A stretch of 64,000 nt of DNA, taken from NCBI RefSeq assembly GCF_014646875.1, contig NZ_BMOC01000004.1, positions 62,001 to 126,000 on the forward strand, written 5' to 3'. A model generated the notes under the pieces. The model did no database searches and had not been told where the DNA came from. It saw only the letters and a list, made by a program, of their open reading frames with translations. This DNA is from Halobellus salinus. Its GTDB lineage: Archaea; Halobacteriota; Halobacteria; Halobacteriales; Haloferacaceae. Every line of letters begins with the position of its first letter. The stretch's first letter is position 1. Made by a program: the position numbers and the translations under genes. Shown one piece after another: positions 1 through 64,000 of this stretch.

Positions 1-760
1 TAAACATATCGCCACAGGAAATGGTCGTGACTATACATTAGGTGATAACAAAGTAACTGAAACGGAGTGGAACCTCGTCAAATGCTGGTACGACGGTGAG
101 ATCAGGTACACGGATTATCTACTGTCCAAGTTCATCGATTTCTTCAAAAACGAGGGTCTATATGACGATACGCTGCTGATCGTGGCCGCTGATCACGGAG
201 AACACTTCGGGGAACACAACCTGGTCTACCACGCGTATTCCCTGTTCGAGGAGCTGGTGAACGTGCCGCTGATCGTCAAGTGGCCCGACGGCCACCACGG
301 CCATAATCGGGCGCTTCCAAGCGAGATCTCGAATAACCTCGTCTCGTTGACAGATATCGCCCCGACGATCTGTGAGTGGGCCGGCATAGAGACTCCCTCC
401 GGAATGCAGGGTCGGGACCTCACGATAGGATCAGGCCGGGACGCCGTATTTGCGGAGTACGATCGGCCACAGCCACCGAAACGGGATCAGATGCTTGAGA
501 CATATAATGGCTTCGAAGAGTACGATAGAGGGCTACAGGCAATCCGAACTACCGAGTATAAGCTTATTCGGACGACAACGGGCGAGGAGACACTCTACCG
601 AATCCAAAACGGAGACGAAACAGCCGTCGAGAATGAAAAGGTACAGCACCAGCTCTCTCAACGGATGAATGAAAGGCTTGACGAGATTCCGGACGGTGAA
701 CACGACGAGGATCTTGATGACCACGTTAAGGACCATCTAGAAAAAATGGGATATATATAA
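1..760 (+). CDS. Alkaline phosphatase/sulfatase superfamily protein, C-terminal part
   Basis: The reading frame is open from base 2 to a TAA at 758-760, so the N-terminus lies outside the window (252 codons visible). The motif AADHGEHFGEH, with the Asp-His metal ligands at about visible residues 64-65, is the C-terminal metal-binding signature of the sulfatase branch of the alkaline phosphatase superfamily. The protein ends in L-x-K-M-G-Y, similar to the L-x-x-L-G-Y ends of the two related proteins at 2615 and 5777. The flippase and glycosyltransferases downstream suggest a role in modifying a surface glycan (sulfate or phospho-group transfer or removal); the substrate cannot be told. The GTG at 182 is internal and should not be used as the start. 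Confidence 0.85.
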   Translation, partial: KHIATGNGRDYTLGDNKVTETEWNLVKCWYDGEIRYTDYLLSKFIDFFKNEGLYDDTLLIVAADHGEHFGEHNLVYHAYSLFEELVNVPLIVKWPDGHHGHNRALPSEISNNLVSLTDIAPTICEWAGIETPSGMQGRDLTIGSGRDAVFAEYDRPQPPKRDQMLETYNGFEEYDRGLQAIRTTEYKLIRTTTGEETLYRIQNGDETAVENEKVQHQLSQRMNERLDEIPDGEHDEDLDDHVKDHLEKMGYI

Positions 761-920
761 TTATATTTCATATAAAAAGTTGGTTATTTACCCCATTGAT
801 GATCAAGAGCGCTTATTATCCAGTGAAAGGGATGGAAAGTAACGTGCGGCATTTGTCGGAGAGTCCCACCACAGCGGTGGTAAAAGCACTAATGAGATCC
901 GTTCGGGGAGTTGGATCATA

Positions 921-2375
921 GTGGGATCGCTTCGTCTCGGCCAGACCTCCGTCGTATATTTTGTTTCCAAGTTACTCGCATCTGCCCTCGGGTTTATCGC
1001 AACGATATACGTCGCTCGGCTGCTCGGTTCGGGAGCGCTCGGAATCTACTCCGTGGCAACGGCTGTCGTCTCTTGGCTCGTGCTGTTCGGGACGATGGGA
1101 GTCACCAGCGGTATGACGAAACGGGTCAGTGAGCGCGACGAGTCAAGTGCGTACGCAATCGCTGGCGTCAGTATCGTATCGGTGTTCGCCGTCGGCTTAG
1201 CTACAGCTATTCTGTTGTTTCGCGGAGAAGTCAACGATTACATTGGGTTTTCGGCGGCAGTCTTTATTGCGGCTATGGTGGTCGTCACGCTTGCACAAAG
1301 TACAGTTATGTCACTACTCAACGGTCGGAAGCTTGTCCATATCGCAGGCGTATTCTCTCCGGTCAAAACAGGGAGCCGAGCGGGATCCCAGATCGTCGCG
1401 CTCTCTCTGGGACTAGGGATCGTCGGCCTGTTCGGCGGCTACATCATCGGGTATGTCGTCGTTGTACTTGGGGGATTTTACGTCCTCATACGTAGCTTCG
1501 ACGAGATTACGATGCCGCGAGCCCGCCACTTCCGGGGTATACTCTCGTTCGCGAAATACGCTTGGCTCGGGGGACTTCGATCAAAGGCTTTTAATTGGGT
1601 GGACATCGCCCTACTCGGGTTCTTTGTCTCAAACGCATTCATCGGATACTACACCGCCGCGTGGAACATCGCGCAGTTCCTAGTCGTCTTCGGGACCGCG
1701 ATCAGTCGGACGCTGTTCCCCGAGATGAGCGAGAGTGCAGTCGCTGACGACTCGGAAGCTGTCTCGGACCTGCTAAACACGGCGCTGTCGTTTGCGGGGC
1801 TCATTATGATTCCGGGTCTCGTTGGCGGGACGCTGATTGGCGAGCAACTGCTCCGGATATACGGCCCGGACTTCACGCAGGCCGGGTTGGTACTGTCTGT
1901 GTTGATTTTCGCCACACTATTGCAATCATATCAAAAACAGTTTACAACGACGCTTAACGCACTTGACCGGCCCGATATTGCATTTAAGATCAATTTAGTG
2001 TTCATTCTCTCTAACGTCGTCCTCAACGTTGTGCTGATCGTTGTCTACGGGTGGGTCGGGGCTGCGGTCGCAACCGCACTCTCCATCGTTATTAGCCTTG
2101 TCGTTGCGTACAAATATATCGGTTCAATACTTGATTTCACTATCCCTGTAGAAGAGATCAGCAAGCAGTGGATAGCAGCCGGTCTTATGGCCTGCTTCTT
2201 GATTGCTCTTATCAGGGTTGAGACAAGGCATATCACAATCAACAGTAATATATTGTTCGTTTTATTGGCGGTACTATCCGGTGCCGGAATATATTTGGGT
2301 TCGTTACTGGGGCTCTCGAAACGGCTTCGAAAGACCGTCCGAGACAATCTCCCCGAGAGACTATATCCGGCGTAA
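921..2375 (+). CDS. Wzx/AglR-like oligosaccharide flippase (MATE/MVF-type membrane protein)
   Basis: This 484-residue protein is almost entirely hydrophobic, with about 12-14 membrane segments. It opens with the pattern seen in polysaccharide flippases (VVYFVSKLLASALGFI at residues 10-25). It is the usual length for Wzx-type proteins, which move lipid-linked oligosaccharides across the cytoplasmic membrane; in haloarchaea AglR-type members serve dolichol-phosphate-linked sugars. The start is GTG at 921. No start codon is available closer to the preceding hairpin (CCACC/GGTGG, 869-882). It sits 160 bases after the sulfatase-like gene and before a second one. The cargo is presumably the glycan built by the neighbouring transferases (inference). 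Confidence 0.85.
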   Translation: MGSLRLGQTSVVYFVSKLLASALGFIATIYVARLLGSGALGIYSVATAVVSWLVLFGTMGVTSGMTKRVSERDESSAYAIAGVSIVSVFAVGLATAILLFRGEVNDYIGFSAAVFIAAMVVVTLAQSTVMSLLNGRKLVHIAGVFSPVKTGSRAGSQIVALSLGLGIVGLFGGYIIGYVVVVLGGFYVLIRSFDEITMPRARHFRGILSFAKYAWLGGLRSKAFNWVDIALLGFFVSNAFIGYYTAAWNIAQFLVVFGTAISRTLFPEMSESAVADDSEAVSDLLNTALSFAGLIMIPGLVGGTLIGEQLLRIYGPDFTQAGLVLSVLIFATLLQSYQKQFTTTLNALDRPDIAFKINLVFILSNVVLNVVLIVVYGWVGAAVATALSIVISLVVAYKYIGSILDFTIPVEEISKQWIAAGLMACFLIALIRVETRHITINSNILFVLLAVLSGAGIYLGSLLGLSKRLRKTVRDNLPERLYPA

Positions 2376-2579
2376 GCAGAGTGTATGTATCCGAGATCAC
2401 CGATCACTGGCTAAGAGGCTGTGGGGAACGGTAACAATATTGCTCTGGATTTACTGTGCCTGTTACAAGACGTAAATAATAGTATCAACTAACTGCTTAT
2501 GGATCACGCGACAAGGTATATTCAGTCAAACGTAATTGCCTATGCAGATGTAAGCGTTACAATTCGTATGACGGAGCGG

Positions 2580-2587
2580 TTATAAAT
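2580..2587 (+). promoter_or_regulatory. TATA box for the sulfatase-like gene at 2615
   Basis: TTATAAAT lies 28-35 bases before the ATG at 2615, preceded by a CGG resembling a BRE. The spacing predicts a leaderless or very short-leader transcript, common in haloarchaea. The 239-base gap before it (2376-2614) holds no convincing gene. Confidence 0.6.
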
Positions 2588-2614
2588 CAAAACCAACTAC
2601 CTGGAGATAATAAT

Positions 2615-3607
2615 ATGCAACACGACCTAAATTGGGAAAACATCAAGACCGGGATCAAGAACCCATTTCTGGCGTTCGACCAGCTAGTTCTTGAACACGT
2701 GTACCGGGTCCCGGTCGTATTATTGGAAGATCGGCTCTCCATCGGGACGAATGTATTTGAGAAAGGGTGGGATCTACTAATTCTCCTCGATACTTGCCGT
2801 GTTGACGCGCTCCGCGAGGTGGCCGACGAGTACGACTTCTTAGCGGATATCGGAGATCTTGTCTCTGTCGGTGCCAGTTCACCCGAATGGATTGCCCGCA
2901 CGTTTACTGAAAATCATATTGAAGAAATCAACCAAACAGCGTATTTGAGCAGTAATGGAAACGCTGAAGCGGTACTTGAACGAAACAAACCGGCAACTGA
3001 TCCGTCATACCTTACACACCGCTTGCTGAGACGATTCAATTACGTCGATTCCAGTCAGCTTGGCCGGCTGGAGAAATTGTGGTTCTACGAACCTACTGGG
3101 AAAAAAGGTCCACGCGGACATGTGGACGGGGCGACGCCACCACGTTACCTTACCGAACGAGCGATAGATGTCGGTCGAAAACATTCTTTCGACCGAATGA
3201 TTCTTCATTATCACCAACCACACAACCCTTACGCTGCGAAGGCGATGGCAGAAGAAAGAGAATTGTTTGAGTACGAAACCCATTTCCGTCTTGACCCCGA
3301 GAAAGCTTGGGAGTCGTATCTAGCCGACCTCCGCTACGTGCTGGACGACGTGAAGCTGCTGCTTGACAACATCGACGCCGACAGGGTCGTCATATCTTCG
3401 GACCATGGCGAAGCTTTCGGAGAGTACGGGATTTACGGCCACCCTATTGGAAGCCTCCATCCCCACGTTCGGACGGTGCCGTGGGCAGTTACGACGGCTA
3501 GCGACAACGGAACGTGCACTCCGGAAACTCCCCGACCGTCGGAATCCGAAGAAGCATCGAATCAGGACGTCGATGAGACACTGGAGGCGCTGGGGTACAA
3601 ATTTTGA
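2615..3607 (+). CDS. Sulfatase-like alkaline phosphatase superfamily protein
   Basis: This 330-residue cytoplasmic protein has no signal peptide. The first metal-ligand region is LLDTCRVDAL (Asp59, Cys61, Asp64). A Ser/Thr-rich nucleophile region (VGASSPEW) follows near residue 90, a mid-protein His motif (LHYHQPHNPY) near residue 200, and the C-terminal metal motif SSDHGEAFGEYG near 262. It ends in LEALGYKF. This order matches the sulfatase/phosphodiesterase-like branch found in many archaeal glycan clusters. The reaction (sulfatase, phosphatase or group transferase) cannot be decided from sequence. The start is ATG 2615, supported by the TATA box at 2580. Confidence 0.82.
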   Translation: MQHDLNWENIKTGIKNPFLAFDQLVLEHVYRVPVVLLEDRLSIGTNVFEKGWDLLILLDTCRVDALREVADEYDFLADIGDLVSVGASSPEWIARTFTENHIEEINQTAYLSSNGNAEAVLERNKPATDPSYLTHRLLRRFNYVDSSQLGRLEKLWFYEPTGKKGPRGHVDGATPPRYLTERAIDVGRKHSFDRMILHYHQPHNPYAAKAMAEERELFEYETHFRLDPEKAWESYLADLRYVLDDVKLLLDNIDADRVVISSDHGEAFGEYGIYGHPIGSLHPHVRTVPWAVTTASDNGTCTPETPRPSESEEASNQDVDETLEALGYKF

Positions 3608-3655
3608 TTCGGGAGTCGACTGGAACGACACTGGGTACTGGAGGAACGTGACAGT

Positions 3656-4819
3656 ATGGGGCTACCAAGACGACTGTACCGCCGGGCCAGACCGTCGATA
3701 GCCACCATCGCCCAGCAAACACTCGATACTCGCATTGTGACGCGGACCCGACTCTTCGACAACCCGCCCGACGACTATACCGTCTACTCATTTGGAACGG
3801 ACGAGCGTTACGAGTTCGAGCGTCCGAGACACGTCGGAGACCTACCTGCGGTCATTGAGTCGAAGGTAGGCGAGTGTACCGTTCCCGCTCCGTTCGTCGT
3901 CGAAATTGAGGACACAACGATAATCGGGCCGTCAGCGCTGGTCGCCGCCGACGGGCGAATAATCCTTGAGTCAGCCCTTGGCGGATACGAACGACTGATA
4001 GACGCATCGGTTCGAGCACTGTTGGCCGGTCAACTTCCGTTCGAGACGCGATTCCAGCGTCCTGAGGATTGGTATGAGGGCCCTTTGTTCCCCCTTGTCG
4101 GACCGTGGACGACTGACTACTACCACTGGCTTACCGACTATCTTGTACAAGTGTTCGCCCTCGAAGCCTATCGGGAGCAGACCGGTACCGATCCGACGGT
4201 ATTGATTCCGGCGAATCCGCCCGGTTGGCTACAAGATTCGTTGTCGCTTGCGGGGGTCGATCCGGACCAGACGAGGGAGTGGCCAGGAAACCGGGTGCAT
4301 TGCTCGCGGCTCGTAGTCGGTGCACTGCGGCGCCACACTTTTTCCACGAGCGATGGCTATATTCACTCTCCGGCAGCGATGGCCCGACTTGGAGACCGGA
4401 TCCGAGACGTGGTTCTGGATGACGGATACGATACCGATGCTGTCACTTGCTCGTCCCGCATATACGTCTCGCGAGCAGATGCACAGGACCGTCGCATTCG
4501 TAACGAAGACGCATTGATGTCGATGCTCAACGACTATGGATTTGAGCGTATCGTCCCCGGGGAGCACACGTTTGAGGAACAAGTTCGCCAGTTTTCGGAT
4601 GCCGAAATCGTCCTTGGCCCCCACGGAGCGGGGCTGACGAACGCCATCTTCGCCACAGAGACGACTCTGGTCGAACTGTTCGGCTCGTACCAAAATGCCT
4701 GTTTCTTTACATTAGCAAACGGCTTAGGTCACGGGTATGTCAGTGTAATGTGTAACTCACAAGGTAACGATATTGTAGCCGACGTTTCGGGAATAGAATC
4801 ACTTCTGCAGGATTTCTGA
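3656..4819 (+). CDS. GT61-family (DUF563) glycosyltransferase
   Basis: This 387-residue protein has the features of the DUF563/GT61 family: GPWTTDYYHWLTDY near residues 149-162, where the YYHW core is diagnostic, and PHGAGLTNAIFA near 321-332. A basic region (YVSRADAQDRRIRNE) lies between them. GT61 enzymes transfer xylose, GlcNAc or other sugars from nucleotide sugars. The start is ATG 3656, 48 bases after the upstream stop, so it is probably co-transcribed with the sulfatase-like gene. The UDP-glucuronate decarboxylase-like gene at 11.6-12.5 kb would make UDP-xylose, which makes a xylosyl donor plausible (inference). There is no signal peptide or membrane segment. Confidence 0.85.
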   Translation: MGLPRRLYRRARPSIATIAQQTLDTRIVTRTRLFDNPPDDYTVYSFGTDERYEFERPRHVGDLPAVIESKVGECTVPAPFVVEIEDTTIIGPSALVAADGRIILESALGGYERLIDASVRALLAGQLPFETRFQRPEDWYEGPLFPLVGPWTTDYYHWLTDYLVQVFALEAYREQTGTDPTVLIPANPPGWLQDSLSLAGVDPDQTREWPGNRVHCSRLVVGALRRHTFSTSDGYIHSPAAMARLGDRIRDVVLDDGYDTDAVTCSSRIYVSRADAQDRRIRNEDALMSMLNDYGFERIVPGEHTFEEQVRQFSDAEIVLGPHGAGLTNAIFATETTLVELFGSYQNACFFTLANGLGHGYVSVMCNSQGNDIVADVSGIESLLQDF

Positions 4820-4971
4820 TATATGAATTAATTCGATCTAGAAACATTTGTCGAGCTATTTCATTCAATAAACCTTTATTATATACCTATATGATGGTTG
4901 AATGACTATAATTTGGTAAGATAACCCACATATGATGTCGAAATAGAAAAATTAAGTAATAACCACATTCA

Positions 4972-5679
4972 ATGAGGGCTATGCCGGGGAGAGACACTCA
5001 GTCTAAAAGTGAACAGCCGCTCGTTCTCAGGGTATACCGCAAGTTTCCAGAGGATATAAAGTCAATAACTCGTAAAGTATTAAAATACAGTAATATCCGT
5101 CCTTATACTGATATACTATTTGATAGTCCCATTCGGGACCGGGGATGGTTCAACTGTTACTCAGCTCCTCCAACGGATCAATGTGGAAACCCGATACCGT
5201 GGATGCCTTACTCGTTGATTGATTTTATATCTGACCGTCTTCATTCCGGATTAAATGTATTTGAGTACGGTAGTGGTAATTCTACGGAATGGTTTGCTAC
5301 TTATGTAAGTCAAGTTTTCTCTGTAGAACACAACAAGGATTGGTATGAGAAAATCAATGGTTCTCTACCGTCAAATGCAAAGATATTGTATCGGACCGGA
5401 AAAAAGTATATAACCGCTATTGACGAGTATGATGGCTTTGATATCGTCGTTATTGATGGAAAGTATAGGAATGAATGTGTAAAAAAAGCGGTGCAGAATC
5501 TCAACTCAGAGGGAATCATACTACTGGATGATACATATAGAGATCAGAACAAAAAGATTGTTGATGATTTGACTGGGGGAGAATTTAAGGAGATATTTTT
5601 TCAGGGCATAGGCCCAGTCACAAGTAATATTCAGAAGACTTCAATAATATATCGCAGAAACAATTGTCTTGACATATAG
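4972..5679 (+). CDS. SAM-dependent methyltransferase-like protein
   Basis: This 235-residue protein contains a Rossmann-type nucleotide-binding loop, VFEYGSGNSTEWFA (residues about 96-109), then an acidic end of strand 2 (VFSVEHNKDW) and FDIVVIDGKYR and GIILLDDTYR further on, the usual order of class I methyltransferases acting on small molecules or sugars. The gene is AT-rich compared with the 3.6-4.8 kb gene before it, suggesting recent acquisition. Two starts are possible, ATG 4972 and ATG 4981. A TATA-like sequence (AAATTAAG, near 4948) fits either. It may methylate a sugar of the glycan; the substrate is unknown. Confidence 0.65.
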   Translation: MRAMPGRDTQSKSEQPLVLRVYRKFPEDIKSITRKVLKYSNIRPYTDILFDSPIRDRGWFNCYSAPPTDQCGNPIPWMPYSLIDFISDRLHSGLNVFEYGSGNSTEWFATYVSQVFSVEHNKDWYEKINGSLPSNAKILYRTGKKYITAIDEYDGFDIVVIDGKYRNECVKKAVQNLNSEGIILLDDTYRDQNKKIVDDLTGGEFKEIFFQGIGPVTSNIQKTSIIYRRNNCLDI

Positions 5680-5776
5680 ATAACAAATATCGATGATACC
5701 GTTTTAGCTAAACAGGCTTATGAGATATCTAACCTCTCATCAGAGAATTTTTATTTCGGAGAGAGCAACTAAGGAT

Positions 5777-6688
5777 ATGAACTGGCAGCTGAAGCGATTT
5801 ATTGAGGTAATGTCTGAGGAAGGGCTTCTTACTGGTCTACGAAAGTCGTATCAGTATGTGAAATTGGACGTATTTAAAATGAATAGGGCTCTAAGATATG
5901 AGGTCCCAGATATGTTCTATCGACCATTGTTTGAGCGAAAATACGGAACTGGTATAGATGTGCTTGATCGTGACTGGGATAATCTAATTGTATTAGACGC
6001 CTACCGATATGATTATTTTAAAAGACACTCAAGATTTGAGGGGGAACTATTCCGTGAACTGACTAAGGGAAATTGGAGTTTGGAATGGGTACTCGGAAAT
6101 TTTAGGGGTAGAGATTTAACCGATACAGTTTGTGTGTCAGGAAACGTATTTTACGAGCGATTGGAGCCAGATACTCTGTTCTTATTAAAATCACTTGGCC
6201 GAGATCCACAAGAGATAACGCAGACTGCACTGCGGATGAATGAGAAGTATCCAAATAAGCGACTCATAGTTCACTATATGACGCCACACACTCCGCATCG
6301 AGGACAGATAGCGAAGGACCTTGCGGGGCCAGACGAAGAGTTTGCAGATATTTTTCAGTTGTATTTAAATGGAGATATTTCCAAAGAAAAAATGAGACAA
6401 TCGTACGTTGAGAATGTGAATATAGCTGAATCGTACGTTGAATCACTACTTGAAGAATTAGAAGGGAAGACTGTACTCACCTCTGATCACGGAGAAAACT
6501 TAGGGGAAGTACAATTCGGCCTCCCACGAGTAAATCACGGCCACGAAACGGTTGAGTGTCGGTTCGTCCCGTGGCTACAACTGCCTTCTGGGGAGAGAAA
6601 AGAGATTAAAAAAGAGGAATCGAAGGGATTTGATTATTCTGATGATGGAGTAATGCGGGAAAGATTGGAGGCGCTAGGATATATGTGA
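5777..6688 (+). CDS. Sulfatase-like alkaline phosphatase superfamily protein (low-GC paralogue)
   Basis: The start could be ATG 5720 or ATG 5777; I prefer 5777 because the 19 residues before it lack family resemblance. From 5777 the protein has 303 residues. It carries LIVLDAYRYDYF (first metal-ligand region, with Tyr where the relative at 2615 has Cys), a His pair in VHYMTPHTPHRG, and TSDHGENLGEV (C-terminal metal motif), and ends in LEALGYM. It is thus a diverged relative of the proteins at 1 and 2615. Its AT-rich codon use groups it with the flanking genes at 4972 and 6803, suggesting one horizontally acquired block. Function in glycan modification is inferred from context. Confidence 0.78.
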   Translation: MNWQLKRFIEVMSEEGLLTGLRKSYQYVKLDVFKMNRALRYEVPDMFYRPLFERKYGTGIDVLDRDWDNLIVLDAYRYDYFKRHSRFEGELFRELTKGNWSLEWVLGNFRGRDLTDTVCVSGNVFYERLEPDTLFLLKSLGRDPQEITQTALRMNEKYPNKRLIVHYMTPHTPHRGQIAKDLAGPDEEFADIFQLYLNGDISKEKMRQSYVENVNIAESYVESLLEELEGKTVLTSDHGENLGEVQFGLPRVNHGHETVECRFVPWLQLPSGERKEIKKEESKGFDYSDDGVMRERLEALGYM

Positions 6689-6802
6689 TGTTAGTAACTG
6701 AATTCGCGGTAGGTGCTTACCAACCGTATATTACGTTTTCTCACTCGACGCAGTCTCAGTACATTAGTGATTTTTATAATACACGAAAAGTACGTAGCTC
6801 AT

Positions 6803-7729
6803 ATGTCTGGTGAGTTCACGTTGTCAACCCCGGTAGCCTTCTTTGTATATAATAGACCAGAGCATACAGCTAAGGTGTTTTCTCGAATATCCGATGTCCA
6901 ACCACGAAAGCTATTCATAATCGCTGATGGTCCAAAGGAAAAGAATAATGACAAGAGAACAACACGGGCTCGGAGGATCGTTAATCAAGTCACGTGGGAC
7001 TGTAATGTTGTGCGTTTATATTCCGATACGAATCTAGGTATAAAAGAGCGGTTCGTAACTGGTCTAAATAGAGTCTTTGATACTGTTGATGAAGCTATTA
7101 TACTTGAGGATGACACATTACCTGACCCGTCTTTTTTCAGATTTTGCCAAGTTTTGCTAAACAGGTATCGTGACGATAGCCGAATTATGGAGATTACCGG
7201 ACGTAATCAACTGGGGACATGGCGCGCAGACAAACAGGACTACCACTTTTCTTATAATGGGGGAATCTGGGGCTGGGCAACGTGGAGCGATTGCTGGGAA
7301 ATGTACGATCCAGATATGAAGCTTTGGGAGGATCGCATTGTCCGAGACCGACTGAAGGACCTGTTCGGGGATGAGTGGCAATACAACCATATGCACAGAG
7401 TGTATGAGGAAGCTTACAATGAGCGTGACGAGAGTTGGAGCTATCCTTGGACGTTTGCTAGGCAGATCAACTCGGGCCTGTCGGTAGTCCCATCGCGAAA
7501 TCTCGTATCAAATATTGGATTCGGACCAGAAGCCACGAATACGACTCAATCCAGTTCTCCTTGGTCTGGTATCGATACCTATTCGGCAAGTTTTCCACTT
7601 TCTGCACCGCCATATACTATTGTTGATGGGGATTACGATCAAGCGTTTCATAAAATCCGACCTGGTCGGTGGAAGGAACACCCGATTGTGTACCCGTTCT
7701 GGAAGCTGATTTCATCCTTCGCTCACTAA
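6803..7729 (+). CDS. GT2-like glycosyltransferase (HlpA-like type)
   Basis: From ATG 6803 the protein begins MSGEFTLSTPVAFFVYNRPEH, giving 308 residues; the frame can be opened from GTG 6713, but that adds an unlike, basic leader. The Rossmann-like start (VAFFVYNRPEHTAKVF), the acidic motif IILEDDTLPDPSFF near residue 100 and the aromatic stretch GGIWGWATWSDCW match the GT-A enzymes often annotated as glycosyltransferase or hemolytic protein HlpA-like. The acceptor is unknown. The AT-rich codon use is shared with the two genes upstream. It is the last intact gene before the transposase remnant. Confidence 0.75.
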   Translation: MSGEFTLSTPVAFFVYNRPEHTAKVFSRISDVQPRKLFIIADGPKEKNNDKRTTRARRIVNQVTWDCNVVRLYSDTNLGIKERFVTGLNRVFDTVDEAIILEDDTLPDPSFFRFCQVLLNRYRDDSRIMEITGRNQLGTWRADKQDYHFSYNGGIWGWATWSDCWEMYDPDMKLWEDRIVRDRLKDLFGDEWQYNHMHRVYEEAYNERDESWSYPWTFARQINSGLSVVPSRNLVSNIGFGPEATNTTQSSSPWSGIDTYSASFPLSAPPYTIVDGDYDQAFHKIRPGRWKEHPIVYPFWKLISSFAH

Positions 7730-7878
7730 ACTTGGGGACAGGTATCAAAATTTGAGTGGATACTCTTGTGGAGCACACTGTCGGTATTCAGAGGGTGGTG
7801 TTAGGGCAATATTTGACTGCTTTGGTGCTGGTTTCTTGTAGAGTTCCGGGCGGAGCTGGAATACTCTGAGATACGGTA

Positions 7879-8165
7879 TTAGGTTGTTTTTCGGCACTTC
7901 TCAAGGAGAGAATGGCTACCATCGCTGATGTGACGCGTGGCTTCGCAGGCATAGATTGTGAAGTGCCACTGTTTCGGGGAGAACTTCAAATGAGCCAAGC
8001 TTGTGCCATTTCCGTTGTTGAACGTTCGACCGCAATTCGCACATAAATACCGTTGATACACCTGACACTATTATCTTTGATCGCTGGGTCGGAACGGTAG
8101 CGGGAGTGTTCAACGCCATCCGACAGCGAACCTTTTGCAGCAGGTCCACTAGGCTAATTCCGACG
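7879..8165 (-). pseudogene. IS1595-family (ISH4-like) transposase remnant
   Basis: On the minus strand, the segment ending at 7879 encodes QRYLCANCGRTFNNGNGTS followed by KQWHFTIYACE, the zinc-ribbon half and following helix of IS1595/ISH4-type transposases. The preceding part (SLVDLLQKVR, then DGVEHSRYRSD and AIKDNSVR) is recognisable only by switching between two reading frames, and one of the first pair of zinc-binding cysteines is now His. The frame ends after about 90 codons of an expected ~300. This is a frameshifted, truncated N-terminal relic and not an active element. No terminal inverted repeats were recognised. It fills the 654-base gap (7730-8383) between intact genes; I see no other gene there. 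Confidence 0.7.
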
Positions 8166-8341
8166 CGAACCGACTTGCTGGGAGTATATTGCACCACACT
8201 AGCGCAGTACGTTGTTTTCTCCGATGTTTATCTGAAGTTTGCTGTCGTAAGCCACCTCGCAGGAGTCAAAAACCATTTGATTGTCTCTCCGCACTGTTCC
8301 GACTCGCCGCTATCGCACACTGGGAGTAGGGAACCCAATAC

Positions 8342-8365
8342 GGTTTTCAAAACCTATATTACTTG
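8342..8365 (+). promoter_or_regulatory. Promoter region of the carbamoyltransferase gene
   Basis: A short palindrome (GGTTTT-C-AAAACC, 8342-8354) abuts a TATA-like CTATATTA about 25-30 bases before the ATG at 8384. The palindrome may be an operator; this is a pattern-based guess. Confidence 0.35.
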
Positions 8366-8383
8366 TCTACTTAATCCAACGTT

Positions 8384-10099
8384 ATGAGTCAACACGTTCT
8401 TTGTTTCAAGCCCACTCTTGATCTATACGGTGGACACGATCCCAGTGCGGCGATATTCGTCGATGGAGAGTTGGTATTCGCCATTGAAGAGGAACGCCTC
8501 AATAGACGGAAGCACGCTGTCGATGACTTTCCGCATAAGTCGATCAATGCCTGCCTCAACTATTGCGACATCTCTCTTTCCGATGTCGACAAAATCGTTC
8601 TACCCTACGTACCGAGCCTGGAATCCAAAATCTGGTTACCCGAATTGAAGCGACGGTTATTCTCTTCAAAGTCTACACCGGAACGACTGCGTTGGATCGA
8701 ACGCTATCTCGAACACCGTGCTCAAGCACACATTCTCCCCACCTCGAAAGTCAAGTCGGAACTCCGCCAAATCGGAGATTCGCTCCCACCGATCGACAAT
8801 CAACCACATCATCGTTGTCACGCGGCCAGCGCGTTTCATCCATCGGGATTCGATGAAGCACTAGTATTCACAGTAGACGGTAAGGGCGAGCACGACTCGA
8901 CAGTCGTCTGGCACGGAGACGAGCAAGGGCTGGAACGACTTCGAACATACACTTTCCCGAACAGTCTCGGTCATTTTTACGGAGCAGTGACCGAGTATCT
9001 CGGATATCGGGCCTTCAACGGTGAGGGGAAAATTATGGGTCTCGCACCCTACGGTGAACTAAATGAAAAGATTGAGACGAGTCTACGTAGTGCCATTGAG
9101 ACTGGCGTCGATTACGACGTAACCTCAATTACGGAACACGGTATCGAAGATGGTGTCGCACAACTTGAACGACTTCTCGGTAGACCACGGAACACATCTC
9201 GTGGAGAGTTCACCGACTGGCAGAAGGATTTAGCACGGGTAACTCAGCATCTATTAGAGGAAATCGTAACAGGTATTATTAAACAGTATGTCAATGAAAC
9301 CGGGATTCGGACGGTCACTCTTTCTGGGGGGGTCGCATTGAACTGTAAGATGAACAAGGAGATTCGGGAACTTGATGCTGTAAACGACGTGTTCGTCCAA
9401 CCGGTCTCTCACGATGCCGGATTAGCGCTCGGGGCAGGATTCCTCGAATCGTCCCCTGAAACTGTCTATCAAATAACAGATGTATATTACGGGCAAGCAC
9501 ATAACACCGAGGTTATCAAGTCTATTCTGGAAACGAACAAGATTGACTACACAAGGCCGACACAGTTGACCCAACGAGTCGCCGAGGAAATCGCAAACGG
9601 ACAATTGGTTGGATGGTTCCAAGGGCGAACGGAACTTGGTCCTCGAGCACTCGGAAATCGTAGTATTCTGGCAGATCCCCGGACTAAGGCGTCGCGTGAC
9701 AGAGTCAACCGGTTCGTCAAACACCGTGAGGAGTGGCGACCGTTTGCACCGTCAATACTGGCAGACGCGGCCGAATCGTACTTTGAAAACCCAGCTCCGT
9801 CTCCATTTATGATCGACACATTCCAAGTGCGTCCAGAACGGGCAAGCGAAATCGAAGCTGTGCTCCACCCTGCCGACGGTACCACGCGTCCACAAACGGT
9901 ATCAAAACAGCAGAATCCAAAATATTACCAGTTGATTTCCGACTTCGCGGATATCACCGGCGTCCCCGTACTCCTGAACACCTCGTTCAACGATCATGGG
10001 GAACCGATTGTGAACACCCCTACAGAGGCTTTGAAGGACTTTTTCGGGATGGGGCTGGATGTGCTCGTACTAGACGAATACTTGGTAACAAAATCATAA
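8384..10099 (+). CDS. Carbamoyltransferase (NodU/CmcH family)
   Basis: This 571-residue protein has the two domains of O-carbamoyltransferases. The N-terminal Kae1-like domain shows HDPSAAIFVDGELVFAIEEE at the start and HHRCHAASAFHPSG near residue 145, whose histidines bind carbamoyladenylate/metal in the family, with FTVDGKGEHD after it. The C-terminal domain shows GWFQGRTELGPRALGNRS near residue 410. Such enzymes transfer a carbamoyl group from carbamoyl phosphate through carbamoyl-AMP onto a hydroxyl of a sugar or antibiotic. In this island it probably decorates the surface glycan (inference). The length is normal. It converges with the GT4 gene, with 42 bases between stop codons. Confidence 0.88.
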   Translation: MSQHVLCFKPTLDLYGGHDPSAAIFVDGELVFAIEEERLNRRKHAVDDFPHKSINACLNYCDISLSDVDKIVLPYVPSLESKIWLPELKRRLFSSKSTPERLRWIERYLEHRAQAHILPTSKVKSELRQIGDSLPPIDNQPHHRCHAASAFHPSGFDEALVFTVDGKGEHDSTVVWHGDEQGLERLRTYTFPNSLGHFYGAVTEYLGYRAFNGEGKIMGLAPYGELNEKIETSLRSAIETGVDYDVTSITEHGIEDGVAQLERLLGRPRNTSRGEFTDWQKDLARVTQHLLEEIVTGIIKQYVNETGIRTVTLSGGVALNCKMNKEIRELDAVNDVFVQPVSHDAGLALGAGFLESSPETVYQITDVYYGQAHNTEVIKSILETNKIDYTRPTQLTQRVAEEIANGQLVGWFQGRTELGPRALGNRSILADPRTKASRDRVNRFVKHREEWRPFAPSILADAAESYFENPAPSPFMIDTFQVRPERASEIEAVLHPADGTTRPQTVSKQQNPKYYQLISDFADITGVPVLLNTSFNDHGEPIVNTPTEALKDFFGMGLDVLVLDEYLVTKS

Positions 10100-10141
10100 T
10101 CCGTAGGTAGAAAAGTCAGAGTCCGATTCCGTTTTAATCGA

Positions 10142-11434
10142 TCAAGTGACATCGTCGTATAACTCCGCGTACGTTTTGGCCACGGTTGACTGAAGATACG
10201 ACGAAACTGCCTGAGCACGCGCGACATCTCCCACCACCTCCCGATCGGCCGTCTCCAGAACCCACTCGATCCCCTCAGCTAACTCCTCCGCTTCGTATGC
10301 CTCCGCCAACCACCCAGTCTCCTTGTGATCCACAATATCACTCGGTCCCGTCGCATCGAACGCAACCACAGGCGTCCCACACGCCAACGACTCCGACACA
10401 GTTTGCCCGAACCCTTCGTACCGCGACGGGACGACCATCACGTCGGCCGCCGAGTACAGCAACACGAGACTCGGATCGTCGTGAAGGTATCCCACATAAT
10501 GCGTCGGGAACCCGAAGTCCGGCGGATCTGCTGGCTCCGTCGCGCCGAACACGACCAACTCCACATCTTCTATCTCTCCCGACAGCGACTGCAACGCCTC
10601 CTGCAACAGATCCGCACCCTTCCGGTAGTCCCCCATCGGATCGACCGCCCCGAACAACACCAGCCGCTTGTCCTCGGGCAAGTCGAAGAACTCCCGACCT
10701 AGCTTCGGATCTCGCGGCCGGTAGGTCTCCGTATCCAGCGCGTTCGGAATGACCTCGATCCGCTTGTCGCCGAAGAGCGAACTCCGCCGAGCCTGCTCTG
10801 CCAACCAACTCGAGGGCGTGACGATCGTGAGATCCAGATCATCCCAGTGATGGGATTTCCGATGCCACGTCAGCCGCGACAGGTCAAGATCAGCCCCACT
10901 ATCCAATTGCGGACACGACCCGCAGCGGTCCTCAAAGCGGTCGCAGCCGTACGCGTAGTGACACCCGCCGGTAAGTGCCGCCATATCGGGGAGCCGCCAG
11001 ACCACCGGTCGGTCGAGGCGGCCGATCGTCCGGACCGAGAGCGCGCCGCGCCACACCCAGTTCAGGTGCACCACGTCCGGGTCGATCTCCCGGATCCGTT
11101 CGAGTTTCCGTTCCGGTAGCCAGTTGACCGCGAAGCCGTCGGATCGACCGTAGAATCGAAGCGGGAGCATATCCACGTGCGGGCGAGCGAGACTCCACGC
11201 GCGGCCGACCGTCGACTCGGGGCCGACGATGGTCGGGTCGTCCGTCGACTTCTGTTGGACGAGCATCCGGGAGTCGACACCGATCCGACGAAGCCCGTAG
11301 TGAATCCGCTTTGTCGCCGTTGCCGATCCACCGGTGTCCGACGCGTTTACGAGAAGCGGGCGGATGTCGCTGTCAGTTATATCACTCATAACATCGGGAT
11401 CGTTCCGGACTTCGTCGTCCACAAATACATTCAA
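10142..11434 (-). CDS. GT4-family glycosyltransferase
   Basis: This 430-residue GT-B enzyme has an N-terminal donor-loop start (LLVNASDTGGSATATKRIHYG) and the C-terminal nucleotide-sugar signature EGFGQTVSESLACGTP, containing the E-x7-E motif, near residue 350. A cysteine-rich stretch (GGCHYAYGCDRFEDRCGSC) near 155-173 is typical of a subgroup of archaeal and bacterial GT4 proteins and may bind metal. The annotated start is ATG 11434; an internal ATG at 11389 would remove 15 acidic residues. It is separated by 146 bases from the epimerase gene upstream and probably has its own promoter. Sugar and acceptor are unknown. Confidence 0.83.
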   Translation of the reverse strand: MNVFVDDEVRNDPDVMSDITDSDIRPLLVNASDTGGSATATKRIHYGLRRIGVDSRMLVQQKSTDDPTIVGPESTVGRAWSLARPHVDMLPLRFYGRSDGFAVNWLPERKLERIREIDPDVVHLNWVWRGALSVRTIGRLDRPVVWRLPDMAALTGGCHYAYGCDRFEDRCGSCPQLDSGADLDLSRLTWHRKSHHWDDLDLTIVTPSSWLAEQARRSSLFGDKRIEVIPNALDTETYRPRDPKLGREFFDLPEDKRLVLFGAVDPMGDYRKGADLLQEALQSLSGEIEDVELVVFGATEPADPPDFGFPTHYVGYLHDDPSLVLLYSAADVMVVPSRYEGFGQTVSESLACGTPVVAFDATGPSDIVDHKETGWLAEAYEAEELAEGIEWVLETADREVVGDVARAQAVSSYLQSTVAKTYAELYDDVT

Positions 11435-11580
11435 ACACGCCGAACTCAGCCCGAGCGATCAAAAACGTTCCTCATCACTCGACCCCCCGGACTCCGGTGT
11501 CGCTTTCAAAGTAGGTAATGCTGGCCCGGTCAGCGAACCGATCAACTACCGCTACGGTCCTCTCTCCCGCGTGAAACCAC

Positions 11581-12513
11581 TCAGACTTCCGCCTCGAAGA
11601 ACTCCACCGACCGCTCAAGTCCCTCCCGTAGCGACACCTGAGGCTCCCAGCCCAACTCCGATCGCGCCTTCGAGATGTCGGGCCGCCGAACCTGCGGATC
11701 CTGTGGTGGCAACGCCTCGTAAGTGATCCCGCTGTCACTTCCCGTCACCTCCAACACGACTTCCGCCAGCTCGTTGATCGTCCGCTCGTCCGGATTCCCG
11801 ATGTTCACCGGTTCCTCGACATCGGACTCCAGCAACGCGACTAGCCCATCAACCATATCCGAGACGTAGCAGAAGCTCCGTGTCTGATCCCCATCCCCGT
11901 ACACGGTCAGATCACGTCCAGTCAGTGCTTGTTTCATAAAGTTCGGGATCACCCGGCCGTCGTCGAGACGCATCCGCGGGCCGTACGTGTTGAAGATTCG
12001 TGCGACGCGCACGTCTAAGTCGTGCTTGTCACGGTACCCCCGTACCAGCGCTTCCCCGTATCGTTTCGACTCGTCGTAACACGACCGCGGACCGTAGGGG
12101 TCGACGTTGCCGCGATAGGACTCCGGCTGCGGGTTCACCTCGGGGTCGCCATACACTTCGCTCGTCGAGGTGAACAGGTACGTCGCGTCCTTCTCTTTGG
12201 CCAAGCCGAGCGTTTTGTGTGTCCCCAAGGCGCCGACTTTCAAAGTCTTGATCGGATAGTCCCGATAGTACACCGGTGAGGCCAGGCTCGCCAGGTGTAA
12301 TACAGCATCCAACTCCCCCGAAATATGGATAAACTCCGTGACATCGTGCTCGTAGAGGGAGAATCGGTCGTGATAGAACGCCTCGTCCAGATTTTCGGTC
12401 TGACCGCTCACGCGGTTGTCCATCCCGATAACCTCGTGACCCTCCTCTAATAAGCGGTCACAGACGAATGAGCCTAGAAAGCCTGCTGCACCCGTGACAA
12501 GAATGCGACTCAC
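11581..12513 (-). CDS. NAD-dependent epimerase/dehydratase, UDP-glucuronate decarboxylase-like
   Basis: I place the start at GTG 12513 ([12 protein letters not shown]). It overlaps the stop of the uridylyltransferase gene by four bases (GTGA) and puts the NAD-binding TGAAGFLGS motif at residue 7. A longer frame adds 30 arginine-rich residues that are an out-of-frame shadow of the upstream gene. The protein has 310 residues, with the catalytic Tyr-x3-Lys in [10 protein letters not shown] and a characteristic [10 protein letters not shown]. The pattern fits UDP-xylose synthase/UDP-glucuronate decarboxylase or closely related dTDP-glucose 4,6-dehydratases. Translational coupling to the UTP-glucose uridylyltransferase suggests the pathway UDP-glucose to UDP-sugar for glycan synthesis. 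Confidence 0.82.
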
Positions 12514-13376
12514 GCGAAGTGAGCCTCCAAGAGCTCCTCGACAGCGTCGTTCATTTCGCCGTCGTCGTGGTTGAGCGCCATCTCCACGTTCGCCCGCAGC
12601 CAACTCGGGATGTTCCCGATGTCGTATCGGTCGCCGTCGAGTTCGACGCCTCGGACCGTTTCGAGTTTCCGGATCGCGTCCGTCAGCTGAAGTTCGCCGC
12701 CGACGCCTTTCTCCGTCGTTTCGAGCAGCTCGAAGATTTCGGGGGTGAGCACGTATCGACCAGTGATCGCCAAGTTCGATGGGGCCTCCTCCCGCGGTGG
12801 CTTCTCAACGAAGTCCGCGACCGGGAAACTCTCACCGACCGACTCGCTATCGCCGACGTCGGCAACCCCATACGAGGGAACGTCCGCCCAGGGGACCCGT
12901 TCCAGCGAGAGCACCGACGCCTCGTGGGCTTCCGCAGCGTCGATGAGGTTCGCCGTACACGGCGTGTCGCTTTCGATGATCGTATCCCCGAGCAGCAGCG
13001 CGAAGGGCTCGTCGCCGACGTGCTTGCGGGCGTACCGAACCGCATCTCCCAGTCCGTCCCGCTCCTTCTGTCGGACGTAATGGATGTCCGCGAGGTCGGC
13101 GATCTCCCGCACACGGTCGAGCCGGTCGAGTTTCTCGTCGGCTTTCAGCGCGTCTTCCAGTTCGTAGGACTTGTCGAAGTGACGTTCGATCGCCTGCTTG
13201 CCGCGCCCGGTGATGATGAGGATGTCGTCGATCCCGGCTTCGACGGCTTCCTCGACGACGTACTGGATCGTGGGCTTGTCCAATACGGGCATCATCTCTT
13301 TGGGCTGAGCCTTCGTGACCGGGAGAAATCGCGTCCCGAAACCGGCTGCCGGAATGACTGCCTTCGTTACGTCCAT
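12510..13376 (-). CDS. aglF: UTP-glucose-1-phosphate uridylyltransferase (GalU/AglF-type)
   Basis: The likely start is ATG 13376 ([20 protein letters not shown]), seven codons inside the longest frame, giving 288 residues. It shows the nucleotidyltransferase signature [19 protein letters not shown] with catalytic Arg and Lys, IEEAxEAGI-like [21 protein letters not shown], and VADFVEKPP. GalU forms UDP-glucose from UTP and glucose-1-phosphate; the Haloferax volcanii homologue AglF serves the N-glycosylation pathway. It overlaps the following epimerase gene by four bases. The symbol is by resemblance to AglF; a housekeeping galU role is equally possible. Confidence 0.85.
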
Positions 13377-13469
13377 ACGTCGTCTGTCTTTCCACATTAA
13401 AAAAGGATATCCTTTCTTATCCAGTTATTGACCGCGGTTAGAGAGACCACCAGCCAGTCCCACTGGGTC

Positions 13470-14408
13470 CTACGTATTGGCCTTCTCCACGACATCGGGC
13501 ATCGCGATCGCGTACAGATACCCCAACCCGACGGCTCCGGTGAATGCGAAGATAGAAACCAACTGCAATAGCCCCGAAACCGAGGGTGACCGAACCAATG
13601 CACTCAGCCGCTTCGGCACGAAGTGGGTCAACAACTGCTTCAGGTACGCACTCTTGTCGTCGGGGGCATCCGGATACAATAAATCCATCACGCGCTTCGA
13701 GTAGCCTTGCCAGAACGACCGGGACACCAGCCAGGAGAACTCCCCGCGGTAGTCGAACAGTTTGTGATGGACCACCGCGTCCTCAGAATATACCATCCCT
13801 TGTCCGTACTCGTCAAGTAGCCGAACCCCCACGGGCGCCTCGTGCGCCTGTAGGTGTTTGTCGCCCTTCCGTCCCGTGTTGGGATCGTACCCGCCGACGT
13901 TCAAGAATTCCTCACGACGGTACGAGATGTTCGAGCCGTAGGTGTTCCGGACCTCCTCGCCATCGTCGGCGAATCCTGGCTCCACACAGCCGACGAGCCA
14001 GTAGAACTCCTCTGGAAAAAAGTCGGGCTTGTCGGTCTGCCAGTCGGGCTTCACATCCCCACCCACCGCGATCGCGTCGGTCTCCTCGTAGATGTCGACC
14101 AGCTGCTGCACCCAGTCGGGTTCGGCGGTCGCGTCGTCGTCGATGAACGCGACGACCTCTCCGGACGCCAACTCGGCGCCTTTCGTCCGACTGTAAGATA
14201 TTCCCCGATTCTCGTCGTTGTTGTGGACGATCACATCCTCCTCGCGTCCGAAGTCCCTTTGCACGCGCTCGTAGACTTCCTCGTTGCCATCGACGACGAG
14301 AACGACCTCCAGCGGGTCGTACTCCTGACCGAGGACGCTCTCGACGCACTCCGAAAACGACCCGTAGCGCTCCATCGAGTACGTACAGACGACGACGGAG
14401 ACTTTCAT
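13470..14408 (-). CDS. GT2 glycosyltransferase (AglG/AglE-like)
   Basis: From ATG 14408 the protein (312 residues) begins MKVSVVVCTYSMERY, the standard GT-A start; the longer frame back to 14798 runs through the tandem repeat array and is not coding. It shows DENRGISYSRTKGAELASG, the metal-binding VAFIDDDATAEPDWV near residue 87, and one C-terminal hydrophobic helix pair (residues about 275-300) that should anchor it in the membrane. This layout resembles haloarchaeal Agl transferases that act on dolichol-phosphate-linked glycans. It lies upstream of aglF on the same strand with a 93-base gap. Confidence 0.82.
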   Translation of the reverse strand: MKVSVVVCTYSMERYGSFSECVESVLGQEYDPLEVVLVVDGNEEVYERVQRDFGREEDVIVHNNDENRGISYSRTKGAELASGEVVAFIDDDATAEPDWVQQLVDIYEETDAIAVGGDVKPDWQTDKPDFFPEEFYWLVGCVEPGFADDGEEVRNTYGSNISYRREEFLNVGGYDPNTGRKGDKHLQAHEAPVGVRLLDEYGQGMVYSEDAVVHHKLFDYRGEFSWLVSRSFWQGYSKRVMDLLYPDAPDDKSAYLKQLLTHFVPKRLSALVRSPSVSGLLQLVSIFAFTGAVGLGYLYAIAMPDVVEKANT

Positions 14409-14626
14409 TGTCGGAGATTCGACAAAGTCGCGAATAAGAATTGTGTTTCTCACTCCGGAGCATCTGGACAATAGTAACATAGGGAAATGTAACTCACAAT
14501 CCGGAGGACCGTTACCGGAGAAGTGACGGGCACTGTCTCGTGTGCAGGGCCATCCTTTCTTGCGTAACTGGTCAGAAGTCCCCCAGACGGCCGAACCGGC
14601 CGACGATGTCCTCGACAGGTAGTGGA

Positions 14627-14987
14627 ACACCCCACCGTGTCGAGTGTTCTGTGAATCACTACTCCCCCCACACCCCACCGTGTCGAGTGTTCTACGAATC
14701 GCTACTCTCCCACACCCCACTGTGTCGAGTGTTCTGCGAATCACTACTCCCCCACACCCCACCGTGTCGAGTGTTCTGCGAATCCGATACTCCCCCACAC
14801 CCCACTATGTCGAGTGTTCCGTGAATCACTACTCTCCCACACCCCACCGTGTCGAGTGTTCCGTGAATCACTACTCTCCCACACCCCACCGTGTCGAGTG
14901 TTCCGTGATCGCTACTCTCCCACACCCCACCGTGTCGAGTGTTCCGTGATCGCTACTCTCCCACACCCCACTGTGTCGAGTGTTCCC
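14627..14987. repeat. Nine-copy tandem repeat, 41-43 bp unit
   Basis: Units begin at 14627, 14670, 14712, 14754, 14797, 14839, 14881, 14922 and 14963. Each starts ACACCCCACCGTGTCGAGTG and continues with a less conserved TTC-YGTGAATCACTACTCTCCC-like half; the last unit is truncated. There are no unique spacers, so it is not a CRISPR array. Because 42 is a multiple of three, both strands show accidental open frames. It lies between a GT2 gene and the orc1/cdc6 locus in an 1169-base gene-free gap (14409-15577). Its motif differs from the motif around orc1. It may be an origin-linked iteron, a partition site or a simple expansion. Confidence 0.9.
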
Positions 14988-15213
14988 GCTATCGCCGGGC
15001 GCGGACGGACTGGGCCACGGTCCGCGGGAGCGCGAGCGTTCGAGCTCGGCGAGACGGTTATACATCAGTTGTCAAAGGACCACATCTCGTGGAATACGCT
15101 ACACACCCACCCCGGTACCTCAAGCAGCACTGAGTGGCCTTATCGATAGATGTGTACGGATGCGAGGGCTCTGTGGGCTATCTTCTGCAAACAATAACCC
15201 GGCTGATCTAGAC

Positions 15214-15459
15214 TGAGAGAGTACGTTTCGTGTGCTTTCGGCCGTTGATGCTGGGGACAAGCGCTGCAGAGTGCATTCCGTGTGGCACTACGTCCGGTAG
15301 TAACAAGACAGCCAACCCCAGAGAGAGTACGTTTCGTGTGCTTTCGACCGTTACTGCTGGGTACAAGCGCTGCAGAGTACATTCCGTGTGCCACTACGGC
15401 CGGTAGTAACGAAGCGTCGACCCACAGTAAGAGAGTACGTTTCGTGTGCTTTCTCCGGA
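15214..15459 (+). repeat. Left array of origin-box-like repeats
   Basis: Three strong copies of AGAGAGTACGTTTCGTGTGC followed by TTTC lie at about 15215, 15321 and 15430, each inside a longer ~107-bp direct repeat. Two weaker copies (CAGAGTRCATTCCGTGTG) lie at about 15267 and 15375. The orientation is opposite to that of the array downstream of orc1/cdc6. Such repeats beside an Orc1/Cdc6 gene are expected to be its binding sites (inference). Confidence 0.8.
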
Positions 15460-15542
15460 GTCATACGGTAGCCCCACTGCTGTATGGCGATTTAGCATAG
15501 GAGGTCGACCGAACAAAAGCATACGAATCATACGAACCTTGG

Positions 15543-15552
15543 TTTTATAAAT
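15543..15552 (+). promoter_or_regulatory. TATA box of orc1/cdc6, within the AT-rich patch
   Basis: TTTTATAAAT lies 26-35 bases before the ATG at 15578, predicting a leaderless transcript. The same AT-rich stretch is the best candidate for a duplex-unwinding region. Confidence 0.6.
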
Positions 15553-15577
15553 AAATAGCTAGGAGAATCAGATAGCT

Positions 15578-16774
15578 ATGAGTGGGCCGTTCGACGATAT
15601 TGCTAACACCGTGTTTGCGGACAAGGCAGTACTGACGGAGAGCTATCACCCGGAGACGATCCTCGAACGTGACGAGGAGATCGAAGCGTACAGCCACGCG
15701 CTGCAGGACGTCCTGTTCGGGCGAGAACCCGAGAACATCTTCGTGTACGGGAAAGCTGGACTCGGGAAGACCGCAGTCACGAGGTACATAATCGACGAAC
15801 TCCAGAAAGAAACGGAGACACGGCCGGACGCCGACGACCTCCACATCCACACGATCAACTGTAACGGACGAACGTTGTTCGTGATCCTTCGTACTCTCGT
15901 CAACGACCTCCTCCCGGAACACGCCAGCCGGTTCCCGAAACGAGGGCTCGGGACGGGAGACGCGTTCGACGAACTGTACCGACAGTTCGACCGGATCGGT
16001 GGAACGCACCTGGCTGTGTTCGACGAGATCGACCACCTCGAAGACGCGGACACACTGTTGTACGAACTCCCGCGTGCGCGCTCGAACGGGCACGTCTCGA
16101 ACGCGAAACTCGGTGTGATCGGCATCAGCAACGACTACACCTTCCGGCGGACGCTGTCGCCGAAAGTCAAGGACACGCTGATGGAAACCGAGATATCCTT
16201 CGGCCCGTACGACGCCAAGGAGTTGCGGACGATCCTCGGACACCGGGCGGAGAGCGCTTTCGTCGAGGGCGCTTGCGACGAGTCGGCGATCGCGAAGGCG
16301 GCCGCGCTGGCAGCGCAGGATATGGGAAACGCACGGCAGGCGCTCGACCTCCTCCGCGTCGGCGCGGAACTGGCGGAGCGGAACGGTGAGATGCCGGTCA
16401 CAGACGGACACGTCGAGACCGCACGGGAACAGGTGCAGCGCGGTCGGTTGGAGAACAAGATACGGGACCAGACAGAGCACGGGCAGTACATCCTCGAGGC
16501 GATCGCGAACCTCCAGAGCCGCGGGGCGGTGCCCGCGCGCTCGAAGGAGATACAACGGACGTACGAGGAAGTCGCCGACGCACACGCTGCCTCGCCGTTG
16601 TCGACGCTGAAGAGCATCCAGGATCACCTTTCGGACCTCCACATGCTGGGATTTCTTCGACGCCACGGGCGAAACGAGGGCCTGAGCGGCGGGCAGTACT
16701 ACGAGTACGAACTGGATCTCGACCCCACGATCGTGCTTGAGACCCGAGCTGAGATCACTGCACACACTGAGTGA
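15578..16774 (+). CDS. orc1/cdc6: Orc1/Cdc6 replication initiator
   Basis: This 398-residue AAA+ protein has the Walker A motif YGKAGLGKTA (Lys64), Walker B LAVFDEIDHL (about 145-154), a sensor-1 region (LGVIGISNDYTFRRTLSPKV) and a C-terminal winged-helix domain from about residue 300. Family members bind origin recognition boxes and load the MCM helicase. The protein is the usual length. The start ATG 15578 fits the nearby TATA box. The gene is bracketed by two convergent motif arrays that are probably its own binding sites and may also control its transcription. Haloarchaea have several orc1/cdc6 paralogues, so the number cannot be assigned. Confidence 0.93.
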   Translation: MSGPFDDIANTVFADKAVLTESYHPETILERDEEIEAYSHALQDVLFGREPENIFVYGKAGLGKTAVTRYIIDELQKETETRPDADDLHIHTINCNGRTLFVILRTLVNDLLPEHASRFPKRGLGTGDAFDELYRQFDRIGGTHLAVFDEIDHLEDADTLLYELPRARSNGHVSNAKLGVIGISNDYTFRRTLSPKVKDTLMETEISFGPYDAKELRTILGHRAESAFVEGACDESAIAKAAALAAQDMGNARQALDLLRVGAELAERNGEMPVTDGHVETAREQVQRGRLENKIRDQTEHGQYILEAIANLQSRGAVPARSKEIQRTYEEVADAHAASPLSTLKSIQDHLSDLHMLGFLRRHGRNEGLSGGQYYEYELDLDPTIVLETRAEITAHTE

Positions 16775-16775
16775 C

Positions 16776-17068
16776 AGCACACGAACTGTACTCTCTTGTT
16801 GTAACGATGGCCCTCCCGTAGACGGTAGAAAGCACACGAAACGTACTCTCTTACTCCGGAGGTACCCCCCGATGGACGATAGAAAGCATACGAAACGTAC
16901 TCTCTCACTCCAGTGGTGGCCCCCGCTGGACGATAGAAAGCACACGAAATGTACTCTCTCACTCCAGTGGTGGCCCCCGCTGGACGATAGAAAGCACACG
17001 AAACGTACTCTCTCACTCCAGTGGCACCCCCCGGCGAACAGTGGAAAGCACACGAAATGTACTCTCTC
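16776..17068 (-). repeat. Right array of origin-box-like repeats (inverted)
   Basis: Six copies of GAAAGCACACGAAACGTACT followed by CTCTC, the reverse complement of the left motif, lie at about 16776, 16828, 16882, 16936, 16989 and 17044. Most are spaced 53-54 bp, or about five helical turns, so they would face the same side of the DNA. The first copy starts two bases after the orc1/cdc6 stop and is the most diverged. The regular spacing and near-identity suggest functional protein-binding sites. Confidence 0.85.
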
Positions 17069-17789
17069 AGTGTCCTCGAAACGATCGGATACCGTACCTG
17101 CGGACCCACGTATGAAACTGTAAGCTGTTATCTTGAGGGTGTCGTCGATACCGGGGGTACGAGGCCGATCGGGTCGCACCGGCGCCATCATTTCCCGGAT
17201 GGCTGTACCGGCCGCTCGTCCCGATGGCACCCACGACACAATCAGGTGGGCCTCGCGTCCGGATGTGTCGATGACTATCGACAGAGATGTCTCGGGCGCG
17301 CAATAGGAACAAGCGAAGACATACGCTCCGTGCCGGGCGGCGACTCCGACAGTCGTGGGTTCGACCGGCGTCCACAGTCGAGACCGACGGTCACAACTCG
17401 GTTCCGGCCGCTGTGACACGCCTGGCATCGGTGGATATTCCAGCCAGACCGCGTCGGCTCGTCGCTGTAGTAGGGAGCACTCGCAGAAGTGACTTCTCTC
17501 GAAGGCCTCGGCTTCGACCCTCCCGCAACGAGCAGTTCTCGTTTTTATTCGATCCCACTACTCGCCGTTGTAGACCAACCACCATCAGACGCCCGTCAGA
17601 CGCCGTGTGAGACGGGCACACGGACGTAAACTACACAAAGCATTTAATGGGGGAGACTGTTCGTTGGTACGTACCCCTACCCAGTGGCAGCACACGAGTA
17701 CCCGAGGGCTACGACGGTGCCCCCCGACCGCGGGGCGTCCGGTGGTCAAGAGAAAGTTGCTGTCGCGATCGATGCGATCCAACCAAACT
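17069..17789. other. Gene-free region between origin and first S-layer gene
   Basis: I see no supportable gene in these 721 bases. A TATA-like CATTTAATGG at about 17641 could start an S-layer transcript with a leader of roughly 120 bases, in keeping with long leaders reported for haloarchaeal S-layer messages. The open frame before ATG 17790 lacks a credible protein N-terminus. Confidence 0.5.
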
Positions 17790-20366
17790 ATGACAGGAAA
17801 CACAAACAAGACCCGCGCGGTGTTCCTCGCGATGCTTATGGTCCTCAGCGTCTTCGCTGGGACTGTGGCGTTCTCGGGGAGTGCTGCTGCGACGGCACCA
17901 TCTTACGATGGTAATGCCGTCCACTACGTAAACAGTAGTGGCGTCCCGGTAATTGAAGTACCGTTCACAGGAAACGTCAGCGAAGCCAGTGCCGATACGG
18001 ACAATTTCACCGTACTTGACGACGGTGATAATAATAACGGCACTGATTATACGATCACCGATATTAAGACATCTCCGAATTCCACGGTTGAAATCGTGCT
18101 TGACTCGGTGATCTCCTCGGAAGATATTGAAGTCGACATCTCCGAAAATGTTGAATCTGCTGGGAATGAACCTATCGGTAACGACGGTGAAAAGTCGGTA
18201 GTCTTCGCCGGTCAGACTCTCGAACACGATACCGCTGAGAATGGTAGCTCTGACGGCGGGGCAGACTCGCAGGCCAATAAGCCAGAAAACGTCACCGCCT
18301 ACCAAGGTGTGACGCTCGCTGTCAACGCATCGAACGTCACGAATCAGGAGGCGCAGAGCGGCGACTTCTCGTTCGGTGACGTTGATGTAGTCGTTGAAGG
18401 CGAGGACAACAACTACTTCCAAGAAGGTAGTACCGGAACGAACAGCACGGTCTTCACCTTCGACACGTCCGACCGTGAGCTCGGGCAGTACAAGATCTAT
18501 CTTAACCGAAGCGACAACGAAGCGAACCGTACGTACGTCGACGTCCGTAACCTAGGACTCGACATCTCGGTCGATGACGCGAACGTCACGACCGACGATA
18601 CGATCGAGACAGACGTGTCTGCTGTGGCTGGCGGACGTGACATCCAAGCAGAACTTCTCGATAGCAACGGCGACGAAGTGAACACCAGCGGCGTAACGAC
18701 GCTTGACGGTCAGGGCGAGGCTGATGTTGACTTCGAGACGAGCTCCGCCGATGGTGGCGATGAACTCGACACCGGTACGTACACGGTTGAGGTGACCGAT
18801 GACGCGACCGGTATCGTCGTCGAGTCGACCGAGATCCAAGTCTCGGAAGCCGACGACGAGGAGGCTGAGTTCACTCAGAACACTATCAGTGAAGAGCGCG
18901 GTGATATCCTCGAAGTGACGGTCGAGATGACCGAAACAGACGAGGCGACGATCAACTTCGGCTCGGCCGACGACGGTGTTGAGGCGAATGCGACTGTCGA
19001 GGACGACAATGACGACGACCAGGTGACCGTCTACATCAACACCTACCGGATGAGCGCCTCTGGTGACCTTCCGAACAGCGGGGGGGATGTGTTCAACCTG
19101 GACTCTGACAGCGACGATACCCTTGTTGATCAGGATATAACTACCGAGACCGGTGACCTGATCGATGCCGGCGACTACGACCTCGAAGTTCAAGCCGGTG
19201 ATCAGGACTTCGGTGACGGTTCCAACAACGTCGGGATCGAACCAGACAGCTCCGACGATGTCGCCACAGTGACGCTCAACGAGCGTAGCACTGACGGTAT
19301 CGTGATGCACACCGGAAGCGCCGAGGAGATCGGAAGCTTCAGCGACCTCGAAGATGTGAATGACGCTCTCGACGAGAGTACACTCACGGAGTCTTCGGAG
19401 GTTGCCGTCGGTGACCTGGCAGTTCACGCAGTGCAGGCATCGGGCCTAGAGGGTGCACTCAACGCGCGTGAAAACGAGCAGGTGACGACTGAGTTCACTG
19501 ACCTGGACACGGATGGTCCCCTCAATCTGACCATCGAGGAAGCGGATGCAGGTGCGAACCAGGATGCACAGGAACTGAACCTCACCCCGAACAACCTCAC
19601 CGTCATCGCTGACGGGCCAAACGACACGTACTTCGTGGTCGTTGACACCAGCGATGTTACTCTCGACGACGGTGACGGGAGCAACTCGGCTCCGCTCCCA
19701 GACGACGATGACACGGCGCTGGAGACGAACTTCACCGTACTTCAAGATGATGCTGGTGACTTCGACTTCACGCCTGACGGCGAGTTCGACGACGACGAGA
19801 ACTCCGAAACGTTCGTCGAGTTTGACGCGAACGAACCGGATATCAACGTCGACGAACCGTTCAATGTCTCCCAAGCAGAGGGGCAGACAGTGAGCGGCGA
19901 CACGAACATTGCACCGGGCACTGAGCTTTCGCTCCGCATCCGCAGTGACAGCGACGTAAGCCCGAGCTTCCTGAAGACGGCGTCGCCCGTGGTCCAGTCC
20001 GACGGGACCTACAGCGCGACGTTCGACTTCAGCGAGCAGAGTGTTGGTGACACGTACGACATCGAAGTGAACTCCAACACGCTGCCGGATGGACCGGTTG
20101 AGGAGGAAGGCACGGTCGTCGAGGCTGTCGCAACCGATACTACGACGCCCGAACCGACTGATACGGACACGGCTACGGCAACGCCTGAACCGACTGACAC
20201 GGCCACGGCAACGCCCGAACCGACTGACACGGCCACGGCAGAGCCGACCGAAGAGCCGACCGACGAGCCGACCTCCACACCGACCAGCACGCCTGGCTTC
20301 GGCATTGTGGTCGCGCTGACGGCCCTGCTCGCCGCGGCGCTGCTGGCAGTCCGTCGCAACAACTAA
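17790..20366 (+). CDS. S-layer glycoprotein 1 (PGF-CTERM)
   Basis: From ATG 17790 the protein has 858 residues and begins with the haloarchaeal surface-glycoprotein signal NKTRAVFLAMLMVLSVFAGT, cleaved after an SAAATA-like site. The ectodomain is very acidic with many N-x-S/T sites. It ends in a Thr-rich TDTATATPEPT repeat region (probable O-glycosylation), then the archaeosortase signal STPGFGIVVALTALLAAALL and RR. Archaeosortase A replaces this tail with a lipid anchor. From about residue 265 on it is closely related to the next gene, while the first 200 residues differ and use more AT-rich codons. It is a substrate for the aglJ pathway nearby (inference). Confidence 0.92.
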   Translation: MTGNTNKTRAVFLAMLMVLSVFAGTVAFSGSAAATAPSYDGNAVHYVNSSGVPVIEVPFTGNVSEASADTDNFTVLDDGDNNNGTDYTITDIKTSPNSTVEIVLDSVISSEDIEVDISENVESAGNEPIGNDGEKSVVFAGQTLEHDTAENGSSDGGADSQANKPENVTAYQGVTLAVNASNVTNQEAQSGDFSFGDVDVVVEGEDNNYFQEGSTGTNSTVFTFDTSDRELGQYKIYLNRSDNEANRTYVDVRNLGLDISVDDANVTTDDTIETDVSAVAGGRDIQAELLDSNGDEVNTSGVTTLDGQGEADVDFETSSADGGDELDTGTYTVEVTDDATGIVVESTEIQVSEADDEEAEFTQNTISEERGDILEVTVEMTETDEATINFGSADDGVEANATVEDDNDDDQVTVYINTYRMSASGDLPNSGGDVFNLDSDSDDTLVDQDITTETGDLIDAGDYDLEVQAGDQDFGDGSNNVGIEPDSSDDVATVTLNERSTDGIVMHTGSAEEIGSFSDLEDVNDALDESTLTESSEVAVGDLAVHAVQASGLEGALNARENEQVTTEFTDLDTDGPLNLTIEEADAGANQDAQELNLTPNNLTVIADGPNDTYFVVVDTSDVTLDDGDGSNSAPLPDDDDTALETNFTVLQDDAGDFDFTPDGEFDDDENSETFVEFDANEPDINVDEPFNVSQAEGQTVSGDTNIAPGTELSLRIRSDSDVSPSFLKTASPVVQSDGTYSATFDFSEQSVGDTYDIEVNSNTLPDGPVEEEGTVVEAVATDTTTPEPTDTDTATATPEPTDTATATPEPTDTATAEPTEEPTDEPTSTPTSTPGFGIVVALTALLAAALLAVRRNN

Positions 20367-20433
20367 ACTGAACCACCGGATCTAATCCGGCCCTTCGACT
20401 TCCACCTTCTTTCGCGCGCTACACCGAGTAGCG
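20367..20433 (+). terminator. Hairpin and duplicated 3' block after S-layer gene 1
   Basis: A perfect hairpin, CCGGAT-CTA-ATCCGG (20377-20391), is followed by a pyrimidine run. The block CCCTTCGACTTCCACCTTCTT and CGCGC...ACACCGAGTAGCGACAG recurs after the second S-layer gene, so the terminator was duplicated with the gene. Confidence 0.6.
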
Positions 20434-20489
20434 ACAGCGTTAGTCACTCATTTTAGCGGATACTATCGGCACCGACAACTGAGGCGCAC

Positions 20490-20498
20490 GATTTATGT
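20490..20498 (+). promoter_or_regulatory. Possible promoter of S-layer gene 2
   Basis: CGATTTATG about 125 bases before ATG 20621 resembles a TATA box and would give a leader of about 100 bases, similar to the layout proposed for S-layer gene 1. Weak evidence. Confidence 0.35.
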
Positions 20499-20620
20499 AC
20501 TCCCCCTATACAAAGTGAATTGGACTGTATCAGCCGATATCACGAGGTTCCACGTGGATGATCAAAACCGGGGCGAGAGGAGGGTTTCCACTGGTGACAT
20601 CGTGATCCCCAGATCAATTT

Positions 20621-23503
20621 ATGGCAACAGACAAAGATAGACATCGAGCGATGTTCCTCGCAGTACTGATGATCCTCAGTATCTTCGCGGGGACCCTCGC
20701 GTTTTCCGGGAGCGCAGTGGCAGCCTCCGATCCGGAAGTGGATGGAGCGAACATTACGAATACGACAGTCGTGGAGACGAGTAACAACACCCACTCGATC
20801 GAACTCAACTCCACGATCAACGCGAGCAACAGTACGAGTATAGATTACAACCTGTCGCTATCGGACGGGGGAAACAATTTCGACCTCTCGAACGCTGACA
20901 ACAGCACGATCCAGGTTAACGACGATCAAAACATCAGCAGCATCACGACCTCAATCGACAACACGACGGATAATTTCACTGCGACGGTTACTCCAGACGG
21001 AAACGGACTCGACGACGAGCAGATCAACCTCAGTTTCGATCTGACCGGCGTGGTTGCACCATCGGTCAGCAGCGATGAGGACTACCAGGTTCGGTTCACG
21101 GTGGACAACAACACCGATGGGATTATCGAAAACTCGACACAAGTCGACCAGATCACCGTCCAGAATACGGCCTCCGGTAGCCCCGAACTCGTCGACGTCG
21201 TCCACTACCAGGACACCGGTGACGAGGGCGCCGGCGTCGAGCTGTCGTTCAGCGAACCGGTGAAGATCCCGAGTTCCAGCGACGTCACGCTGGTCGACGA
21301 CGACGGCAACACCGTCGCCGCGACGCTGAACCCCGCGCCGTCCACCGGAACGCTTGACGGGCGGTACTTCCTCGACACCAGTGGACAGGTGCTGACCGGC
21401 GATGTCGAGGTCGACCTCACGAGTGACATCGAGGACGCGGACGGGAACGCGCTCGTGACCGGCGACACGGAGGACAACGTCTCCGTGACGGTCGCGCCGC
21501 AGACGGTCCAACTGAACGACGACAAGACCGTCTACGAAGGTGGCAACCTCGCGATCGTCAGCAGCAACACCAACGTCGATGTCGATACCGAGGGCCCGAA
21601 CAACTTCTTCTTCGAGGGGTCGACGGACACGAACAGCGAGGTGTTCGTGCTGAACACGAGCGACCGTGACCTCGGCGAGTACAACGTGAGTATCGACGGG
21701 AGTAACATCGACAACACGCAGTTCACGCTCCGCGATCTGCAACTGGATATCGCAGCCGACGACACGAACGTCTCGACCGACGACACAATCGAGACCGACG
21801 TCAGCGCGGTCGCCGGTAATCGCGACATCGAAGCGACGCTCCTGGACAGCAGCGACGACGAGATCAACACCAGTAGCGTAACCAGGCTGGACGGCCAGGG
21901 CGAAGCCGACGTCGACTTCACCACTGCCACCGCCGACGACGGTAGCGAACTCGACACAGGCACGTACACGGTTGAAGTGATTGACAACGCCACCGGTGTG
22001 ACGGTTGAATCCTCGGAGATCACTGTGAGCCAAGCCGACGATGAAGAAGCCAATTTCGCTACCAACGTCATCACCGAACAACGTGGTGACATCCTCGAAG
22101 CCACCGTCGAGATGACCGAAACCTCCGAAGCGACGCTCACCTTCGGCTCCGCTGACGACGGCGTGGTCGCGAACGCCACCGTCGAGGACGACGATGGCGA
22201 CGACGAAGTGACCGTCTACATCAACACCTATCGGCTCGACAGCAGTGTCAGCGGTGACGTGTTCAACGTCGACTCCGATAGCGACGATAACGTTCTCGCA
22301 GAGAACCTCGAAGACGGAACCGACGACCTCGTCGACGCGGGTGACTACGACCTCGAAGTCCAGTCCGGCAACCAGGGTGTCAGCACCGGGCAGGGTGTCA
22401 CCGACGCCGACGACGTCGCCACGGTCACACTCGAAGAGCGCAGCACGGACGCGCTCCGAATGTGGACCGGCAGCTCCGGCGAACTCAGCCCGTCTGACCT
22501 CGAAGACGTGAACGACGCGATCGAGAACGGCGAGATCACCCAATCGAACGATGTCGCGGTGGGTGACCTCGCGGTCCACCAACTCGAAGCGTCCGGCTTC
22601 GAAGGTGCGCTCGACGCACGCGCCAACGAGGACGTGACCTCGCAGTTCGAGACGCTCGTCCGGAACGGCCCGATTAACCTCACCATCGAAGAAGCAAGCC
22701 CGGGCGCGAACCAGGACGCCTCGGAGCTCAACCTCAGTTACGGTGACAACGTGACCGTCATCGCGGACGGTCCGAACGACACGTACTTTGTCGTCGTGGA
22801 CACGAGCGTAGTCGACTTCGACGCGCCGCGTGACGAGCAGCTTCCGTCCGACGACGACACCGAACTGGAGACGAACTTCACCGTCTTGCAGGACGACGCC
22901 GGATTCGACTTCACGCCCGATGACGAGTTCGACGACGACGAGAACGCCGAGACGTTCGTCGAGTTCACCGCCGAAGAGCCCGAGGCGAGCGTCGACGAGC
23001 CGTTCAACGTCTCCCAAGCAGACGGCCAGACGGTCAGCGGCACGACGAACATCGCACCGGGCACGGAACTCCGGCTCCGCGTCCGCAGCCAGAGCGGCGT
23101 GAGCCCGAGCTTCCTGAAGACGGCATCGCCCGTGGTCCAGTCTGACGGGACCTTCGGTGCGACGTTCGACTTCAGCGGGCAGAACATCGGAGACGAGTAC
23201 GACATCGTCGTCGCCAACACGCTCCTCGCCAGCGACGAAGAGGAGAGCGGCGAGGTCGTCGAGGCAGTCGAGACCGCCACTGCGACGCCTGAACCCGACA
23301 CGGACACAGCAACGGCCGGGCCTGACACCGACACGGCGACGCCGGACGAGCAGGATACGGCCACGCCCGACGAGCAGGACACCCAGACCTCGATGAGCAC
23401 CGAGGAGCCGACGTCCACCCCGACCAGCACGCCTGGCTTCGGTGTGATCGTCGCGCTGACGGCCCTGCTCGCCGCTGCGCTGCTCGCCATCCGGCGGGAC
23501 TGA
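20621..23503 (+). CDS. S-layer glycoprotein 2 (PGF-CTERM), tandem paralogue
   Basis: This 960-residue protein has a signal sequence (AMFLAVLMILSIFAGTLAFSG), an Asn/Thr-rich N-terminal part with dense N-x-S/T sites (for example NNTHSIELNSTINASNST), a C-terminal ~590 residues strongly similar to S-layer gene 1, a Thr/Asp/Glu-rich stalk, and the archaeosortase signal STPGFGVIVALTALLAAALL. About 100 extra residues relative to its neighbour lie in the N-terminal half. Codon use is uniformly GC-rich, unlike the mosaic neighbour. Either protein could form the main lattice. Confidence 0.92.
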   Translation: MATDKDRHRAMFLAVLMILSIFAGTLAFSGSAVAASDPEVDGANITNTTVVETSNNTHSIELNSTINASNSTSIDYNLSLSDGGNNFDLSNADNSTIQVNDDQNISSITTSIDNTTDNFTATVTPDGNGLDDEQINLSFDLTGVVAPSVSSDEDYQVRFTVDNNTDGIIENSTQVDQITVQNTASGSPELVDVVHYQDTGDEGAGVELSFSEPVKIPSSSDVTLVDDDGNTVAATLNPAPSTGTLDGRYFLDTSGQVLTGDVEVDLTSDIEDADGNALVTGDTEDNVSVTVAPQTVQLNDDKTVYEGGNLAIVSSNTNVDVDTEGPNNFFFEGSTDTNSEVFVLNTSDRDLGEYNVSIDGSNIDNTQFTLRDLQLDIAADDTNVSTDDTIETDVSAVAGNRDIEATLLDSSDDEINTSSVTRLDGQGEADVDFTTATADDGSELDTGTYTVEVIDNATGVTVESSEITVSQADDEEANFATNVITEQRGDILEATVEMTETSEATLTFGSADDGVVANATVEDDDGDDEVTVYINTYRLDSSVSGDVFNVDSDSDDNVLAENLEDGTDDLVDAGDYDLEVQSGNQGVSTGQGVTDADDVATVTLEERSTDALRMWTGSSGELSPSDLEDVNDAIENGEITQSNDVAVGDLAVHQLEASGFEGALDARANEDVTSQFETLVRNGPINLTIEEASPGANQDASELNLSYGDNVTVIADGPNDTYFVVVDTSVVDFDAPRDEQLPSDDDTELETNFTVLQDDAGFDFTPDDEFDDDENAETFVEFTAEEPEASVDEPFNVSQADGQTVSGTTNIAPGTELRLRVRSQSGVSPSFLKTASPVVQSDGTFGATFDFSGQNIGDEYDIVVANTLLASDEEESGEVVEAVETATATPEPDTDTATAGPDTDTATPDEQDTATPDEQDTQTSMSTEEPTSTPTSTPGFGVIVALTALLAAALLAIRRD

Positions 23504-23572
23504 CGGCTAAACTACCGGACTCCGCCCGGCCCTTCGGCTTCCACTTTTTTTCGCGCGCGACACCGAGTAGCG
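23504..23572 (+). terminator. Terminator block after S-layer gene 2
   Basis: A CCGG-bounded imperfect hairpin (from 23515) leads to a T7 run (23545-23551). The sequence aligns with the block after S-layer gene 1 through CACCGAGTAGCGACAG. The remaining bases to 23935 hold no gene that I can support. Confidence 0.6.
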
Positions 23573-23935
23573 ACAGGCCCCGACCGTAGGGGGATACAGC
23601 CAGGACACTGCAGTGGTCGAGGATAGAACCCGTGTGTACACGGTCGGAACGACCCGATATTCGTGTCCGAACGCGTCGATCACCTCGCCCGGTAGCCGAC
23701 CGCGACGGCGGACGCCTCACGACAATATGTTCGAGGAGCGCACGATCGTCCGCGGACACGACGGTTTGGGTCTCTAACGGCCGCGTGCTCCATCGCGTGG
23801 CGCCGACGACCCTGTGTAGATCTGTCCCGACGACAGATCGGCATCGGAGGGTGGTAGTCCCGAGCGGTGTGACATAGCTCGTAGTATGTTTTACTGAATA
23901 GAAATGTTTACGCAGAACCAGACTGAGTTTCAACC

Positions 23936-24211
23936 ATGACGACGGCGGTGAAAGTCGATGACGACGCGAAGTCCCGACTCGAAGAACTCCAGGCCGAAAT
24001 CCGTCTCCAAACGGGGCGAAAGGTCACGCAACAGGAACTCCTGACACGACTGATCGACAACGCATACGAGTCACGCGAGGAGGTCATCGACTCCTTCCGG
24101 GAGTCGTCCGTGCCGCTCTCGGAGGCGGAGAAGGAGGCGATGCGCGAGGCCCGTTTCAATTCCGGCGTCGAAACCGACGAGGACGACATCGACGACATCC
24201 TCTACGGATGA
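23936..24211 (+). CDS. VapB-like antitoxin
   Basis: This 91-residue acidic protein begins with a strand-helix pattern (AVKVDDDAKSRLEELQAEIR) and an internal TQQELLTRLIDNAY helix, typical of short ribbon-helix-helix-type antitoxins, with a disordered acidic tail that would wrap the toxin. Its stop overlaps the start of the PIN-domain gene by four bases (ATGA), the standard arrangement of a VapBC operon. Autoregulation is expected for such pairs. Confidence 0.75.
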   Translation: MTTAVKVDDDAKSRLEELQAEIRLQTGRKVTQQELLTRLIDNAYESREEVIDSFRESSVPLSEAEKEAMREARFNSGVETDEDDIDDILYG

Positions 24212-24642
24212 CAGTCATCGTGGACACGGGCGTCCTCTACGCCGAGCACGACACGGACGCGACGAGACACGAGGCTGCTACAACAGCACTGGATTCGGTC
24301 TACGATGGCGAGTTCGGACAGCCGTACATCAGCGACTTCATTTTCGACGAAACGATCACACTAGCCCGTACGCGGACGGGATCGTTCGACATAGCCAGGC
24401 GGCTGAGTGACCGGCTAATAGGGCACGAAGGGTTTCCGCAGGTATTCGAGCTACTACGGGTCTCTGCGGGCCCGTTTTCGGACGCAGTAGACGTGTTCGA
24501 GCGGTACAACGATCAGGAACTGAGCTTCACCGATGCGACGACCGTCGCGCTGGCCGAGCGACACGGCATCGACCGCGTGTTGAGTTTCGACGACGACTTC
24601 GACGGCATCGTTCGCCGACTCGATCCCGCAACCGTCGCGTAG
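24208..24642 (+). CDS. VapC-like PIN-domain ribonuclease toxin
   Basis: This 144-residue PIN domain shows the acidic active-site set: Asp6 (VIVDTGVLYA), Glu48 (FIFDETI), Asp109 (LSFTDATTVALAE) and Asp near 128 (VLSFDDDFDGI). VapC toxins cleave tRNA or rRNA when freed from VapB. Translation is coupled to the antitoxin by ATGA overlap. The length is usual for the family. The pair lies between the S-layer genes and aglJ and may stabilise this region. Confidence 0.83.
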   Translation: MTVIVDTGVLYAEHDTDATRHEAATTALDSVYDGEFGQPYISDFIFDETITLARTRTGSFDIARRLSDRLIGHEGFPQVFELLRVSAGPFSDAVDVFERYNDQELSFTDATTVALAERHGIDRVLSFDDDFDGIVRRLDPATVA

Positions 24643-24683
24643 CGTCGTGGTCACACTCACTCAAGCGTCGCCCGGCCGGAAAA

Positions 24684-24776
24684 CTACCGACGGGTGGGAA
24701 TGGAAGGGGCCGCGGGGGCTTCCAAGCCCGTCTCCCCACTGTTCTTACGTATTTCACTCTTAACGAGTACCAGCGT
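24684..24776 (+). ncRNA. Structured dispersed element, copy 1 (short form)
   Basis: The leading stem-loop CTACC-GACG-GGTGG (24684-24697) is followed by GAATGGAAGGGGC and a second stem GGAAG (24702-24706)/CTTCC (24719-24723). The next ~50 bases, including TATTTCACTCTTAAC and AGTACC, align with copy 4. It lies 42 bases after vapC and about 100 bases before the aglJ start. Confidence 0.6.
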
Positions 24777-24819
24777 CGTTCCGGAACCACTTTGATGCGC
24801 CCCCGACGCACTCCAAGCA

Positions 24820-25743
24820 ATGCCTCCCTTCGACGACGTCTGCGTCCTCGTGCCCACCTACAACGAGGCCGAGACCATCGGCGGTGTCGTCGCCGAGTTC
24901 CGCGACGCGGGCTTCGACGACGTCCTCGTCGTCGACGGCGGCTCCGAGGACGACACCCCAGCTGTCGCCGAGGCCGAGGGCGCACGCGTCGTCTACCAGT
25001 CGGGGTCCGGCAAGGGCCAAGCCGTCCGCGAGGCCGTTCGCGAGCACGTCGACCGCGACTACATACTGATGCTCGACGGCGACGCGACCTACAGCGTCGA
25101 CGACGCCGACAATATGCTCGACCCCCTCATCGCGGGCGACGCCGAACACGTCATCGGCAACCGCTTTGCGGACCTCCGCGAGGGCGCGATGACGGGGTTC
25201 AACCAGTTCGGCAACCGGCTCATCAACAAGGGGTTCGCGCTCGTCCACGGCGAGACCTTCGCCGACATCCTCTCGGGGTACCGCGCGTTCACCCGCGAGT
25301 CGTTCCTGAAGATGACGCTCTCGGCCGACGGGTTCGGCATCGAGACCGAGATGGCCGTCGAGTGCGCGAAGCGGAACATCCAGACGACGGTCGTCCCGAT
25401 CACGTACTACCCGCGGCCCTCCGGCTCGGACACGAACCTCCGGCCGGTCCGAGATGGAGGAATCATCTTCCTCGAGCTCTACCGCCGCGCGAAGACCAAC
25501 AACCCCCTCTTTTATTTCGGCAGCCTGGGCGTGCTCTCGACGGTCTCCGGGCTCGTGATCGCGGCGTACGTCCTCGTGGAGTGGATCACCCGAAATATCT
25601 CCCACGAGGTGATGGCGGTCGTCTCCGGGTTCGGGATCATCGTCGGCGTCCAACTGCTGATGTTCGGGGTGCTCGCGGATCTGGTGTTGACGCTGCATCG
25701 CGACACGCTGCAGAAGATCGACGAGGAGGCCGGGTCGGAGTAA
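24820..25743 (+). CDS. aglJ: AglJ-type dolichol-phosphate glycosyltransferase
   Basis: This 307-residue GT2 enzyme shows VLVPTYNEAETIGGVV at the start, the metal-binding LMLDGDATYS (Asp86, Asp88), and a C-terminal pair of membrane helices (about 230-255 and 265-290). The arrangement and sequence match haloarchaeal AglJ, which adds the first hexose to dolichol phosphate in S-layer N-glycan assembly on the cytoplasmic side. Its place beside two S-layer genes supports that role. The gene has clean GC-rich codon use. The start ATG 24820 gives the expected N-terminus. Confidence 0.82.
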   Translation: MPPFDDVCVLVPTYNEAETIGGVVAEFRDAGFDDVLVVDGGSEDDTPAVAEAEGARVVYQSGSGKGQAVREAVREHVDRDYILMLDGDATYSVDDADNMLDPLIAGDAEHVIGNRFADLREGAMTGFNQFGNRLINKGFALVHGETFADILSGYRAFTRESFLKMTLSADGFGIETEMAVECAKRNIQTTVVPITYYPRPSGSDTNLRPVRDGGIIFLELYRRAKTNNPLFYFGSLGVLSTVSGLVIAAYVLVEWITRNISHEVMAVVSGFGIIVGVQLLMFGVLADLVLTLHRDTLQKIDEEAGSE

Positions 25744-25746
25744 GAA

Positions 25747-25875
25747 ATGCCACGAGATCAGGGATCAGTGACCGACCAAGAGCTCGAAGCGCTTCGCGAC
25801 GGGATGGCGAAACAAGGGGAAGCACTCCGTGAAGCGCTCGCTGAAGATCTCGGTGGCGATCCCGACGACTACTGA
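25747..25875 (+). CDS. Small acidic protein, 42 residues, unknown function
   Basis: A 42-codon frame starts four bases after the aglJ stop. It reads MPRDQGSVTDQELEALRDGM followed by an Ala/Glu-rich helix and an acidic end (DPDDY). The composition is typical of haloarchaeal proteins and the distance suggests co-transcription with aglJ. I do not recognise a family. A chance frame in GC-rich DNA remains possible. Confidence 0.4.
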   Translation: MPRDQGSVTDQELEALRDGMAKQGEALREALAEDLGGDPDDY

Positions 25876-25987
25876 CAGCGTCCGGTCACCGACGGCGAGT
25901 GAACCGCTGTGGTGAGTTTTCGTACAGTATTTTCAAACCTTTCACGCCTAACACTCTTTACAGAACGTACCGTATCCCAATCCATCG

Positions 25988-26359
25988 ATGTCTATCGACC
26001 GAGACACCTTCGAGAATGCGAGCGAGGACGAACTCGCAGACCTTTCAGCTCCGGATCGGGTACTCGGGTTCCTCGCGGCCCACGCGGATCACGCGTTCAA
26101 AGCTCGTGAGATTGCGTCCCGGATCGATGTCGACGAAGGGGCAGTCAGCACTGCCCTCTCACGATTGAAGGATCGTGACCTGGTCGAACACAAGGCTACG
26201 TACTGGGCGGTGACTGACGACGCCGAGCGCCTCGAAGGGTACAGCGGCTACGAGCGAGCGACTGAACTGTTCAACGACCGTCTCGGTACCGAAGACGAGG
26301 AGGCGTGGCGCGAGCACGCCCCCCAGAGACTACACCCGAGCGTCGAGGAAGAACAGTGA
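25988..26359 (+). CDS. Winged-helix antitoxin/regulator of a PemK-like toxin
   Basis: This 123-residue protein has a winged helix at residues 20-85 (VLGFLAAHADHAFKAREIAS, then GAVSTALSRLKDRDLVEHK), a MarR-like arrangement, and an acidic C-terminal tail. Its stop overlaps the GTG start of a MazF/PemK-like gene (GTGA at 26356-26359). In haloarchaea such winged-helix proteins serve as antitoxins and autorepressors of the coupled toxin. The gene appears intact although the toxin does not. Confidence 0.72.
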   Translation: MSIDRDTFENASEDELADLSAPDRVLGFLAAHADHAFKAREIASRIDVDEGAVSTALSRLKDRDLVEHKATYWAVTDDAERLEGYSGYERATELFNDRLGTEDEEAWREHAPQRLHPSVEEEQ

Positions 26360-26706
26360 CCGACGACGCAGCTCCGATCTTCGAACGGGGCGATGTCGTC
26401 TACGGTGACGACCCGTTCAAAGGTGACGAGGACGCTCGACCCTGGCTCGTTCTCTCGAACCACGAGGGACGACCGTTCCACGGCGAACAGTACATCCCAG
26501 TCACGCTCACGACGAGATCCTGGATGGATGGCCTCATCGATATCCCCGAGGAGAGTTGACTTCGCGGCGGGACCCCGGACGAGAGTCGGATCGTTCCGTG
26601 GGGCGTCCAGTCGATCGACCGCGAGGATATTGACTTCTGGCAGGGGCGTCTCGCCGAGACCCTCGTCGACGAGGCGGTTGCAGCACTCGTCGAGGAACTC
26701 GAATAA
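26356..26706 (+). pseudogene. PemK/MazF-like toxin interrupted by an in-frame TGA
   Basis: From GTG 26356 the frame encodes a PemK-like start (FERGDVVYGDDPFKG, RPWLVLSNHEGRPFHGEQY, IPVTLTTRSW) and stops at TGA 26557-26559 after 67 residues. The same frame continues without shift as LRGGTPDESRIVPWGVQS and onward to TAA 26704-26706, giving the expected C-terminal half. The stop lies where a Trp (TGG) would fit, as in PEESW-L. One G-to-A change would account for it. The antitoxin upstream is intact. Whether a truncated product or readthrough occurs is unknown. Confidence 0.75.
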
Positions 26707-26765
26707 CGGTACGGTCAGTGAGGCGGTCGTAGTGTTGTACAAAACATAGCAGTCCAGCAGTAGTA

Positions 26766-26802
26766 CCGCGAGGCGAGCGAACGCGAGTCTCGCGGCATTT
26801 TT
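26766..26802 (+). terminator. Terminator-like hairpin, repeated inversely at 50483
   Basis: CCGCGAGGC...TCTCGCGG (26766-26795) is followed by a T6 run. Its 30-base sequence and T-run recur in reverse complement at 50465-50512. Further perfect hairpins (GTGAGGCG-CAAG-CGCCTCAC and GGCCGCGC-TTC-GCGCGGCC) and T/A runs fill the space to dnaJ, so the region probably ends transcription from both sides. Confidence 0.55.
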
Positions 26803-26926
26803 TGATCCACCGTGAGGCGCAAGCGCCTCACGAGCCTCGCTTCGCTCCGCTCAGCGAGACAGATTTTTTGCAGGGGTTCGAGGCCGCGCTTCGCGCGGCC
26901 GAGGGCCCCCGGTAAAAAAGTGGGTT

Positions 26927-28096
26927 TTAGAAGCTGTTCTTGATCTTCTCGAAGAACCCTTCGGAAACGTCCACGTCCTCGCCGCCGGCCTCCGCGAATG
27001 CCTCAAGCGCCTCCTTCTGTTCCTGGTTGAGGCTGTCGGGCGTCACCACCTGCACCTGGACGTAGAGGTCACCGTGGCCCCGCCCACGGAGGTGTGGCAT
27101 CCCCTCCCCGCGGATCCGGAACTCCTCGCCGCTCTGGGTCCCCGCAGGCACGTCGAGTTCGGTCGACCCCGTTACGGTCGGCACCTCCACAGAAGCCCCG
27201 AAGACCGCCTTCGGGAACGACATCGGGTGCCGGTGGTAGAGGTCGTCGCCGTCGCGCTCGAAGTCGGGGTGGTCCCGGACCGCGATGTCGATCAGGAGGT
27301 CGCCCTTCGGGCCGCCGTTCTCACCGGGCGCGCCCTCGCGTTCCATCCGGAGGGTCTGGCCGTCGCGGATCCCCGCGGGGATGTCGACCGGCAGCGTGGC
27401 CTCCTCGCGGGTGACGCCATCGCCGCCGCAGACAGAACACGACTCGCTGTAGGTCTCGCCCGCGCCGTTGCACCGCGGACACGTCTGGGTCTGCTGGACC
27501 CGCCCCAAGCGAGTATCACGGACGGTCGTGGTCTGGCCCTGGCCGTTACACTGCGGGCAGGTCCGCACGTCGGCGTCGGCCGGGTGGCCGCGGCCGCCGC
27601 ACTCCGGGCACTCCTCGGGCCGGGTGAGCGTGAACTGTTTCTCGACGCCCTCGTGGACCTCCTCGAGGTCGAGCGTGACCTGCGTCCGGATGTCGCTGCC
27701 CTGCCGGGGGCGGTTCCGGCCGCCGCCGCGACCCTGGCCGCCGCCGAAGAACTGGTTGAAGATGTCCTCGAAGGGGCTGCCCTGGCCGCCGCCGCCCATC
27801 CCGCCGAAGGGGTTGCCTTGGCCGCGGCCGCCGCCCCCGCCGCCGCCGTTGTCGAACCCGCCGCGTTTTTCGGCCTGCTCGAAGCGGTCGTGGCCCACCT
27901 GGTCGTACACCCGGCGTTTCTCGTCGTCGGTGAGGACTTCCTTGGCCTTCTTGATCCGCTTGAACCGCTCTTCGGCGTCCTCGGCGTCGGAAACGTCGGG
28001 GTGATACTTCGCGGCCTTCTTGCGGTACGCTTGCTCGATCTCCTCGTCGGTGGCGTCCCGGGAGACACCGAGCACGTCGTAGAAGTCCTCGCTCAT
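26927..28096 (-). CDS. dnaJ: Chaperone DnaJ (Hsp40)
   Basis: From ATG 28096 the protein has 389 residues. The J domain carries the HPD motif (His32-Pro33-Asp34), followed by a Gly/Phe-rich linker (about 80-130), four zinc-binding CxxCxGxG repeats (starting Cys163, Cys180, Cys206 and Cys220) and the two beta-barrel substrate domains. It stimulates DnaK ATPase and binds unfolded proteins. No dnaK or grpE lies within the window. The longer frame back to 28171 adds basic residues before the family start and was not used. Confidence 0.95.
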   Translation of the reverse strand: MSEDFYDVLGVSRDATDEEIEQAYRKKAAKYHPDVSDAEDAEERFKRIKKAKEVLTDDEKRRVYDQVGHDRFEQAEKRGGFDNGGGGGGGRGQGNPFGGMGGGGQGSPFEDIFNQFFGGGQGRGGGRNRPRQGSDIRTQVTLDLEEVHEGVEKQFTLTRPEECPECGGRGHPADADVRTCPQCNGQGQTTTVRDTRLGRVQQTQTCPRCNGAGETYSESCSVCGGDGVTREEATLPVDIPAGIRDGQTLRMEREGAPGENGGPKGDLLIDIAVRDHPDFERDGDDLYHRHPMSFPKAVFGASVEVPTVTGSTELDVPAGTQSGEEFRIRGEGMPHLRGRGHGDLYVQVQVVTPDSLNQEQKEALEAFAEAGGEDVDVSEGFFEKIKNSF

Positions 28097-28318
28097 TCGT
28101 TGTCTGACCAGTAATCGGTTGAACCACTTCAACCGAACGGGTCTCGTGTTCGAGCCACGGGCCCGATTCACGCCGAGTGTGTCGGCCGGACCGGGCCGGT
28201 TCGGGGACCGAGTGCCGTCGTGTCCCCCCGAATCCCGACTTCACCACCCGAACGCCGCGCTCAGAACCCGTCGTCGGGGACCGTGAGGGCTTTGTCGCGG
28301 TAGCCGTAATGGAAGTCA

Positions 28319-28669
28319 GTGAGTTCAGACGACGACCGCGGCTACGTCCACCGCCCCGGCGACGCCGACAGCCGACCCTCGACCGGCGACGACGCCACGG
28401 GAGCCGCGGCCGCGACAGGTGAAGATCCCACGACGAGTGAAGCCACCGCGACCGCCCCTGGGTTCGGCTCCCGCGGGTGGGTGCTCGTGGGCGTGCTCGT
28501 GGGGTGTACCCTCGTGGTACCCGGAATCATCTACCTCCGGCCCGGGATCCTCGCGGCGGTCGGCATCCCGTACATCGCCTCCCTGCTCGTGCTCCCGCTT
28601 CTGCCGGCGGCCGCGCTGGGGCTGACCGCGGTCTGGGCGATGACCGCGGCCACGCGCGGCGAGGAGTGA
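28319..28669 (+). CDS. Small two-helix membrane protein, unknown function
   Basis: This 116-residue protein starts with GTG 28319. It has a hydrophilic acidic N-terminus (about 50 residues) and two hydrophobic helices (WVLVGVLVGCTLVVPGIIYL and a second near 78-108). No motif points to a function. The composition is normal for the genome. The 222-base gap before it, divergent from dnaJ, holds both promoters but no gene. Confidence 0.6.
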   Translation: MSSDDDRGYVHRPGDADSRPSTGDDATGAAAATGEDPTTSEATATAPGFGSRGWVLVGVLVGCTLVVPGIIYLRPGILAAVGIPYIASLLVLPLLPAAALGLTAVWAMTAATRGEE

Positions 28670-28773
28670 ACTCGACTGCGGGTTGCTCGTCCGAGAACGC
28701 GTCGCGGACGGCCCGACCGGTGACCGACGGCGGACGGACACGGGCCACCCAGGTCGACGTGCTCCCGGAAAGG

Positions 28774-28807
28774 CTTATTACGGTGTGTGATTGTGACACA
28801 TTCACAC
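28774..28807 (+). promoter_or_regulatory. TATA box with overlapping 23-bp palindromic operator
   Basis: A TATA-like CTTATTA (28774-28780) is followed at 28785-28807 by GTGTGATTGTGACACATTCA plus CAC. This is an inverted repeat over 23 bases with only one mismatched pair, ending two bases before the ATG at 28810. A dimeric repressor bound here would cover the transcription start. Confidence 0.6.
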
Positions 28808-28809
28808 GG

Positions 28810-29160
28810 ATGTTCGAAACGTTCTCCACGAGCTACTACCTGGGACGCCTCTACGTCGAGCCGTCGGACCGGGACGTGCCCGCGATCCGACAGGCCGATC
28901 ACGAGCAGGTGAACGAGCGGCTCTACGGCGACGAGGGGGTGTTCCGGGTCGACGCACCGCTCGTGATGAAACTCGACACCGGTCACATCCCCGTGCTTGG
29001 CGACGAGGACGTGGCGTCGGGCACGCTCGCGGTCCCCGACTCGGTCGACGACCGCGACCTCCCGGGCGAGCGCGACGTCCTCCTCGCGAAGTCCGAACGC
29101 GCCGCCGAGCTCCTGAAGTACTCCGGCTACCGGTTCGGCGACGACGGGGCGGTGGCGTAA
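28810..29160 (+). CDS. DUF5802-like haloarchaeal protein
   Basis: From ATG 28810 the protein has 116 residues and begins MFETFSTSYYLGRLYVEP, with VMKLDTGHIPVLGDEDV in the middle and VLLAKSERAAELLKYSGYRF near the end. I recognise this as a conserved haloarchaeal family (DUF5802, from memory) with no known function. It is soluble and acidic. The palindrome overlapping its promoter suggests it is regulated as a single gene. Confidence 0.7.
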   Translation: MFETFSTSYYLGRLYVEPSDRDVPAIRQADHEQVNERLYGDEGVFRVDAPLVMKLDTGHIPVLGDEDVASGTLAVPDSVDDRDLPGERDVLLAKSERAAELLKYSGYRFGDDGAVA

Positions 29161-29270
29161 GCGACGTCGTACGCGTCGGCCGACAACCCCGTCCGGATCC
29201 ATCCGGGCGAGACCACCAACCGGCCGTCGTCGCTCCGGTCGTGTCTCGTTACACGAATGCTGGTCAGAAT

Positions 29271-29490
29271 CCACCCTCGGGTGGGACTGGAAGGGGCCGC
29301 GGTCTCGACGAAGTTGACGAGAGCAAGCTCTCGTCAGCCAACCAGAACGCAAGCGTTCTGGTGAAGGCGGCCGACGTAAGCACCGCAGGCCGTAGGCCGA
29401 GGAGCGCAACGAGGCCCCCGAGTCGAGACCGCGGGGGCTTCCGAGGTCGTCATTATCCTGTTCCCGACGATCTCACACCTAGCTACGCAG
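29271..29490 (+). ncRNA. Structured dispersed element, copy 2 (long form)
   Basis: The leading stem CCACC-CTCG-GGTGG (29271-29284) is followed by stem GGAAG/CTTCC (29289-29293 with 29438-29442) and a perfect 12-bp stem CGCGGTCTCGAC (29298-29309)/GTCGAGACCGCG (29422-29433). Inside are two perfect 9-bp hairpins with CAAG loops at 29315-29336 and 29341-29362. The tail (GTTCCCGACGATCTCACACC) aligns with copies 1 and 4. It lies about 100 bases before the radical SAM start and accounts for most of the 384-base intergenic gap. Confidence 0.7.
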
Positions 29491-29544
29491 TCCCGTCCCG
29501 AGTAGCACGACTTTTGAGTCTCGGGCCGGTAGAAGGCACAGAAA

Positions 29545-30540
29545 ATGATCTCGAAGGGCTGTGAGCAGTGCGCCAAGGGCGGCAAAATGGTGCTCTTCGT
29601 CTACGGGTACTGCGACCAGCGCGACTGTTTCTACTGCCCGCTCGGCGAGAACCGAAAGAACGTCACCGACGTCTACGCCAACGAGCGCCTCGTCGAGTCC
29701 GACGGCGACGTCATCGAGGAGGCCCATCGGATGGACGCCTTGGGAACCTCAATCACCGGCGGCGAGCCCCAGGAGGCGATGGCGAAGACGACGCGCTATC
29801 TCGAACTCCTGAAAGACGAGTTCGGCGCCGAGCACCACACCCACCTCTACACCGGGATCACTGGAGGGAGAGAGAACATGCGCCGTCTCTCGGAGGCCGG
29901 CCTCGACGAGATCCGGTTTCACCCGCCGTACGAACTGTGGGGTGAGCTTCACGGCACCGAGTGGGAAGAGATCCTCTACATCGCCCGCGAGGAGGGGCTC
30001 ACGCCCGCCTTCGAGATCCCCGGCATCCGCGCCGAAGAGGAGTTTCTCGAGTTTCTCGACGAGGGCGCCGCCGAGTTCTGTAACGTCAACGAGTTCGAGA
30101 TGAGCGACGGCAACTACCGCCGGATGCAAGAGCAGGGGTACGAACTCCAGGAGGGCCACATGTCCGCGGTCGAGGGGTCGAAATCCGAGATCCTCGAATC
30201 GATGGGCGACCACGAGCGGGTCTACTTCTGCACCTCGGTGTTCAAAGACGCCGCCCAGCACCGCAACCGGCTCAAGCGGATGGCGCGTACCATCCGCCGT
30301 CCCTTCGACGAGGTGACCGACGACGGCACGCTCGTCTACGGCAAAACGTGGGTCTCCCCCGGGACACTTGACGCTCTCGGCGTCCCCGAGGACTTCTACA
30401 CGGTCAAGCCAGACCACGTCGAGGTCGCGTGGTGGCTCCTCGAAGAGATGGTCGACGAGGGCGACGTGCCCGAGGGCGAACTCGTCGAGCAGTACCCCAC
30501 CGCCGACGGCACCGTTGTCGAGCGCACGCCGTTGGCCTGA
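29545..30540 (+). CDS. Radical SAM protein (COG2108-like) with a C-x4-C-x2-C cluster motif
   Basis: This 331-residue protein has Cys23-x4-Cys28-x2-Cys31 (GYCDQRDCFYCPLGE) where canonical radical SAM enzymes have C-x3-C-x2-C, a GGEP motif near residue 70 (SITGGEPQEA) and HLYTGITGGRENMRRLSEAG afterwards. An extra CxxC (Cys6, Cys9) precedes the cluster. It resembles the uncharacterised archaeal family related to pyruvate formate-lyase activating enzyme. The substrate is unknown. A TATA-like CTTTTGAG about 30 bases before ATG 29545 suggests a leaderless transcript. Confidence 0.78.
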   Translation: MISKGCEQCAKGGKMVLFVYGYCDQRDCFYCPLGENRKNVTDVYANERLVESDGDVIEEAHRMDALGTSITGGEPQEAMAKTTRYLELLKDEFGAEHHTHLYTGITGGRENMRRLSEAGLDEIRFHPPYELWGELHGTEWEEILYIAREEGLTPAFEIPGIRAEEEFLEFLDEGAAEFCNVNEFEMSDGNYRRMQEQGYELQEGHMSAVEGSKSEILESMGDHERVYFCTSVFKDAAQHRNRLKRMARTIRRPFDEVTDDGTLVYGKTWVSPGTLDALGVPEDFYTVKPDHVEVAWWLLEEMVDEGDVPEGELVEQYPTADGTVVERTPLA

Positions 30541-30550
30541 GCGGGACGGG

Positions 30551-30628
30551 GTCCGCCTGAGTCGCACGCGCCGACCTGAATCGCGCGTGTCGGCCTGAGT
30601 CGGACGCGGTCGGCCTGAGTGAGACGCG
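30551..30628. repeat. Four 19-20 bp tandem repeats
   Basis: Copies begin at about 30551, 30570, 30589 and 30609, with consensus GTCGGCCTGAGTCGGACGCG. They lie between two convergent stop codons. They may be a remnant of slippage or part of a bidirectional termination region. Confidence 0.6.
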
Positions 30629-30636
30629 GTCTGTCA

Positions 30637-31341
30637 CTACCGCGACCGGCGGGGCCGCCGGGATCCACCGGAGCGCGCCCGCGTCAACGCCGCGTAGAGG
30701 CTCGGCACCACCGCGGCCGCGATGCCGACCAGCAGCCACGGCCCGAGCGGACCGCCGCGGGCGACCCCCACGCCGACGATCCCGATCCCGACGACCCCAC
30801 CCCCCGCGGCGACCAGCCGCTTCGTCCGCGCGTCAACGTCGACGCCGCGTTCAGTTCCGTAGAGCGCCGCCCCGAGCCCCGCGAGCACGCTCGCGGCGGC
30901 GCCGACGAGTGGCCGCCCGGTCGCGAGTCCGGCGACGAGCAGGGCCAGTCCAGCCGCTCCCCCGGCGAGAACGGTTATTCGGGGCGCCACGGGGTTGAGG
31001 TCCGCGCCGAACCGCGTTGCGTAGGCGGCGGCGGGCGCACCCAGGAGTGCGGCGACGAGCACCGCCGACAGGACGCCGCCGGGCGTGGGGTCGCCGACCA
31101 CCACCCCGACCCCGCCGGCGACCGCGACGACCGCGCCGGCCGCGAGCAGCCACCGCGGCGGGATCGTCGCCGCGGGGTCGTTGTCGCGGACGATCCCGAA
31201 CGCGACGAACGGGTACGAGACCACGGCGCCGACGACCACGGTGGCGTAGAGCCCCCACGCGAGGACGGCGCCGGACACCAGGGTGGAGACACCGAGGAAC
31301 ACGCCGGTGAGGACGGCGAACTCGGGGACACGCCGGCTCAT
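30637..31341 (-). CDS. Multi-pass membrane protein, unknown function
   Basis: From ATG 31341 the protein has 234 residues with about seven or eight hydrophobic helices rich in Ala, Gly and Val, and an Arg-rich C-terminus (SGGSRRPRRSR). No conserved charged residues within the helices suggest a transporter or enzyme. The longer frame runs into other genes and was not used. It diverges from the TRAM gene, with 111 bases between start codons. Confidence 0.65.
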   Translation of the reverse strand: MSRRVPEFAVLTGVFLGVSTLVSGAVLAWGLYATVVVGAVVSYPFVAFGIVRDNDPAATIPPRWLLAAGAVVAVAGGVGVVVGDPTPGGVLSAVLVAALLGAPAAAYATRFGADLNPVAPRITVLAGGAAGLALLVAGLATGRPLVGAAASVLAGLGAALYGTERGVDVDARTKRLVAAGGGVVGIGIVGVGVARGGPLGPWLLVGIAAAVVPSLYAALTRARSGGSRRPRRSR

Positions 31342-31452
31342 ACCGGCTTCTCGGGTCGACGCGGGCGAAAGCGTTGCGGTCCCGCGTGCGCCCCGGTCGA
31401 GCCCACCGCAAAACCCACAAGCGTTTAGACACGCCGCGGAGTACTCACCGCT

Positions 31453-31932
31453 ATGTCCGACTGTCCGCTTGCCGACGACTGCCCCAGGTATTCGGAGCGA
31501 ATCAACGGGATGGGGTGTCAGTACTACGGCGACCGCGGGGGTGCCGAGTGGTGTAACTCCTACGACCAGCCGATCCGGGACCTCAAGGCCCAGCCGGTCA
31601 AGCCCGGCGAGGAGATCCTCGTCGAGGTCGACGACATCCACGAGAGCGGGGCGGGGGTCGGTCGGACCGACGACGGGTTCATCGTGCTCATCGACGGCCT
31701 GCTGCCGACGACACGGGCGGTCGTCCGGATCGACCGGGTGAAGTCGAACCACGCGACCGCGAAGAAGGTGGTCGAACGCCTCCCGATGGAGGACGACGAG
31801 GAGGGTGACGACGAGAGCGATGGCTCCACGGCAGAGGACGACGGGAACGGACGCGGACGCGATCGCGGCGGACGCGGCGGCCGGGACCGGTCCACGGCGC
31901 TCGGCAGCCGCGACAACTTCTGGGGCGGGTAG
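31453..31932 (+). CDS. TRAM-domain RNA-binding protein with N-terminal cysteine cluster
   Basis: This 159-residue protein starts MSDCPLADDCPRYSERINGM, with five Cys in the first 34 residues (probable zinc ribbon). A TRAM beta-barrel spans about residues 48-108 (PGEEILVEVDDIHESGAGVG, then FIVLIDGLLPTTRAVV). The C-terminus is an acidic then RG-rich tail (GRGRDRGGRGGRD). TRAM domains bind RNA; small archaeal TRAM proteins have been proposed as RNA chaperones. The tail would add nonspecific RNA contacts. Confidence 0.75.
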   Translation: MSDCPLADDCPRYSERINGMGCQYYGDRGGAEWCNSYDQPIRDLKAQPVKPGEEILVEVDDIHESGAGVGRTDDGFIVLIDGLLPTTRAVVRIDRVKSNHATAKKVVERLPMEDDEEGDDESDGSTAEDDGNGRGRDRGGRGGRDRSTALGSRDNFWGG

Positions 31933-32010
31933 CCGTCGGAACCGGAAGCGGGGGAGAACGGACAGTCGGTCTGTGGCACCTTTTTTGCCGGCGCGTGCGT
32001 ACGACGCGGT

Positions 32011-32592
32011 ATGACAAACGCCGAACGGGGCAACCACGAGGCGTCAACACCTGAGCGCACCGACTCCGGCGACCCGTCGGCGACCGACGGCGGACCGACC
32101 GAGGACGCCTCCGACGGCGGACCGACCGAGGACGCCTCCGACCCCGACGACGCACTCTCCGCGGCGGGGTTCGACGCCGAGGCGAGCGTGTTGACTCGGC
32201 GGCAGGCAGAGGTGTTGGTCCTCAGAGAGCGGGGGATCCGCCAATCCGAGATTGCGTCGACGCTGGGGACCTCCCGCGCGAACGTCTCGAGCGTCGAGTC
32301 CAGCGCCCGCCGGAACGTCGAAAAAGCCAGAGAGACCGTGGCGTTCGCTGAGGCGCTGACCGCGCCGGTCCGGATCCCGGTCGCGGAGGGCACGGACCTC
32401 TATGACGTCCCGAAGGCGGTGTACGACGCCTGCGACGACGCGGGCGTGAAGGTGAACCGCACCGCTCCGGAGCTCATGAAGGCGGTGTCGGACGCCGCCG
32501 GCGACGCCATCCAGGGCCGGGAGGTCCGAGAGTCGCTGCTCGTGGGTGTGACCACCAACGGTCGGGTGCAGGTGCGGCGCTCCACTGAGTGA
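32011..32592 (+). CDS. Tfx-family transcriptional regulator
   Basis: This 193-residue protein has a disordered acidic N-terminus containing a perfect 24-base tandem repeat (GGPTEDAS twice). The Tfx helix-turn-helix lies at about 60-95 (LTRRQAEVLVLRERGIRQSE, then IASTLGTSRANVSSVE), with a C-terminal ligand or dimer domain after it (VPKAVYDACDDAGVKVNRT). Tfx in methanogens activates molybdenum formylmethanofuran dehydrogenase genes; targets in haloarchaea are unknown. Confidence 0.8.
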   Translation: MTNAERGNHEASTPERTDSGDPSATDGGPTEDASDGGPTEDASDPDDALSAAGFDAEASVLTRRQAEVLVLRERGIRQSEIASTLGTSRANVSSVESSARRNVEKARETVAFAEALTAPVRIPVAEGTDLYDVPKAVYDACDDAGVKVNRTAPELMKAVSDAAGDAIQGREVRESLLVGVTTNGRVQVRRSTE

Positions 32593-32631
32593 CAGGTGTC
32601 ACGGCCGCCCGGACGTCCGGGCCCGATCCGG

Positions 32632-33927
32632 TTAGAACTCCCCGCGATCCTCCAGCCGCCGGACCACCCGTTTGACGTCCTGGGCGCGGTTTTTCGGCAC
32701 CACCAGCACCCGATCGTCCCGCGCCACCACCGCGAGGTCGTCGACGCCGACCAGTGAGACGTGGGCGTCGTCGGCGGCGACGACGTTGTCCGCGGCGTCG
32801 AGCGCTCGCACCGTCGCACCCTCGGTCACGGCGTTGCCGTCCGTGTCGGTGTCGAGCACCCGGTCTAAGGCGTCCCACGACCCGATGTCGTCCCACGGGA
32901 ACGCCGCGGGCACGACGGCGACGTTGGCGGCGGACTCCAAGACCGCGTAGTCGACGCTCACGGGCTCGGCGGACTCGAACGCCGCCCGTACCGCCGCGTC
33001 GTCGCCCGTCCGGAGCGCGTCGAGGAGGGGCGCAAGCGGCGGCGTGTCGGCCGCGGCCAGGAACACCTCGGGGCGCCACGCGAACAACCCGGCGTTCCAG
33101 TAGTGGCCCGCCTCGACGTACGACTCGGCCGTTTCGGTGGTGGGCTTCTCGTGGAACGACGCAACGGGGTACCACTCCACATCGGCCGCGACGGGGCCGA
33201 TCGACGGGTCGCCCCCAACGGCGTCCGCGCCGTCCGCGACGGGGTCGGTCGCCGGACCGCCCGCAGCGGCGTCCGCCACCGGCTCGGCAGCTTCGATGTA
33301 CCCATAGCCGGTCTCCGGCCGCGTGGGTTCCACGCCGAACGTGACCAGTCGGTCGGTCGCCGCGGCGACTCCGACGCTCCGCCGGACCGCGGGCGCGAAC
33401 CCCTCATCGCCCCCGCCGTCGCCGATCAGGTGATCGCTCGGGAGCACGAGAGCGACGGCGTCGTCGTACCGCTTTGCGACCTGGTGGGTCGCGTACAGCA
33501 GCGCCGGCCCGGTGTCGCGGCCCGCGGGTTCGACGAGCACTTCGGCGTCGGGGACGCGTTCGGCCACGCCCTCGGCGTACGACTCGCGGGTCAGTACGAT
33601 CACCGCCTCGGCGACCGTCCGGGCGCGGGCGACGGTGCGCTCGAGGAACGACGCCTCGCCGAGAAGCGACAGGAACTGCTTCGGTCTGTCGGATCGGCTG
33701 GCTGGGTAGAGCCGCGACCCCGTACCGCCCGCAAGCACCACGGCGACGACGGTGGGATCGGAACTCAACTCGGAGTCGGAACTCAACTCGGAGTCGGAAC
33801 TCAACCCGGAGTCGGAACTCAACTCGGAGTCGGAACTCAACTCGGAGTCGGAACTCAACCCGGAGTCGGAACTCAACTCGGAGTCGGAACTCAACCCGGA
33901 GTCGGGGCCGGAGCCACCCCCGGCCAT
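32632..33927 (-). CDS. Mannose-1-phosphate guanylyltransferase with repetitive N-terminus
   Basis: From ATG 33927 the protein has 431 residues. The first ~55 are a low-complexity (E/G)LSSDS repeat encoded by an 18-bp minisatellite. The catalytic domain begins VVAVVLAGGTGSRLYPASRS with KQFLSLLG following, and includes VLPSDHLIGDG and a family-typical FHEKPTTETAESYVEAGHYW. It makes GDP-mannose for glycans. The start overlaps the upstream stop (TGATG), which supports it. No Met or GTG was sought inside the repeat, so an internal start near the catalytic domain cannot be excluded. Confidence 0.85.
   Translation of the reverse strand: MAGGGSGPDSGLSSDSELSSDSGLSSDSELSSDSELSSDSGLSSDSELSSDSELSSDPTVVAVVLAGGTGSRLYPASRSDRPKQFLSLLGEASFLERTVARARTVAEAVIVLTRESYAEGVAERVPDAEVLVEPAGRDTGPALLYATHQVAKRYDDAVALVLPSDHLIGDGGGDEGFAPAVRRSVGVAAATDRLVTFGVEPTRPETGYGYIEAAEPVADAAAGGPATDPVADGADAVGGDPSIGPVAADVEWYPVASFHEKPTTETAESYVEAGHYWNAGLFAWRPEVFLAAADTPPLAPLLDALRTGDDAAVRAAFESAEPVSVDYAVLESAANVAVVPAAFPWDDIGSWDALDRVLDTDTDGNAVTEGATVRALDAADNVVAADDAHVSLVGVDDLAVVARDDRVLVVPKNRAQDVKRVVRRLEDRGEF
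33754..33905. repeat. 18-bp minisatellite inside the guanylyltransferase gene
   Basis: About eight copies of GGAGTCGGAACTCAACTC or the variant ending CAACCC run in tandem. The unit is a multiple of three, so copy-number changes keep the reading frame. On the coding strand it specifies alternating ELSSDS and GLSSDS. Confidence 0.9.
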
Positions 33928-34229
33928 CACCACGTCTCCACGATCCCGTCGCGCACGTCCTCGGCGCACCCCTCGCAGTCGGGGTGGCCCGCGTCGAAAC
34001 ACGCCGGACGGCCGTCGTCGTCGATCGCGACCGCCCGCCGATCGGCGTGGCGGCGGCAGACCACCCGCGCCCGTCCCTCGTCGTCGCGGGGAAGCGACGG
34101 CACGCGGTCGTCCCCGGCGTCGGTGTCGCTGCCGTCGCGGCCCTCGTTGTACGCCTCACGGGCGCGGGCGTACTGCCGGCCCGCCGCCCGGAACTTCCGC
34201 CTGAGCAGGCCTTCGAGACGGTCGTCCAT
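33927..34229 (-). CDS. Small cysteine-containing haloarchaeal protein, unknown function
   Basis: From ATG 34229 the protein has 100 residues: a basic helical start (MDDRLEGLLRRKFRAAGRQY), a middle SLPRDDEGRARVVCRRHADR and a C-terminal cysteine group (ACFDAGHPDCEGCAEDVRDG). Four Cys and nearby His could bind zinc. Its stop overlaps the guanylyltransferase start by one base (TGATG), so the two are translationally coupled. A TATA-like CTATACC lies about 25 bases before the start on the minus strand. Confidence 0.65.
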   Translation of the reverse strand: MDDRLEGLLRRKFRAAGRQYARAREAYNEGRDGSDTDAGDDRVPSLPRDDEGRARVVCRRHADRRAVAIDDDGRPACFDAGHPDCEGCAEDVRDGIVETW

Positions 34230-34312
34230 CGGCCCGATATGCGGTGGCGATCGGTATAGGTCCGTTGGTGAGGGCGACAGGTGGCGTTCAGAGAAGCCAT
34301 TGAACCGGGGAT

Positions 34313-34350
34313 CACCCCGAAAGCCCCTTTCAGTCTCACCCGTATCGGCT
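34313..34350 (-). ncRNA. Structured dispersed element, copy 5 (minimal, minus strand)
   Basis: On the minus strand the sequence reads GGGTGAGACTGAAAGGGGCT followed by TTCGGGGTG, containing GAAAG-GGG-CTTTC as a compact hairpin. It matches the core of copy 3 and lies head to head with it, about 90 bases before the start of the minus-strand gene at 34229. Confidence 0.45.
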
Positions 34351-34360
34351 GGTCGGTAAG

Positions 34361-34500
34361 CCACCGTCGGGTGGGACTGAAAGGGGCGGCTCGCTGGAGG
34401 AAGGCGGGCGAGGTAAGCACGCGACCGGAGGGAGCGCGCGCAACGAGCCCCCCGACTCCAGCGAGCCGGGGCTTTCGAGCTATCTGCAGTCTCACCTCCC
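34361..34500 (+). ncRNA. Structured dispersed element, copy 3 (long form)
   Basis: The leading stem CCACC-GTCG-GGTGG (34361-34374) is followed by stem GAAAG (34379-34383)/CTTTC (34472-34476), compensating the GGAAG/CTTCC of the other copies. A perfect 12-bp stem GGCTCGCTGGAG (34388-34399)/CTCCAGCGAGCC (34456-34467) replaces a different 12-bp stem in copy 2. The inner GTAAGCAC and GCGCAACGAG segments are shared with copy 2. It lies in the divergent gap upstream of the RPA gene and its TATA box. Confidence 0.68.
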
Positions 34501-34583
34501 TCGTCTGCACAGCACCGCGACGCGGCGCCGTCGGATCGGGGTCGACCCCGACCCGCGGATTCACTTCCACCCCGCTTGCGATA

Positions 34584-34591
34584 GTTTATTA
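34584..34591 (+). promoter_or_regulatory. TATA box of the RPA operon
   Basis: GTTTATTA lies about 62-69 bases before the ATG at 34653, predicting a leader of about 40 bases. The leader contains a short out-of-frame ATG at 34624. Confidence 0.45.
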
Positions 34592-34652
34592 CTCATCGCG
34601 AACCAATCTGCGTGTGCCTCCCAATGAAAACCAAGGCGGAGGCGAGCCCACC

Positions 34653-35582
34653 ATGACAGACCTGCGAACCCACGCAGCGGAGATAACCGAACAGTTCTCG
34701 GACCACATCGACGTGACGGACGACGAGGTCGAAGAGCGACTTCGCACCCTCGTCGAGGAGTACCGCGTGCCCGTCGAGGAGGCGCGGCGCTCGGTCACGA
34801 ACAGCTACCTCGACGAGGCCGACCTCGAACGCGAGGAGCTCGGCCGCGGCGGCAACGACGAGGTCCGCCTCGCCGACATCGACCAGGACGAACAGTGGAT
34901 CGACGCCACCGCGAAAGTCGTCGAACTCTGGGAGCCCCGCAGCGACTCCATCGCACAGGTGGGGCTGCTCGGCGACGAGTCCGGGCGCACCAAGTTCGTC
35001 GCGTTCGAGACCTCTGAGCTCCCCGAACTCGAGGAGGGCGCGGTCTACCGGCTCGGCAACCTGGTCACCGACGAGTACCAGGGCGACTTCTCGGTGAAGC
35101 TCAACCGCACGACCACCATCGAAGCGGTCGACGAGGAGATCGAGGTCGGCGACGACGCGGTCACCGTTGAGGGCGCGCTGGTCGACATCCAGTCGGGTAG
35201 CGGCCTGATCAAACGGTGCCCCGAGGAGGGCTGCACCCGCGTGCTCCAGAACGGCCGGTGTTCCGAACACGGCGACGTCGACGGCGAGTTCGACCTCCGG
35301 ATCAAGGGGGTGCTCGACGACGGCACGACCGTCCACGAGACCATCTTCGGCCGGGAGACCACCGAGGACCTCACCGGGATCGGGTTGGAGACCGCCCAGC
35401 AGATGGCGAAAGACGCCCTCGACACCACGGTCGTCGTCGAGGAGATGCGCGAGGACCTCCTCGGGACGTACTACCGGATTTCGGGCCCCGAACTCGGTCG
35501 GTACGTCCTCGCCGACGACGTCGAACGGCTCACCGAACCGGCGGATCCCGAAGCGGTGCTGATCAAAGCGAGGTCGATCTGA
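34653..35582 (+). CDS. rpa3: Single-stranded DNA-binding replication protein A (Rpa3-like)
   Basis: From ATG 34653 the protein has 309 residues. An N-terminal helical region (about 1-60) precedes an OB-fold (about 75-160, QWIDATAKVVELWEPRSDSI then QVGLLGDESGRTKFVAF). A zinc-finger segment at about 189-208 (CPEEGCTRVLQNGRCSEHG, three Cys and one His) lies inside a second OB-like domain. The length and one-OB-plus-zinc layout fit the haloarchaeal RPA3 class, which operates with its associated protein encoded next. It protects single-stranded DNA in replication and repair. The stop lies one base before the next ATG. Confidence 0.88.
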   Translation: MTDLRTHAAEITEQFSDHIDVTDDEVEERLRTLVEEYRVPVEEARRSVTNSYLDEADLEREELGRGGNDEVRLADIDQDEQWIDATAKVVELWEPRSDSIAQVGLLGDESGRTKFVAFETSELPELEEGAVYRLGNLVTDEYQGDFSVKLNRTTTIEAVDEEIEVGDDAVTVEGALVDIQSGSGLIKRCPEEGCTRVLQNGRCSEHGDVDGEFDLRIKGVLDDGTTVHETIFGRETTEDLTGIGLETAQQMAKDALDTTVVVEEMREDLLGTYYRISGPELGRYVLADDVERLTEPADPEAVLIKARSI

Positions 35583-35583
35583 G

Positions 35584-36219
35584 ATGAGTTCAAACGAGAT
35601 CCCGACCCGAGAGGTCGCACGGCGTGTGTTCGCAGACGAGTTCAACGACGCGACGTTCAGCTTCAAGGAGTCCGACGACGACCGCGCGCCCGTCTACGCG
35701 CTGCTTCCCACCGGGGAGAAAGTCAACCGCGTGTTCTTCATCGGGACCCTGACCGAGAAAGAGGACGTCGGCGAGGACAACGAGTACTGGCGCGGCCGGA
35801 TCGTCGACCCCACGGGCACGTTCTTCGTGTACGCCGGCCAGTACCAGCCCGAAGCGACGAGCACGCTCCGGGATCTGGAGCCGCCGGCGTACGTCGCAGT
35901 GGTGGGCAAGCCCCGCACGTACGAGACCGACGACGGCACGGTCAACGTCTCGGTCCGTCCGGAGTCGATCCAGGTCGTCGACGCCACCACCCGCGACCGA
36001 TGGGTGGTCGAGGCCGCCGAGCGCACCATCGACCGGGTCGGCGCCTTCGAGGACGAGGGCAACGAGTACGGCCGGATGGCCCGCGAGGAGTACGACATCC
36101 CGGTCGACCGGTACCTCGAGTCGACGGTGTCGGCGTTAGAGAGCGTCGAGGAGTCCGACGGCGACGAACTCGGCGTCGGCGGGTCGGCGCCGAGCGCGGA
36201 TCTCCAGCCCGAGCCCTGA
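35584..36219 (+). CDS. rpap3: RPA-associated protein (COG3390)
   Basis: This 211-residue protein starts TREVARRVFADEFNDATFSF and contains an OB-like segment (VFFIGTLTEKEDVGEDNEYW, then IVDPTGTFFVYAGQYQPEAT), followed by RPESIQVVDATTRDRWVVEA and an acidic tail. It follows the RPA gene directly, the standard archaeal pairing in which this protein binds RPA and may modulate its DNA binding. The start is ATG 35584. Confidence 0.88.
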   Translation: MSSNEIPTREVARRVFADEFNDATFSFKESDDDRAPVYALLPTGEKVNRVFFIGTLTEKEDVGEDNEYWRGRIVDPTGTFFVYAGQYQPEATSTLRDLEPPAYVAVVGKPRTYETDDGTVNVSVRPESIQVVDATTRDRWVVEAAERTIDRVGAFEDEGNEYGRMAREEYDIPVDRYLESTVSALESVEESDGDELGVGGSAPSADLQPEP

Positions 36220-36311
36220 GGCGCCTGCCGGTCCCGGGTTGATGGTGAGTTCGATCTTTTTTGAGTCATCGCCGGTCTGATGTCGGTTTTCGCCGTATCC
36301 GTCGGGTGCGT

Positions 36312-36461
36312 ATGTTGCAGACCCTCCGCCCGGCGGGCACACGCCTCCGACAGCCGGCCCCGCTGACGTTCAGAAGCATCGCGGTGACGACGCTCGTGAT
36401 ACTCGCACTCGTCGCCGCGGTCGCGCTCGCCGTCCAGACTGGCGTGGTCGTGTTTAGTTAA
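36312..36461 (+). CDS. Single-helix small membrane protein, 49 residues
   Basis: From ATG 36312 the frame encodes MLQTLRPAGTRLRQPAPLTF followed by one hydrophobic helix (VTTLVILALVAAVALAVQTG). A positive-inside N-terminus and one helix fit a tail or stress microprotein. A longer in-frame start exists at 36261. No family is recognised. The following 20 bases lead directly into element copy 4. Confidence 0.4.
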   Translation: MLQTLRPAGTRLRQPAPLTFRSIAVTTLVILALVAAVALAVQTGVVVFS

Positions 36462-36480
36462 GCAACGACCGACCAGAGAA

Positions 36481-36576
36481 CCACCGACGGGTGGGACTGG
36501 AAGGGGCCGCGGGCTTCCAAGCTCGTCTCTCTCCCGTTCTCACCGATTTCACTCCTAACTAAACAGTACCACTGGC
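36481..36576 (+). ncRNA. Structured dispersed element, copy 4 (short form)
   Basis: The leading stem CCACC-GACG-GGTGG (36481-36494) and stem GGAAG (36499-36503)/CTTCC (36514-36518) are followed by a tail that aligns with copy 1 through GATTTCACTCCTAACT and CAGTACC. It lies about 105 bases before the start of the RHH gene at 36625. Confidence 0.6.
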
Positions 36577-36624
36577 GTCTGACGAACTACTAAGTGCGCA
36601 CGTCGACGATACGTACGCGATACG

Positions 36625-37056
36625 ATGGGGAACAAAAACAAGACGATCTCGTTCCGTGTCAACGAGGACGCGTTCGAGACGCTCCGAGAGATCGCCGAAG
36701 AGCGCGACATCTCCCTGTCGGCGGTGTTCCGCGACTACGTCGACACCCTGGTTGCCCACGACGGCCAAGTCCAGGCCATCCCCGAGCACGAACTCGAACG
36801 GCTCCGCAGCGATGACGGCGACGACGCCGAACCGTTCCCCCCCACGGTGGAGGTGCCCAAGAGCTTCGTCCGGGAGCACGAGCGCCTCGAACTCGAAGCC
36901 GACCACCTCCGGGAGCAACTCGAGGAGCACAAACAGTACATCGACTACCTCCAGGAACAACTCGAAGCCGACGAGGAGGTCGTCCACCTGGAGGATCTGG
37001 ACCGCGACGACTCGTCCGTCGGGGTGGAGTCGACCGAGGGCGTTCCGTACCGGTAA
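36625..37056 (+). CDS. Ribbon-helix-helix DNA-binding protein with coiled-coil tail
   Basis: This 143-residue protein begins NKNKTISFRVNEDAFETLRE, then IAEERDISLSAVFRDYVDTL, a CopG/Arc-type ribbon-helix-helix (residues about 5-45). A heptad-rich helix follows (LELEADHLREQLEEHKQYID, then YLQEQLEADEEV, about 93-120), suggesting dimerisation. It is probably a DNA-binding regulator or nucleoid protein; no toxin gene is adjacent. It converges with the PEP carboxylase gene. Confidence 0.7.
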   Translation: MGNKNKTISFRVNEDAFETLREIAEERDISLSAVFRDYVDTLVAHDGQVQAIPEHELERLRSDDGDDAEPFPPTVEVPKSFVREHERLELEADHLREQLEEHKQYIDYLQEQLEADEEVVHLEDLDRDDSSVGVESTEGVPYR

Positions 37057-37102
37057 CCGACACCGACCCGCGAGACGGCAGTCTGCCAGCCCGCTGCCGG
37101 CG

Positions 37103-39796
37103 CTACCCGGTGTTTTTCATGCCGGCGGCGATGCCTTTCACCGTCAGCCGGAGGGTCTGTTCCTCCTCGTCGGTCCGGTGGGCCTGCGCCAGCAGCTTCG
37201 TCTGGAGCAGGTTCAGCGGGTCGACGTACGGGTTCCGACGGCGGAGGCTCTCGTCGAGCCACTCGCGTTTGAGCAACGACTCCCGGCCGGTGATGTCGAG
37301 GACAACGTCGCGGGCGCGTTCGTACTCGGCCTGGAGTTCCGGGAAGAACGCCTCTCGGAGCTCCGGATCCGCCAACTCCGCGTAGTGGCTCGCGATCTCG
37401 AAGTCGGTCCGGGCCAGCGCCTGCGCGGCGTTATCCAGGGTCGTCCGGAAGAACGGCCACTCCACGTACATTTCACGCAGGGTTTCGATGTCGCCGCCGT
37501 CGTCGAGATACGCCTGGATGCCGGTCCCCAGCGCGTACCACCCGGTGATGATACACCGCGATTGGGTCCACGAGAACACCCACGGGATCGCCCGGAGGTC
37601 CTCGACGGTGCGCTCGCCCGACCGCGACGCCGGCCGCGACCCCAGGTTGAGGTTCTCGATCACGCCGATCGGGGTGGCCTGCCCGAAGTAGGTCACGAAC
37701 CCCTCCGACTCTAAGAGTCCGAGGTAGGCCTCACGGGCGGCGGGCGCCATCGCGTTCATCGCGTCGACCCACGCGTCGGCGACCTCCTCTTCGGGCTCGC
37801 GGATCGCTCGGAGCCGGGCGCGGATCTGTGCGTTCACCATCTGTTCGAGGTTGCGCTCGGCGATGACGGGGTTGGCGTACTTCTCGGCGATCGCTTCGCC
37901 CTGCTCTGTGAACTTGATCTGGCCGGAGACGGTCTCGTTCGGCAGCGCGAGCATGGCCTCGTTCATCGGGCCGCCACCGCGAGAGATCGACCCGCCGCGA
38001 CCGTGGAACAGCCGCATCCGCACGTCGAAATCCCGGCAGATGGTGGCCAGCCGGCGCTGGTTCTTGTAGAGGTCCCAGTTGGCGGCGAGAAAGCCGTTCT
38101 CCTTGTTGGAGTCGGAATACCCCAGCATGATCTCCTGGACGTTGTCCCGGGCGGCAAGCGCCTGGTGGTAGGCCTCGTTCTCGAACAGCGTGCCCATGAT
38201 CCGGCGGGCGCCGTTGAGCGCGGACTCGGTTTCGAGCAGTGGAACGACGTCGATCCCGCAGTGGTCCGGCAGCGACACCGCCCCGGCCTGGTCGGCGAGG
38301 AACAGCACCTCGAGCACGTGGCTGGGCTCTTCGGTCATGGAGATGCAGTAGGTGTCGATGGCGCCGACACCGAACTCGCTCTGCCACTCGCCGAGCATCC
38401 CGAACCGCCGGAGCACCCGTTCGGCGAGCTCGGAGACGTCGCCGGGGTCGTCGAGGTCGACGACCGGCTCCGACTGGAGAATCGATTCGGTCAACACCTC
38501 GATCCGACCGTCCTCGTCGAGGCCGCGGTAGTCGATGCCCGCCCCGGCGAGCGCCTCGTGGACCGCCTCGGTGTGGTTCTGTTGGTGGTCGCGGAGGTCG
38601 AGGCTCGCGAGCGTGAACCCGAACGTGTCGACCTGCCGGATCAGCGGCTCGACGTACTCGTCGGCCACAACCTCAGCGCCGGTCGCCCGGAGGCTCCGAT
38701 CGATCGTGGTGAGGTCATCGAGCAGTTCCGCCTTGTCGGCGTACCCGCCGGGCCGGACGTCCTCGATCCGGTGGAGCCGCTCCCGCATCAGCTTCAGTTT
38801 CTGCCGGTACGGCTCGCTCGGGTACCGGTCTCCGGCCTCGGCCGCGACAGTGGGGAGCCGCGACGCGTCGGCGTTCAGCGACCGTTCAAGCTCGGCGCCG
38901 GCGTCGACCCGCCGACCGTCCTGGCTCAGGAACCCCGAGAGCCGCTTGAGTGCGGTTCGGTACTTCTCCAAGACAACCGCGCGCTGTCGTTCCAGGGTGT
39001 CGGTGGTGACCTCCGGGGTGACAAAGGGGTTGCCGTCGCGGTCCGACCCCGCCCACGACCGGAACTCGAAGAGCTTCGGCACGTCGACGTCGGGATACTC
39101 CTCGCCGAGGAGACCCTCGAGTTCGGCGTACACCTCGCCGACGACGTCGAAGAGAATGGATTCGAGGTACCACTGCACGTTCCGGGCCTCGTCCTGCGGC
39201 TCCGGCCGGCGCTCCCGGACCTGTGAGGTCTGCCAGAGGCTGGTGACCTCGGCGTCGACCTTCCGCCACAGTTGGTCGTGTTCGCGGTCGGTGAGTCGGT
39301 GCTCGTCGAGTTCTTCCAGCCGGCTCGCGATCGACCGGAGTTTGGCTTTCACCGTCTTCCGCCGGGCCTCGGTGGGGTGGGCGGTGAACGTCGGCTCGAT
39401 GAGCACGTCGTCGAGCACCTGCTGGACGGTCTCGGGGTCGGCGTCGGATTCGACGAGCGTCTCGACGGTCGCGACCAACCCGTCCTCGAGGTCGCCGGAC
39501 TGGGAGCCTTCCCGGACGACGCGGGCGCGCTCCCGCTCCTCGGCGAGGTTTATCAACTCGAAATACGTGGTGAACGCGCGCGAAACAACGCTTTCGCCGT
39601 CGGGCGAGAGGCCTTCGAGCCGTCGGTCGAGCTCCGCGCGTGAGTCGTGTTCTCCCTCCCGGTAGGAGATCGCGGCGTTCCGGATGTCTTCGACGGTCTC
39701 GAACGATCCTTCCGACGTCTGGTCGGCCAACACGTCGCCGAGGAGGGCCCCGAGTTCCCGGACGTCCTGGTTGACGTCCCTGCCGTGGAGATCCAT
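37103..39796 (-). CDS. ppc: Phosphoenolpyruvate carboxylase
   Basis: From ATG 39796 the protein has 897 residues, the length of bacterial-type PEP carboxylase and much longer than the archaeal PpcA type. It carries the catalytic His in FTAHPTEARRK (His140), the second signature MLGYSDSNKENGF, and the glycine-rich LFHGRGGSISRGGGP. It fixes bicarbonate onto PEP to give oxaloacetate, refilling the TCA cycle. The longer frame to 39970 was rejected because it lacks family sequence. A TATA-like GTTTTTACC lies about 30 bases upstream on the minus strand. Confidence 0.95.
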   Translation of the reverse strand: MDLHGRDVNQDVRELGALLGDVLADQTSEGSFETVEDIRNAAISYREGEHDSRAELDRRLEGLSPDGESVVSRAFTTYFELINLAEERERARVVREGSQSGDLEDGLVATVETLVESDADPETVQQVLDDVLIEPTFTAHPTEARRKTVKAKLRSIASRLEELDEHRLTDREHDQLWRKVDAEVTSLWQTSQVRERRPEPQDEARNVQWYLESILFDVVGEVYAELEGLLGEEYPDVDVPKLFEFRSWAGSDRDGNPFVTPEVTTDTLERQRAVVLEKYRTALKRLSGFLSQDGRRVDAGAELERSLNADASRLPTVAAEAGDRYPSEPYRQKLKLMRERLHRIEDVRPGGYADKAELLDDLTTIDRSLRATGAEVVADEYVEPLIRQVDTFGFTLASLDLRDHQQNHTEAVHEALAGAGIDYRGLDEDGRIEVLTESILQSEPVVDLDDPGDVSELAERVLRRFGMLGEWQSEFGVGAIDTYCISMTEEPSHVLEVLFLADQAGAVSLPDHCGIDVVPLLETESALNGARRIMGTLFENEAYHQALAARDNVQEIMLGYSDSNKENGFLAANWDLYKNQRRLATICRDFDVRMRLFHGRGGSISRGGGPMNEAMLALPNETVSGQIKFTEQGEAIAEKYANPVIAERNLEQMVNAQIRARLRAIREPEEEVADAWVDAMNAMAPAAREAYLGLLESEGFVTYFGQATPIGVIENLNLGSRPASRSGERTVEDLRAIPWVFSWTQSRCIITGWYALGTGIQAYLDDGGDIETLREMYVEWPFFRTTLDNAAQALARTDFEIASHYAELADPELREAFFPELQAEYERARDVVLDITGRESLLKREWLDESLRRRNPYVDPLNLLQTKLLAQAHRTDEEEQTLRLTVKGIAAGMKNTG

Positions 39797-39968
39797 ACCA
39801 GGCCGTATACTATCGCCCGGGTAAAAACTACCGAGTTCGGTGGTCTCGACCACCCCGTGTCGAGCCCGAACCGCCGGAGGCAGGCGTGTGGCGCCTCCGG
39901 GGTGCGGTGGGTCGCTCGGCCCGCGGCCGGGGGAGACACCACAGTCGGTCGACGACGCCCAGGTCGTC

Positions 39969-39980
39969 ATCCTTTTTACC
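39969..39980 (+). promoter_or_regulatory. TATA box of the Rieske gene
   Basis: TCCTTTTTACC lies about 21-31 bases before ATG 40001, fitting a leaderless transcript. It sits in the divergent gap with ppc. Confidence 0.5.
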
Positions 39981-40000
39981 GGCGGGCCGAAGACTCAGGT

Positions 40001-40843
40001 ATGAGTGAGAGCGACAAGTACCCGGCGGAATCGGGCCGCCGCCGGTTCGTCAAGGGCGTCGTTGGGGGCGCAGCGCTCGCGGGCGTCGGCGCGACGGGTG
40101 CGGCCGCGATCAACTCCGCGACGCAGGCCAGCGGCGCCGGTGGCGGGTCCACCCAGGCGTTTGCCATCGAGAACACTGACGGACCGGCCCCCCGTGGAAT
40201 GCCGCAGATCCCGGTCGAGATCGACGACGAGGGATACCTCAAGGGCGCCTGGCCCGAAGTCACCACCGAACAGCAGGGCGGGGTCTCGGTCAAGGTCGCC
40301 GAGGCCGAGGATTTCAAAGGCTCCGGTCAGACCTACTCCACGGAGTGGTTCCAGTACTGCGGCGTGGAGTCCTACGCCGGGGTCCAGCCCGACTACGACT
40401 CGGACAACTACTTCCGGGTCGGATCGAACCCCGGCTACGAGTGGCAGAGCGAGGCCTACTCCGAGGGTGACCGCCTCCACGTCGACGACTTCTCCGACTA
40501 CCAGGAGTGGTCCAACGGCGTCGGCGACCCCGGTATCGGGAAGGGCGCCACCGGGCGGTGGCGCTCGGAGGACGCCGAAGACGTCATTCCGATCCAGGTT
40601 ATCAAATCCGACCGGGTTGAGGACCTCGCCCAACAGGACCCGTGGCTCGAGGCCTCCACGCAGGAGGGGTTCGTTGCGTGGCTCAACAAATGCACGCACT
40701 TCTGTTGCGTGCCGAAGTACAAAAGCGAGGGATCGGCCAAGTTCGGTGGCGAAAACGAAGTCTACTGCCAGTGCCACCAGTCAATCTACGACCCCTTCAG
40801 CATCGTGCAGACGCTGTTCGTCGCGCGCCCCCGTCCCGAGTGA
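40001..40843 (+). CDS. Rieske iron-sulfur protein with Tat signal
   Basis: This 280-residue protein has a twin-arginine signal (GRRRFVKGVVGGAALAGVGA, Arg-Arg at about 12-14) that also serves as a membrane anchor. The two Rieske boxes are CTHFCC (about 231-236) and YCQCHQS (about 254-260), supplying two Cys and two His to the 2Fe-2S cluster. It corresponds to the Rieske subunit of a cytochrome bc-type complex. No cytochrome b gene follows; the next gene is a regulator. The export signal places the cluster outside the membrane. Confidence 0.88.
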   Translation: MSESDKYPAESGRRRFVKGVVGGAALAGVGATGAAAINSATQASGAGGGSTQAFAIENTDGPAPRGMPQIPVEIDDEGYLKGAWPEVTTEQQGGVSVKVAEAEDFKGSGQTYSTEWFQYCGVESYAGVQPDYDSDNYFRVGSNPGYEWQSEAYSEGDRLHVDDFSDYQEWSNGVGDPGIGKGATGRWRSEDAEDVIPIQVIKSDRVEDLAQQDPWLEASTQEGFVAWLNKCTHFCCVPKYKSEGSAKFGGENEVYCQCHQSIYDPFSIVQTLFVARPRPE

Positions 40844-40920
40844 CCGCGCCGCTGTCGGCGGACGCCGGGGCGGTTTGTCCCTCCCACGCCGTCAGCGGCG
40901 ACCCCCGGCGCCGCGACCCG

Positions 40921-40960
40921 GCCCCGGCGCCGGCGCCGGCGCCGGCGCCGGCGCCGGCCC
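40921..40960. repeat. GGCGCC hexamer repeat
   Basis: About five tandem GGCGCC/CGGCGC units form a self-complementary GC block between the Rieske stop and the next gene. It could form a strong hairpin. Confidence 0.8.
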
Positions 40961-41005
40961 GTGTCAGATACCTTCATGTAGGCCGGGCTACGAGATACAG
41001 GTAGC

Positions 41006-41527
41006 ATGACCGGACCCGGAGCACCGGAAGCCACTACGATCGGCGAGCTATCGGCGTCGGAGATCCACGACGTGCTCCGGAACGACCGGCGTCGCCTGGT
41101 CCTAGAGCGACTCCGGACCGCGCGAGACGCAGAGACGGTCTCGGACCTGGCCGAACACATCGGCGGCGTGGAGGCGGGGGAGTCGCCACCGCCCCGGAAC
41201 GTCCGACAGAGCGTCTACGTCTCGCTTCACCAGACGCACCTCCCCAAGCTCGACGAACTCGGGGTCGTCGACTACGACCCCGACGGGAAGACGGTCGAAC
41301 TGGCGGCCAACGCCCGCGAACTCCGGGCGTATCTGGAGCCCGCAACGGGTGAGACCGGGGTTTCGCCGGTCTGCTACGCCGGTGTCGGCCTCCTGGGTGG
41401 TGTGGCCCTGCTCGGCGCTGCCGCGGGCGTCCCCGGCCTCCGCACGGTGGGCCCGACAGCGGTCGGGTTCGTGCTCTCGGCGGCGGTCGTCGCCGCCGGG
41501 GTTTACGACCGCCGTCTCCGGGCGTGA
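41006..41527 (+). CDS. Membrane-anchored HTH regulator (DUF7344-type)
   Basis: This 173-residue protein has a winged-helix domain (LSASEIHDVLRNDRRRLVLE, then RDAETVSDLAEHIGG and VRQSVYVSLHQTHLPKLDEL) in the first ~105 residues and two C-terminal membrane helices (about 122-142 and 147-166). Haloarchaea have many such membrane-tethered HTH proteins of unknown signal. The start is ATG 41006. Confidence 0.75.
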   Translation: MTGPGAPEATTIGELSASEIHDVLRNDRRRLVLERLRTARDAETVSDLAEHIGGVEAGESPPPRNVRQSVYVSLHQTHLPKLDELGVVDYDPDGKTVELAANARELRAYLEPATGETGVSPVCYAGVGLLGGVALLGAAAGVPGLRTVGPTAVGFVLSAAVVAAGVYDRRLRA

Positions 41528-41669
41528 CCCGCCGCGATCGGGTGTGGCTGCGCCGGCCGCGTTCGCCCACCGCGGGGTGGCACCACCGATTCCGGTCGAA
41601 ACCGCGCGCCGTGCCGGCTTCGAGCGCCGCGGGAGGAAAGACTTAACATCGTTTCACAACCCCTCTCCT

Positions 41670-41680
41670 CTTGAGGATAG
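41670..41680 (+). promoter_or_regulatory. Shine-Dalgarno-like GAGGAT before livH
   Basis: TTGAGGATAG lies 7-16 bases before ATG 41687, one of the few recognisable ribosome-binding sites in the window. It supports a leadered transcript starting near the CTTAACA box at about 41643. Confidence 0.5.
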
Positions 41681-41686
41681 TTATCA

Positions 41687-42793
41687 ATGGGGATCGCTGA
41701 GACATACACTCGCGGGCGGCAGGCCGCGGTCGCGCGCCCGGGGTCCATCATCCTGGGGCTCGTCGTCGCCGTCCTGCTGTTCGACTTGGGCGTCGGGTTA
41801 GCGACCGGCGACAACTCGTTCAGCGGCGTCGGGTCTCTCATGTGGGACGGGCTGATGCGCGGGCTTGTGATCGGGCTCGCGGGCATCGGGTTGTCGATGA
41901 CGTACAGCATCCTGAACTTCGCAAACTTCGCCCACGGCGACTACATCACCGCCGGCGCGTTCTCCGGGTGGGCGACGACGTACGTGGTCGCCGGACTCGG
42001 GCGGGCCGACATCGGGGCGCTGTTTCTGGTCGGCGCGAGCGGGTCGGTCTTCGGCGGGACGCTCGGCATCGGCGTCACCGGTACCCCGCTCGCGGTCGTC
42101 GCCGGAGCCCTCGTCGCGGGGGGATTCACCGTCGCGCTCGCGGTGGTTATCGATCGGACGGTGTTCAAACCCATTCGCGACGAGAGCGGGATCACGCTGC
42201 TCATCACAAGCATCGGGGTGGCGTTCGCGCTCCGGTACATCATGCAGTTCGTTTTCAGTTCGAGCGTTCGCGGCACCACCGCACAGCCCCCGTCGGTCTC
42301 GCTGTACTTCGTCGACGGGGTCGTCCGAATCAACGCCCACGACATCGCGCTGGTGGTCGTTGCGGGCGGGCTGATGCTCGGCGTTCACCTCCTGTTGCAG
42401 CTCACCACCCTCGGGAAGGCGATGCGGGCGATGGCGGACAACGAGGATCTCGCACAGATCACCGGGATCCCGACCGAACGGGTGGTCCGGGCGGTGTGGA
42501 TCATCGGCGGCGGGCTCACCGGCGTCGCGGGGTACATGTTCGTGCTCTGGAAGGGGACCCTCGGGTTCAACGACGGGTGGCTCCTGCTGTTGCTCATCTT
42601 CGCTGCGGTCATTCTCGGCGGGATCGGCTCGGTCTACGGCGCTATTGTCGGCGGGCTCGCGATCGGGCTGACCGCGTCGATGTCGGTGATTTGGATCCCC
42701 TCGGCGTTCTCCCGTGCGGCGGCGTTTTTCGTGATGATCGTCATCCTACTGGTGAAACCTGAAGGGATCTTCTCCGGGAGGTCGACGGCGTGA
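41687..42793 (+). CDS. livH: Branched-chain amino acid ABC transporter permease, LivH-type
   Basis: This 368-residue membrane protein has about eight helices and LivH signatures: ILNFANFAHGDYITAGAFSG near residue 70, then the permease motif MRAMADNEDLAQITGIPTER and GGGLTGVAGYMFVLWKG. It forms half of the channel of a Liv-type importer for branched-chain amino acids or amides. It leads a four-gene operon. The substrate-binding protein gene is not adjacent upstream, so it must be elsewhere. Confidence 0.9.
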   Translation: MGIAETYTRGRQAAVARPGSIILGLVVAVLLFDLGVGLATGDNSFSGVGSLMWDGLMRGLVIGLAGIGLSMTYSILNFANFAHGDYITAGAFSGWATTYVVAGLGRADIGALFLVGASGSVFGGTLGIGVTGTPLAVVAGALVAGGFTVALAVVIDRTVFKPIRDESGITLLITSIGVAFALRYIMQFVFSSSVRGTTAQPPSVSLYFVDGVVRINAHDIALVVVAGGLMLGVHLLLQLTTLGKAMRAMADNEDLAQITGIPTERVVRAVWIIGGGLTGVAGYMFVLWKGTLGFNDGWLLLLLIFAAVILGGIGSVYGAIVGGLAIGLTASMSVIWIPSAFSRAAAFFVMIVILLVKPEGIFSGRSTA

Positions 42794-44115
42794 GCGTGCG
42801 CGACGACGTGGTCGCCCGGATCCCCGGCGGCGACACGGGGGCCATCGTGGCAGTCCTGCTCGTGATCTACGCCGCGTACGTACTCGCGGGTGTCGGGCTC
42901 GGATTCTCCCTCCGCGGGCAGCTCAACACCGTTGCGACGCTGACCTTCTTCATCGGCGTCTTCGCCATGCTGTCGCTCGCGTTGAACCTCCACTGGGGGT
43001 ACACCGGGCTGTTCAACATCGGTATTGTCGGATTTATGGCGGTCGGGATCTACGTCATGGCGCTGGTCTCGAAGCCACTGTACGAGGCCGGCGGCGCGTC
43101 GCAGGTCGGCGGGCTCGGACTCCCCATCGTCGTGGGGATGCTCGCGGGGATGGCGGCGGCTGCGCTCCTCGGGTTGGTGGTTGCGTTACCCGCGCTCCGC
43201 CTCCGCGCGGACTACCTCGCGATCGTCACGATCGCGATGTCGGAGATCGTCCGCTTTTCGTTTCTATCCGGGGATTTCCAGCAGTTCCAACTCTTCGGCG
43301 AGCGCGTCGGGTTCGGTGGCGGGTCGGGGCTCATCCTGGACTACACCGACCCGATCGAGGCGTTCTTCTCGGTCGTTGGGCTCTGGGACGCCTACCTCGG
43401 GGTGGTGGACGCGTTCGGGGTTCTCATCCCCACCAACCCGAAGCCGATCGTCGACGGGTTAGTCTACGGCGCACTCCTTTTGGGGTTCGTCGCGGCGTAC
43501 TTCTGGCTGCTGAAACGCACCGGGGAGTCGCCGTTCGGTCGCGTGCTCAAGGCGATCCGCGAGGACGAGGACGTGGCGAACTCCCTCGGGAAGAACACGA
43601 ACCGGTTCAAAATCAAGGCGTTCATGCTCGGGTGTGCACTGATGGGGCTCGCGGGCGTTCTCTGGTTCATGCGGAGCGGTGCGGTCACTCCCAACACCTT
43701 CCGCCCCCGGATCACCTTTTTCATCTGGATCGCGCTGATTATCGGTGGCGCCGGGTCGAACACCGGGAGTGTTCTCGGCGGCGCAGTTTTCGCTGCCCTG
43801 CTGTATCAGGGGCCGCGCACGCTGAAGAACCTCATCGACGCCGTGCTCCCGAGCACGAACGCGCCGTCGGGGTTCGGGCCGGCGGTCGCGCCGCTGTTCT
43901 CGACTCTCGACCCCGCACCACTACTCTTCTACACCCTCGACAGCGTCCGACAGCTCCAGTTGGTGTTCATGGGACTCGTGCTCATCTGGCTGATGCACAA
44001 CCGTCCGGAGGGGATGCTCGGCCACCGCAAGGAGACCGCCGCCGGGATTCCGCTGACCGCACAGCGGGCACAGAAGCGACAGGCGGCCGACGGCGGGGGT
44101 GGCGACGATGAGTGA
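42790..44115 (+). CDS. livM: Branched-chain amino acid ABC transporter permease, LivM-type
   Basis: The start is GTG 42790, overlapping the livH stop by four bases. The 441-residue protein has about ten helices and the signatures LALNLHWGYTGLFNIGIVGF, LPALRLRADYLAIVTIAMSE and VLKAIREDEDVANSLGKNTN. It pairs with LivH. A Gln/Gly-rich hydrophilic tail follows the last helix. Confidence 0.9.
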   Translation: MSVRDDVVARIPGGDTGAIVAVLLVIYAAYVLAGVGLGFSLRGQLNTVATLTFFIGVFAMLSLALNLHWGYTGLFNIGIVGFMAVGIYVMALVSKPLYEAGGASQVGGLGLPIVVGMLAGMAAAALLGLVVALPALRLRADYLAIVTIAMSEIVRFSFLSGDFQQFQLFGERVGFGGGSGLILDYTDPIEAFFSVVGLWDAYLGVVDAFGVLIPTNPKPIVDGLVYGALLLGFVAAYFWLLKRTGESPFGRVLKAIREDEDVANSLGKNTNRFKIKAFMLGCALMGLAGVLWFMRSGAVTPNTFRPRITFFIWIALIIGGAGSNTGSVLGGAVFAALLYQGPRTLKNLIDAVLPSTNAPSGFGPAVAPLFSTLDPAPLLFYTLDSVRQLQLVFMGLVLIWLMHNRPEGMLGHRKETAAGIPLTAQRAQKRQAADGGGGDDE

Positions 44116-44938
44116 CGCCGCGGAGTCGGGTGGGTTGACCCTCGGCTCCGGCGGGCCGGGCATCGACGAGGAGTACCCGCTACAGGCCGAGGGGCTCCGG
44201 AAGGCGTTCGGCGGGATCACCGCGGTTGAAGACGCGTCCTTCCGCGTTGAGCGCGGGAGTGTGACCGGGCTCATCGGTCCAAACGGCGCCGGGAAATCGA
44301 CCACGTTCAACCTCATCACCGGGATGCTCGACCCCGACGCCGGCACGGTGACGTTCGACGGCGAGGACATCACCGGACTGGAGCCGCACGCCATCGCGAA
44401 CCGCGGGCTGGTTCGGACGTTCCAGATCGCCCGGGAGCTGCAGGACATGACCGTCCTCGAGAACATGATGTTGGCGCCGAAGGGCCAGCGCGGCGAGTCG
44501 CTGTGGCGGTCGGTGACGCCGGGGGTTCGCCGCGAGGTGATCGATCAGGAGTCGGAGCTCCTAGAGCGGGTCTGGGAGGTGCTCGAGTTCTTCGACATCG
44601 ACCACCTCGCCGAGGAGTACGCCGGCAACCTCTCCGGCGGGCAGCGGAAGCTGCTCGAACTCTCGCGTGCGCTGCTCACCGATCCCGACGTGTTGCTCTT
44701 AGACGAGCCGTTTGCGGGGGTGAACCCCTCCCTGGAGAAGCGGCTGCTGGAGCACATCCACGAACTCCGCGAACAGGGGTATACCTTCCTCCTCGTGGAA
44801 CACGACATGGACCTGATCATGGAGAACTGCGGGCGCGTCATCGTCCTCCACCAGGGGCAGATCCTCACGGAAGGCGCTCCCGCGGAGATCCAAGCGAACG
44901 AGGAGGTCATCGAGGCCTACCTGGGGGGGAACGTATGA
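44108..44938 (+). CDS. livG: ABC transporter ATP-binding protein, LivG-type
   Basis: I choose ATG 44108, overlapping livM by eight bases; GTG 44099 is also possible. The protein has 276 residues: Walker A GPNGAGKSTT, the LivG-like Q-loop region (RTFQIARELQDMTVLENMML), signature LSGGQRKLLELSRAL, Walker B VLLLDEPFAGV and the H-loop VEHDMDLIM. It drives the Liv permease pair together with LivF. Confidence 0.92.
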   Translation: MSDAAESGGLTLGSGGPGIDEEYPLQAEGLRKAFGGITAVEDASFRVERGSVTGLIGPNGAGKSTTFNLITGMLDPDAGTVTFDGEDITGLEPHAIANRGLVRTFQIARELQDMTVLENMMLAPKGQRGESLWRSVTPGVRREVIDQESELLERVWEVLEFFDIDHLAEEYAGNLSGGQRKLLELSRALLTDPDVLLLDEPFAGVNPSLEKRLLEHIHELREQGYTFLLVEHDMDLIMENCGRVIVLHQGQILTEGAPAEIQANEEVIEAYLGGNV

Positions 44939-45711
44939 GCGCCGAGGACGCGGCGGGTGATGCGGATGCAGCGGTCCCCGAGGAGACGGTTCCGGACCGC
45001 GAGAGCGAGGCGCTGCTCGAAGTCCGCGAGGTCGATGCGGGCTACGGCGACCTCCAGATCCTGACCGATGTTGACCTCAACGTCGCAGACCGGGAGTACG
45101 TCACCATCGTCGGCCCCAACGGCGCCGGGAAGTCGACTGTCATGAAATCCGTGTTCGGGCTCACGAACCTGATGGGCGGTACGGTGACGTTCGAGGGTGC
45201 AGACATCACCGGACTCCGGCCGGAGGAGATCATCCGCGAGGGGATCGGCTACGTCCCACAGAACGACAACGTCTTCGCGTCACTCACGGTCCGCGAGAAC
45301 CTCGAGATGGGCGCGTACATCCTGGACGATTTCCCTGAGGACGCTCTTGAAGCGGTTTTCGAGCGGTTCCCCATTCTCGAGGAGCGGGCGTCACAGAAGG
45401 CGGGCACGATGTCGGGTGGCCAACAGCAGATGCTCGCGATGGGCCGGGCGCTGATGTTGGAGCCGTCGCTGCTCCTCCTCGATGAGCCCTCCGCGGGGCT
45501 GGCGCCGGACCTCGTCGACGAGATGTTCGACCGGATCGACGCGATCAACGACGCCGGAACCGCCGTGCTGATGGTCGAACAGAACGCCAAAGAGGCGTTG
45601 CGGCGGTGCGATCGGGGGTACGTCCTCGCGAACGGCCAGAACCGGTATATGGATGACGGCGACGTGCTGCTGAACGACGAGCAGGTCCGCCAGGAGTTTC
45701 TCGGCGGGTAG
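44935..45711 (+). CDS. livF: ABC transporter ATP-binding protein, LivF-type
   Basis: The start is ATG 44935, overlapping the livG stop (ATGA). The 258-residue protein has Walker A GPNGAGKSTVMKSVFG, Q-loop VPQNDNVFASLTVRENLEMG, signature MSGGQQQMLAMGRALM, Walker B LLLLDEPSAGLAPDL and a terminal Glu-Gln-Asn switch (VEQNAKEALR) typical of LivF. It is the last gene of the livHMGF operon. Confidence 0.92.
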   Translation: MSAEDAAGDADAAVPEETVPDRESEALLEVREVDAGYGDLQILTDVDLNVADREYVTIVGPNGAGKSTVMKSVFGLTNLMGGTVTFEGADITGLRPEEIIREGIGYVPQNDNVFASLTVRENLEMGAYILDDFPEDALEAVFERFPILEERASQKAGTMSGGQQQMLAMGRALMLEPSLLLLDEPSAGLAPDLVDEMFDRIDAINDAGTAVLMVEQNAKEALRRCDRGYVLANGQNRYMDDGDVLLNDEQVRQEFLGG

Positions 45712-46111
45712 CCGGCGGCGGGTGCCGTCTCCTCCGAGTGGGTTCGGAGCGGAACGCGCAACGCGGTGTCCCGTGGAACGACACCGGTCGCTCGGGGAGC
45801 AGACCGGGTGTGGCGATCCCCACGTCGACGTGTCGAGCGACCGCGGCCCGACGCGAAGCGGCGCCGACGTCACACGGGGCGGAGTCCCGCCGACAGACAC
45901 CGCCGCAGCGGCTGTCTGCCGACCGCCTCGGCGTTGGGACGACCACCACCGACCAGTCACGCGGGGTCTCACGCGGCCTTTCGGTGTCCGATCGGTGGTC
46001 GATACCCCACCCTCGGGTGTGGGGGTCCGGGGTCACCGCCTCACAGCCGCCCGTTTTCGAGCGTTCGTGCCGATTCGACACGGGTTTACCCCGCCGTCAC
46101 CCAGCCCAGGT
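45712..46111. other. 400-base gap without a recognised gene
   Basis: The region is GC-rich with one stable hairpin (CCCCAC...GTGGGG, about 46007-46026) upstream of the RNase Z gene. Open frames on both strands look like composition artefacts. Confidence 0.5.
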
Positions 46112-47050
46112 ATGTCGATGCGCGTGACGTTTCTCGGGACTGGCGGGGCCGTCCCGACAACCGAGCGGGGGCCGAGCGCGCTGCTTGTCGAGCGCGACGG
46201 CGAGCGGCTGCTGTTCGACTGCGGCGAGGGGACCCAACGCCAGATGATGCGGTTCGGCACCGGGTTTGCGGTCTCACACGTGTTCGTCACCCACCTCCAC
46301 GGCGACCACGTCCTCGGGATCCCCGGGCTGATCCAGACGCTCGATTTCAACGGCCGCGAGGAGCCGCTCGCGCTCTACGGTCCGCCGGGGTCGAAACCGC
46401 ACCTCCGGAGCCTGATCGAAGCCGGCGGCTACCGCCCGGAGTTCCCGATCACGATCAACGAACTCCGGCCGGACACCGTCGCGCTCGACGCCGCGGCGTA
46501 TGAGGTCCGGACGTTCGAGACCGACCACCGGAACGCCTCCTCCGTTGGGTATGCCCTGATCGAGGCCGATCGACGGGGGCGGTTCGACCGCGAGCGCGCG
46601 GAAGAACTCGGCGTCCCGGTCGGCCCGAAGTTCGGCACGCTCCACGACGGCGAGGCCGTCGAACTCGACGATGGGACGGTGGTCCGCCCCGAGGACGTTG
46701 TCGGCGACCCCCGACCCGGCCGGCGGTTCGTCTACACCGGCGACACCCGACCGGCGGATGCGACCGTGACGGTCGCTGAAGAGCCCGACCTGCTCGTTCA
46801 CGACGCCACCTTCGACAACGAGTGGGCCGAGCGGGCGCGACGAACCGGCCACGCCACCGGGCGGGAGGCCGCCGAGATCGCGGCCCGCGCCGGGGCGAAG
46901 CGGTTGGGGCTGGTGCACGCCTCCTCGCGGTACGCTGGCGACGCCTCGCCGATCGAACGCGACGCCGCGTCGGCGGCCGCCGGGGGAACCGAGGTGTTCC
47001 TCCCCGACGACGGCCACACGGTGGAGGTTCCGTACCCTGACGAGGCGTAG
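46112..47050 (+). CDS. rnz: Ribonuclease Z (tRNA 3' endonuclease)
   Basis: From ATG 46112 the protein has 312 residues. The metallo-beta-lactamase fold carries HLHGDH (His61, His63, Asp65, His66) after LLFDCGEGTQRQM, the exosite region, GRRFVYTGDTRPAD and a final HASSRY motif. RNase Z trims the 3' trailer of tRNA precursors. The longer frame upstream lacks family sequence. Confidence 0.94.
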   Translation: MSMRVTFLGTGGAVPTTERGPSALLVERDGERLLFDCGEGTQRQMMRFGTGFAVSHVFVTHLHGDHVLGIPGLIQTLDFNGREEPLALYGPPGSKPHLRSLIEAGGYRPEFPITINELRPDTVALDAAAYEVRTFETDHRNASSVGYALIEADRRGRFDRERAEELGVPVGPKFGTLHDGEAVELDDGTVVRPEDVVGDPRPGRRFVYTGDTRPADATVTVAEEPDLLVHDATFDNEWAERARRTGHATGREAAEIAARAGAKRLGLVHASSRYAGDASPIERDAASAAAGGTEVFLPDDGHTVEVPYPDEA

Positions 47051-47088
47051 CTGTCGGCCAGCGAGGCTGGCGGACCCCCGCGCCGTGG

Positions 47089-47097
47089 CATATATAT
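47089..47097 (+). promoter_or_regulatory. TATA box of the DUF460 gene
   Basis: CATATATATCC, flanked by GTGG and CCAC as a short inverted repeat, lies about 22-32 bases before the GTG at 47120. It predicts a leaderless transcript. Confidence 0.55.
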
Positions 47098-47119
47098 CCA
47101 CACACGCCCAACCCATAGT

Positions 47120-49099
47120 GTGAACGACCGGACGAGCGCGCTCGACACCCTCGTCTTCGGCGTGGACATCCAGAGCGGCGACGTCCGCGGCGATTCGCCC
47201 TCCTACGCCGTGGTGGCGTTCGACGGTGAGAACATTGATCGTGACGTGGTCTCTCACCGGAAGCTGCGCCGGTTGCTCGACCGTGAGGAACCGGGGATGC
47301 TCGCGACCGACAACATGTACGAGCTCGCCGCCGACAAGAACGGGTTGGTCCGCTTTCTCGAGGCCCTCCCGGAGCCGACCACCCTGGTGCAGGTGACGGG
47401 CGCCGAACGCCCCGAGCCGCTGTCGCGGGTCGCCTCCAGACACGGCGTCCCCTACGGCAAGAAGCCGATGGAGGAGGCGGAGGCTGCCGCGCGGCTCGCG
47501 GCGGCGAACGTCGGGAGTGTGGTGACCGCGTTCGGCGACACGACCGAAGTGAAGGTCTCACGCGGCCGCTCGACGGGCAGCGGCGGGTGGAGTCAAGACC
47601 GGTTCACCCGCCGGATTCACGGGTCGGTGAAGCGCCGGACCCGCGAGGTGAAAGGCCGCCTAAAGAAGGCGAACCTGGAGTTCGAGGTCGACATCACCGA
47701 AAAGTACGGGGGGTACGCAAACGCCGTCTTCACCGTGGCGGCGCCACCCTCGGAGATCCCGGTGTCGAGCGGGCGGTCCGGCGACACGCGCGTCGAGATC
47801 GAGCGGGAGCGCCGAGACGGCATCGAGTTCGAGCCCGTGGTCAAACGGCGTGACCGCGTGGTGGTCGGCATCGACCCCGGAACCACCACCGCTGCGGCGG
47901 TGGTCGGTCTCGACGGCTCGGTTCTGGACGTGTACTCCACCCGGACCGCCGACACCGCCGACGTGATCGAGTGGCTGATCGAACGGGGCCGGCCGGTGAT
48001 CGTCGCCGCCGACGTGACGCCGATCCCGGAGACGGTCGAGCAGTTCCGCCGCAGCTTCGACGCCGCGGAGTGGACCCCAGACTCCGATCTCCCGGTCGAC
48101 GAGAAGCTCCACCGGACCCGCGAGGAGCCCTACGAGAACGACCACGAGCGCGACGCCCTGGCGGCGGCGCTTTTCGCCGTCGACGACCACGCCGACCAGT
48201 TCGAGCGCATCTCCCGGAAGGTGCCGCCGGACGTCGAGCGGGGTGAGGTCATCTCCAGGGTCGTCGCGAGCGAGGCGTCTGTCGAGGCCGCCCTGCGGGA
48301 GCTCCGGGACGAAGAGGACGACGAGACCGACGAGTCCGACCACGAAGAGCGGGAACTCACCGACGACGAAAAGGAGATCCGTCGGCTTCGCGACCGAGTC
48401 GACCGCCTGGAGTCCCACGTTGCGGACCTCAACGACACCATCGCAGAGAGAGACGAGACGATCGAGGAGTACGAACACGAACTCACCGAGGCAAAACGCG
48501 AAGAGCGCCGGGAGGCCCGCGAGCGACGCGAGGTCAAGCGGTTGGAACGCGAAAACGGCCGGCTGGAGCGGCGCGTCGAGGAACTGGAGGCCGAAAACGA
48601 CGCCCTCGACGACAAGCTCGAACGCCTGAAAGCGCTTTGGAAGCTGGATCACTCCAACTTCTCGGACGTCGACACCGACGGTGACCTCGTCCCGGTGAAG
48701 GTGATCGAGCAGTTCACCGGGGGCGCGATCGAGGCCGCTGACACGGAGTTCGGGTTGGCCGCGGGCGATGTGGTCTACCTCCGGGACGCCTCCGGCGCGG
48801 GCCGTTCGACCGCCCAGCGGCTGGCCGATGTCGACCCACGGATCGTGCTCCGGTCGGGCAGCGGACTCTCGGAGGTGGCGGACCGAATCCTGTTTGAGGC
48901 GGGGATCCCGGTCGCGCCCGCCGCCGACATCACGATTCAAGAAGTCGACGAACTCGCGGTCGCCCGCGAGTCCGAGATCGAAGCCGCACTCGGCGACTGG
49001 GAGCGCCGCGCCGCGGAACGCCGTCGGGAGCGGAAGGCGTCGATGGTTGATCAGATCATCTCCGAGCACCGTGCAGAAACGAGAAGCGAGAGCCGGTAG
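47120..49099 (+). CDS. DUF460 protein with RNase H-like domains and coiled coil
   Basis: The start is GTG 47120; the protein has 659 residues. The N-terminal part (TLVFGVDIQSGDVRGDSPSY) and a second domain near 248 (VVVGIDPGTTTAAAVVGLDG) both look RNase H/RuvC-like, the latter with a downstream acidic region (HERDALAAALFAVDDH). A long charged coiled coil spans about 400-510 and a C-terminal domain follows. It is a conserved archaeal family predicted to act on nucleic acid; its function is not established. A GTG start fits the TATA box. Confidence 0.83.
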   Translation: MNDRTSALDTLVFGVDIQSGDVRGDSPSYAVVAFDGENIDRDVVSHRKLRRLLDREEPGMLATDNMYELAADKNGLVRFLEALPEPTTLVQVTGAERPEPLSRVASRHGVPYGKKPMEEAEAAARLAAANVGSVVTAFGDTTEVKVSRGRSTGSGGWSQDRFTRRIHGSVKRRTREVKGRLKKANLEFEVDITEKYGGYANAVFTVAAPPSEIPVSSGRSGDTRVEIERERRDGIEFEPVVKRRDRVVVGIDPGTTTAAAVVGLDGSVLDVYSTRTADTADVIEWLIERGRPVIVAADVTPIPETVEQFRRSFDAAEWTPDSDLPVDEKLHRTREEPYENDHERDALAAALFAVDDHADQFERISRKVPPDVERGEVISRVVASEASVEAALRELRDEEDDETDESDHEERELTDDEKEIRRLRDRVDRLESHVADLNDTIAERDETIEEYEHELTEAKREERREARERREVKRLERENGRLERRVEELEAENDALDDKLERLKALWKLDHSNFSDVDTDGDLVPVKVIEQFTGGAIEAADTEFGLAAGDVVYLRDASGAGRSTAQRLADVDPRIVLRSGSGLSEVADRILFEAGIPVAPAADITIQEVDELAVARESEIEAALGDWERRAAERRRERKASMVDQIISEHRAETRSESR

Positions 49100-49150
49100 G
49101 GGCGGACGAAGCCGCGCGTGGGCGTCGCACGCAGCGGCTGTTCACGCTGT

Positions 49151-49738
49151 TCACTCCTCGGATCGGGTGTCGATCTCGATCGGCGACGTCGGCTCCTGCT
49201 CGCCGAAGCCCGCCGACAACACCCGTGTCAGCGCCTCCTCGACGGTCTCGTCGGTTTCGGTCACGTCACCGGGGTCGACCTCCATCACGAATCCGGTAGT
49301 GATGTTCGGCGCGGTGGGCATGAACAGCACAATCCGGCCGTCGTCGGTGGTCTTGCCTGTTTTGAACGCGGTCGTGCGCATCCCGCTCCAGGGCTCGATC
49401 TTCACGGGTTTCTGGAGGTCGTCGGTGCCTGAGACCGCGGTCTCGACCGCCAGCTTCGAGGCGTTGTACAGCACTCGGATCAACGGCACCCGGTTCATCG
49501 CGGCGTCGAGGTACGTCTCGAACAGCCGCCCGACCGTGGTCCGCATGAGGTAGCCGACCGACAGTACCAGCATCGTGAAGACGATCACGGCGACGAAAAA
49601 GCCGAACGGCTCCCGGAGCCCGCGGATGACGGGGAGGTCGACGATCTGGGTGTACAGGTAGTTCAACACGAGCAGGATGACGAGGATCGGTGCCAACACG
49701 ATCAGCCCGCTCGCGAAGTCGCGCCTCCAGGAAGACAT
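49151..49738 (-). CDS. DUF502 membrane protein
   Basis: From ATG 49738 (MSSWRRDFASGLIVLAPILV) the protein has 195 residues, two membrane helices (about 10-32 and 45-67) and a soluble domain with VPLIRVLYNASKLAVETAVS, the usual DUF502 pattern, and TGFVMEVDPGDVTET. Function is unknown. It converges with the DUF460 gene and diverges from carS, with 120 bases between start codons. Confidence 0.8.
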   Translation of the reverse strand: MSSWRRDFASGLIVLAPILVILLVLNYLYTQIVDLPVIRGLREPFGFFVAVIVFTMLVLSVGYLMRTTVGRLFETYLDAAMNRVPLIRVLYNASKLAVETAVSGTDDLQKPVKIEPWSGMRTTAFKTGKTTDDGRIVLFMPTAPNITTGFVMEVDPGDVTETDETVEEALTRVLSAGFGEQEPTSPIEIDTRSEE

Positions 49739-49858
49739 CTGCCGCAACCTACACACGCCCCCGGATTAAAATGACCGACCCCGCGGTCCGCGCCGCCGTC
49801 CGCACCCACCTCAGCCTGAACCGGGGAGCCTTTGTCGTCGCCGGTGGAGCCCCCACGT

Positions 49859-50401
49859 ATGCTCCACGCGCTCGTCGCCGTCGCGTTCTGGGCGATGCTG
49901 CCGGCGTACGTACCGAACAACGCGGCCGTTCTTGCCGGCGGCGGTGCGCCCATCGACGGCGGCTGGACGGTCAACGGCCGCCGGCTTCTGGGCGACGGCA
50001 AGACCTGGCGCGGGACCGCGGTCGGCACCGCCGCGGGCATCGCGCTCGCGCTCGCGCTGAATCGGGCCGCTCCGGCCGCCGCCGCGGCGACGGGCGTCTC
50101 GCTCCCCACCTTCCCGCCACTCGCCGCGGTCGGGCTCGCGTTCGGCGCGATGGTCGGCGACATCTCCGCGTCGTTCCTGAAGCGACGCACCGGCCGCGAG
50201 CGCGGCGCGGCGTTCCCCATTGTCGACCAACTCGACTTCGTCGCTGGCGCCCTGGTGTGTGCTGCGCTCCCGGAGTTCGGGTGGGTCACCGACACGTTCA
50301 CACTCCCCGTGCTGGGGGTCGTGATCGTTCTGACACCCATTCTTCACGTCGTGACCAACGGGGTCGCGTACCTGCTGGGGCTCAAAGACGAGCCCTACTA
50401 A
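49859..50401 (+). CDS. carS: CDP-archaeol synthase (CarS)
   Basis: From ATG 49859 the protein has 180 residues with about five membrane helices and the DUF46/CarS motifs [35 protein letters not shown] and [20 protein letters not shown] followed by PIVDQLDF. CarS activates digeranylgeranylglyceryl phosphate with CTP, an essential step in archaeal phospholipid synthesis. The length matches the family. Confidence 0.9.
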
Positions 50402-50403
50402 TC

Positions 50404-50515
50404 CACCTTTTTTATCCAGCGGGTTTCCTCGCTCGGCTCGCTGCGGGAACCCGCCGGACAAAAAATCCGGATCAAAAAATCCCGCGAGGCTCGCGTTCGC
50501 TCGCCTCGCGGTGCT
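50404..50515 (-). terminator. Bidirectional hairpin/terminator cluster, inverse copy of 26766
   Basis: A T6 run after the carS stop, a 10-bp hairpin (GCGGGTTTCC...GGGAACCCGC) and A6 runs precede CCGCGAGGC...CTCGCGG (50483-50512). The 30-base hairpin with its GATCAAAAAATC flank is the reverse complement of the element at 26766-26806, with one or two differences. Confidence 0.55.
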
Positions 50516-50639
50516 GGTGCTGGCGGCGACCGCCCCGCACCGCCACGGCTCCCGATACTGCACACTATTCTGCGTTTGTCACCATACCCCTCACCCCGAA
50601 CCGTCCGGTTTAAGCGGGTTGCCGCCGCCTACTCCACCA

Positions 50640-51167
50640 ATGACGAACGACGAACTCGTCGCGGCGCTCCGGGAGGCCGACGCGGTCAGGTTCGGGGAGT
50701 TCGAGCTCTCCCACGGCGGCACCTCCGACTACTACGTCGACAAATACCTCTTCGAGACTGATCCGGGGTGCCTCCGGTCGATTGCGTCGGCGTTCGCCGA
50801 CCGGCTCGGCGGCAACACGCTCGCGGGTGTCGCCCTGGGTGCGGTGCCGCTCGTGGCGGTCACGAGCGCCGAAACTGACGCGCCCTACGTCATCGTTCGG
50901 AAGGAGGCCAAGGAGTACGGCACCGGCAACCGGATCGAAGGACAACTCGCCGACGGCGAGTCGGTTGTGGTGTTGGAGGACATCGCTACCACCGGTCGGA
51001 GCGCGCTTGAAGCGGTTGAGGCGCTCCGGGAGGCCGGCGCGACGGTCGAGCGGGTGCTCGTCGTTGTCGACCGCAACGAGGGTGCGCGGGGTCTGCTGGC
51101 CGACGCCGGCGTGGAACTCGAATCACTGGTGACCGCCGAAGACCTCCTCGCAGACGGACGAGACTGA
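50640..51167 (+). CDS. pyrE: Orotate phosphoribosyltransferase
   Basis: From ATG 50640 the protein has 175 residues. It shows [34 protein letters not shown] and the PRPP-binding [16 protein letters not shown]. It converts orotate and PRPP to OMP in pyrimidine synthesis. Length and motifs are normal. Confidence 0.92.
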
Positions 51168-51218
51168 GCGTCCCCCGGACGAAAACGCACGTTCGTGGTG
51201 TTTCAGCCCTCATTTCGG

Positions 51219-51240
51219 ATCGGTATATTCATACATACGA
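51219..51240 (+). promoter_or_regulatory. Promoter of the GfcR-like gene with imperfect inverted repeat
   Basis: GGTATATTCATACATACGAA lies 20-40 bases before ATG 51259. It contains a TATA-like GTATATTC and the inverted ends ATTC and GAAT, a possible operator for autoregulation. Confidence 0.4.
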
Positions 51241-51258
51241 ATCGTCCCAGGATGACGT

Positions 51259-51978
51259 ATGAACAGAGCGGAGAAGGCGGCGCTCCAACTCCAGGCGGTC
51301 GCGATCCTGCGGATGCTCAAACAGACCCGGACTTACGACGAACTCGCCGACTTCACGGGCCTCCCCGCCGGCGACCTCAACCGGTACGTCAACGGCCACG
51401 TCCTCCCGGGGACCCAGCGCGCCCACGACCTCGTCGCGCGCACCGGCCGCGACGCCCTGACCGCCGAACTCGAAGCCCGAATCGAGTCCGACGACGGGGG
51501 GTACGTCGACAACTCAGCGGTGGTGTTCGACCAGACCTTCCTCGATCTGGTCGCGCCTGTCGCCGCCAACACCCTTGAGTTCGACCGGCCGGACGTGGTC
51601 CTGACCGCCGCCACCGACGGCATCACCCTCGGTGCCGCGATGGCGAGTCACTTCGACGCCCGCGTCGCCTACGCAAAAAAGACAAAGGAAACAGCCGTCG
51701 AGGAGTTCATCGAATCCCGTCAGCGCGTCTCCCCGGGGATGGAACTCACATACTACCTTCCGGCCCGGGCGTTGTCCCCGACCGACACCGTCCTGGTGGT
51801 CGACGACCTCATCCGGTCGGGGGAGACCCAAACCCTGCTTCTCGACATCGCTGACCAGGCCGAGACGACGGTGGCGGGCGTCCTCGCGCTCATCGCGGTC
51901 GGGGGGGACGGCCTCGATCGCGTGCGTGGACTCACCGACGCCCCTGTCGGTGCGCTCTCGACGTTCGCTCCCGAGTGA
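51259..51978 (+). CDS. GfcR-like HTH-phosphoribosyltransferase regulator
   Basis: This 239-residue protein fuses an N-terminal HTH (residues about 10-50, ILRMLKQTRTYDELADFTGL, then DLNRYVNGHVLP) to a phosphoribosyltransferase domain with VLVVDDLIRSGETQTLL near residue 175. Haloarchaeal GfcR, a regulator of sugar catabolism genes, has this architecture, as do PurR-like regulators. It lies 92 bases after pyrE and 88 bases before a purine-type permease, so a role in nucleobase control is equally likely. No catalytic role is shown. Confidence 0.78.
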   Translation: MNRAEKAALQLQAVAILRMLKQTRTYDELADFTGLPAGDLNRYVNGHVLPGTQRAHDLVARTGRDALTAELEARIESDDGGYVDNSAVVFDQTFLDLVAPVAANTLEFDRPDVVLTAATDGITLGAAMASHFDARVAYAKKTKETAVEEFIESRQRVSPGMELTYYLPARALSPTDTVLVVDDLIRSGETQTLLLDIADQAETTVAGVLALIAVGGDGLDRVRGLTDAPVGALSTFAPE

Positions 51979-52065
51979 CCACGTAGCGCCGCGGCGCGAC
52001 CGACCGCCACGAGGACCGATGGAAACGTTTATCGACCTGATGTCGGCTATGCTCAGACGTGTATT

Positions 52066-53454
52066 ATGGGCCTGGCTGATTCCCTCTCAGACCGTTTCGG
52101 TATCCAAGATCATGGATCATCCGTCCGGACCGAACTCCTCGCAGGCGCGACGACATTCCTGACGATGTCATACATCGTCGTGGTTAACCCCGCGATCCTC
52201 TCGGGCGCGATCACGCCACAGGGGGTCCCCCAGGGAGAGGTGCAGTCGATGCTCGCTGTCGTGACGATCATCGCGGCGGCGACAGCGACGCTCGTGATGG
52301 CGCTGTACGCCAACCGCCCGTTCGCCCAGGCGCCCGGGTTGGGACTGAACGCCTTCTTCGCGTTCACCGTTGTGGGCGCACTCGGCGTCCCGTGGCAGAC
52401 CGCCCTCGCTGCGGTCGTGGTTGAGGGGCTCCTCTTCGTCGCGCTCACAGCGATCGGCGCACGAGAGTACGTGATCGGGCTGTTCCCGAACCCGGTGAAG
52501 TTCGCGGTCGGGACGGGTATCGGACTGTTTCTCGCCATCATTGGGTTGCAGGCGATGGGGATCGTTGTCGCCGACGAGGCGACGCTCATCACCCTCGGGT
52601 CGGTCGCGTCGAACCCCGTGGCGATTCTGTCGGTGCTCGGGCTGTTCCTCACGCTGGGGCTCTACGCCCGCGACGTTCCCGGATCGATCATCATCGGGAT
52701 CGCCGCGACCACCGTGGCCGGGTGGGCTCTCACGCGGTTCGGCCCCGTTGCCCCCGATGCCGGGCTGGTCGCAGGCACCACCACGGTCACCTACGACATC
52801 ACCCCGCTCGCGGGCGCGTTCGTCTCCGGGCTCGCGAACGTCGAGGCGTTCACCTTCGCCCTGGTGGTGTTCACGTTCTTCTTCGTCGACTTCTTCGACA
52901 CCGCCGGGACGCTGGTCGGCGTCGGCCAGGCCGGGGGGTTCCTCGACGAGACCGGCGAACTCCCCGACATCGACCGGCCGCTCATGGCCGACGCGATCGG
53001 GACGACCGTCGGCGGGGCGCTGGGCACCTCGACGGTGACCACCTACATCGAGTCCGCCTCCGGGGTTGAGGAGGGCGGCCGGACCGGGCTGACCGCGCTC
53101 ACGGTCGCGGGTCTGTTCGTCGCCTCGTTGGCCTTGGTCCCGCTCGCGGCCGCGATCCCGCTGTATGCCTCCCACATCGCGCTTGTCGTGATCGGGGTCG
53201 TCATGCTCCGGAACGTCATCGACATCGAGTGGAACGACCTCACTCACTCCATTCCCGCAGGGATGACGATCCTGATCATGCCCTTTACGTACTCTATCGC
53301 CTACGGGATCGCGGCGGGAGTCGTGTCGTACCCGCTTGTCAAACTCGCCGCCGGCGAGGGCCGCGACGTCCGCGCCGGCCACTGGGCGCTCGCGGGTGCG
53401 TTCGTGGTCTACTTCGTCGTCCGCACCGGCGGGGTGCTCACGGGGCAACTGTAG
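52066..53454 (+). CDS. AzgA-type purine permease (NCS2 group)
   Basis: This 462-residue protein has about 13 membrane helices. Signatures are AGATTFLTMSYIVVVNPAIL, APGLGLNAFFAFTVVG, FFFVDFFDTAGTLVGVG and GTSTVTTYIESASGVEEGGR, typical of adenine/guanine/hypoxanthine permeases. It imports purine bases with a cation. The HTH-phosphoribosyltransferase next door may regulate it. Confidence 0.88.
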   Translation: MGLADSLSDRFGIQDHGSSVRTELLAGATTFLTMSYIVVVNPAILSGAITPQGVPQGEVQSMLAVVTIIAAATATLVMALYANRPFAQAPGLGLNAFFAFTVVGALGVPWQTALAAVVVEGLLFVALTAIGAREYVIGLFPNPVKFAVGTGIGLFLAIIGLQAMGIVVADEATLITLGSVASNPVAILSVLGLFLTLGLYARDVPGSIIIGIAATTVAGWALTRFGPVAPDAGLVAGTTTVTYDITPLAGAFVSGLANVEAFTFALVVFTFFFVDFFDTAGTLVGVGQAGGFLDETGELPDIDRPLMADAIGTTVGGALGTSTVTTYIESASGVEEGGRTGLTALTVAGLFVASLALVPLAAAIPLYASHIALVVIGVVMLRNVIDIEWNDLTHSIPAGMTILIMPFTYSIAYGIAAGVVSYPLVKLAAGEGRDVRAGHWALAGAFVVYFVVRTGGVLTGQL

Positions 53455-53671
53455 CGTCGCCAGTCGTCGCCAGGTTCCTCCGTCTGTCGTGTGACCGATC
53501 ACGCCGTGACCTGGCGGGTCCCGCGTCGTCCGCCGGGGCCCGCCGGCTGGCGTCTCACCCCCGGTAGATACGACCACGCTCGCACAAAGAACGCTCAGGA
53601 GCCGTTTCCGCTGCTACCCGGTACCTCCCCGGACCGGAAGTCATTCATAACCGACACACACACTCGGAGAC

Positions 53672-55087
53672 GTGAGAGCTCCCGCTTTCTCCCGGGCGAA
53701 CGCGGTCCGGTTGGTCATCCTCGTCGCCGTTGTCGGCCTCCTCGCACCCTCTGCGGTGTCGGCACTCACGTACGACCCAGCAGAGACGACCGACCTCGAA
53801 CAGGGGACGGTCGCCGAGTCCGCAAACGACTCGACCGTGATCAGCGTCCAAGGGTACACCTTTCAGGGCAACACCAACCCGAAGAAGCCCGCCCGGCTTG
53901 TCTCGGTGGGCGAGCGCGGCGACCTGGGGTGGACCCACGACGACACCGTCGGCGGCAGTGCGTGGTTCTTCGATGTCGACCCGATGCCGAACGGGAACCT
54001 GTTGGTCTCCTCCCCACGGGCGGGCGACACCGTCGTCTTCGAGCTTGACCCCGACACCCGAAAGCGGGTCTGGCAGGAGCGGTTCGACATGACCGACACC
54101 CACGACGTCGCGTATCTCGGCGACGACCGCATCGCGGTCGCAAACATGCGCGAGTGGAACGAGTCGACGGGCGTCAGCGACGACCGGGTCGTGGTCTACA
54201 ACCGCTCGTCGGGCGAGTTCACCTGGGAGTGGTATTTCCGGAACCACTACCCCGAGAGCACCGACGGCGGCTACAGCGAGGACTGGACCCACGTCAACGA
54301 CGTCGACCCGGTCGGCGACGGTCGGCTCCTGCTGTCGCCCCGCAACTTCGACCAGGCCATCGTCGTCGATATGGAATCGAAAGAGGTCGTCGAGCGGCTG
54401 GGGAGCGACCAGAACTACGACGTGCTCCGGGAGCAGCACAATCCCGACTGGCTCGAAAGCGAGAACGGCACGCCCACGATGCTGGTCGCCGACAGCGAGA
54501 ACAACCGCGTCGTCGAGTACGCGAAGGAAGACGGCGAGTGGGTCCGGACCTGGGAGGTCGGCGCCGAGTCGCTCAACTGGCCGCGTGACGCCGACCGCCT
54601 CCGCAACGGCAACACCCTGATCACGGACACGCTCAACCACCGCGTGATGGAGGTCACGCCGACCGGTGAGGTCGTGTGGGAGTACTACGCCACCTGGGGC
54701 CCGTACGACGCCGAGCGGATGGGTACGCCCCCCGAGTCCTCCGGGCCGACAATCCGAGACATGAACGCCAGCGGCTCGTACGCCATCACCGGGAGCGCGA
54801 ACCTCACCGCCGGCGGCGGCGGCAGCGTCGGGTTCGACGGCCGGGTCCGTGCCACGTTCGCCGACACACTATTGGAAGAACCGATGAACGAGTTCGCCAC
54901 ACGGTGGGCGCACGTCACGCCGTGGCTCCGACCAGTGTGGATGACCGGATGGGACCTCGCGTGGACGATCGGCGCCGCCCTGATCGGGCTCGCGTGGGCG
55001 GGCGGGGAGGTGGTCGTCCACAGGCGGCGGCTCCTCGCCGGCGGTCGACGCCTCCCCGCAACCCTCCGGGAACGGTTCGGCGAATAG
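53672..55087 (+). CDS. Arylsulfotransferase-like secreted beta-propeller protein
   Basis: The start is GTG 53672; the protein has 471 residues with a signal or anchor helix (AVRLVILVAVVGLLAPSAVS). It has repeated propeller blades with arylsulfotransferase (ASST) motifs (HDVAYLGDDRIAVANMREWN, DWTHVNDVDPVGDGRLLLSP, NWPRDADRLRNGNTLITDTL followed by NHRVMEV) and a C-terminal membrane helix near 425-445. It would sit on the outer face of the membrane. Whether it transfers sulfate groups is unknown. The 217-base gap before it shows no gene. Confidence 0.8.
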   Translation: MRAPAFSRANAVRLVILVAVVGLLAPSAVSALTYDPAETTDLEQGTVAESANDSTVISVQGYTFQGNTNPKKPARLVSVGERGDLGWTHDDTVGGSAWFFDVDPMPNGNLLVSSPRAGDTVVFELDPDTRKRVWQERFDMTDTHDVAYLGDDRIAVANMREWNESTGVSDDRVVVYNRSSGEFTWEWYFRNHYPESTDGGYSEDWTHVNDVDPVGDGRLLLSPRNFDQAIVVDMESKEVVERLGSDQNYDVLREQHNPDWLESENGTPTMLVADSENNRVVEYAKEDGEWVRTWEVGAESLNWPRDADRLRNGNTLITDTLNHRVMEVTPTGEVVWEYYATWGPYDAERMGTPPESSGPTIRDMNASGSYAITGSANLTAGGGGSVGFDGRVRATFADTLLEEPMNEFATRWAHVTPWLRPVWMTGWDLAWTIGAALIGLAWAGGEVVVHRRRLLAGGRRLPATLRERFGE

Positions 55088-55165
55088 CCGCCACACCGCG
55101 TCTCCCGTGTGCCCGTCGTACACTCGACCCCGTGATTCTTTAGCGCCGACCCCCTACAACCGGTG

Positions 55166-55423
55166 ATGGCAAACCTCACGCTGTACGAACTCGAAGGCTG
55201 CCCGTACTGTGCGAAAGTGATCTCCAAACTCGACGAACTCGAGCTGGAGTACGACTCGATCATGGTCCCCTCGGCGCACAGCGAGCGCACCGAGGTCGAG
55301 GCGGTCAGCGACCAGACCGGCGTTCCGGTCCTTGTCGACGAGGAACACGACGTCGAGGGGATGCCCGAGAGCGACGACATCGTCGCGTACCTCGAAACGA
55401 CGTACGGCAACGCCGCGAACTGA
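55166..55423 (+). CDS. Glutaredoxin-like protein
   Basis: From ATG 55166 (GTG 55163 is also possible) the protein has 85 residues with the active site EGCPYCAKVISKLDELELEY (CPYC), a cis-Pro region TGVPVLVDEEHDVEGMPESD and the thioredoxin-like fold. It reduces disulfides, in haloarchaea probably using gamma-glutamylcysteine rather than glutathione (known for the group). Confidence 0.9.
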   Translation: MANLTLYELEGCPYCAKVISKLDELELEYDSIMVPSAHSERTEVEAVSDQTGVPVLVDEEHDVEGMPESDDIVAYLETTYGNAAN

Positions 55424-55502
55424 CCGGCGCTGGGCGACTCCGCCGTTTTCGACACGCTTGCGGACGACAGCCGCGGGCCCGCGCAGCGATTCCTCCTGCC
55501 GA

Positions 55503-56480
55503 CTACGCTTCGCTGGGTTCCTGCGACCGATCCCGGATGAGGTCGCGGATCTCCTCGGGGTCGTCGATCGCAGCCAACTCCCCGCAGCCGACAAGGGCGG
55601 TCCCCTTGACCGAGTCGCGCTTCGAGTCGCCCTCGGTGAAGTAGACCGATCGGGTCCGCGTCACCTCGCCGAGTGAGGACATGATCCGGGCGCGTTTCTC
55701 CGCGCTCCGGGTGAACGCGGAGTGGCCGGTGAGCATCCGCGCGAAGCCGCGTCGCCCCCCGTCGTCCTCGCTGACGGCTTTAAACGGGGCGCGGGCGGTG
55801 GGGTGGACGGTGAAACCCGCACGCGTCAGGACCGTCACGACGTGTTCGTCGTCGGACTCGGGGTCGGGGTCGTCCGGCGTCGGCTCGGCGTCACGGACCT
55901 CGTCGGCGCCGTCAATCACGTCGACCGGGCTGGAAAACGGCTGGTCGAACATCTTCTCGAGTTGGATTGCGACCTCGATGCTCGCGTTCATGCCGTCCTC
56001 GTATTTCGAGACCGTTCGCCGGGAGACGCCGAGTTCCGACGCGAGTTGGCCCAGGCTCCACCCGCGTTCCTCACGTTCGTCAGCCAGGAGGTCGCCGTCG
56101 ATGTTGACGTAGTGGCCGCCCGGAGCGGCGTAGATCAGCGGCGGGACCCCCTCGACGAACAGCTCGAGCGCGGTGTCCGGGTTGAGCACAGGAACTCCGT
56201 GGCGGAAGTACACCACGCCCGGCTTTAGGTCCTCGTCACGGGCGCGGAGTCCGACCACCATCGGTGTCGCGTTCAGATACGCCCCGAGGCGGCGCATCTC
56301 CCCGCCGGTGGTCCCGTCGAACGCGTCGATGTTCCCCAACACCTTCAGCAGCACTAGGTCCTCGCCACGCCGCGCGGCGACGTCGAAGCTCTTGGGACGG
56401 ATGGCGCACCGGTCGCTGACGAGGAACCCGGCGTCCTCGAGCATCGCTGTGACGTTTCCGACCAGTGCAGACCGAGACAT
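55503..56480 (-). CDS. Archaeal HTH transcriptional regulator (COG1395/UPF0163-like)
   Basis: From ATG 56480 the protein has 325 residues. A nuclease-like N-terminal domain ([20 protein letters not shown], then [20 protein letters not shown]) precedes an Xre-type HTH near residue 135-185 ([20 protein letters not shown], then [17 protein letters not shown]) and a C-terminal domain. This matches the conserved archaeal putative regulator. It is divergent from tiaS. The GTATATA/TATATAC inverted repeat before its start may be an autoregulatory site. Confidence 0.82.
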
Positions 56481-56484
56481 ACCT

Positions 56485-56522
56485 GTATATAGTTTACGGA
56501 GCGCATATATACGTTGTGCCGC
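56485..56522 (-). promoter_or_regulatory. Promoter/inverted repeat between the HTH regulator and tiaS
   Basis: GTATATA (56485-56491) and TATATAC (56516-56522) form an inverted repeat. The distal half lies 35-42 bases before the minus-strand ATG 56480 and could be its TATA box; the proximal half could then be an operator. Confidence 0.4.
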
Positions 56523-56664
56523 CGATTCCGGGCTTGTCGGCCGGTTTCCCGGGCTTTCGGACGCCCGTGGCGCGGCGAGCCGACCCCGCGCCGCCGCCTG
56601 CAACCTCTGCCCACACCGCCGGGACCCGAAACGGGTTAGCCCCCGCCCCGACTATTCCAGCGGG

Positions 56665-57942
56665 ATGACGGTTATCGGGGTGGACGACACCGACTCACGG
56701 ACACGAGGGATGTGTACGACCTACCTTGCGACGCGGCTGGCAGCGCGGCTCGGCGCCGACGGCGCGAGCGTTCGCCGGAAGCTCTTGATCCGGCTCAACC
56801 CCGCGGTTGAGCACAAGACCCGCGGTAACGCCGCGCTCGCGCTCCACACCGACGCCGACCCCGACCGTGCCCTCTCGCTCGCGGCCGCGGAGCTGGACCC
56901 GCTCGCAGAGACCGACGACCCCCGAACCAGCCCCGGCGTCGTTGTCGCCCCCGGCAGTCCCGACGAGGTTCCGAACGCGGTCCGGTCGTTCTCCCGCCGG
57001 GCGGTTCGTGACATCCTCGACCGCGAGTCGGCGGTCGACCTCGCGGATCGTGTGGGCTACCGCCACCGCGGGTGGTCCGGGGGTCGAGGGCAGATCGGCG
57101 CGCTCGCGGCGGTCGGCGCGTGGGGCGCAAACGGCACGTGGACCCACGAACGTATCGCCTACCGGGAGTTCGATCGGTGCGGAACGCCACGAGAGGTCGA
57201 CGAGGCGTCGGTGTTCGACGCGGCCGAAGCGGCGTATCCGACGGTGTGGGACACAGTCGATCGGACGGCCGGCGAGGCGGTCTGCGTCCCGAACGCCCCC
57301 GGCCCAATCCTGTATGGCATCCGCGGCGACGACCCCGACGCGGTTGAAGCCGTCGCCGACCGGATCCGAAGTGAGCCGGTCGAGCGGGCGGCGACGTTTC
57401 TGACGAACCAGGGGACCGACGCCCACCTCCGGGACGGCACTGTTGGGGATCTCCGCGACGGCGGCGCCTACCGCGTCGACGGGACCGTCGCATCGGACCC
57501 GGAAACCCGACAGGGTGGTCACGTCTTCTTCGCGCTCCGGGACCGGTCCGACCCAGCCTCCCGGGTCGATTGCGTTGCGTTCGAGCCCACGAAGCGGTTC
57601 CGGGACCGGATCCGCGGGCTCCGACCGGGCGATGACCTCACCGTCTGCGGCGAGGTGAGCGGCGGGACGGTCAAACTCGAGAAGTTCGCCGTTCGGTCGC
57701 TGCGCCGCACCGAATCCACGACACCCACCTGCAGCGGTTGCGGCCGGACGATGGAGAGCGCCGGCCGCGACCAGGGGTACCGGTGCCGCGACTGCGGCAC
57801 TACCGCCGCGGAGCGGGCGACGGTCACGCTCGACCGCGACCTCGAAGTCGGGTGGTACGAAGTCCCGCCCCGTGCGCGCCGCCACATCGCGAAGCCGCTG
57901 GTCCGCGGGGGGTTCGACGCGCCGGCCCACCCGGAGCGGTGA
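56665..57942 (+). CDS. tiaS: tRNA(Ile2) 2-agmatinylcytidine synthetase (TiaS)
   Basis: From ATG 56665 the protein has 425 residues, beginning TVIGVDDTDSRTRGMCTTYL, the TiaS N-terminal signature. A middle ATP-dependent kinase-like domain (RVGYRHRGWSGGRGQIGALA) precedes an OB-fold and a C-terminal zinc ribbon (CSGCGRTMESAGRDQGYRCR with DCG following). TiaS attaches agmatine to C34 of tRNA-Ile(CAU) so that it reads AUA. The length is normal. Confidence 0.92.
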   Translation: MTVIGVDDTDSRTRGMCTTYLATRLAARLGADGASVRRKLLIRLNPAVEHKTRGNAALALHTDADPDRALSLAAAELDPLAETDDPRTSPGVVVAPGSPDEVPNAVRSFSRRAVRDILDRESAVDLADRVGYRHRGWSGGRGQIGALAAVGAWGANGTWTHERIAYREFDRCGTPREVDEASVFDAAEAAYPTVWDTVDRTAGEAVCVPNAPGPILYGIRGDDPDAVEAVADRIRSEPVERAATFLTNQGTDAHLRDGTVGDLRDGGAYRVDGTVASDPETRQGGHVFFALRDRSDPASRVDCVAFEPTKRFRDRIRGLRPGDDLTVCGEVSGGTVKLEKFAVRSLRRTESTTPTCSGCGRTMESAGRDQGYRCRDCGTTAAERATVTLDRDLEVGWYEVPPRARRHIAKPLVRGGFDAPAHPER

Positions 57943-57960
57943 GTCACCCGCAGTGCCCCG

Positions 57961-58413
57961 TCACCCGGACACCACCAAGATATCGGTGTTGGCGCGTCTG
58001 TCGACGAACCGGCCGTCGGACGGCGGCTTCAGGTCTATGCTCAGGGTTCCGGTTTCCTGGTTCGCACGCGTTCGCGCATCGACGGTGACGGTCGCGACCC
58101 CGTCGCCGCCGGAGGTTGCCGTCGCCACGCCGTCAACCTCCGCACTTCCGTCTTTCACGATCACCGTCGCTCCCTCAACGGGATCGCCGTCGTCGTCAAC
58201 CACGGTCAGTTCCAGTTCGTGGTCGCCAGGTTCGACGACGTCCGGCGAGGGTCGGACGTCGAGCTCCGAGACCACGAGCCCCTGGGCCCCGGACAGCATG
58301 TTCAACATCACACTCATAGTTGCCACGCCCACCACTAACGCGATCACTAGCCTGATCGGGAGCCCCTCGATCGCACGGTCGTCGGCCGCGAACCGCCTGA
58401 GTTCTTCGAGCAC
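57961..58413 (-). CDS. Membrane-anchored protein with Ig-like/carboxypeptidase-regulatory domain
   Basis: This 150-residue protein has a short basic/acidic leader and one N-terminal helix (EGLPIRLVIALVVGVATMSV) resembling the pilin-like helices of haloarchaeal surface proteins. A beta-sandwich follows (VVEPGDHELELTVVDDDGDP, then VEGATVIVKDGSAEVDGV). It is a conserved haloarchaeal type with no known function. It converges with tiaS and diverges from the HerA-like gene. Confidence 0.7.
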   Translation of the reverse strand: MLEELRRFAADDRAIEGLPIRLVIALVVGVATMSVMLNMLSGAQGLVVSELDVRPSPDVVEPGDHELELTVVDDDGDPVEGATVIVKDGSAEVDGVATATSGGDGVATVTVDARTRANQETGTLSIDLKPPSDGRFVDRRANTDILVVSG

Positions 58414-58488
58414 ACCGGCGGTGGTCCCGGTCTCATATATAAACCTCCGGACGAGGGATTACAAGACAGAACGCGGCCAGTACCGCCG

Positions 58489-59652
58489 ATGCGCACCGAG
58501 ATCCTCGGGCGGGCGCCGACCGACGATATCGACAGCGAGTCCGACGCCGCCGCGTACACCGGGCGCTTGGGCCACCACCGCGCGCGGGACGGGAGCCGTG
58601 GCGGGCCGGTCGCGGTCGACTTCGACCGGCCACACGCCGGACTCGTGGTCGGCAAGCGAGGTTACGGCAAGTCATACACCCTCGGCGTCCTCGCGGAGGC
58701 GGCCGCCCGAACCCACGGGGTCGCGCCGGTCGTCATTGACCCGATGGGCGTGTTCTGCGGGTTGGCGGCCGAGTCGGCTGCCGACGCCGACCCAGTTCCG
58801 GCGAGGGTTGTCACGGACCCGACTGTCAGAGCCGACGCGGTCCCGCCGGAACGCTGGCCGGCGCTCGTCGGCGCCGACGCCGACGACCCGGTGGGGGCGC
58901 TCGTGTGGCACGCTGCGTCGACGGCTGTGACGCTCTCCGAGATGCGGTCCGTCGTCGCGGACGCTGACGCCGACCCGGCCACCGTCCGCGCCGCGGGGAA
59001 CCGGCTCCGCCGCGCCGCGGCGTGGGCGGTGTTCGATCCTGACGGGCTCGACACCCGGGCGCTCGCCGGCGGCGAGGCGACCGTCCTGGACTGCTCCGGC
59101 CTCGACGACGCGCCCGCGAACGCGATCGTTGCGGGCGTGGCGGCCGCGCTCTATCGAAGCCGTGTCGGCGCGGCCGGGGGTTCAGGCGCGGCCGAATCGA
59201 CCATCGACCGGCTCCCGTGGCTGGTGGTTGACGAGGCTCACGCCTTCCTTTCGGGCGTCGCGAGCGCGCCGCTCCACCGGATCCTCACGCGCGGCCGGGC
59301 GCCGGGTGTCTCGGTTGTCGCCGCCACCCAGCGCCCGAGCGCGCTCCCCGACGTCGCGGTGTCGCAGTCGGACCTTCGGATCGTCCACCGACTCACCGCC
59401 GGCCCCGATCTCGACGCACTCGCCGCCGCGGACCCGGCGTACCTCGACGAAGCCCTGTCCGAGTCGATGCCGACCGCGCCCGGCGAGGCGCTCGTTATCG
59501 ACGACACCGCCGAAGCGGTCCGGACGGTCGCGATCCGCGAGCGCGACACGCCCCACGGCGGCGACAGCCCCCGTGCCTCGTCGTCCCCATTGGACCCGTC
59601 CGCTCTCGGGTCCGTCCGTTCGGCCGGCCGCACGGCGACGGACCGAAACTGA
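58489..59652 (+). CDS. HerA-like/DUF87 ATPase
   Basis: This 387-residue protein shows the P-loop VVGKRGYGKSYTLGVLAEAA (Lys61), Walker B LPWLVVDEAHAFLSG, a sensor-like VVAATQRPSALPDVAVSQSD and the LTAGPDLDALAAADPAYL segment typical of HerA-related ATPases. Classical HerA works with NurA and Mre11-Rad50; none of these is near. It may be a DNA translocase of another role. The start ATG 58489 lies 75 bases from the divergent gene. Confidence 0.82.
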   Translation: MRTEILGRAPTDDIDSESDAAAYTGRLGHHRARDGSRGGPVAVDFDRPHAGLVVGKRGYGKSYTLGVLAEAAARTHGVAPVVIDPMGVFCGLAAESAADADPVPARVVTDPTVRADAVPPERWPALVGADADDPVGALVWHAASTAVTLSEMRSVVADADADPATVRAAGNRLRRAAAWAVFDPDGLDTRALAGGEATVLDCSGLDDAPANAIVAGVAAALYRSRVGAAGGSGAAESTIDRLPWLVVDEAHAFLSGVASAPLHRILTRGRAPGVSVVAATQRPSALPDVAVSQSDLRIVHRLTAGPDLDALAAADPAYLDEALSESMPTAPGEALVIDDTAEAVRTVAIRERDTPHGGDSPRASSSPLDPSALGSVRSAGRTATDRN

Positions 59653-59680
59653 CGAGTCGGATCCGGTCTACCACCACCTG

Positions 59681-60022
59681 ATGGCCGATAGGCTCGCGCC
59701 GGTGGTGATCGCGCTCGGTGGCTCCCTCGGCGCCATCGCCCGGTACGTCGTCGGGACGCTCGTGGTCGACCCCGGCGGGACCCTGCTCGTCAACGTGGCC
59801 GGTAGTTTCGCGCTCGCGGCCACGGTCGCTGTGGTCCACTCCCGGCGACTCCGGTTGTTCCTCACGACGGGGCTGCTCTCGTCGTTCACCACCTACAGCA
59901 CCGTCGCGGTCGAGTCGGCGTCGCTCGGCCTCCCCGCCGGCGCCGCAAACGTCGCTGCCACCTACGCCCTCGGCGTTGTGGCCGCCGGTCTCGGACTCGT
60001 AGTCGGGAGGCGAGTGGCGTGA
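59681..60022 (+). CDS. crcB: Fluoride channel CrcB/Fluc, subunit 1
   Basis: From ATG 59681 the protein has 113 residues and four helices, with GGSLGAIARYVVGTLVVDPG, TLLVNVAGSFALA and LTTGLLSSFTTYSTVAVESA, the standard CrcB/Fluc motifs. It exports fluoride. It overlaps the second crcB by four bases, and the two diverged copies probably form a heterodimer (inference). Confidence 0.9.
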   Translation: MADRLAPVVIALGGSLGAIARYVVGTLVVDPGGTLLVNVAGSFALAATVAVVHSRRLRLFLTTGLLSSFTTYSTVAVESASLGLPAGAANVAATYALGVVAAGLGLVVGRRVA

Positions 60023-60381
60023 CCGCCGCACTCGACGCGATCCCATCGCCGATCCTGGTCGGGGTCGGCGGCGCCGCCGGCGCGCTCGCTCGGCACGCGG
60101 TCGACGGCCTGCTCAACGGCGGCCGGCGCAGTACGTTCGCGGTCAACGTCGTCGGGAGTACCCTCCTCGGGGCGCTCGTCGCGGCGTCGCCCCCGGCAGC
60201 GACGCTCGCGCTCATCGGAACGGGGTTCTGTGGCGCGTTCACGACGTTTTCGTCGTTCGCGGTCAACGTCTCCCGGGCGCTCGATACCGGTCGCGTCGAC
60301 CTCGCGCTCGCGGACGCCGCCGGGACGCTGGTCGCGGCGCTGGCGGGGGTTGGACTGGGATCGGTGTTGGTCGGGGTGTGA
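60019..60381 (+). CDS. crcB: Fluoride channel CrcB/Fluc, subunit 2
   Basis: The start is GTG 60019, overlapping the stop of the first crcB (GTGA). The 120-residue protein has GGAAGALARHAVDGLLNGGR, TFAVNVVGSTLLGALV and IGTGFCGAFTTFSSFAVNVS, the Fluc signatures, with an FTTFSSF phenylalanine motif where subunit 1 has FTTYSTV. A fluoride riboswitch was not recognised upstream of either gene. Confidence 0.9.
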   Translation: MTAALDAIPSPILVGVGGAAGALARHAVDGLLNGGRRSTFAVNVVGSTLLGALVAASPPAATLALIGTGFCGAFTTFSSFAVNVSRALDTGRVDLALADAAGTLVAALAGVGLGSVLVGV

Positions 60382-60434
60382 GTGGGGTTTGGAGGCGTTC
60401 GGGGCGGAGCCGCGGCCGCTCGCTGCCTGACAAA

Positions 60435-60604
60435 AATCCACGGTATGTTCGCTCCGCTTCTCACTTCGTTCGTCGCGAGAACGCCCGAGGCGGGATTTGA
60501 ACCTCGGTCGCTCACTTCGTTCGCTCCCTGATTCAAATCCACGGTATGTTCGCTCCGCTCCTCACTTCGTTCGTCGCGAGAACGCCCGAGGCGGGATTTG
60601 AACC
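60435..60604. repeat. Direct repeat containing a 3' fragment of tRNA-Asp
   Basis: A ~69-base sequence occurs at 60435-60503 and again at 60536-60604, offset 101 bases. Each copy ends in the acceptor and T-arm complement GCCCGAGGCGGGATTTGAAC. The second copy continues into the intact tRNA-Asp, while the first diverges after AACC. This is the pattern left by site-specific integration into the 3' end of a tRNA gene, or by partial duplication. Confidence 0.75.
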
Positions 60605-60655
60605 CGCGTCACGACCGTGACAGGGTCGTATGATGGGCCACTACACCACCCGGGC
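60583..60655 (-). tRNA. tRNA-Asp (GTC), copy 1
   Basis: The minus strand folds as a complete cloverleaf: acceptor GCCCGGG paired with CTCGGGC, anticodon stem CGACC/GGTCG with loop CTGTCAC giving anticodon GTC, and T-arm GCGGGTTCAAATCCCGC. Its 73 bases include the discriminator G. CCA is not encoded. A second identical copy lies 20 bases upstream on the same strand. Confidence 0.95.
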
Positions 60656-60675
60656 AGGCCACGCTCGAAGCAAAA

Positions 60676-60748
60676 CGCCCGAGGCGGGATTTGAACCCGC
60701 GTCACGACCGTGACAGGGTCGTATGATGGGCCACTACACCACCCGGGC
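60676..60748 (-). tRNA. tRNA-Asp (GTC), copy 2
   Basis: This is identical in cloverleaf sequence to the copy at 60583-60655 and in the same orientation. The two are probably co-transcribed with a 20-base spacer. The TTAATTAGAC-like sequence at about 60775-60785 upstream could be its promoter. Confidence 0.95.
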
Positions 60749-60925
60749 TTGCTTCACTTTCCAGTTACCCGGTAGTCTAATTAAGACTTATCATGTGTTC
60801 GGGGCGCACCCGCCGGCCGGTCCGGCGACGGCCACATCGCTGGCGCCGGCGGTTCGATCCGACACGAAACCGAGCCCGGCTGCCACGCAAAAAAGAACCG
60901 CCCCCGACAGGAAAACCTGCCCGTC

Positions 60926-61618
60926 TCAGTCGTCCGCGGAGGCGGTCGCGGTCGCCTCCTCCGCTTCGGCCTCGGCCTCGGCTTCGGCCGCCTCTTTTTC
61001 CTTCTTGTTCTTGATCTTTTTCAGCCGGAAGATCTCCTCGCGCTCCTGTTCTTCGAGTTTCTGTTCGATGTATTCTTTGTTCTCGTTGAGGTCCGGCAGG
61101 AGCTTGAACTCCAAGGCGTTGACCCGGCGCTTCGTGGTCTCGATCTCCGTGAGCATCTTCTTCATGGCGGTTTCAACCTCCGCGGCGAGGATGATCGTCT
61201 CCAGAAGCTCCTCGTAGGCGTCGGCGGCCTCGTCGATCCGTGCGGAGGACCCGAGCAGCCCGTACCCGCGCTGATCCAGGCTCTTTTTCACCCGCGAGGA
61301 CTCGATCTGCGGAACAACCACACCCATGATGTTTTTCGATTGGGTAGTGATCTCCGGGTGCTCTTTCAGCGCGGCCGCGGCGCCGCGGACCGCGACGTCA
61401 CCTTCCATCGCCCGCGCCATATTAAGCGTCTCTTGGGCGGTCTCGTAGTTCGCATCCAGTTCCGACCGCACGTCCTGGGCCTGCTCCAGGATGTCCATAA
61501 ACTCCATAATCAGCCCGTCACGCTTCTGTTCCAGCGTGTCGTGGCCGCGCTCGGAGAGTTCGATGCGATCCTCGATCGCCATCAGGTTCTTCCGGGTCGG
61601 TTTGACGTCCTTGGCCAT
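60926..61618 (-). CDS. atpD: A-type ATP synthase subunit D
   Basis: This 230-residue protein begins [20 protein letters not shown], with the long antiparallel coiled coil of the central stalk. Conserved [20 protein letters not shown] lies near residue 165, and an Ala/Glu-rich haloarchaeal tail ends the protein. It is the rotor shaft of the A1 head. The other subunits are not in the window; the carotenoid genes lie upstream on the same strand. The start is ATG 61618. Confidence 0.93.
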
Positions 61619-61652
61619 TACCGGGGATTTACGCCCCGATCCTGTTAACTGT

Positions 61653-62774
61653 TTATTGTTCCGGGGCTCGGCGGCTCAGCCCCGCGCCCTCGGCTCGGTC
61701 CATCCGGGTCACGATCGCGACGTGCGGCAGCGTCAAGACTGCGATACACACGAGGTACAGCGCGGTCAACGTCCCCGGGTCAGTCCCGACGCCGACGACC
61801 GCGACGACACCGGCGATCATCGCGATCGACACCACCGTCAGGGGCAGGGCGTCCCGGCCCGTCCGAACCAGTGCGGCGATCGCCCCCCGGTCTGCGAACG
61901 CGGCCCCGGACGCGGGATCGACGCCCGCCAACCGAGCGATGTGCCGGAGTGAGTGCCACACGCAGAAGTACACCCCGACCGCGAACACCGGCGGGACCAG
62001 CAGGAAAAACGCCCACAACAGCCCCGTCTCGGCGGCGTCGCGGCGCCACTCCCGGCCACCGCCGCGTCGCCACCCTGCGAGCAGCGTCCCGAGGGTCAGG
62101 GCAGCGAACCCGACGCCCAACGCCAGCCGCGGGCCCGGCGCCGTCACCCACGCAGCGTCGACACCCCCACCGAATAGCGCCACCCACGCGTTGATCACGT
62201 CCCGGTACCGCTCCGGAAACCGGAGCAACGGCACCAACATCGGGAGTCCGCCCCGCACCAAGATCGTCGCGACCCGATGCGGGCGCCCCCCGAGGTGGGA
62301 TCCGCCGAACGCTTCGAGCGCGTAGAGGTCACCCTGTCCCCAGTGGAACCACGTCAAGCCAACGAAGAAGACCGCCGACGCCGCGGGTGCGACCACCCAC
62401 GCTGCGGTGTAGGCGCCGCCGAGGACGAGGTATGCGACCCCCACGGCCGACACCGACCGGACGGTGGGTCGCTCCCCCGTGGCACGCGCAGGGGCGAGGT
62501 GGTCGACGGCCCCGTGCGGGAGCCCGAAAACCAGCAGGCTCGCCGCCAGCGGCGCGTACCGCGCCCACACCGGCACCGACACCGAGACACCTGCCACCGT
62601 CGCCGCCGCGGCCACCATCGTCAGCCCGCCGACCGCGAGCCAGGCGGGCCGACCGCCGATCGCGAGCATCAGCGGGCGTCCGGTCACGGGGCCCGCCGAC
62701 ATGTCGGTGGCTCCGCCCCGCCGACCGGGGGCGTCGTCCGCGGTCGCTTCCGCCGGGGGAGTCGACCGGTCCAT
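61653..62774 (-). CDS. blh: Beta-carotene 15,15'-dioxygenase, Brp/Blh family
   Basis: This 373-residue protein has about eight to ten membrane helices and the Blh metal-ligand motifs [32 protein letters not shown] and [13 protein letters not shown]. Blh cleaves beta-carotene to two retinal molecules for rhodopsins. It starts four bases after the crtY stop, forming a two-gene operon. The start ATG 62774 adds about 25 disordered residues before the first helix; the internal ATG 62702 is an alternative. Confidence 0.88.
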
Positions 62775-62778
62775 CGGG

Positions 62779-63606
62779 TTACGCCTCGGGGCGCTCGATA
62801 CGTGCCCGACGGTCGTCGATCCACCCAGAGAGCGCCTCGATTCCCCACTTCGCCGTCACCAGCCGGTAGAGCACCAGCCCCTGAATCACGAAGAGGTTCG
62901 TCACAAAAAAGAAGGCCGCCTCCTCGATCGGGAGTCCGGCGACCGAGATTCCCGTTGTGTACTGCTCCGAGAGGATCCAGATCCCGTACTCGATCGCGAT
63001 CCGGTCGGCGACACACAGGTACAACGTCGGAACGATGGTGCCGACCGCGACCGCCCGCCGGCGCGCCCACAGCTGCGGCGCACCCACCGCCCACTGGAGC
63101 CCCAACACCGGCGCGGCCCACGCCGAGATTGCCCCGATGTAGAACGTCGCGTCGGACCCGAGCCACTGCCACCCCGCGATCCCGACCGCGACCGCGACGC
63201 CGAGCATCACCACCCGACTCGCGCGCGGCCGAGTCGCGACCGGCCACTCGGTCGAGAACGACAGGTGCGACAGCCACAGCGCGGTCAACCACGGTTGCAC
63301 CGCGATGAAGAGATACTCCTCGAGCGGCGCCTCCCAGATGGTCGCGATGGTCCGCCCCTCCCCGTACCACCACACGCCCCTGGCGATGAGGAGGTTGTCC
63401 CACGGCGTGGTGTACACGAGCGCCACGACGGTAATGATCACCACTCCCGCCCAGTACCGGCGCCACCCGTCGGTCCACCGGGCGGTGGTGTCGGTGATCC
63501 GGGTCCGGCTCACAAACCCGGTCACAAGAAGCAGCATCACCGCCGGCAGCAGAAACGCGAGGTGAAACTGGAGGTAGCTGAAACCGACGTTCATCAGTGT
63601 CGACAT
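62779..63606 (-). CDS. crtY: Lycopene beta-cyclase (CarRA/CrtY heterodimer-fused type)
   Basis: From ATG 63606 the protein has 275 residues and about seven or eight helices. It has two related halves with the carotenoid cyclase motifs TTPWDNLLIARGVWWYGEGR, WEAPLEEYLFIAVQPWLTAL, and, in the second half, IEYGIWILSEQYTTGISVAG and LPIEEAAFFFVTNLFVIQGL, where Pro-x-Glu-Glu is catalytic. It turns lycopene into beta-carotene, the substrate of Blh encoded next. A TATA-like TTTTTAACC lies about 20-26 bases upstream. Confidence 0.9.
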   Translation of the reverse strand: MSTLMNVGFSYLQFHLAFLLPAVMLLLVTGFVSRTRITDTTARWTDGWRRYWAGVVIITVVALVYTTPWDNLLIARGVWWYGEGRTIATIWEAPLEEYLFIAVQPWLTALWLSHLSFSTEWPVATRPRASRVVMLGVAVAVGIAGWQWLGSDATFYIGAISAWAAPVLGLQWAVGAPQLWARRRAVAVGTIVPTLYLCVADRIAIEYGIWILSEQYTTGISVAGLPIEEAAFFFVTNLFVIQGLVLYRLVTAKWGIEALSGWIDDRRARIERPEA

Positions 63607-63940
63607 CGTACGCACCGACGGGTTAAAAACAGCAAGGAGGACACCCGCGCCGAACGGCGCGGGATGCACCCGACACGCCGACCTGCAACCCACCGCCGAC
63701 ACCCCAGCCGGAGTTCGACTGCGGGGGCGGACGGTCCACGCCGGGAGACGGCGCAGACTACACACCCTCCTGTTCCACCGTCCGGAGTCTCTCCGGCCGC
63801 AGCCGGAGGCGGGTATCAGACCATCTGTGCCGTGCGGCCCTCGACACGCGGTGTCGGATAACCTACCGGCCGCGTGGTGACAGATCGAAAAAAACCGCAA
63901 CAGATTACCGCGGACGCGGGGCGGCCCCGCGCATCAATGC
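63607..63940 (-). terminator. Intergenic region with hairpins and minus-strand terminator
   Basis: A GC hairpin (GCGGGG-CGG-CCCCGC, 63916-63930) followed on the minus strand by a T7 run (63888-63894) ends transcription of the partial gene at the window edge. Another perfect 8-bp hairpin (CCCGCGCC-GAAC-GGCGCGGG, 63644-63663) lies just upstream of the crtY promoter. No gene is seen in the 334 bases. Confidence 0.55.
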
Positions 63941-64000
63941 TCAGTCGGCGGCTTCCGCACTCGCGCTGGACTCGGCGGCGGCGTCGAGGACCTCGCGGCT
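63941..64000 (-). CDS. Partial gene, C-terminal end only
   Basis: On the minus strand the last 19 codons read SREVLDAAAESSASAEAAD and end at TGA (63941-63943). The Ala/Ser/Glu-rich tail is typical of haloarchaeal proteins, and a hairpin with a T-run follows. The protein cannot be identified from this fragment. Confidence 0.5.
   Translation of the reverse strand, partial: SREVLDAAAESSASAEAAD

Follow-up and report, generated by a model that had tools for sequence, protein, structure and literature searches.

What is the short structured sequence that recurs ahead of gene starts in Halobellus salinus, and why should its stems covary? A first-pass annotation of the window (the whole stretch of DNA analyzed here, 64,000 nucleotides) had described five dispersed copies of a folded element, each in sense orientation upstream of a start codon. 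Taken as a whole, the evidence makes it very probable that these are IS6-type MITEs bearing a module whose sense-strand fold is maintained. The repeat itself is real: the core motif GGTGGGACTGRAAGGGGC is present with at most one mismatch at all five positions in the 64-kb window, where chance would give 0.12 (none of 100 shuffles reached six hits), and with up to two mismatches it is found 34 times over the 3.07-Mb genome, against twice for a reversed control. No match to the core sequence was found in the relevant open literature.

The count of five holds for core motifs, but the elements number only four, since copies 3 and 5, formerly taken for two head-to-head elements, are two mirrored arms of a single palindromic element. 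The limits first given were also too narrow and have been extended. A type A element carries one module, a type B element two modules, mirrored; sizes range from roughly 120 to 310 bp, with no transposase gene inside. The features, in window coordinates, are as follows.

24641-24648, no strand: left target site duplication of copy 1, AGCGTCGT, identical to 24772-24779
24649-24771, plus strand: MITE copy 1, a 123-bp type A element with a collapsed hairpin, its ends within a perfect duplication
24702-24723, plus strand: collapsed P3 hairpin of copy 1, by sequence GGAAGGGGCCGCGGGGGCTTCC
24772-24779, no strand: right target site duplication of copy 1, AGCGTCGT, identical to 24641-24648
29237-29494, plus strand: MITE copy 2, a 258-bp type A element whose full-length hairpin has further stem-loops inserted
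29289-29442, plus strand: P3 hairpin of copy 2, GGAAG...CTTCC, 12 of 12 inner-arm pairs
34280-34516, no strand: mirrored MITE copy 3/5 of type B, about 237 bp long, in the gap between divergent genes that precedes the RPA gene
34319-34331, minus strand: collapsed P3 of the mirrored arm, GAAAGGGGCTTTC (the earlier copy 5); core match at 34323-34340, minus strand
34379-34476, plus strand: P3 hairpin in the plus arm of copy 3/5, matched by covariance model R1 at E 4e-17
36312-36461, plus strand: small ORF, compared with congener G008, its final codons and stop supplied by the end of MITE 4
36438-36445, no strand: left target site duplication of copy 4, ACTGGCGT, identical to 36571-36578
36446-36570, plus strand: MITE copy 4, a 125-bp type A element with a collapsed hairpin, its ends flanked by a perfect duplication
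36499-36518, plus strand: collapsed P3 hairpin of copy 4, by sequence GGAAGGGGCCGCGGGCTTCC
36571-36578, no strand: right target site duplication of copy 4, ACTGGCGT, identical to the left one

Copies 3 and 5 are treated as one element of about 34280-34516 because, in L020 and L021, mirrored relatives from the same genome, perfect 8-bp target duplications (GCCCGTGT and TTCGGACG, respectively) lie beyond both arms and thus enclose them; a further relative, L033, matches at 7 of 8 positions. The string GGTCCGTTGGTG, an initial left limit for this element, was given up, since it also stands in relatives that lack the element.

The ends identify the family. Read outwards, the copies are bounded by inverted repeats, GGnnnTGTT(T/C)AG(T/A)TA, whose GG tip is typical of IS6. 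Directly outside these stand 8-bp direct repeats, with perfect cases in other genera as well. In the window, the duplications are perfect at copy 4 (ACTGGCGT, around ends GGTCGTGTTTAGTTAAG and GGTACTGTTTAGTTAGG) and at copy 1 (AGCGTCGT, around the diverged ends GGTCACACTCACTCAAG and GGTACTCGTTAAGAG). The ends of the other two elements have diverged too: copy 2 has GGTCGTGTCTCGTTAC with an eroded partner, GGGACTGCGTAGCTAG, and flanking 8-mers that match at 4 of 8 positions, and copy 3/5 has GGTGGCGTTCAGAGAAGC and GGTGCTGTGCAGACGAGG without an intact duplication. Judging by these eroded ends and the lack of intact duplications, copies 2 and 3/5 are older elements. Among all fetched copies, 22 elements have good ends, and in 10 of these the flanking 8-mers agree at 7 or 8 of 8 positions; with shuffled partners, the mean was 0.44 and the maximum 4 over 2000 shuffles. 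A stricter search of a larger set overlapping the first, in which GGnnnTGT was needed at both ends, gave 8 cases with at least 7 of 8 matches, whereas 20 shuffles produced one in all; two of the 8 are a single element seen on both strands, and two loci come from newly fetched genomes, G008 and G063 being among the sources.

IS6 elements are described in PMC6807381 and PMC7986276 as having GGnnnTG tips and 8-bp duplications, with archaeal clades among them. In the H. salinus genome, three IS6 transposases score above the family cut-off, so that transposase-free elements and a matching transposase occur together. The IS6 element L054/L350, whose transposase matches NF033587 (E 1.7e-51), has an end, GGTCGTGTTTAGTTAAG, identical over 17 nt to the left end of MITE 4, and the end of a second one, L349 (GGTAGTGTTCAGATAAGCTG), matches the left end of the mirrored subfamily. 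The outer ends therefore only appear to covary, since two IS6 types are resident in the genome.

For copy 4, a near-exact empty site exists in G008, where a single similar copy of the target, CTCGGCGT, is found: at the gene behind copy 4, G008 reads ...TCCCTCGGCGTCTGACGAA, and H. salinus reads ACTGGCGT, the MITE and then ACTGGCGTCTGACGAAC. The 49-aa product of the small ORF that runs into this element ends in ...AVQTGVVVFS* here and in ...AIVSSLGV* in G008. At copy 1 (window 24640-24648), the duplication starts within the TAG stop codon of an upstream PIN-domain-like gene, and the insertion thus lies right at the gene end. From the ends, the duplications, the resident parents and the one empty site, we infer, with near certainty, that the elements are IS6-type MITEs, copies 2 and 3/5 being placed in the family by homology. 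The refuting condition set in the first-pass annotation, that all copies would map to the ends of an annotated insertion sequence, had an unexpected outcome: the ends, of IS6 type, are the copies' own, and the copies are whole non-autonomous elements. The element type is thus already known, but its hairpin is without an Rfam match.

How widespread is the module? The first-pass annotation had proposed searching haloarchaeal genomes with a covariance model, and R1 (E up to 1e-5) matched 156 of the 194 Halobacteria genomes sampled (57 of 65 genera), often with 20 or more matches per genome and with at least 117 copies in one. An exact 20-mer recurs in at least 119 stretches of genome contigs; among the matches listed, all titles were haloarchaeal except one Herbaspirillum (L072), which was taken as chance. 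Many matches lie in haloarchaeal plasmids. IMG/VR contigs and phage records gave none, so that, as far as those collections go, the module is no common viral element. Against Rfam 15, at both thresholds, the hairpin went unmatched, the window giving just two tRNAs and the five element loci matching solely far below the gathering score.

The module is not limited to proven IS6 MITEs, since for many elements of other genera no IS6 ends could be recognized in the span searched; in some elements the left flank is quite different. At L096, L106, L132, L133, L139 and L143, two to four short direct repeats at about 30-bp spacing (for example, GGTGGCCGGCACC), which differ between genomes, replace the IS6 end before the module. 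At L075 and L143, the module is preceded by an AT-rich stretch and after it by GCCGGCGGTGGCG... and GGCTGGGGAGGCGTGTGG, a left context that possibly represents a second mobile element type with the same hairpin. The string GGCTGGGGAGG alone precedes the module in L090, L152, L173 and L177 as well. The IS6-MITE account leaves unexplained both the modules without recognizable IS6 ends and the inverted inner hairpins described below.

Within the module, a 20-nt lead (CGGGYGGGACTGRAAGGGGC) is followed by the hairpin P3, of 90-100 nt, and a closing GGGGCTTYC. In P3, which is found inside most full-length copies, the arms are hypervariable yet paired, and the letters of the internal loops are invariant (G34 A35, A39 A40, A43, A75, C85 A86, C88 G89 A90). 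The length of the insert is bimodal, either 5-11 or at least 77 nt, most commonly 84-98. In copy 1, copy 4 and the minus-strand arm of copy 3/5 the insert is short, and these look like collapsed derivatives of the full hairpin. The first stem, CCACC/GGTGG, had been listed as a common feature and was dropped as a conserved part, since its full set of five pairs is complete in only 14 of 35 copies in this genome and 13 of 281 elsewhere. The second stem fared better, the exchange of GGAAG/CTTCC for GAAAG/CTTTC being compensated both in this genome and across the class, and the long copies do have inner stems that are perfect yet different in sequence. The R1 model matched the inner part of copy 2 at 29345-29441 (E 6.6e-10), and the plus-arm P3 of copy 3/5 folds as RNA at -65.8 kcal/mol (z -3.95).

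The covariation anticipated from the few window copies survives very strongly in a larger alignment. In 52 full-length copies from many genera, aligned by sequence only with MAFFT and given a 30-pair structure derived from that alignment, 93.9% of cells are paired, double changes occur in 25 of the 30 pairs, and 313 cells are compensated, against 95.5 after shuffling. The covariation score is 0.537, compared with 0.160 for column shuffles, which leave the relatedness of the copies unmodelled, and at most 0.10 with register slides. In pair 38-87, no cell is broken (C-G 32, U-G 15, U-A 5). A second set of 62 matches from later-fetched loci, mostly new sequences, gave 0.639 against 0.169 shuffled, in an alignment that leans to the structure because it was fitted to the model. 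Neither pair excess nor mutual information indicated an extra helix between lead and tail, and no conserved promoter was seen upstream of the module. A kink-turn reading of the G-A steps in P3 was dropped, the bulge length being unsuitable.

Some hairpins are more elaborate. Long P3 hairpins with additional inserted stem-loops occur at L008, L014, L017, L071 and L104 (for example, GTTCGA-hairpin-CGTGATGACGAGA-hairpin-TCGAAC), and the overall fold is kept. At L010, L084, L135 and L160, the inner hairpin is inverted between its own arms, which suggests that the segment between inverted arms can flip.

On which strand is the fold kept? A palindrome maintained as double-stranded DNA should give equal numbers of G-U and A-C mismatches. 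In the 12-bp arm of the first set, with the pairing register fitted, 46 G-U stand against 9 A-C mismatches; counted per element, G-U is the sole mismatch type in 30 and A-C in 5 (p 2e-5). A later set of 106 elements gave 21 against 6 (per element, 20 against 5, p 0.004), and in both sets the copies are related, so that the counts are not independent. As a control, the mirrored 20-mer palindrome that type B elements carry, a small sample, gave 13 of each. The sense strand thus seems to be the folded form, and the P3 fold is likely kept on one strand, whether as RNA or as single-stranded DNA. The asymmetry alone does not tell these two apart, and the case for P3 acting as RNA rather than DNA is only modestly the stronger.

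The main competitor is that P3 is kept as single-stranded DNA, the strand folding during replication or transposition and being recognized as DNA. The asymmetry suits a folded DNA strand equally well, the module resides in mobile elements, and haloarchaeal IS605 and PATE elements use terminal palindromes (PMC3119063). IS6 transposition, on the other hand, acts on double-stranded ends, and type B modules lie on opposite strands, presumably unlike known single-strand transposons; the idea is rather unlikely. Could the hairpin instead be neutral, with template switching or inversion copying one arm onto the other and so preserving complementarity? Such copying would suit the occasional inversion of inner hairpins between their arms, and arms that are hypervariable yet often perfectly paired. 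It would not, however, predict the excess of G-U over A-C (13:13 in the control), the invariant internal-loop letters or the fact that short inner pairs covary (columns 42-82 and 38-87, for example), and we consider it improbable.

A cis-regulatory element of the downstream genes (a leader, riboswitch or insulator) was the natural thought for structures that lie, roughly as first reported, some 90-180 nt before gene starts. The earlier judgment that they are probably not 5' leaders is borne out by the congeners, in which the orthologous genes lack the elements, which are therefore not conserved regulators. The core is absent at the loci orthologous to copies 2, 3/5 and 4 in other congeners (15-16 loci each), including the divergent gap of copy 3/5 in 15 of them; apart from copy 4, the congener flanks are too diverged for an exact empty site, though the elements are absent there. 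The exception is copy 1, at aglJ, which is common only to G008 and degraded there. In G008, the radical SAM gene also has one core some 780 bp upstream, on the opposite strand. The flanking genes vary. Promoter-like sequences beside the genes are conserved even where a relative has no element, so that the insertions lie outside them; in the window, the elements occupy intergenic positions, often immediately before conserved promoters or right behind stop codons. Elements are nearly all intergenic, as purifying selection would be expected to leave them. Sense orientation is no rule either: type A elements in tandem gene pairs number 19 sense and 17 antisense in other genomes and 12 and 6 in this one (p = 0.24). 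(A first own-genome count of 17:5, made without element typing and with a less well-trained gene caller, fell to 12:6 plus 3:1 on recounting after typing and retraining.) Together with the target duplications, the empty site largely refutes a cis-regulatory role, which is now highly improbable.

Equally far-fetched, despite 22 TnpB matches in the genome and a palindromic anatomy, is the relic of IS200/IS605 ends or TnpB guide RNA once proposed, since the ends are of IS6 type, the core lies near only 1 of the 10 tnpB loci examined among the 22, some 670 bp off and neither adjacent to nor overlapping a tnpB 3' end, and inverted ends with 8-bp target duplications are foreign to IS605 (PMC3119063) and tell against the PATE/IS605 type.

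How, then, might an IS6-type MITE with a maintained fold operate? The transposase of the full IS6 copies in the genome would recognize the MITE ends, GGnnnTGTT(T/C)AG..., and insert the element, leaving the 8-bp target duplication; the ends and duplications are observed, and movement would account for them. Elements would persist mainly between genes, where insertion is presumably tolerated. The compensated arms and the excess of G-U over A-C suggest that the folded sense strand is kept, most likely as RNA in transcripts crossing the element, single-stranded DNA being the less likely form. A host protein might then bind the invariant internal loops and process or insulate read-through transcripts, thereby aiding persistence of the element; this role is a guess, and a doubtful one. 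It is possible that the inner hairpin is a small RNA. As a tentative proposal, somewhat short of an even chance, P3 may be an undescribed class-wide structured RNA of Halobacteria, carried on IS6-type MITEs to tens or more than a hundred copies in a genome, that binds a host protein via its invariant loops and shapes transcript ends around the sites of insertion. A strict RNA function does not sit easily with the inverted inner hairpins of a few copies.

Neisseria NEMIS/Correia and enterobacterial ERIC elements are bacterial MITEs with folded transcripts. Halobacteria, to our knowledge, lack RNase III, which cuts NEMIS. Coxiella has MITE-derived small RNAs (PMC5896051). All of these resemble the present elements in being short, intergenic, mobile and transcribable as hairpins; they differ in being unrelated in sequence, and the present elements are known from DNA sequence alone. 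Closer kin are the two reported IS6 MITEs, of 227 and 336 bp; the ISFinder entries MITEHarch3 and MITEBth2 are cited in PMC6807381 and PMC7986276. Like the present elements, these are transposase-free and of similar size, with GGnnnTGTT ends and 8-bp duplications (for MITEHarch3, a likeness by description, not by sequence), but the portions of those papers at hand describe no class-wide structured module for them. The PATEs and small mobile repeats (SMRs) of Haloquadratum are likewise high-copy, transposase-free haloarchaeal repeats, but PATEs are IS605-like, with near-terminal palindromes and without inverted ends or duplications, and SMRs make no duplication (PMC3119063), whereas the present elements have both inverted ends and duplications.

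What does this mean for the haloarchaea? One of their commonest intergenic repeats would gain a name, limits and a mobilizer. Dispersed covarying stems upstream of genes should be checked for target duplications before they are called regulators. A fold that covaries strongly, and is apparently constrained on one strand, is found in an element that presumably needs only its ends to move, which raises the question of whether a functional RNA is carried by a selfish element. If the hairpin is transcribed and bound, every insertion would put a small RNA structure beside a host promoter.

Follow-up and report, generated by a model that had tools for sequence, protein, structure and literature searches.

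Is a toxin gene that carries a single premature stop codon a toxin recently lost, a short protein with a role of its own, or an error in the recorded sequence? The question is raised by two overlapping genes in Halobellus salinus, within a stretch of 64,000 nucleotides (hereafter the window) on contig C4; the genome amounts to 3.07 Mb in 54 contigs. An open reading frame of 123 amino acids (25988–26359, + strand) is followed by a toxin frame that begins with the GTG at 26356, the two sharing four nucleotides (GTGA) that contain the antitoxin's own TGA; the antitoxin is intact and overlaps the toxin start, as had been described from the sequence alone. The toxin frame (26356–26703, + strand) has one in-frame stop, a TGA at codon 68 (26557–26559), placed by the frame and the alignment. 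Sixty-seven codons precede it and form with it the 5' part of the gene (26356–26559), as delimited by the frame, a Pfam match and the alignment of relatives; 48 open codons follow and, with the TAA at 26704–26706, make up a conserved and now untranslated remainder (26560–26706) recognized from the frame, substitution counts and comparison with the nearest relative, G004. An alternative start at the GTG at 26305 is mechanically possible (84 amino acids); the alignments of relatives begin at 26356. Our answer is that a single nonsense mutation, turning an invariant tryptophan (Trp) codon into a stop, very probably inactivated the toxin of a haloarchaeal type II module not long ago and left the antitoxin intact.

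MazF toxins are RNA-cutting proteins, and several observations place the interrupted gene among their relatives. With an X at the stop, the window's toxin frame matches PF02452 (PemK_toxin) over residues 10–112 (26.2 bits, cut-off 23.1), a family matched at E 0.01 by 39 of 49 open members, the other 10 falling below that. On both sides of the TGA the frame aligns in a single frame with open relatives, at no more than 88% identity. Because both sides align in this way and the PF02452 match spans the stop, the interrupted frame is not a chance one, and the earlier description of a frame intact on either side of the TGA stands. An AlphaFold2 model was made for an open relative, L031, rather than for the window copy (49 sequences; pLDDT 86.7); according to Foldseek and structure alignment it adopts the MazF barrel fold with a C-terminal helix. 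Foldseek ranks 4mdx first (E 2.7e-6), and the VIA Z is 12.9 for 4mdx and 14.0, the highest, for 5wyg. Z is at least 8 for 149 of 992 aligned chains, and each of the 50 matches listed is MazF, Kid, MoxT or a chain titled as a toxin or interferase. L031 is thus like the MazF/PemK mRNA interferases (e.g. Bacillus subtilis MazF/EndoA, PDB 4mdx; PF02452) in fold and size, and an Arg is aligned in the RP motif of both, whereas identity is only about 20% and the sequence profile gives E 0.015. The window pair differs from them further in its MarR-like partner and in its truncated toxin. The model points to a family of predicted endoribonucleases with the PemK/MazF fold, of which the window copy would be a broken member and not a working one.

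The predicted fold also indicates what the stop removes. Strands 69–72, 79–89 and 93–100 and helix 102–116 of L031, whose numbering is that of the window plus one, lie at or beyond the window's stop. With the TGA at codon 68 no full-length toxin is encoded in this genome, and the loss of the last three of six predicted strands together with the C-terminal helix most likely leaves the window toxin dead, since such a fragment would be unable to fold or to cut RNA.

The upstream gene carries a MarR_2 domain (31.5 bits, cut-off 27), and we take this MarR-like winged-helix protein to be the presumed antitoxin and autorepressor of a chromosomal type II toxin–antitoxin (TA) module, an assignment based on sequence. 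Among the eight commonest classes of gene spacing, the 4-nt overlap of the window is found in 91 copies and the next class in 10. Ahead of the pair, an alignment of 126 upstream regions reveals a conserved element (TTTCAC..CTAACACTCTTTACA) within 25914–25987 (+ strand), which is probably a promoter/operator. PADLOC returned no match for the L031 toxin and winged-helix matches only for the antitoxin. The MazF partners given in the part of PMC2701414 consulted are AbrB, RHH, a MazF/ccd entry and XF1863, none of them MarR-like.

Other features of the window surround the pair. A VapB-like gene, with no Pfam family over the cut-off, and a PIN-domain VapC, both open, lie just upstream at 23936–24642. 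A 42-aa ORF (25747–25875) without a Pfam match follows the glycosyltransferase gene and is 67% identical in G004. A probable surface protein of 960 aa, with DUF7827 and a PGF-CTERM motif, is encoded at 20621–23503, and two tandem tRNA-Asp (gtc) genes, about 20 nt apart, occupy 60583–60748.

How old is the stop? The main alignment comprised 105 distinct full-frame copies of at least 55% identity, copies with the same first 150 nt being merged and L101 left out; 88 of these are open and 17 carry 18 stops. The sequence-only reading had suspected a Trp codon at the TGA, and column 68 is indeed Trp in all 88 open copies. Against its nearest open copy the window toxin has a dS of 0.85, a dN of 0.051 and a dN/dS of 0.060, with 19 synonymous and 6 nonsynonymous differences 3' of the stop. 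Judged from these data the stop is young: the frame beyond it is intact, only two amino-acid changes after it are private to the window, and dN/dS is 0.06. Two such nonsynonymous changes in about 109 sites put its age at roughly 0.018 substitutions per site at most. The family behaves similarly: measured against their nearest open copies, 15 nonsense copies have a median dN/dS of 0.120 and open copies one of 0.131 (P 0.59; copies less than 2% from a neighbour left out), so that stops in the family are generally young. Exceptions are L163, which is relaxed (dN/dS 0.72, two stops), and L024, with many nonsynonymous differences after its stop.

A frame conserved as much after the stop as before it might also be expected if the TGA were recoded or suppressed and a little full-length toxin were still made by readthrough. 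We hold this to be extremely unlikely. Both the stop codon and its position vary between copies, and nonsense copies lie very close to open ones (L101, L097 and L094 are 2, 8 and 11 nt away over 705 nt), which indicates that conservation here reflects only youth. Moreover, ARAGORN called genes at 46 of 48 candidate tRNA loci, none of them for a stop-reading tRNA (of the two loci without a call, one is 179 nt long and may hold an intron), and a search for tRNA-Sec gave nothing over the cut-off.

The young knockout of the window is one of many. Relatives match at E 1e-3 in 74 of 99 genomes, other PemK groups included, and at E 1e-25 in 118 of 392 genomes of the order; a further 57 matches came from plasmid records, and no relatives were found in phage records or in viral contigs. 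When plasmid records were added and identical stretches merged, 188 loci gave 142 distinct copies, in which the toxin is open in 96, interrupted by nonsense codons in 22, frameshifted in 16 and partial in 8; the assignment to the partial or open class may be wrong for some copies, and a stricter rule leaves 90 of 142 open. One copy that is open even under this rule, L068, is split by a TnpB element. Two different TnpB-coding elements (L063:1340–3001 and L068:1619–3001) interrupt the toxin gene at one and the same position, around codon 16, in copies from two genera, an indication that they share a target site.

This frequency bears on the possibility that the TGA arose in sequencing, as the sequence-only reading had allowed, or in assembly, and that the toxin is in fact intact. 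In favour of it, the genome is a 54-contig draft and, apart from the TGA, the toxin frame is conserved and free of damage. Yet nonsense codons interrupt 22 of the 142 distinct copies, so that a real mutation is more likely. Among the nonsense copies are some from plasmid records labelled complete (N. luteum; L101 and L174, which agree over all of 705 nt), and another stop is held at the same codon by two differently named plasmids, L041 and L043, identical there. An error is accordingly improbable.

The same reading had also offered a 67-residue product with a different role. Such a product might be retained as, for example, a decoy or regulator, and an independent copy, L007, likewise stops at codon 68. 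The 18 stops of full-frame copies are nevertheless spread over ten or more different codons, the fragment lacks half of the predicted fold, and no clade shares a truncation. On a tree of the 105 rows it takes 16 changes to account for the 17 interrupted copies, as many as with shuffled labels, and the starred branches alone force nine; most stops are therefore separate events, and a retained short product is very improbable. Twelve of the 18 stops fall in five Trp columns, namely 30 (5), 56 (1), 68 (2), 82 (2) and 95 (2). A special preference for Trp codons was considered and rejected, the count being within expectation if transitions are 4–6 times commoner per route (P 0.08–0.16); with a lower transition ratio these columns would hold more stops than expected (P 0.04 or less). 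Nonsense copies make up 17 of 105 here and 1 of 31 in a sister PemK group (41–50% identity; P 0.07), a weak comparison in which the 31 were counted by eye.

Recent inactivation, the preferred reading, is also in keeping with the lopsided way in which these pairs break. Beside the 38 toxins with nonsense or frameshift lesions the antitoxin is open in 27 cases, damaged in 7 and not found in 4, whereas beside the 96 open toxins it is open in 89, partial in 2, not found in 4 and cut by a nonsense codon in one. That one, L129, is the sole open toxin among the 142 copies with an upstream antitoxin cut by a stop. Breaks of the toxin only thus outnumber those of the antitoxin only by 27 to 1 (sign test, P 2e-7; partial and not-found rows left out), an excess that a real TA pair predicts. 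Loss of the antitoxin while the toxin still works should be lethal, whereas loss of the toxin alone should do no harm, and the toxin would consequently break first.

Comparison with G004 suggests what may follow. Its glycosyltransferase is 87% identical to that of the window, and its genes follow the same order, VapC, glycosyltransferase, small ORF, antitoxin, toxin, DnaJ. Of 14 such regions compared within the genus, the other 13 have neither the TA pair nor DnaJ next to the glycosyltransferase. The G004 VapC frame (L212) diverges after about residue 123, and VapB was not found there. Both genes of the pair are damaged in G004, the antitoxin by a 14-nt deletion and a TAG, the toxin by indels and two TAG codons, and codon 68 of this otherwise broken syntenic orthologue is still Trp. 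Together with the invariant column, the conserved post-stop frame and the low dN/dS, this makes recent inactivation the best fit of the three options originally put forward. In a three-way comparison over both genes, private synonymous and nonsynonymous changes number 17:6 in the window and 16:28 in G004 (Fisher P 0.0047); after the stop they are 3:2 and 5:11 (P 0.33), counts too small for a test.

The following course of events may be envisaged. A predicted RNA-cutting toxin would normally be held in check by the winged-helix protein, which would also bind the conserved upstream element. Once no more than 67 residues of the toxin are made, the module would be silent, while the antitoxin would still be made, would still repress its own promoter and may, for now, neutralize related toxins on incoming plasmids. 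No second copy of the window's toxin family was found in the same genome, so the antitoxin may be kept open by such anti-addiction or by mere recency. Another PemK toxin gene of that genome (L191, C5:9561–9890; open, 106 bits) lies outside the family. After loss of the toxin the whole locus would decay, as in G004.

Such decay has parallels in bacteria. Passages of two papers describe chromosomal TA systems of Escherichia coli as lost through nonsense mutations and deletions and drifting to inactive toxins, and cite Mine et al. (2009) for the decay of ccdO157 and other chromosomal loci (PMC2654758; PMC7167474). The window pair likewise appears as chromosomal TA decay by nonsense mutation; ccdO157, as described there, concerns another toxin family in one species, whereas here the hosts are archaeal and the species many. 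The anti-addiction module ccdEch of Erwinia chrysanthemi, whose chromosomal antitoxin could neutralize a related plasmid toxin according to a passage of PMC2654758, may be analogous in that respect, the window's toxin being broken. The window case is an unremarkable instance of TA decay in a family with frequently broken toxins, and a new case of a known form in a haloarchaeal branch where our literature searches found no paper on this pair.

Taken alone, the window gene is an ordinary young pseudogene; its value lies in the series of dozens of broken toxins across many haloarchaeal genera, most of them broken independently and not long ago, and some of them differing from an intact copy at only a few positions. 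Such near-identical pairs offer natural material for finding out if an orphaned antitoxin continues to give protection against the intact module, and for asking whether culture selects for loss. It is conceivable, though on balance rather unlikely, that toxin-null, antitoxin-plus alleles are repeatedly favoured in haloarchaea, either through immunity to plasmids bearing the intact module or because the toxin is selected away when strains enter culture. If this were true, about a quarter of the sampled copies would be alleles of this immune or cultivation-made kind, which keep arising anew and soon disappear, instead of slowly drifting relics.
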